Positions 1 through 15,548 of a stretch of DNA of 15,548 bases are shown one piece after another. Within the stretch, counting starts at the first letter, position 1. Every line of letters begins with the position of its first letter. The stretch covers positions 12,518 to 28,065 of the forward strand of contig PMZN01000193.1 in assembly GCA_003170375.1 (NCBI GenBank). The letters run 5' to 3'. Under the pieces are notes generated by a model. That model did not search any database. It saw nothing but the letters and a program-made list of their open reading frames with translations, and was not told the DNA's origin. Source of the DNA: Acidimicrobiaceae bacterium (GTDB lineage: Bacteria; Actinomycetota; Acidimicrobiia; Acidimicrobiales; Bog-793). The position numbers and the translations under genes are program-made.

Positions 1-206
1 TTCGCGGCCCTGGCGAAGAACTCCTCGTCCTTCGGATTCGCACCTGGCCAGCCGCCCTCGACGTAGGAGACGCCCAGATGGTCGAGTTGCTCGGCGACGC
101 GCAGCTTGTCGTCGACGGTGAGAGAGATGCCCTCTTGTTGCGACCCGTCCCGCAGCGTCGTGTCGTAGATGTCGACGGCGGCCGGGAGGCTGCGCTCAGG
201 TGACAT
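1..206 (-). CDS. cimA: Citramalate synthase, N-terminal part (runs off the left edge)
   Basis: Only the first 68 codons are in the window, starting at an ATG at 206. The visible N-terminus has the DRE-TIM metallolyase signature [15 protein letters not shown] at about residues 15-29, followed by [17 protein letters not shown]. The glycine-tryptophan form (EGGWPG) with PKD is typical of CimA rather than 2-isopropylmalate synthase, which has EAGFP at this place (as in the leuA of this window). CimA condenses pyruvate with acetyl-CoA to (R)-citramalate, the entry to threonine-independent isoleucine synthesis; LeuCD and LeuB then carry the product to 2-oxobutyrate. The start lies inside the last codons of ilvE (11 bp overlap), so the two are very probably co-translated. 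The catalytic HxH and regulatory domains lie outside the window. A distant 2-isopropylmalate or homocitrate synthase is less likely. Confidence 0.88.
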
Positions 207-1122
207 ATTCGAGCCAGTCCTTGTACTGGTCCACTGTCCCCCGGACGGTCGCGAAGTAAATCTCCTGGATCTCACGCGTGATCGGTCCGGGCTCGCCCGT
301 GCCGACCAGTCGGTCGTCCACCGAGCCGATCGGAACGACTTCGGCGGCCGTGCCGGTGAGGAACGCCTCGTCAGCCATGTAAAGGTCCGTCCGCCGCATC
401 TCGCGTTCGGTCACGCTGTGGCCGAGATCGCGGGCGATGGTGGCGACGGTATCCGCGGTGATGCCTTCTAGCGATCCGGCCGACGACGGCGGCGGGATGT
501 AGAGGTTGCCTTGACGGACGACGAAGACGTTCTCACCCGTGCCCTCTGAGATGAGCCCGCTCGTCGTGCACATGAGCGCCTCGTCGTAACCGGCGCGCGC
601 CGCCTCCAGCTTCGCGAGCGAGGAGTTGACGTACATCCCGGTGCATTTGGCGGCTGTCGGGACAGAGCGTGGGTCGTTGCGAGCCCAGGAGCTGACCTTG
701 AGGCGGATGCCCTTGTTGATGGCCTCGTCGCCGAGGTACGCGCCCCAGGGCCACACCGCGATCGCAAGTCGCACCTTGCACGCCTGGATGTTCATGCCCA
801 TCTCTCCGTAGCCGAAGTAGGCGAGCGGCCGGATGTAGCAGCTGTCGAGCCCGTTCTCCAGCACAGTGAGCTTGATGGCCTCGAAGACCTCGTCCTCGGA
901 ATAGGGCAGATCCATCTGGAGGATGCGAGTCCCCCTGAACAACCTCTTGGTGTGATCACGCAGGCGGAAGATCGCCGGCCCATTGGCCGTCGCATAGGCG
1001 CGAATGCCCTCGAAGACGCCCATTCCGTAGTGCAAGCTGTGCGTCAGGACGTGCACCGTGGCCTTGTCCCAGTCGATGAGCTCGCCGTCCATCCAGATCT
1101 TCGTTGTCGGGGTGATGGGCAC
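196..1122 (-). CDS. ilvE: Branched-chain amino acid aminotransferase (PLP fold type IV)
   Basis: IlvE interconverts leucine, isoleucine and valine with their 2-oxo acids using 2-oxoglutarate/glutamate and is the last step of all three pathways. With the GTG at 1122 the protein has 308 residues, normal for the family. The PLP lysine is K159 in [15 protein letters not shown], and the cofactor-binding EGTGENVF motif is at about 193-200. The GTG at 1122 is preferred because AAGGAGG (1131-1137) sits 8 nt upstream; the GTG at 1128 would be only 2 nt from it, and a longer reading from 1170 would run deep into leuB. leuB stops 2 nt before the start and cimA begins inside the 3' end, so leuB-ilvE-cimA form one operon. 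D-amino-acid aminotransferase and ADC lyase share the fold, but the operon context and these motifs favour IlvE. Confidence 0.93.
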
Positions 1123-1124
1123 CG

Positions 1125-2162
1125 TCACAACCTCCTTATGACTGCATCGCCAACGCCGGATGTACTCCAAGGCTCGGAGGAACCGGCCATCTCAGTCTGC
1201 AACTCGAACACCGCCTTCGTGACGCGCTCAGCTGCGGCGACCTCGCCGAGGTGCTCGAGCATCATCGCCGCGGAGCGGATCGCCGCAAGTGGATTTGCCT
1301 TCCCGGTGCCGGCGATGTCGTACGCGCAACCGTGGACCGGTTCGAATAGGGACGGCCCGGTGCGCGCCGGGTTGAGGTTGGCCGAAGCCGCGAGCCCGAT
1401 GCCACCGGTGACGGCGCCCGCGAGGTCGGCGAGGATGTCGCCGAACAGGTTGTCGGTAACCACGACGTCGTAGCGCGCAGCATTCTCGACAAAGACGATG
1501 CAGGCGGCGTCGACGTGGTTGTAGGCGGTGGCGACTCCGGGGTGCTCGAGTGCGACAGAGTCGAACGACCGCTGCCAGAGATCGCCCGCATAGGTGAGCA
1601 CGTTGGTCTTGTGCACGAGGGTCACGTGGTGGCGTTTGCGGCGCTCGGCGAGCCCGAAGGCATACCTGACACAGCGTTCGACGCCGTGGCGGGTGTTGAC
1701 GGACCCCTGCGTGGCGACTTCGAACGGCGTGCCACGCCGGAGCGCGCCGCCTTCTCCCACATATGGGCCCTCGGTGTTCTCGCGCACCACGACGAAGTCG
1801 GCGTCGGGGGCGATCGAACCCGGGGCCCCGTTGAACGGGCGGAGGTTGATGTACAGGTCCAGTTCGAAACGCAGTCTCAGCAGCAGCCCGCGCTCTATCA
1901 CTCCCGGCGGCACCGCCGTCGACCCGATCGGCGGACCGACGGCACCGAGCAGGATGGCGTCGGCGTCTCTGAGCTCGTCAAGAACCGAGTCGGGCAGCAC
2001 CTCGCCGGTGCGCTCGTAGCGCCCTGCACCGAGGTCGTAGTCGACGGTCTCGATCACGACACCGGCGGCGTCGACGACTTTGAGCGCTTCCGCGATGACC
2101 TCAGGGCCGATCCCGTCGCCGCCGACCACTGCAACTTGGTGCGCACCAACCCTAGGTTCCAC
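1125..2162 (-). CDS. leuB: 3-isopropylmalate dehydrogenase
   Basis: LeuB oxidises and decarboxylates 3-isopropylmalate to 4-methyl-2-oxopentanoate with NAD+; it can do the equivalent step on erythro-3-methylmalate in the citramalate route. The 345-residue protein shows [11 protein letters not shown] at 12-22, the substrate-binding arginine segment [17 protein letters not shown] at about 93-109 (R98, R108 likely contacts), [16 protein letters not shown] at 124-139 with Y134, K185 in LVHKTNVLT, metal-binding D218, D242 and D246 in [13 protein letters not shown], and the NAD region [18 protein letters not shown] at 274-291. The VRENTEGPY form matches actinobacterial LeuB. The start used is GTG 2162; no strong Shine-Dalgarno precedes it, and GTG codons a few residues further in are alternatives. 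The amidohydrolase gene ends 36 nt upstream; ilvE follows after 2 nt. Confidence 0.93.
1131..1137 (-). promoter_or_regulatory. Shine-Dalgarno site of ilvE inside the leuB 3' end
   Basis: Minus-strand AAGGAGG, an ideal anti-16S match, lies within the last codons of leuB, 8 nt before the GTG at 1122. It decides the ilvE start and suggests translational coupling of leuB and ilvE. Confidence 0.8.
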
Positions 2163-2171
2163 TTCACGGTC

Positions 2172-2202
2172 ACACTAGCCGGGGTGCCCACATTGCGGTC
2201 AG
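2172..2202 (-). promoter_or_regulatory. leuB: Possible promoter in front of leuB
   Basis: In the 36-nt gap before leuB the minus strand has TAGTGT (2177-2172), matching TANNNT, 9 nt before the GTG start. CTGACC (2202-2197) could act as a -35 box, but the 19-nt spacing is long and it overlaps the stop codon of the upstream gene. If used, leuB-ilvE-cimA would have a nearly leaderless transcript separate from the upstream genes. Weak evidence. Confidence 0.3.
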
Positions 2203-3575
2203 AGCGAAGGATCGGCTGGCGTCAGGTGCTCCGCCCACCTCCGCGCAAGCGCCCGGTGCCGCCTTACGCGGTCATCGAGGTCCGGGCTGTTCAGACGGCC
2301 GTCACGTACAAGAACCCGGCCGTTGACCACCGTGTGACTCGCCTCGCGTACCGCGCACCGGACGATCGCCTCGACCGGATCGAGCACCGCCCCGGCCGTT
2401 GACAGTCCCGTCAGCGGATAGCACGCCAGATCAGCGCACTTGCCGATCTCGAGCGAACCGATATCGGTACGCCCGAGGCACCCCGCCCCGCCGACGGTGG
2501 CCATGCCCAGTGCATCGCGCGCCGTCAAGGCCGAGGGCCCGTCCCTGAGATGGGCTAGCAGCAGCGCCTGACGGACCTCGCCCCACAAGTCGCTCGCGTC
2601 GTGAGCCGCCGACCCGTCGCATCCGAGCCCGACGATGACTCCGGCCCGGCGCATGTCACCGGCGGGGCACAGCCCCGCACCGATCATCATGTTCGAGGTC
2701 GGGCAGTGGGCCACCGCAGTTCCGGCTGCAGCTAGCCGCGCGATCTCCCCAGCGTCGGTCCAGACGGCGTGCGCGAGCCAAGTGCGGGCCGACAGCCAGC
2801 CCAGTTGGCTGGCGAGCTCGTGTGGGCGCACGCCGAACACCTCGGCGCAGTAGGCGGTTTCGTTGGCTGTCTCCGCAAGGTGGGTGTGCAAACGAACGTC
2901 GAGATGTTCGGCGAGCTCGGCCGAGCGCCGCATCAGCTGTGCGGTGACCGAGAACGGAGAGCACGGGGCGAGCGCTATCTGAAGCATCGACCCCTCTGCC
3001 GGATCGTGGTAGCGCTCGACCAGCCGTTGACAGTCAGCCAGGATCTCGTCTTCGTCCTGGACGACCGTCATTGGCGGCAACCCGCCGTGGTCGGTGCCCA
3101 GCGACATGGAGCCGCGCGTCGGATGGAAGCGGATCCCAAGCTCGGCCGCCGCTGAGATCTCGGCGTCGATCAACCCGGTTCTGCCCTGGGGGTGAACGTA
3201 GAGATGGTCCGAAGTGGTGGTGCAGCCGGACAGCAGCAGCTCGGCGAGGCCCACCCAAGCTGACAGGTAGGCGCTCTCCTCGTCGAGCTGCTCCCACACC
3301 GGATACAGCACCCTCAGCCAGCCGAAAAGGTCACAACCGAGCGCCGGGGAGAAGGCCCTCGTCAGGGTCTGGTACAGATGGTGATGGGTGTTCACCAGGC
3401 CGGGCACCACCACGCATCCGGTCGCGTCCAGCACCTCATCGGGACTCGGCCAGTCCTTGTCCTCCGTGCCGATGCGGGTGATGACGCCGTCCTCGGCGAG
3501 AACCGACGCTCCAGCAAGCTCGGTGGCGGATGCGTCACCGCACCACAGATGGCCGGACCGGATCAAGAGCCGCAT
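2199..3575 (-). CDS. 8-oxoguanine deaminase family amidohydrolase
   Basis: A metal-dependent hydrolase of the amidohydrolase superfamily, 458 residues. The N-terminal beta-sandwich strand is followed by PGLVNTHHHLYQTLTRA, giving the metal pair H64/H66. Further ligands are visible as H232 with E235 in LHTHLAET, H269 in LAHAVW and D320 in GLGCDGSAAHD. The segments LYPVWEQLDEE, LLLSGCTTTSDHLYVHP, TRGSMSLG and QIALAPCSPFSVT match my memory of bacterial 8-oxoguanine deaminases, which convert 8-oxoguanine to urate plus ammonia; hydroxyatrazine and guanine/isoguanine deaminases are close relatives, so the exact purine or triazine substrate is inferred. The start is ATG 3575: the preceding gene stops at 3578 and AGAGGTG lies just upstream. 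An open frame back to 3806 would overlap the neighbour and lacks homology. The enzyme is probably cytoplasmic. Confidence 0.8.
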   Translation of the reverse strand: MRLLIRSGHLWCGDASATELAGASVLAEDGVITRIGTEDKDWPSPDEVLDATGCVVVPGLVNTHHHLYQTLTRAFSPALGCDLFGWLRVLYPVWEQLDEESAYLSAWVGLAELLLSGCTTTSDHLYVHPQGRTGLIDAEISAAAELGIRFHPTRGSMSLGTDHGGLPPMTVVQDEDEILADCQRLVERYHDPAEGSMLQIALAPCSPFSVTAQLMRRSAELAEHLDVRLHTHLAETANETAYCAEVFGVRPHELASQLGWLSARTWLAHAVWTDAGEIARLAAAGTAVAHCPTSNMMIGAGLCPAGDMRRAGVIVGLGCDGSAAHDASDLWGEVRQALLLAHLRDGPSALTARDALGMATVGGAGCLGRTDIGSLEIGKCADLACYPLTGLSTAGAVLDPVEAIVRCAVREASHTVVNGRVLVRDGRLNSPDLDDRVRRHRALARRWAEHLTPADPSL

Positions 3576-3577
3576 GC

Positions 3578-4543
3578 TCACCTCTGCCGGATCGGGCCGA
3601 TCATTGCAGCGGCGCGACCGGCGACCGGGACCTTGCCTGCGGAGCTGACGACGAAGTAGCCCTCGGCGCCGGCGCTCGCAGCGGTGCCGGCCGCCGTCGG
3701 TGACTTGAGCCCGATCGCGGCCTGCGCCTCGGCCCAGGTGTAGACCTCGCCGGCCGGCTTGGGCCCACAGGCGGCAACGAAGATCTCGGCGAACGACGTG
3801 TCCCACTCGGACGACTTTGCGTACGCCGCGCCCATGACGAGCTCAGAGTTGGCCGATGTGCAGCCGGTGAGATCCCTCGGCCAGGGCCGAAGGATGTTGT
3901 CGCGGTGTCCCCAGCACTCTGTGGCTTTCGGGGAGGTACACCCGCCGTTGTGGCTCCCGAAGCCGTCGTCGTACATCCACCCGTCGTCGGACCCGAGCGC
4001 GCTCTCGCTGCCGCCGGCCCAGTTCGATCCCCAGGCACGCACTTGCGCACCCCCCGACAACGTCCGAGCGGACAAGGTGGGGTCATCGCCGGTGCCGGCG
4101 CCGGCCTGTGCCGATTTGTCCAGCTGGATGGTGAGGGCCGTCACCGGCGGCTCCCCGCGCGACACCCGCTCCAGGTCGGCGATCGCGAATAGCTGATCCA
4201 CCACGCTCAGCTTGAGGAACTTCGCCAGGCTGAACCGCAGCGGGCCGATCGGCTCAGTCCCACGCGCCCGGTCGATGGCCTGCAACGCCTTCGAATTGCA
4301 GGCCTGAGTGTCATCGAGAGCTCCGACCGCGCAATACGCGTAGAAGTTCGGGACCGGAGGAAGGTTCCTCGGCGGGTTCCTGGGCGGCACGATCCCGGCG
4401 CGCGGCAAGGCCCGACTGTGCGGCACGGCCAAGGCGAACCCAGCGGCGCCGACCGGCGCACGACCGCCCACAGCCGCGATCGCCGTGATGGTCACGACGG
4501 CCAGCGCCAGCCGGCTCACCCGCAAGACGAATGTTCCGACCAT
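3578..4543 (-). CDS. Secreted protein with divergent CAP/SCP-like domain
   Basis: 321 residues from ATG 4543. A Sec-type N-terminus is clear: basic residues (R8, R11), a hydrophobic stretch LALAVVTITAIAAVGG at 12-27, then an Ala-rich region before a proline-rich linker at about 48-65. The mature part has VVDQLFAIADLERVSRGEPPV (114-134) and CWGHRDNILRPW (210-221), the latter resembling the GHRxNIL motif of the CAP (cysteine-rich secretory/PR-1) superfamily. Cysteines at 202, 210, 228 and 259 could form disulfides. The C-terminus GYFVVSSAGKVPVAGRAAAMIG (295-316) resembles one unit of the repeated GYWLV-DGG-GDA type motif. Substrate and role are unknown; CAP proteins are often cell-envelope or extracellular factors. 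The start is supported by a TANNNT box 6 nt upstream; GTG or TTG codons at residues 7-9 are alternatives. The next gene follows 2 nt after the stop. Confidence 0.72.
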   Translation of the reverse strand: MVGTFVLRVSRLALAVVTITAIAAVGGRAPVGAAGFALAVPHSRALPRAGIVPPRNPPRNLPPVPNFYAYCAVGALDDTQACNSKALQAIDRARGTEPIGPLRFSLAKFLKLSVVDQLFAIADLERVSRGEPPVTALTIQLDKSAQAGAGTGDDPTLSARTLSGGAQVRAWGSNWAGGSESALGSDDGWMYDDGFGSHNGGCTSPKATECWGHRDNILRPWPRDLTGCTSANSELVMGAAYAKSSEWDTSFAEIFVAACGPKPAGEVYTWAEAQAAIGLKSPTAAGTAASAGAEGYFVVSSAGKVPVAGRAAAMIGPIRQR

Positions 4544-4549
4544 TGCCTG

Positions 4550-4555
4550 AGGGTA
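4550..4555 (-). promoter_or_regulatory. -10 box of the CAP-like gene, leaderless arrangement
   Basis: Minus-strand TACCCT fits TANNNT and ends 6 nt before the ATG at 4543, the spacing expected when transcription begins at the A of the start codon. No Shine-Dalgarno is present, which agrees with a leaderless mRNA. No convincing -35 box is seen. Confidence 0.5.
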
Positions 4556-4657
4556 CCCGTCCCCCGTTGCCGGCAGAACCACTCGGAGACTAAGGCCCGC
4601 CTTGCGCTGCGGATTCCCCGCTTCGCCGACGTCGGCAAGATTCCTTCTCCGAACCGA

Positions 4658-4663
4658 TAGCCT
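4658..4663 (+). promoter_or_regulatory. greA: -10 box of greA, leaderless arrangement
   Basis: TAGCCT fits TANNNT and ends 7 nt before the GTG at 4671, so the transcript could begin on the start codon. No Shine-Dalgarno is seen upstream of greA. The -35 region is poor. Together with the box at 4550-4555, the 127 nt between the two divergent starts would hold two leaderless promoters. Confidence 0.5.
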
Positions 4664-4670
4664 CGTGTCG

Positions 4671-5144
4671 GTGACTGAAACTGTTCTCACACCCGAAACC
4701 CACGCTCGGCTGGTGGCCGAGCTCGAGGACCTCACGACGCGCGGACGCGTGGAGATCGCGCGCCAGATCGAGGCCGCCCGGGCGCTTGGGGACCTGTCCG
4801 AGAACGGCGATTACCACGCCGCCAAGGACGCCCAGGGCAAGATGGAGTCCCGCGTGCGCCAGCTCCAGCGGATGCTGGAAGACGCCGTTATCGTCGACAG
4901 CTCGACGCACGAAGCCGGCGTCGTCACCACCGGCGTCGTGGTGGAGCTCCGCTACGAGGGCGACGACGAGACCGAGAGGTTCCTGGTCGGCTCGATCGAG
5001 GAGAAGGGCGAAGGCGTATCGGTCATATCGCCAGCTTCACCGCTCGGCCAGGCGCTCCTCGGACGCAACGTCGGTGAGACGGTCGACTACGAGGCTCCGA
5101 ACGGCCGCCTCTTCACTGTCGAGATCGTCACGGTCGGCCACTGA
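4671..5144 (+). CDS. greA: Transcription elongation factor GreA
   Basis: GreA enters the secondary channel of RNA polymerase and stimulates cleavage of backtracked RNA. From GTG 4671 the protein has 157 residues, the usual length. The N-terminal coiled coil (about 1-75) carries at its tip the acidic signature ALGDLSENGDYHAAKD with D41 and E44, the residues that coordinate the catalytic magnesium. The C-terminal FKBP-like domain includes VELRYEGDD, FLVGSIEE, VSVISPASPLGQALLGRNVGETVDYEAP. The GTG at 4665 is in frame and possible, but the TANNNT box at 4658-4663 fits 4671 better; an ATG at 4602 would add an unlikely extension. leuC begins 6 nt after the stop codon, so greA is probably the first gene of a greA-leuC-leuD transcript, an unusual partnership. 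Confidence 0.93.
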   Translation: MTETVLTPETHARLVAELEDLTTRGRVEIARQIEAARALGDLSENGDYHAAKDAQGKMESRVRQLQRMLEDAVIVDSSTHEAGVVTTGVVVELRYEGDDETERFLVGSIEEKGEGVSVISPASPLGQALLGRNVGETVDYEAPNGRLFTVEIVTVGH

Positions 5145-5150
5145 TGACCC

Positions 5151-6560
5151 ATGCCTGAGACGCTCGCCGAAAAGGTCTGGCGCCGCCACGTCGTCCGCCC
5201 CGGCGACGGCGCCGCTGAGCCCGACCTGCTCTACATCGACCTGCACCTCGTCCACGAGGTGACCTCGCCGCAGGCATTCGAAGGGCTGCGGCTGGCAGGC
5301 CGACGCGTACGGCGACCGGCCCTCACGATCGCGACTGCCGACCACAACGTGCCCACCACGACTGCGAGCGGCCGCGTGGAGGACCCGATCTCGCGCAGGC
5401 AGCTCGAAGCCCTCGACGCGAACTGCTCTGAGTTCGGCGTGACCTGTTACCCCATGGGAGACGAGAACCAAGGGATCGTGCACGTGATCGGGCCCGAGCA
5501 GGGCCTCTCCCAGCCAGGCATGACGATCGTCTGCGGCGACAGCCACACCTCTACCCATGGTGCCTTCGGGGCACTGGCGTTCGGCATCGGGACTTCGGAG
5601 GTCGAGCACGTCCTCGCCACCCAGACCCTCCCCCAACGCCGGCCCCGCACCATGGCTGTCGGGGTCGAGGGCGATCTCGTGCTCGGTGTGAGCGCGAAGG
5701 ACGTCGTGCTCGCGATCGTCGGCCGGCTCGGCACGACCGGTGGCGTCGGCCACATCGTCGAGTACCGAGGTTCGGCGATCCGCTCGCTGTCGATGGAGGG
5801 CCGCATGACGGTCTGCAACATGTCCATCGAAGCCGGTGCCCGCGCTGGGATGATCGCTCCGGACGAAGTCACCTTCGAGTACCTGGAGGGGCGGCGCCAC
5901 GCGCCGAAGGGCCCGGACTGGGACCGGGCCGTCGAGGACTGGCGCGGACTGGCAACCGACGACGATGCCCGCTTTGACGCCGAGGTGGACCTCGATGCTG
6001 CCTCGATCCGGCCGCATGTGTCCTGGGGCACGAACCCTGCCCAGGTAGTGGCCATCGACGGTGTGGTGCCGAGCCCGGACGACCTGCCAACTCCGGCCGA
6101 ACGGGAGGCCGCCGCCCGTGCGCTCGCCTACATGGGCCTTACGGCCGGCACCCCGATCAGCGCGATCGAGGTGGACACCGTGTTCATCGGCTCCTGCACG
6201 AACTCGAGGATCGAGGACCTACGGACCGCTGCCGGTGTGCTCGAGGGGCGTCGCATACGTCCGGGCCTGCGCGCCCTCGTTGTGCCGGGCTCGCGCCAAG
6301 TCAAGCGCCAGGCCGAAGCGGAGGGCTTGGACTGGGTCTTCATCGAAGCGGGATTCGAGTGGAGAGAGAGCGGCTGCTCCATGTGCCTTGGCATGAACCC
6401 CGACCAGCTTTCGCCTGGGGAGCGCTGCGCCTCCACGTCGAACCGCAACTTCGAGGGCCGCCAGGGACGTGGCGGCCGCACCCATCTCGTCTCCCCGGCA
6501 GTGGCAGCGGCGACATCGGTGGCGGGTCGTTTCGTGACCCCGGCCGAGCTCGGGTCCTGA
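5151..6560 (+). CDS. leuC: 3-isopropylmalate dehydratase large subunit
   Basis: LeuC with LeuD isomerises 2-isopropylmalate to 3-isopropylmalate via a 4Fe-4S cluster; the same enzyme can process citramalate. The protein has 469 residues, full length for the family. The cluster cysteines are C349 in [13 protein letters not shown] and C409/C412 in [13 protein letters not shown]. Other aconitase-family motifs are ATADHNVPT (61-69), [34 protein letters not shown] (127-160) and [14 protein letters not shown] (426-439). The start ATG 5151 gives [10 protein letters not shown], as in known LeuC; an ATG at 5144 is in another frame. No Shine-Dalgarno is visible, so translation may be coupled to greA, which ends 6 nt upstream. 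leuD starts 2 nt after the stop. Confidence 0.96.
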
Positions 6561-6562
6561 GG

Positions 6563-7159
6563 ATGGAGCCCGTGCGGATAGTGGCCGGGCGGGCGGTTCC
6601 CCTGAACCGCTCGGACGTCGACACCGACCAGATCATCCCGAGCGAGTGGCTCAAGCGCATCGAGCGGACCGGTTTCGGGGCCGGACTGTTCGCGGAGTGG
6701 CGCGACGACCCGGGCTTCGTCCTCAACGACCCTGACCACGCCGGGGCGACGATCCTCGTCGCCGGACCGAATTTCGGCACCGGCTCGTCCCGGGAGCACG
6801 CCGTGTGGGCTCTGGTCGACTACGGCTTCGGTGCAGTCGTCAGTCCGCGTTTCGGCGACATCTTCCGCAGCAACTCCACCCGTTCCGGGCTCGTGCCGGC
6901 CGAGGTGTCAGACGAGGACGGCCGCGCGATCCTGGAAGCGGTCAGCGCGGACCCGTCGCTCGAGATCGTCGTGGATGTCGAGCGCAGGCTGGTCGAGGCG
7001 CCTGCCGTGGGGATCTCGGTGCGGTTCCGGCTGGACGACGACGCCCGTGACCGGCTGTTAAGAGGCCTCGACGACATTGACGTGACGGCCGAGCACGCGT
7101 CGGACATCGACGCCTACGAGGTGCAGCGGCCCAGGTGGCTGCCGAGCGTGACGCCCTGA
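6563..7159 (+). CDS. leuD: 3-isopropylmalate dehydratase small subunit
   Basis: LeuD is the swivelling-domain partner of LeuC. The 198-residue protein shows VPLNRSDVDTDQIIPSEWLKR near residues 13-33, ERTGFGAGLFAEWR, then VAGPNFGTGSSREHAVWALVDYGF with the GSSREHA substrate motif, and SPRFGDIFRSNSTRSGL. All are standard for actinobacterial LeuD, and the length is normal. ATG 6563 lies 2 nt after the leuC stop; an in-frame GTG at 6572, with GAGG 9 nt before it, is a plausible alternative start. The open frame extends far upstream into leuC but that part is shadow. The gene ends in GTGACGCCCTGA, a sequence shared in mirror image with the end of convergent leuA. Confidence 0.95.
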   Translation: MEPVRIVAGRAVPLNRSDVDTDQIIPSEWLKRIERTGFGAGLFAEWRDDPGFVLNDPDHAGATILVAGPNFGTGSSREHAVWALVDYGFGAVVSPRFGDIFRSNSTRSGLVPAEVSDEDGRAILEAVSADPSLEIVVDVERRLVEAPAVGISVRFRLDDDARDRLLRGLDDIDVTAEHASDIDAYEVQRPRWLPSVTP

Positions 7160-7193
7160 GGCGTCACCGGCGAGCGTCGGCTTAGGGCGTCAC
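7148..7193. terminator. Possible bidirectional terminator between leuD and leuA
   Basis: The convergent genes leuD and leuA end in the same ten bases: GTGACGCCCT at 7148-7157 on the plus strand, and again on the minus strand at 7193-7184. These give a 10-bp inverted repeat. Inside it, 7148-7155 can also pair with GGCGTCAC at 7160-7167, an 8-bp stem with the leuD stop codon in its 4-nt loop. No U-tract follows, so intrinsic termination is uncertain; mRNA 3'-end stabilisation is another possible role. Confidence 0.45.
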
Positions 7194-8744
7194 CCCGCTT
7201 TCGCGAACGGTAGCCGGGCCATCGCCGGCGATCCTGGCCTTGGCGCGGATCACGCGGTTGGTGGCCGTGACATACGCGCGAGCGGCCGCCTCTACCACGT
7301 CGGTCGAGAGCCCACGACCCGATGCGCGCACGCCGTCGGAGTCGAGCTGGATGACGACGTCCCCGAGCGCGTCGATGCCGCCGGTGACCGATGAGACGTT
7401 GAAATCCGTGAGCTTGGCGTCGATGCCCGTCGCCTGCTTGATCGCCTTGCAGGTCGCGTCGATCATCCCGTCGCCTTCGGCGGTCGCCTCGAACTTGTGA
7501 CCATCGCGGCTCACCACGACCCTGGCGCGCGGCATCCCGATGGTGCCGCCCTGGACGTCGAGCACGTCGAGGGCGAAGCCCTCCTCGAGCGCGGTTCCCA
7601 GCTCCTCGGCGACGATCGCCTCGAGGTCGGCATCGGTCAGCTGCACCTTGCGGTCGGCCAGCTCCTTGAAACGGGCGAACGAAGCGTTCAAGGCGTCGCC
7701 CTGGACCACGATGCCGAGCTTCGCAAGTGTGTCCGCGAACGCGTGGCGCCCCGTGTGCTTGCCGAGGATGATCTGGCCGCCCTCCTGGCCCACCGAGGCC
7801 GCATCGATGATCTCGTAGGTCGAGCGCTCCTTGAGCACACCGTGCTGGTGAATGCCCGACTCGTGGGCAAAGGCGTTCTTGCCCACGACCGCCTTGTTCC
7901 ACTGGACCTGGTAGCCCGTCAGGCGTGCCACCATCCTGCTCGTCCGGGCCAGCTCCTTGGTTCTCACGTTCGTCTCCAACCCAGGAAACTGATCCGGGCG
8001 GACCTTGAGCGCCATGACCACCTCCTCGAGCGCGGCGTTGCCGGCGCGCTCGCCGAGACCGTTCACGCAGACCTCGACCTGGCGGGCGCCTGCGCGCACC
8101 CCCGACAGGCTGTTGGCCACAGCGAGGCCGAGGTCGTTGTGGCAGTGGGTCGAGATCACGTAGTCGCCGGCAACCTGGCCGCGGACGTGCGCGACGAGAT
8201 CGCCGTAGTCCCAGGGGATCCCGTAGCCGACGGTGTCGGGAATGTTCAAAGTGGTGGCACCGGACTCGACTGCTGCAGCCAGCACCTCCAGCATGAACTC
8301 GAGCGGCGTGCGGGTCGCGTCCTGGGGTGAGAACTCGATATCGGTGGTGTGCTCACGAGCCCTCGCGACCCCCATACGCACCGCCTCGAGCACCTGATCC
8401 TCGCTCATCTTCAACATGTGCTCCATGTGGCTCGGGCTCGTCGAGATGAAGACGTGGATGCGGCTGCGCTCCGCGTCACGCAGCGCCTCGTAGCAGCGGT
8501 CCACGTCGGCCAGCTGGGTTCGCGAAAGCCCGGCGATAACCGGACCTTGGACAGTGCGGGCAATTAACTGGACGGCTTCGAACTCTCCCTGGCTCGAGAC
8601 AGGGAAGCCGGCCTCGATGTAGTCGACGCCGAGGCGCGCTAGTTGCTCGGCGATCTCGAGCTTCTCGCCGGGGTCGAGGGAGATCCCCGGCGACTGCTCG
8701 CCGTCCCGCAGTGTCGTGTCGAAGATGACCACTTTGTCGCTCAT
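7182..8744 (-). CDS. leuA: 2-isopropylmalate synthase
   Basis: LeuA condenses acetyl-CoA with 2-oxoisovalerate, the committed step of leucine synthesis, and is normally leucine-inhibited. The 520-residue protein begins with FDTTLRDGEQSPGISL (R13, D14), has EAGFP at 44-48, the metal-binding THCHNDLGLAVANS motif (H200, H202) and AFAHESGIHQHGVL at 291-304. The C-terminal regulatory domain runs from about 385 to 505 and is complete. This is the roughly 520-residue form close to the E. coli type, not the longer Mycobacterium form of about 600 residues. ATG 8744 is chosen because the family signature begins at residue 8 and GGAG lies 10 nt upstream (8755-8758). Expression is probably controlled by the leader-peptide attenuator between 8832 and 8971. 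The gene is convergent with leuD and stands alone in its unit. Confidence 0.96.
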   Translation of the reverse strand: MSDKVVIFDTTLRDGEQSPGISLDPGEKLEIAEQLARLGVDYIEAGFPVSSQGEFEAVQLIARTVQGPVIAGLSRTQLADVDRCYEALRDAERSRIHVFISTSPSHMEHMLKMSEDQVLEAVRMGVARAREHTTDIEFSPQDATRTPLEFMLEVLAAAVESGATTLNIPDTVGYGIPWDYGDLVAHVRGQVAGDYVISTHCHNDLGLAVANSLSGVRAGARQVEVCVNGLGERAGNAALEEVVMALKVRPDQFPGLETNVRTKELARTSRMVARLTGYQVQWNKAVVGKNAFAHESGIHQHGVLKERSTYEIIDAASVGQEGGQIILGKHTGRHAFADTLAKLGIVVQGDALNASFARFKELADRKVQLTDADLEAIVAEELGTALEEGFALDVLDVQGGTIGMPRARVVVSRDGHKFEATAEGDGMIDATCKAIKQATGIDAKLTDFNVSSVTGGIDALGDVVIQLDSDGVRASGRGLSTDVVEAAARAYVTATNRVIRAKARIAGDGPATVRESGVTP

Positions 8745-8831
8745 CGCTCGCTCGCTCCATTGTCGAGGCGCAACCGAGCCCTTCTTCCTGCCAGTCTTCG
8801 CGTAGTTGCCCGAAAACCGCACCCGGCCAAC

Positions 8832-8861
8832 AAAAAACCTCCTGGCCGAAGGCGCAGGAGG
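8832..8861 (-). terminator. Intrinsic terminator (attenuator) upstream of leuA
   Basis: On the minus strand CCTCCTG (8861-8855) pairs with CAGGAGG (8844-8838), with an inner GCC-TTC-GGC that strengthens the stem, followed directly by six T residues (8837-8832). This is a classic Rho-independent terminator. It lies 30 nt after the stop codon of a Leu-rich leader peptide and 87 nt before the leuA start, so it is positioned to stop transcription before leuA. Confidence 0.85.
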
Positions 8862-8865
8862 CGTT

Positions 8866-8889
8866 GGCGAGCGCGAAAGGGCGCTCGCC
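8866..8889 (-). promoter_or_regulatory. Leader hairpin following the leucine leader peptide
   Basis: GGCGAGCGC (8889-8881) and GCGCTCGCC (8874-8866) form a perfect 9-bp stem with a 6-nt loop on the minus-strand RNA, starting 1 nt after the leader stop codon. It has the place of the pause or anti-antiterminator stem of attenuators. Its 3' arm can alternatively pair with CGAGCG in the leader (8924-8919), and GCCAAC (8868-8863) can pair with GTTGGC just after the terminator (8831-8826). Which fold acts as antiterminator is not clear by eye. Confidence 0.65.
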
Positions 8890-8890
8890 G

Positions 8891-8932
8891 TCAGGTAAGG
8901 AGGAGGACCCGGATGAACCGCTCGTTCGTCAT
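8891..8932 (-). CDS. Leucine-rich leader peptide of the leuA attenuator
   Basis: A 13-codon reading frame, MTNERFIRVLLLT then TGA, on the minus strand. It contains Ile, Val and three consecutive Leu codons (CTC CTC CTT) placed 6-14 nt before the base of the following hairpin, the arrangement of leucine attenuators (leuL in enterobacteria). Ribosome stalling at these codons when charged tRNA-Leu is scarce would change folding downstream and allow readthrough into leuA. The ATG at 8932 has no well-spaced Shine-Dalgarno; GGTGA lies 1 nt before it and the predicted transcription start is only a few nucleotides upstream, so initiation may be nearly leaderless. Too short for routine gene callers. 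Confidence 0.75.
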   Translation of the reverse strand: MTNERFIRVLLLT

Positions 8933-8942
8933 GTCACCAGTG

Positions 8943-8971
8943 ATTGTGGTGGACAGGTCGTGATCCGTCAA
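8943..8971 (-). promoter_or_regulatory. leuA: Promoter of the leuA leader transcript
   Basis: Minus-strand TTGACG (8971-8966, five of six to consensus) is followed after exactly 17 nt by CACAAT (8948-8943, four of six). Transcription would begin near 8936, a few bases before the leader ATG at 8932. The box lies in the 28 nt just after the flavin-reductase stop codon, giving leuA its own promoter distinct from the serA operon. Confidence 0.65.
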
Positions 8972-8998
8972 GCGTGTAGTGCCCGCTGGCCTCTGCTC

Positions 8999-9505
8999 CT
9001 ACTCGGAGCCTGCGGCCCGGTCACCGCCTTCGGCGACGCCGCGGTAGCTGCTGCGATGGTGGAGAAGAGGGGTATGGCCTGTCTCGACGCCCATCTCGCG
9101 CACCCTGCCGAGCACGAGCAAGTGGTCACCGGTCTCGACAACCCGTTCGATGTCGCAGTCGACGAAGGCCACAGCACCCACCAGCACCGGGTTCCCCGAT
9201 GGTGCCGGATGCCACTCGACGCCGTCGAACTTGTCGGCCTCGCTCACAGCGAAGCGCGACGAGATCTCGGCCTGGTCGTGGCCGAGCACGCTGACGCAGA
9301 ACGACCCCGAGGTGTCGATGGGCGGCCAGCTCTTCGACGTCGTAGCGACGAAGAACCCAACGAGCGGGGGGTCGAGCGACACCGGGACGAAGGTCCCCAC
9401 CGACAACCCCTTCGGGCGGCCGTCGACAACCCCGGCGACGACCGCGACGCTCGTCGGAACATGCGCCATCACCTGGCGGAAGTGTTCCGCGCTGAGGTCG
9501 GGCAC
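8999..9505 (-). CDS. Flavin reductase-like, FMN-binding split-barrel protein
   Basis: 168 residues from GTG 9505. The N-terminus FRQVMAHVPTSVAVVAG (9-25) and GLSVGTFVPVSLDPPLVGFFV (about 33-53) match the flavin reductase-like domain, where the SxDPP segment and nearby Thr/Ser hold FMN. FCVSVLGHDQAEISSRFA and KFDGVEWHPAPSGNPVLVGAVAFVDCDIE with a following HLLVLGRV segment complete the barrel. Such proteins reduce FMN/FAD with NAD(P)H, often for a partner monooxygenase, but none is nearby, so the partner and substrate are unknown. The GTG start keeps the conserved N-terminal helix; an ATG at 9469 would lose it. serA ends 5 nt upstream, so it is co-transcribed with the aminotransferase and serA. 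The leuA promoter begins 28 nt after its stop. Confidence 0.82.
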   Translation of the reverse strand: MPDLSAEHFRQVMAHVPTSVAVVAGVVDGRPKGLSVGTFVPVSLDPPLVGFFVATTSKSWPPIDTSGSFCVSVLGHDQAEISSRFAVSEADKFDGVEWHPAPSGNPVLVGAVAFVDCDIERVVETGDHLLVLGRVREMGVETGHTPLLHHRSSYRGVAEGGDRAAGSE

Positions 9506-9510
9506 CGCCG

Positions 9511-11076
9511 CTAGGCGCCGGCGAGGCTGTGGATCTCGAGAATGCCGGCCGCGGCCCGAACGCGGCCGATCACCTCGGAGGGGACCGGACGATCAGTTGA
9601 GAGCACCATCAAGGCCGTGCCGCCGCCGGAAGTCTGGCCGACGGCCATGTTCGTGATGCTGACCCCGACATCACCCAGAGCCGATCCGACGAGTCCGATC
9701 ATCCCGGGGCGATCGTCATTGCGCACGATCAGCAGGTTCGCGTCGAACGGGAGGTCGACGGCGTGATCGTCGACCATGACGATCCGCTCGGTGCCCGTCC
9801 ACCCCAAGGTCCCTGAGACTGTATGGCCGCCACCGCGGAGCGTCACCTGGCTCAGGTAGTCGCCGGCGACCGTCGTCGAGGACTCGCGCACCTCCAAGCC
9901 ACGGTCCTTGGCGAAGTGCGGGACGTTCACGTACGAGACGGGCTCCTCGATCGCGGCCGCGAATATCCCCTTCAACGCGCAAAGCGTGAGAATCCGCGTG
10001 TCCTCTCCTGCGAGGTCGCCCTGGTATTCGACCTCCAGGTGGCCTGGCACAGCTTCACACAACGCAGCCAGCAAGCGGCCCAGTCGCTCCGCGACCCCGA
10101 CGAACAGTCGCACGCTCTCGCTGGCTCCGGGAGCGGCGACATTGACCGCATAGGGCACTAGCTCGCCCCGCAACGCGAGCACGATCTGCTCAGCGATCTG
10201 CTCGCCCGCCTTGTCCTGCGCCTCGGCCGTGCTGGCACCGAGGTGCGGCGTGACAACGACCTGGTCGAGCTCGAACAAGGGCGAGGACGTGCACGGCTCG
10301 GTGGAGAACACGTCGAGCGCGGCACCGGCGACCTGGCCCGACGCGATGGCATCGGCAAGCGCCTCCTCGTCGAGGATGGCACCGCGGGCGGTGTTGACGA
10401 TGCGGATGCCGGGCTTCGCCTTGGCGAGCAGCTCCTTGCCGACAAGCCCGATGGTCTCAGCCGACTTCGGCAGGTGGATGCTCACAAAATCGGCACTGGA
10501 GAAGAGCTCTTCGAGGCCAAGAAGCTCGACCCCCATCGTGCGCGCCCGATCAGCGGTCACGTACGGGTCATATGCGGTGAGCCGCATCCCGAAGGCGGCG
10601 GCGCGCTGGGCCACGAGGGAGCCCACGTGGCCCAGCCCGAGGATCCCGAGCGTCTTGCCGTGCAGCTCGACGCCCTCCCACTTGGATCGCTCCCACCGTC
10701 CTTTGACGAGGGCAGCATGCGACTGGGGGATGTTGCGGGCCTGCGCAAGCAACAGCGCGACCGCGTGCTCTGCGGCCGAGAGGATGTTCGACTCCGGGGC
10801 GTTGACGACCATGACGCCGCGACGAGTGGCCGCGGGGATGTCAACGTTGTCGAGCCCTACGCCCGCGCGCCCGACCGCAACCAGGTCGCGTCCGGCATCG
10901 AGCACCTCGGCTGTGACGCGGGTTGCAGAACGGATGACGAGAGCCGCCGCTCCGGCCACGGCGTCGACGAGCTCGGCCGGCGTGAGCGACAACTGCACGT
11001 CGACTTGGTGGCCTTCCGCTGCCATCAGCTCGAGCCCGCGCGGCGAAAGCGTCTCGGTAACAAGGATCCTTGCCAT
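9511..11076 (-). CDS. serA: D-3-phosphoglycerate dehydrogenase, long ACT-domain form
   Basis: SerA oxidises 3-phosphoglycerate to 3-phosphohydroxypyruvate with NAD+, the first step of serine synthesis. The 521-residue protein has the 2-hydroxyacid dehydrogenase fold (1-310) with VGRAGVGLDNVDIPAAT (68-84), the NAD-binding GILGLGHVG (144-152), and catalytic R231 (NTARG), E260 (DVFSTEP) and H278 (TPHLGAST). The allosteric substrate-binding domain spans about 320-440, and a C-terminal ACT domain beginning near 448 contains NDDRPGMIGLVGSALGDVGVSITNMAVG, the likely serine-binding site. This long architecture is the one found in actinobacteria and Bacillus. ATG 11076 is 3 nt after the stop of the upstream aminotransferase and the flavin-reductase gene follows after 5 nt, so the three form one operon. 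serC is nearby and divergent. Confidence 0.96.
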   Translation of the reverse strand: MARILVTETLSPRGLELMAAEGHQVDVQLSLTPAELVDAVAGAAALVIRSATRVTAEVLDAGRDLVAVGRAGVGLDNVDIPAATRRGVMVVNAPESNILSAAEHAVALLLAQARNIPQSHAALVKGRWERSKWEGVELHGKTLGILGLGHVGSLVAQRAAAFGMRLTAYDPYVTADRARTMGVELLGLEELFSSADFVSIHLPKSAETIGLVGKELLAKAKPGIRIVNTARGAILDEEALADAIASGQVAGAALDVFSTEPCTSSPLFELDQVVVTPHLGASTAEAQDKAGEQIAEQIVLALRGELVPYAVNVAAPGASESVRLFVGVAERLGRLLAALCEAVPGHLEVEYQGDLAGEDTRILTLCALKGIFAAAIEEPVSYVNVPHFAKDRGLEVRESSTTVAGDYLSQVTLRGGGHTVSGTLGWTGTERIVMVDDHAVDLPFDANLLIVRNDDRPGMIGLVGSALGDVGVSITNMAVGQTSGGGTALMVLSTDRPVPSEVIGRVRAAAGILEIHSLAGA

Positions 11077-11079
11077 CGT

Positions 11080-14389
<3,310 letters not shown>

Positions 14390-14420
14390 CGAGCCGCATC
14401 CTCCCACTTTCGCCGAAGGT

Positions 14421-14439
14421 ACCGGCCGGCGGCGCCGGT
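14421..14439 (-). terminator. GC hairpin downstream of the small secreted protein gene
   Basis: ACCGGC (14421-14426) and GCCGGT (14434-14439) form a 6-bp stem with a 7-nt GC-rich loop, about 70 nt after the stop at 14507 and upstream of the glycosyltransferase. No U-tract follows, so a role in termination is only possible. The rest of the 14390-14506 gap shows nothing else I can name. Confidence 0.25.
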
Positions 14440-14506
14440 CCGGCGTAGCCCCCCGTACCGCGCCGAGTCCTCGACTAGACGGCGCGGTCAGATCCAGGGT
14501 CGGTGC

Positions 14507-15175
14507 TCAGGCGGCCATGTCGAGCGCGAGCAGGTGTTCGAGGACGGTCACGTGCGATGCCGCGGTACCAAAGGTCTTCGCCCCGCGGCCCATGGCTGTG
14601 CCGAAGCCGGTGGTCCCCTTGTTGTCCGCGACGCCGACGAGCTGGCCCCCGTTCAGCGAGTGCGCGTAAGTCCAGCTGAACGCCGTCTTGCCGATGGAGG
14701 GCAGCGCCGTGAAGATGAGCTTCGCGCCCTTGCCCGACTCGGCGGCGACTCTCGCCTCGGCCGCTTTCAGCGTGGCCAGCTGGGCGGCCGGGATGCCGGC
14801 CTTCCGCGAGATGATGACCTCCCACCCGCTTGCGGAGTTGCCCATGAATATGCACTCGTACGTGGTGTTCTCGATGACGGGCTCCAAGAAGTGTTCCTTT
14901 GCCCCGACGATCGAGGAGACGGTCGAGACCGGGAAGTGGGCGCAGAAAGCCGAAATGGCCGTGCGCGGCGTGGAGCTCCGTCCGGTCAGCACGGATGCAG
15001 CGCGCTGCGGTCCCGTTCCGTGTTGCTGTGCCTGAGCCGCAGCCGGGAGCACGGCAAGAGACGCCGCGCAGCTGCTCGCCGCGAGCATTGCGCCGGCAAG
15101 CCACAGAGCCCGGGCCCTGTGTCGGATCGAGGTGGTCGTGGCGCCGCGCGGCGCGCCGGCCCATGAGGTGCTCAT
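14507..15175 (-). CDS. Small secreted protein of unknown function
   Basis: 222 residues from ATG 15175, chosen because AAGGAG (15189-15184) lies 8 nt upstream; the frame is open back to 15334 but that part reads as noise. The N-terminus has basic residues (R10, R18, R20, R22) then a hydrophobic Ala/Leu stretch ALWLAGAMLAASSCAASLAV and PAAAQA-QQHG, a plausible signal peptidase I site near residue 48. SSC is not a good lipobox. The mature domain has two cysteines, in SAFCAHFPVSTVSSIVG and NTTYECIFMGNS, which could form a disulfide, followed by an Ala-rich helix (AAQLATLKAAEARVAAE) and a Gly-rich C-terminal half. The order (Cys, short valine-rich strand, Cys, helix) recalls small actinobacterial secreted DUF3558-like proteins, but I cannot assign a family. 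It may be exported or cell-wall associated. Confidence 0.7.
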   Translation of the reverse strand: MSTSWAGAPRGATTTSIRHRARALWLAGAMLAASSCAASLAVLPAAAQAQQHGTGPQRAASVLTGRSSTPRTAISAFCAHFPVSTVSSIVGAKEHFLEPVIENTTYECIFMGNSASGWEVIISRKAGIPAAQLATLKAAEARVAAESGKGAKLIFTALPSIGKTAFSWTYAHSLNGGQLVGVADNKGTTGFGTAMGRGAKTFGTAASHVTVLEHLLALDMAA

Positions 15176-15183
15176 CAGCTCTG

Positions 15184-15189
15184 CTCCTT
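15184..15189 (-). promoter_or_regulatory. Shine-Dalgarno site of the small secreted protein
   Basis: Minus-strand AAGGAG is 8 nt before ATG 15175 and decides the start against several in-frame upstream codons. Confidence 0.7.
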
Positions 15190-15277
15190 GGTCGAGGTTG
15201 CCTAAGGTGTGCTCGAAGGCCGGTCGAGACCGTGAATGACGTCCCTGTCCTCCCACGACGTCAGGCCGTATGCTCCG

Positions 15278-15283
15278 ATGATA
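15278..15283 (-). promoter_or_regulatory. Candidate -10 box for the small secreted protein
   Basis: TATCAT on the minus strand lies about 100 nt before the start at 15175 within the 155-nt gap after the nucleoside phosphorylase gene. TTGCCG (15309-15304) is upstream but 20 nt away, too far for a standard -35. If active, the transcript would carry a leader of roughly 95 nt. Confidence 0.3.
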
Positions 15284-15330
15284 AGGGCCTATGACAGTTA
15301 CATCGGCAATGCGGCCTGGGTACTTGACGT

Positions 15331-15548
15331 TCAAAACGCGAGCGGCAGCTGCACGGCTGTGTCCATGGCCAACCAGAAGAGCGCTTCGCGCACATCATGG
15401 GCATGCACCCAGTCCCGGTGGTCCCAGGAGTCGCCGGCGAGGCTGTCGCCCGCGTAGAGGAGCTGGCCGAGCACAACGCCCCTGAACCGGGCCACTGCCA
15501 ACAGCGCGGCCGCCTCCATCTCGACGGTGATGCACCCCTCGGCTCGCC
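15331..15548 (-). CDS. Nucleoside phosphorylase (PNP/UDP family), C-terminal end
   Basis: The last 71 codons of a gene that enters from the right edge. The sequence includes CITVEMEAAALLAVARFRGV near its visible start, then LGQLLYAGDSLAGDSWDHRDW. VEMEAAAL is the nucleoside-binding motif of PNP/uridine phosphorylase family enzymes, in which the Met-Glu pair contacts ribose and base, and the following YAGD-like stretch is the base-binding loop. These enzymes split purine or pyrimidine nucleosides with phosphate. The end of the protein, HDVREALFWLAMDTAVQLPLAF, forms the terminal helix. The stop is TGA at 15331. Uridine phosphorylase versus purine nucleoside phosphorylase cannot be settled from this fragment, and the phosphate site is outside the window. 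Confidence 0.8.
   Translation of the reverse strand, partial: RAEGCITVEMEAAALLAVARFRGVVLGQLLYAGDSLAGDSWDHRDWVHAHDVREALFWLAMDTAVQLPLAF

Follow-up and report, generated by a model that had tools for sequence, protein, structure and literature searches.

A predicted leucine leader-peptide attenuator family before leuA in Acidimicrobiia, apparently without a competing hairpin

The leader region of leuA

The window, a stretch of 15,548 nucleotides from an Acidimicrobiaceae bacterium, carries leuA (2-isopropylmalate synthase) on its minus strand. The gene starts at 8744 and matches the NCBIfam models TIGR00973 (leuA_bact; 647 bits, cut-off 598.7) and NF002086 (698 bits, cut-off 532). A flavin reductase-like gene (8999-9505, minus strand), whose top NCBIfam match, HsaB, falls under its cut-off, sits between serA and leuA. 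The original prediction for the DNA directly before leuA comprised a promoter, a start codon, a leader peptide, a 9-bp hairpin and a six-U terminator, and all of these parts were found at 8971-8832 of the minus strand (Table 1). The hairpin (hairpin 1) was borne out in its length and in its start 1 nt past the stop codon. The terminator with its six U is also present, although its stem carries a one-base bulge. The unpaired base (CTG-N-GCC, window position 8854, in the terminator 5' arm) is C, T or A and, by eye, recurs in most of the 68 leuA-leader folds described below.

A promoter scan returned this single site, with shuffles averaging 0.0. Since the start codon lies 10 nt past the -10 box, the leader ORF, which ends LLLT-stop, is probably leaderless or nearly so, with a 5' UTR of ~0-5 nt assuming the usual spacer. 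Folding of 8938-8820 gave a z of -2.4, with 3 of 200 shuffles equally stable; taken alone, this signal is modest.

Table 1. Features of the leuA leader region in the window
Feature	Position	Strand	Basis
Sigma-70-type promoter, TTGACG-N17-CACAAT	8943..8971	-	promoter scan, 9/12 consensus bases
Promoter boxes	TTGACG 8971-8966; CACAAT 8948-8943	-	sequence
Leader ORF, MTNERFIRVLLLT-stop, 13 residues	8891..8932	-	sequence
Start and stop of leader ORF	ATG 8932; TGA 8893-8891	-	sequence
Control codons, CTC CTC CTT (Leu-Leu-Leu)	8897..8905	-	codon conservation in leuA leaders
Hairpin 1, GGCGAGCGC / GCGCTCGCC, 9 bp, 6-nt loop	8866..8889	-	fold and covariation
Intrinsic terminator, GCCTCCTG-C-GCC-TTC-GGCCAGGAGGT, one bulged base, six U	8832..8862	-	fold and covariation
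Terminator stem; T run of six	8862-8837; 8837-8832	-	
leuA, 2-isopropylmalate synthase, presumed regulated gene	7182..8744	-	NCBIfam

Conservation, covariation and spread of the layout

The 79 loci searched carry relatives of leuA, and their titles mark most of them as metagenome-assembled Acidimicrobiia or Actinobacteria. The search pattern called for three Leu codons, no more than three further codons before a stop and, downstream, a GGAGG-like arm with a T run; hairpin 1 was not part of it. The layout was found in 67 of the 79 (loci L080-L109 entered no count). The 12 without it include two with upstream DNA of only 133 and 1 nt (L040 and L079), seven in which leuA seemingly lies behind another gene, ilvC-like by eye (L045, L060, L061, L070, L072, L074, L078), one with leuA seemingly behind a serA-like gene (L023) and two labelled Sedimentisphaerales (L066, L069).

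Together with the window, these leaders form a set of 68 elements. Two separate hairpins appeared in 68/68 folds, with hairpin 1 starting 0 nt (34 elements), 1 nt (32) or 2 nt (2) after the stop and ending 0-6 nt before the terminator; the stop-to-terminator distance was 22-32 nt (mean 27.3). Exactly one codon separates the Leu run from the stop in every element, and the final Leu codon is CTT in 64 and CTC in 4, CTT making up 29 of the 352 Leu codons in ten window genes. A TTGA followed by C, T or A lies 30-48 nt 5' of an in-frame start in 59 of the 68, and at 35-40 nt in 58 of these, the exception being L043 at 32 nt; L011 has no DNA at the promoter position. Such conservation is strong evidence against a chance origin of the layout.

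The stems were aligned for 67 of the 68 elements, leaving out L058, whose stem sequences differ. Of 1252 stem cells, 97.4% were paired, and 14 of the 19 pairs showed changes on both sides (8 of 9 aligned pairs in hairpin 1 and 6 of 10 in the terminator). None of 500 shuffles reached the observed pairing or double-change values, and pairing fell to 38-47% when the partner was shifted by one to three columns. The original prediction had proposed an alignment of relatives as a check, and the kept Leu codons and the compensatory double changes answer it favourably. In a further swap test, the pairing energy of two segments within an element was compared with that of segments exchanged between species. 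The terminator arms coevolved (z -13.4, 68 elements), and in an enlarged set of 119 distinct elements (the 68 plus 51 new, six duplicates dropped) z was -29.3 for the hairpin 1 arms and -20.1 for the terminator arms; the 51 came from a model that includes hairpin 1, and its position in them is not independent evidence. Comparative sequence analysis thus shows both hairpins to be conserved and covarying, each within itself.

An RNA model (R1) built from the 67-element alignment matched, at E <=0.01, 209 of 395 genomes of the window's own class (165 of 267 of good quality) and 128 of the 184 genera of the class. In its own genome it found this site alone, even at E 10. Of 296 genomes drawn from the phylum, 40 were matched, 21 of them from the same class. 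On reading the 19 outside it, 14 were judged to keep the layout, in front of a branched-chain gene or leuS; G515 and G712 have a variant form upstream of ilvB, and the matches in G588, G666 and G684 were taken for plain terminators. Of 20 stretches with weak R1 matches, 18 were read; four (L170, L171, L172, L185) resemble plain terminators. Two candidates before ilvB (L173, L174), with branched-chain codons and a terminator, have an ORF that enters the first hairpin and were set aside as an uncounted variant. A search of Rfam (release 15, 4227 families) gave no match at the gathering cut-off for the window or for 12 related loci; the best sub-threshold match in the region had an E-value of 0.004 (21.7 bits, cut-off 49.5).

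The class and phylum model searches supplied 57 loci, which are best matches rather than all matches. Downstream of these lie a window-type leuA in 23, a leuA of another type in 26, leuS in 4 and ilvB in 4; L120 was assigned a window-type leuA by its place beside a leuA match, and leuS and ilvB were assigned by resemblance, with L157 called leuS from a short stretch matching L181. NCBIfam, run on five of the 57 loci and the window, identified L111 as NF002991/TIGR00970, L153 as leuS_bact and L159 and L161 as acetolactate synthase, and scored the fragment L148 at 545.8 bits for leuS_bact (cut-off 548.4). As the two leuA types are 26-31% identical, one leader type, judged from these assignments, serves two forms of one enzyme that are only distantly related. 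One genome has two Leu leaders, one per leuA type (L145 and L182; G172:C1:43339 and 1621054). The spacing is looser in this wider set: the codon directly 5' of the stop is itself Leu in L138, L149, L155 and L156, and three codons separate the Leu run from the stop in L164.

The control codons vary with the gene, being Leu for leuA and leuS and Val, Leu and Ile for ilvB. Upstream of the ilvB of relatives the layout was found in 22 of 28 scanned loci (30 in all; L204 and L214 were not placed by start motif), with leaders ending, for example, LVVIT-stop. Because a generic scan for a stop, two hairpins and a T run was unspecific (8 matches in five shuffled windows, 0 in 20 shuffled ilvB upstream regions), an ilvB element entered the count only when L, I or V made up at least three of the five residues before the stop; L194 was scored as missing under this rule despite a match ending RRVLH-stop. 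In the ilvB leaders, hairpin 1 begins 0-1 nt past the stop, the stop-to-terminator distance is 26-33 nt, and GTA accounts for 25 of the 39 Val codons among the last five codons.

Some loci carry other genes. In a single case, an Ile-rich leader (IAIIIIS-stop; L183, G132:C18:4760-4826) precedes a citramalate synthase-like gene; leuA type 2 of that genome has a Leu leader (L151). Among the citramalate synthase genes scanned at 29 of 31 loci (L218 and L245 were not located), the 28 besides L183 had no element. At L175 (G481:C56:15489-15563), a Leu-Val-Val-Ile-stop, a hairpin and a terminator stand before an isochorismatase-type hydrolase-like gene, not a known branched-chain gene. Hairpin pairs also follow short ORFs before a leuB-like gene (MSSFQVAIG-stop; L169, G463:C75:44955-45017) and before an aminotransferase-like gene (L168, G491:C78:724-786), the candidate control residues of the latter being ambiguous.

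Search for a competing hairpin

Textbook attenuation rests on mutually exclusive hairpins. The weak antiterminator candidates named in the original prediction, CGAGCG/CGCTCG and GCCAAC/GTTGGC, are visible by eye in L001-L003 and broken in L004; they appear limited to the genus and were rejected as antiterminators. A screen took in stems that span 4 or more columns and can form in 75% or more of the rows; hairpin 1 and the terminator stood out with 8 bp each and all others had 4 bp. These include GCGC:GYGC (86%), GGCG:UGCC (86%) and ACCU:AGGU, which joins the codon before the stop to the 3' end of the terminator and is formable in 91% of rows. The GCGC:GYGC match would join the hairpin 1 3' arm to the terminator 5' arm and can form in 86-88% of cells, but it shows no covariation and 415 of 500 shuffles pair as highly.

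The swap test on the 119 elements gave no support for pairing with the terminator 5' or 3' arm by the 3' side of hairpin 1 (z +2.7 and 0.0, respectively), its loop (-0.1 and -0.4), its 5' arm (+3.5 and -0.2) or the Leu codons (+1.8 and +1.0). An alternative pairing of the Leu codons with the hairpin 1 3' arm was dropped on the same test (119 elements), as was one of the 45 nt 5' of the Leu run with either hairpin (68 elements); the row pairing the loops of hairpin 1 and the terminator was disregarded as an artefact of no-duplex energies. The native 2:3 pairing was weaker than the swapped in 60/60 swaps of the 119 elements and in 200/200 swaps of ilvB leaders. Likewise, 20 distinct ilvB leaders showed no coevolution between the hairpins in this test, with one weak negative value (codons with the terminator 3' arm, z -2.0, 4 of 200 swaps). 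From these comparisons, the arms of one hairpin do not seem to match the other hairpin and, if anything, avoid it. Covariation and swap tests are blind to an interaction between invariant bases, and the positive control, on Escherichia coli leaders, covers the folding test below, with one leader each.

We also folded the leaders with the RNA under a ribosome masked, on the assumption that it covers 13 nt counted from the A-site codon's first base; RNA polymerase and kinetics do not enter the model. This check, too, had been proposed in the original prediction. Over the 119 elements, the mean fraction of hairpin 1 pairs formed was 0.98, 0.91 and 0.57 with the A site at Leu-3, Leu-2 and Leu-1, 0.13 at X and 0.00 at the stop. 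The terminator mean stayed at 0.94-0.97 at all masked positions (single elements down to 0.00), and no antiterminator appeared. In this folding model, hairpin 1 is thereby shown to be the part that responds to the position of the ribosome.

The engagement of the terminator 5' arm with upstream RNA before the 3' arm is made was 0.04, 0.06, 0.18, 0.35 and 0.36 from Leu-3 to the stop (119 elements), and 0.02, 0.05, 0.26, 0.32 and 0.34 at the same positions in the ilvB set of 22. The corresponding values in E. coli K-12, with the ribosome on a control codon or at the stop, were 0.90/0.00 for thr, 0.62/0.00 for trp, 0.84/0.00 for phe, 0.67/0.01 for leu, 0.77/0.01 for ilv and 0.69/0.68 for his; five of the six controls showed textbook behaviour, whilst hisL gave no contrast between codon and stop. 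As modelled, the terminator 5' arm of the leucine leaders is free on the control codons, the reverse of the five E. coli controls, and the layout is one that fails this test for classical attenuation. The part of the original prediction that likened its working to that of enterobacterial leu operons is therefore not upheld: covariation, swap tests and ribosome masking produced no antiterminator, and the terminator 5' arm responds to the ribosome in the opposite sense to that of E. coli thr, leu, trp, phe and ilv. Within the reach of these tests, the leucine leader family apparently has no competing hairpin.

Proposed mechanism, alternatives and known systems

A short ORF with codons for the pathway product is present by sequence, and an intrinsic terminator between that ORF and the gene is present by fold and covariation; a competing antiterminator that forms with the ribosome on the control codons was not found. 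The central claim of the original prediction, a leucine leader-peptide attenuator before leuA, nevertheless stands: Leu codons, stop position, both stems and promoter-start spacing are conserved, and the control codons follow the gene. On this comparative evidence, leuA is very probably controlled by leucine-responsive, ribosome-mediated transcription attenuation.

How the position of the ribosome would reach the terminator is a more tentative matter. Our preferred reading, close to an even call, is that hairpin 1, folded with the ribosome held on the Leu codons and melted once it has reached the stop, may itself be the ON signal. With leucine plentiful, the ribosome would get to the stop and hold hairpin 1 open, the terminator would close and leuA would be off. 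With leucine scarce, the ribosome would stall on the Leu codons, hairpin 1 would fold against the base of the terminator and the polymerase would read through into leuA. Hairpin 1 would thus take the role of an antiterminator without pairing to the terminator. The reasoning is that leuA should be on when leucine is short, and folded hairpin 1 should therefore favour readthrough. Against it, only 57% of hairpin 1 is paired on average when the conserved CTT (Leu-1) occupies the A site, and by masking alone folded hairpin 1 keeps the terminator 5' arm free, which would itself favour termination.

One physical step that would serve this reading, and which we regard as rather doubtful, is steric: a duplex 0-6 nt from the terminator base may get in the way of the final terminator pairs as they close at the RNA exit channel. 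It draws support from a report, in the available text of PMC4824070, that closure of the last 2-3 terminator pairs is essential and that in E. coli a ribosome close upstream represses termination, an effect gone beyond ~27 nt from the stop; the mean distance here is 27.3 nt. Counter to it, in E. coli trp, phe, ilv and his, too, the fold of the free RNA has a helix ending 0-3 nt before the terminator, and hairpin clusters are reported at termination sites in the available text of PMC8355165.

Somewhat unlikely, in our judgement, is a classical attenuator with a short antiterminator of conserved bases. Here the ribosome stalled on the last Leu codon would melt the base of hairpin 1 and, until transcription has yielded the terminator 3' arm, the freed 3' arm of hairpin 1 would pair for a short time with the 5' arm of the terminator (GCGC:GYGC). 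The wide occurrence of this match and the roughly half-melted hairpin 1 at Leu-1 favour such a switch, as does a mutation study of Corynebacterium glutamicum ilvBNC in which, according to the available text, terminator and antiterminator overlap by a GCC trinucleotide only (PMC11857589). The absence of covariation in GCGC:GYGC argues against it, as do the 2:3 pairing, below the swapped in every swap of both sets, and the engagement of the terminator 5' arm, which at 0.04-0.18 on the Leu codons and 0.36 at the stop runs opposite to the controls.

We consider it distinctly unlikely that hairpin 1 acts as a pause hairpin and spacer, with leucine control exerted through the closeness of ribosome and polymerase and no RNA switch. 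On this view hairpin 1 would let the ribosome catch up with the polymerase and would hold the stop far enough from the terminator. Hairpin 1 does begin directly after the stop, and the mean stop-to-terminator distance is near the ~27-nt E. coli threshold (PMC4824070, available text). Under simple coupling, however, a close ribosome means less termination, and starvation would then lower leuA expression; the sequence and pairing of hairpin 1 also seem conserved beyond the needs of a spacer.

The structure could instead be the binding site of a regulatory protein or a small molecule, an idea put forward for the LEU element of other actinobacteria, and the Leu run would then be secondary. The sequences of hairpin 1 and the terminator are conserved beyond pairing, and mutations in the Streptomyces coelicolor leuA leader are said, in the accessible part of PMC1262725, not to fit classical attenuation. 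This explanation is nonetheless improbable, given control codons that switch with the gene whilst the layout stays constant, a hairpin 1 sequence that is GGCGAGC in leuA leaders and CGCACG in most ilvB leaders, and variable hairpin 1 loops. A constitutive terminator of the upstream gene beside a chance, unregulated ORF is scarcely credible: the flavin reductase-like gene does end at 8999 on the same strand, but a promoter-like site lies between it and the terminator, the Leu codons, stop-hairpin 1 register and promoter spacing are conserved, and the model recurs across most genera of the class.

Several known systems share features with these leaders and differ from them in others. E. coli leuL, thrL, trpL, pheL, ilvL and hisL share the leader ORF with control codons, the hairpin, the U-tailed terminator and the biosynthesis gene; here, in contrast, no antiterminator was found, the terminator 5' arm is free on the control codons in the folds, the ORF is probably near-leaderless and the stop lies immediately before hairpin 1. 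The original prediction also invoked attenuation predicted for actinobacterial leuA, a likeness that is not apt as far as the available text of the published account goes (Seliverstov et al. 2005, PMC1262725). The LEU element described there likewise has an upstream ORF with a Leu run before actinobacterial leuA, but it consists of a base stem between the Leu codons and the leuA SD box and a pseudoknot, and that text describes no terminator for it; the present leaders differ in layout, with two separate hairpins of which the second is the terminator.

The ilvB-II motif and C. glutamicum ilvBNC also have two stems, a U tract after the second and a uORF rich in branched-chain residues (PMC10272879, PMC11857589); the control codons given for ilvBNC are CUU and GUA, as in the leaders here (PMC11857589). 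The P1 of ilvB-II overlaps the uORF, and a region of the P1 loop forms the antiterminator with the right shoulder of P2 (PMC10272879), whereas here hairpin 1 lies past the stop and its loop shows no match to the terminator 3' arm in the swap test. In Mycobacterium tuberculosis ilvB1, whose uORF codons are LVVI, readthrough depends on a structure that is hidden by a ribosome at the stop, as we suggest for hairpin 1; unlike here, the masked structure is described as an antiterminator exclusive with the terminator (PMC13236596). These comparisons follow the accessible parts of the three papers.

Among the titles and abstract openings listed from the literature searched, whose coverage leaves out most subscription journals, none describes the Acidimicrobiia leucine leader family, and no direct precedent for antiterminator-less leader attenuation was found. 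With a large conserved family in which the ribosome-sensing half is kept and the competing hairpin seems to be missing, other routes from ribosome position to termination become testable. In its boldest form, which we consider somewhat unlikely, the proposal would amount to a second basic way of letting the position of the ribosome decide on termination, one that serves branched-chain amino-acid genes in much of an actinobacterial class and beyond. For actinobacteria that have been little studied, R1 offers a model with which to annotate leucine leaders and some ilv leaders.

Directly 5' of the leuA ATG, GGAGCGAGCGAGCG (window 8742-8758, minus strand) is complementary to the 3' arm of hairpin 1 (CGCTCGC). 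The match is present in L001 and L003 and shorter in L002, and a link between hairpin 1 and leuA translation at the genus level is possible.
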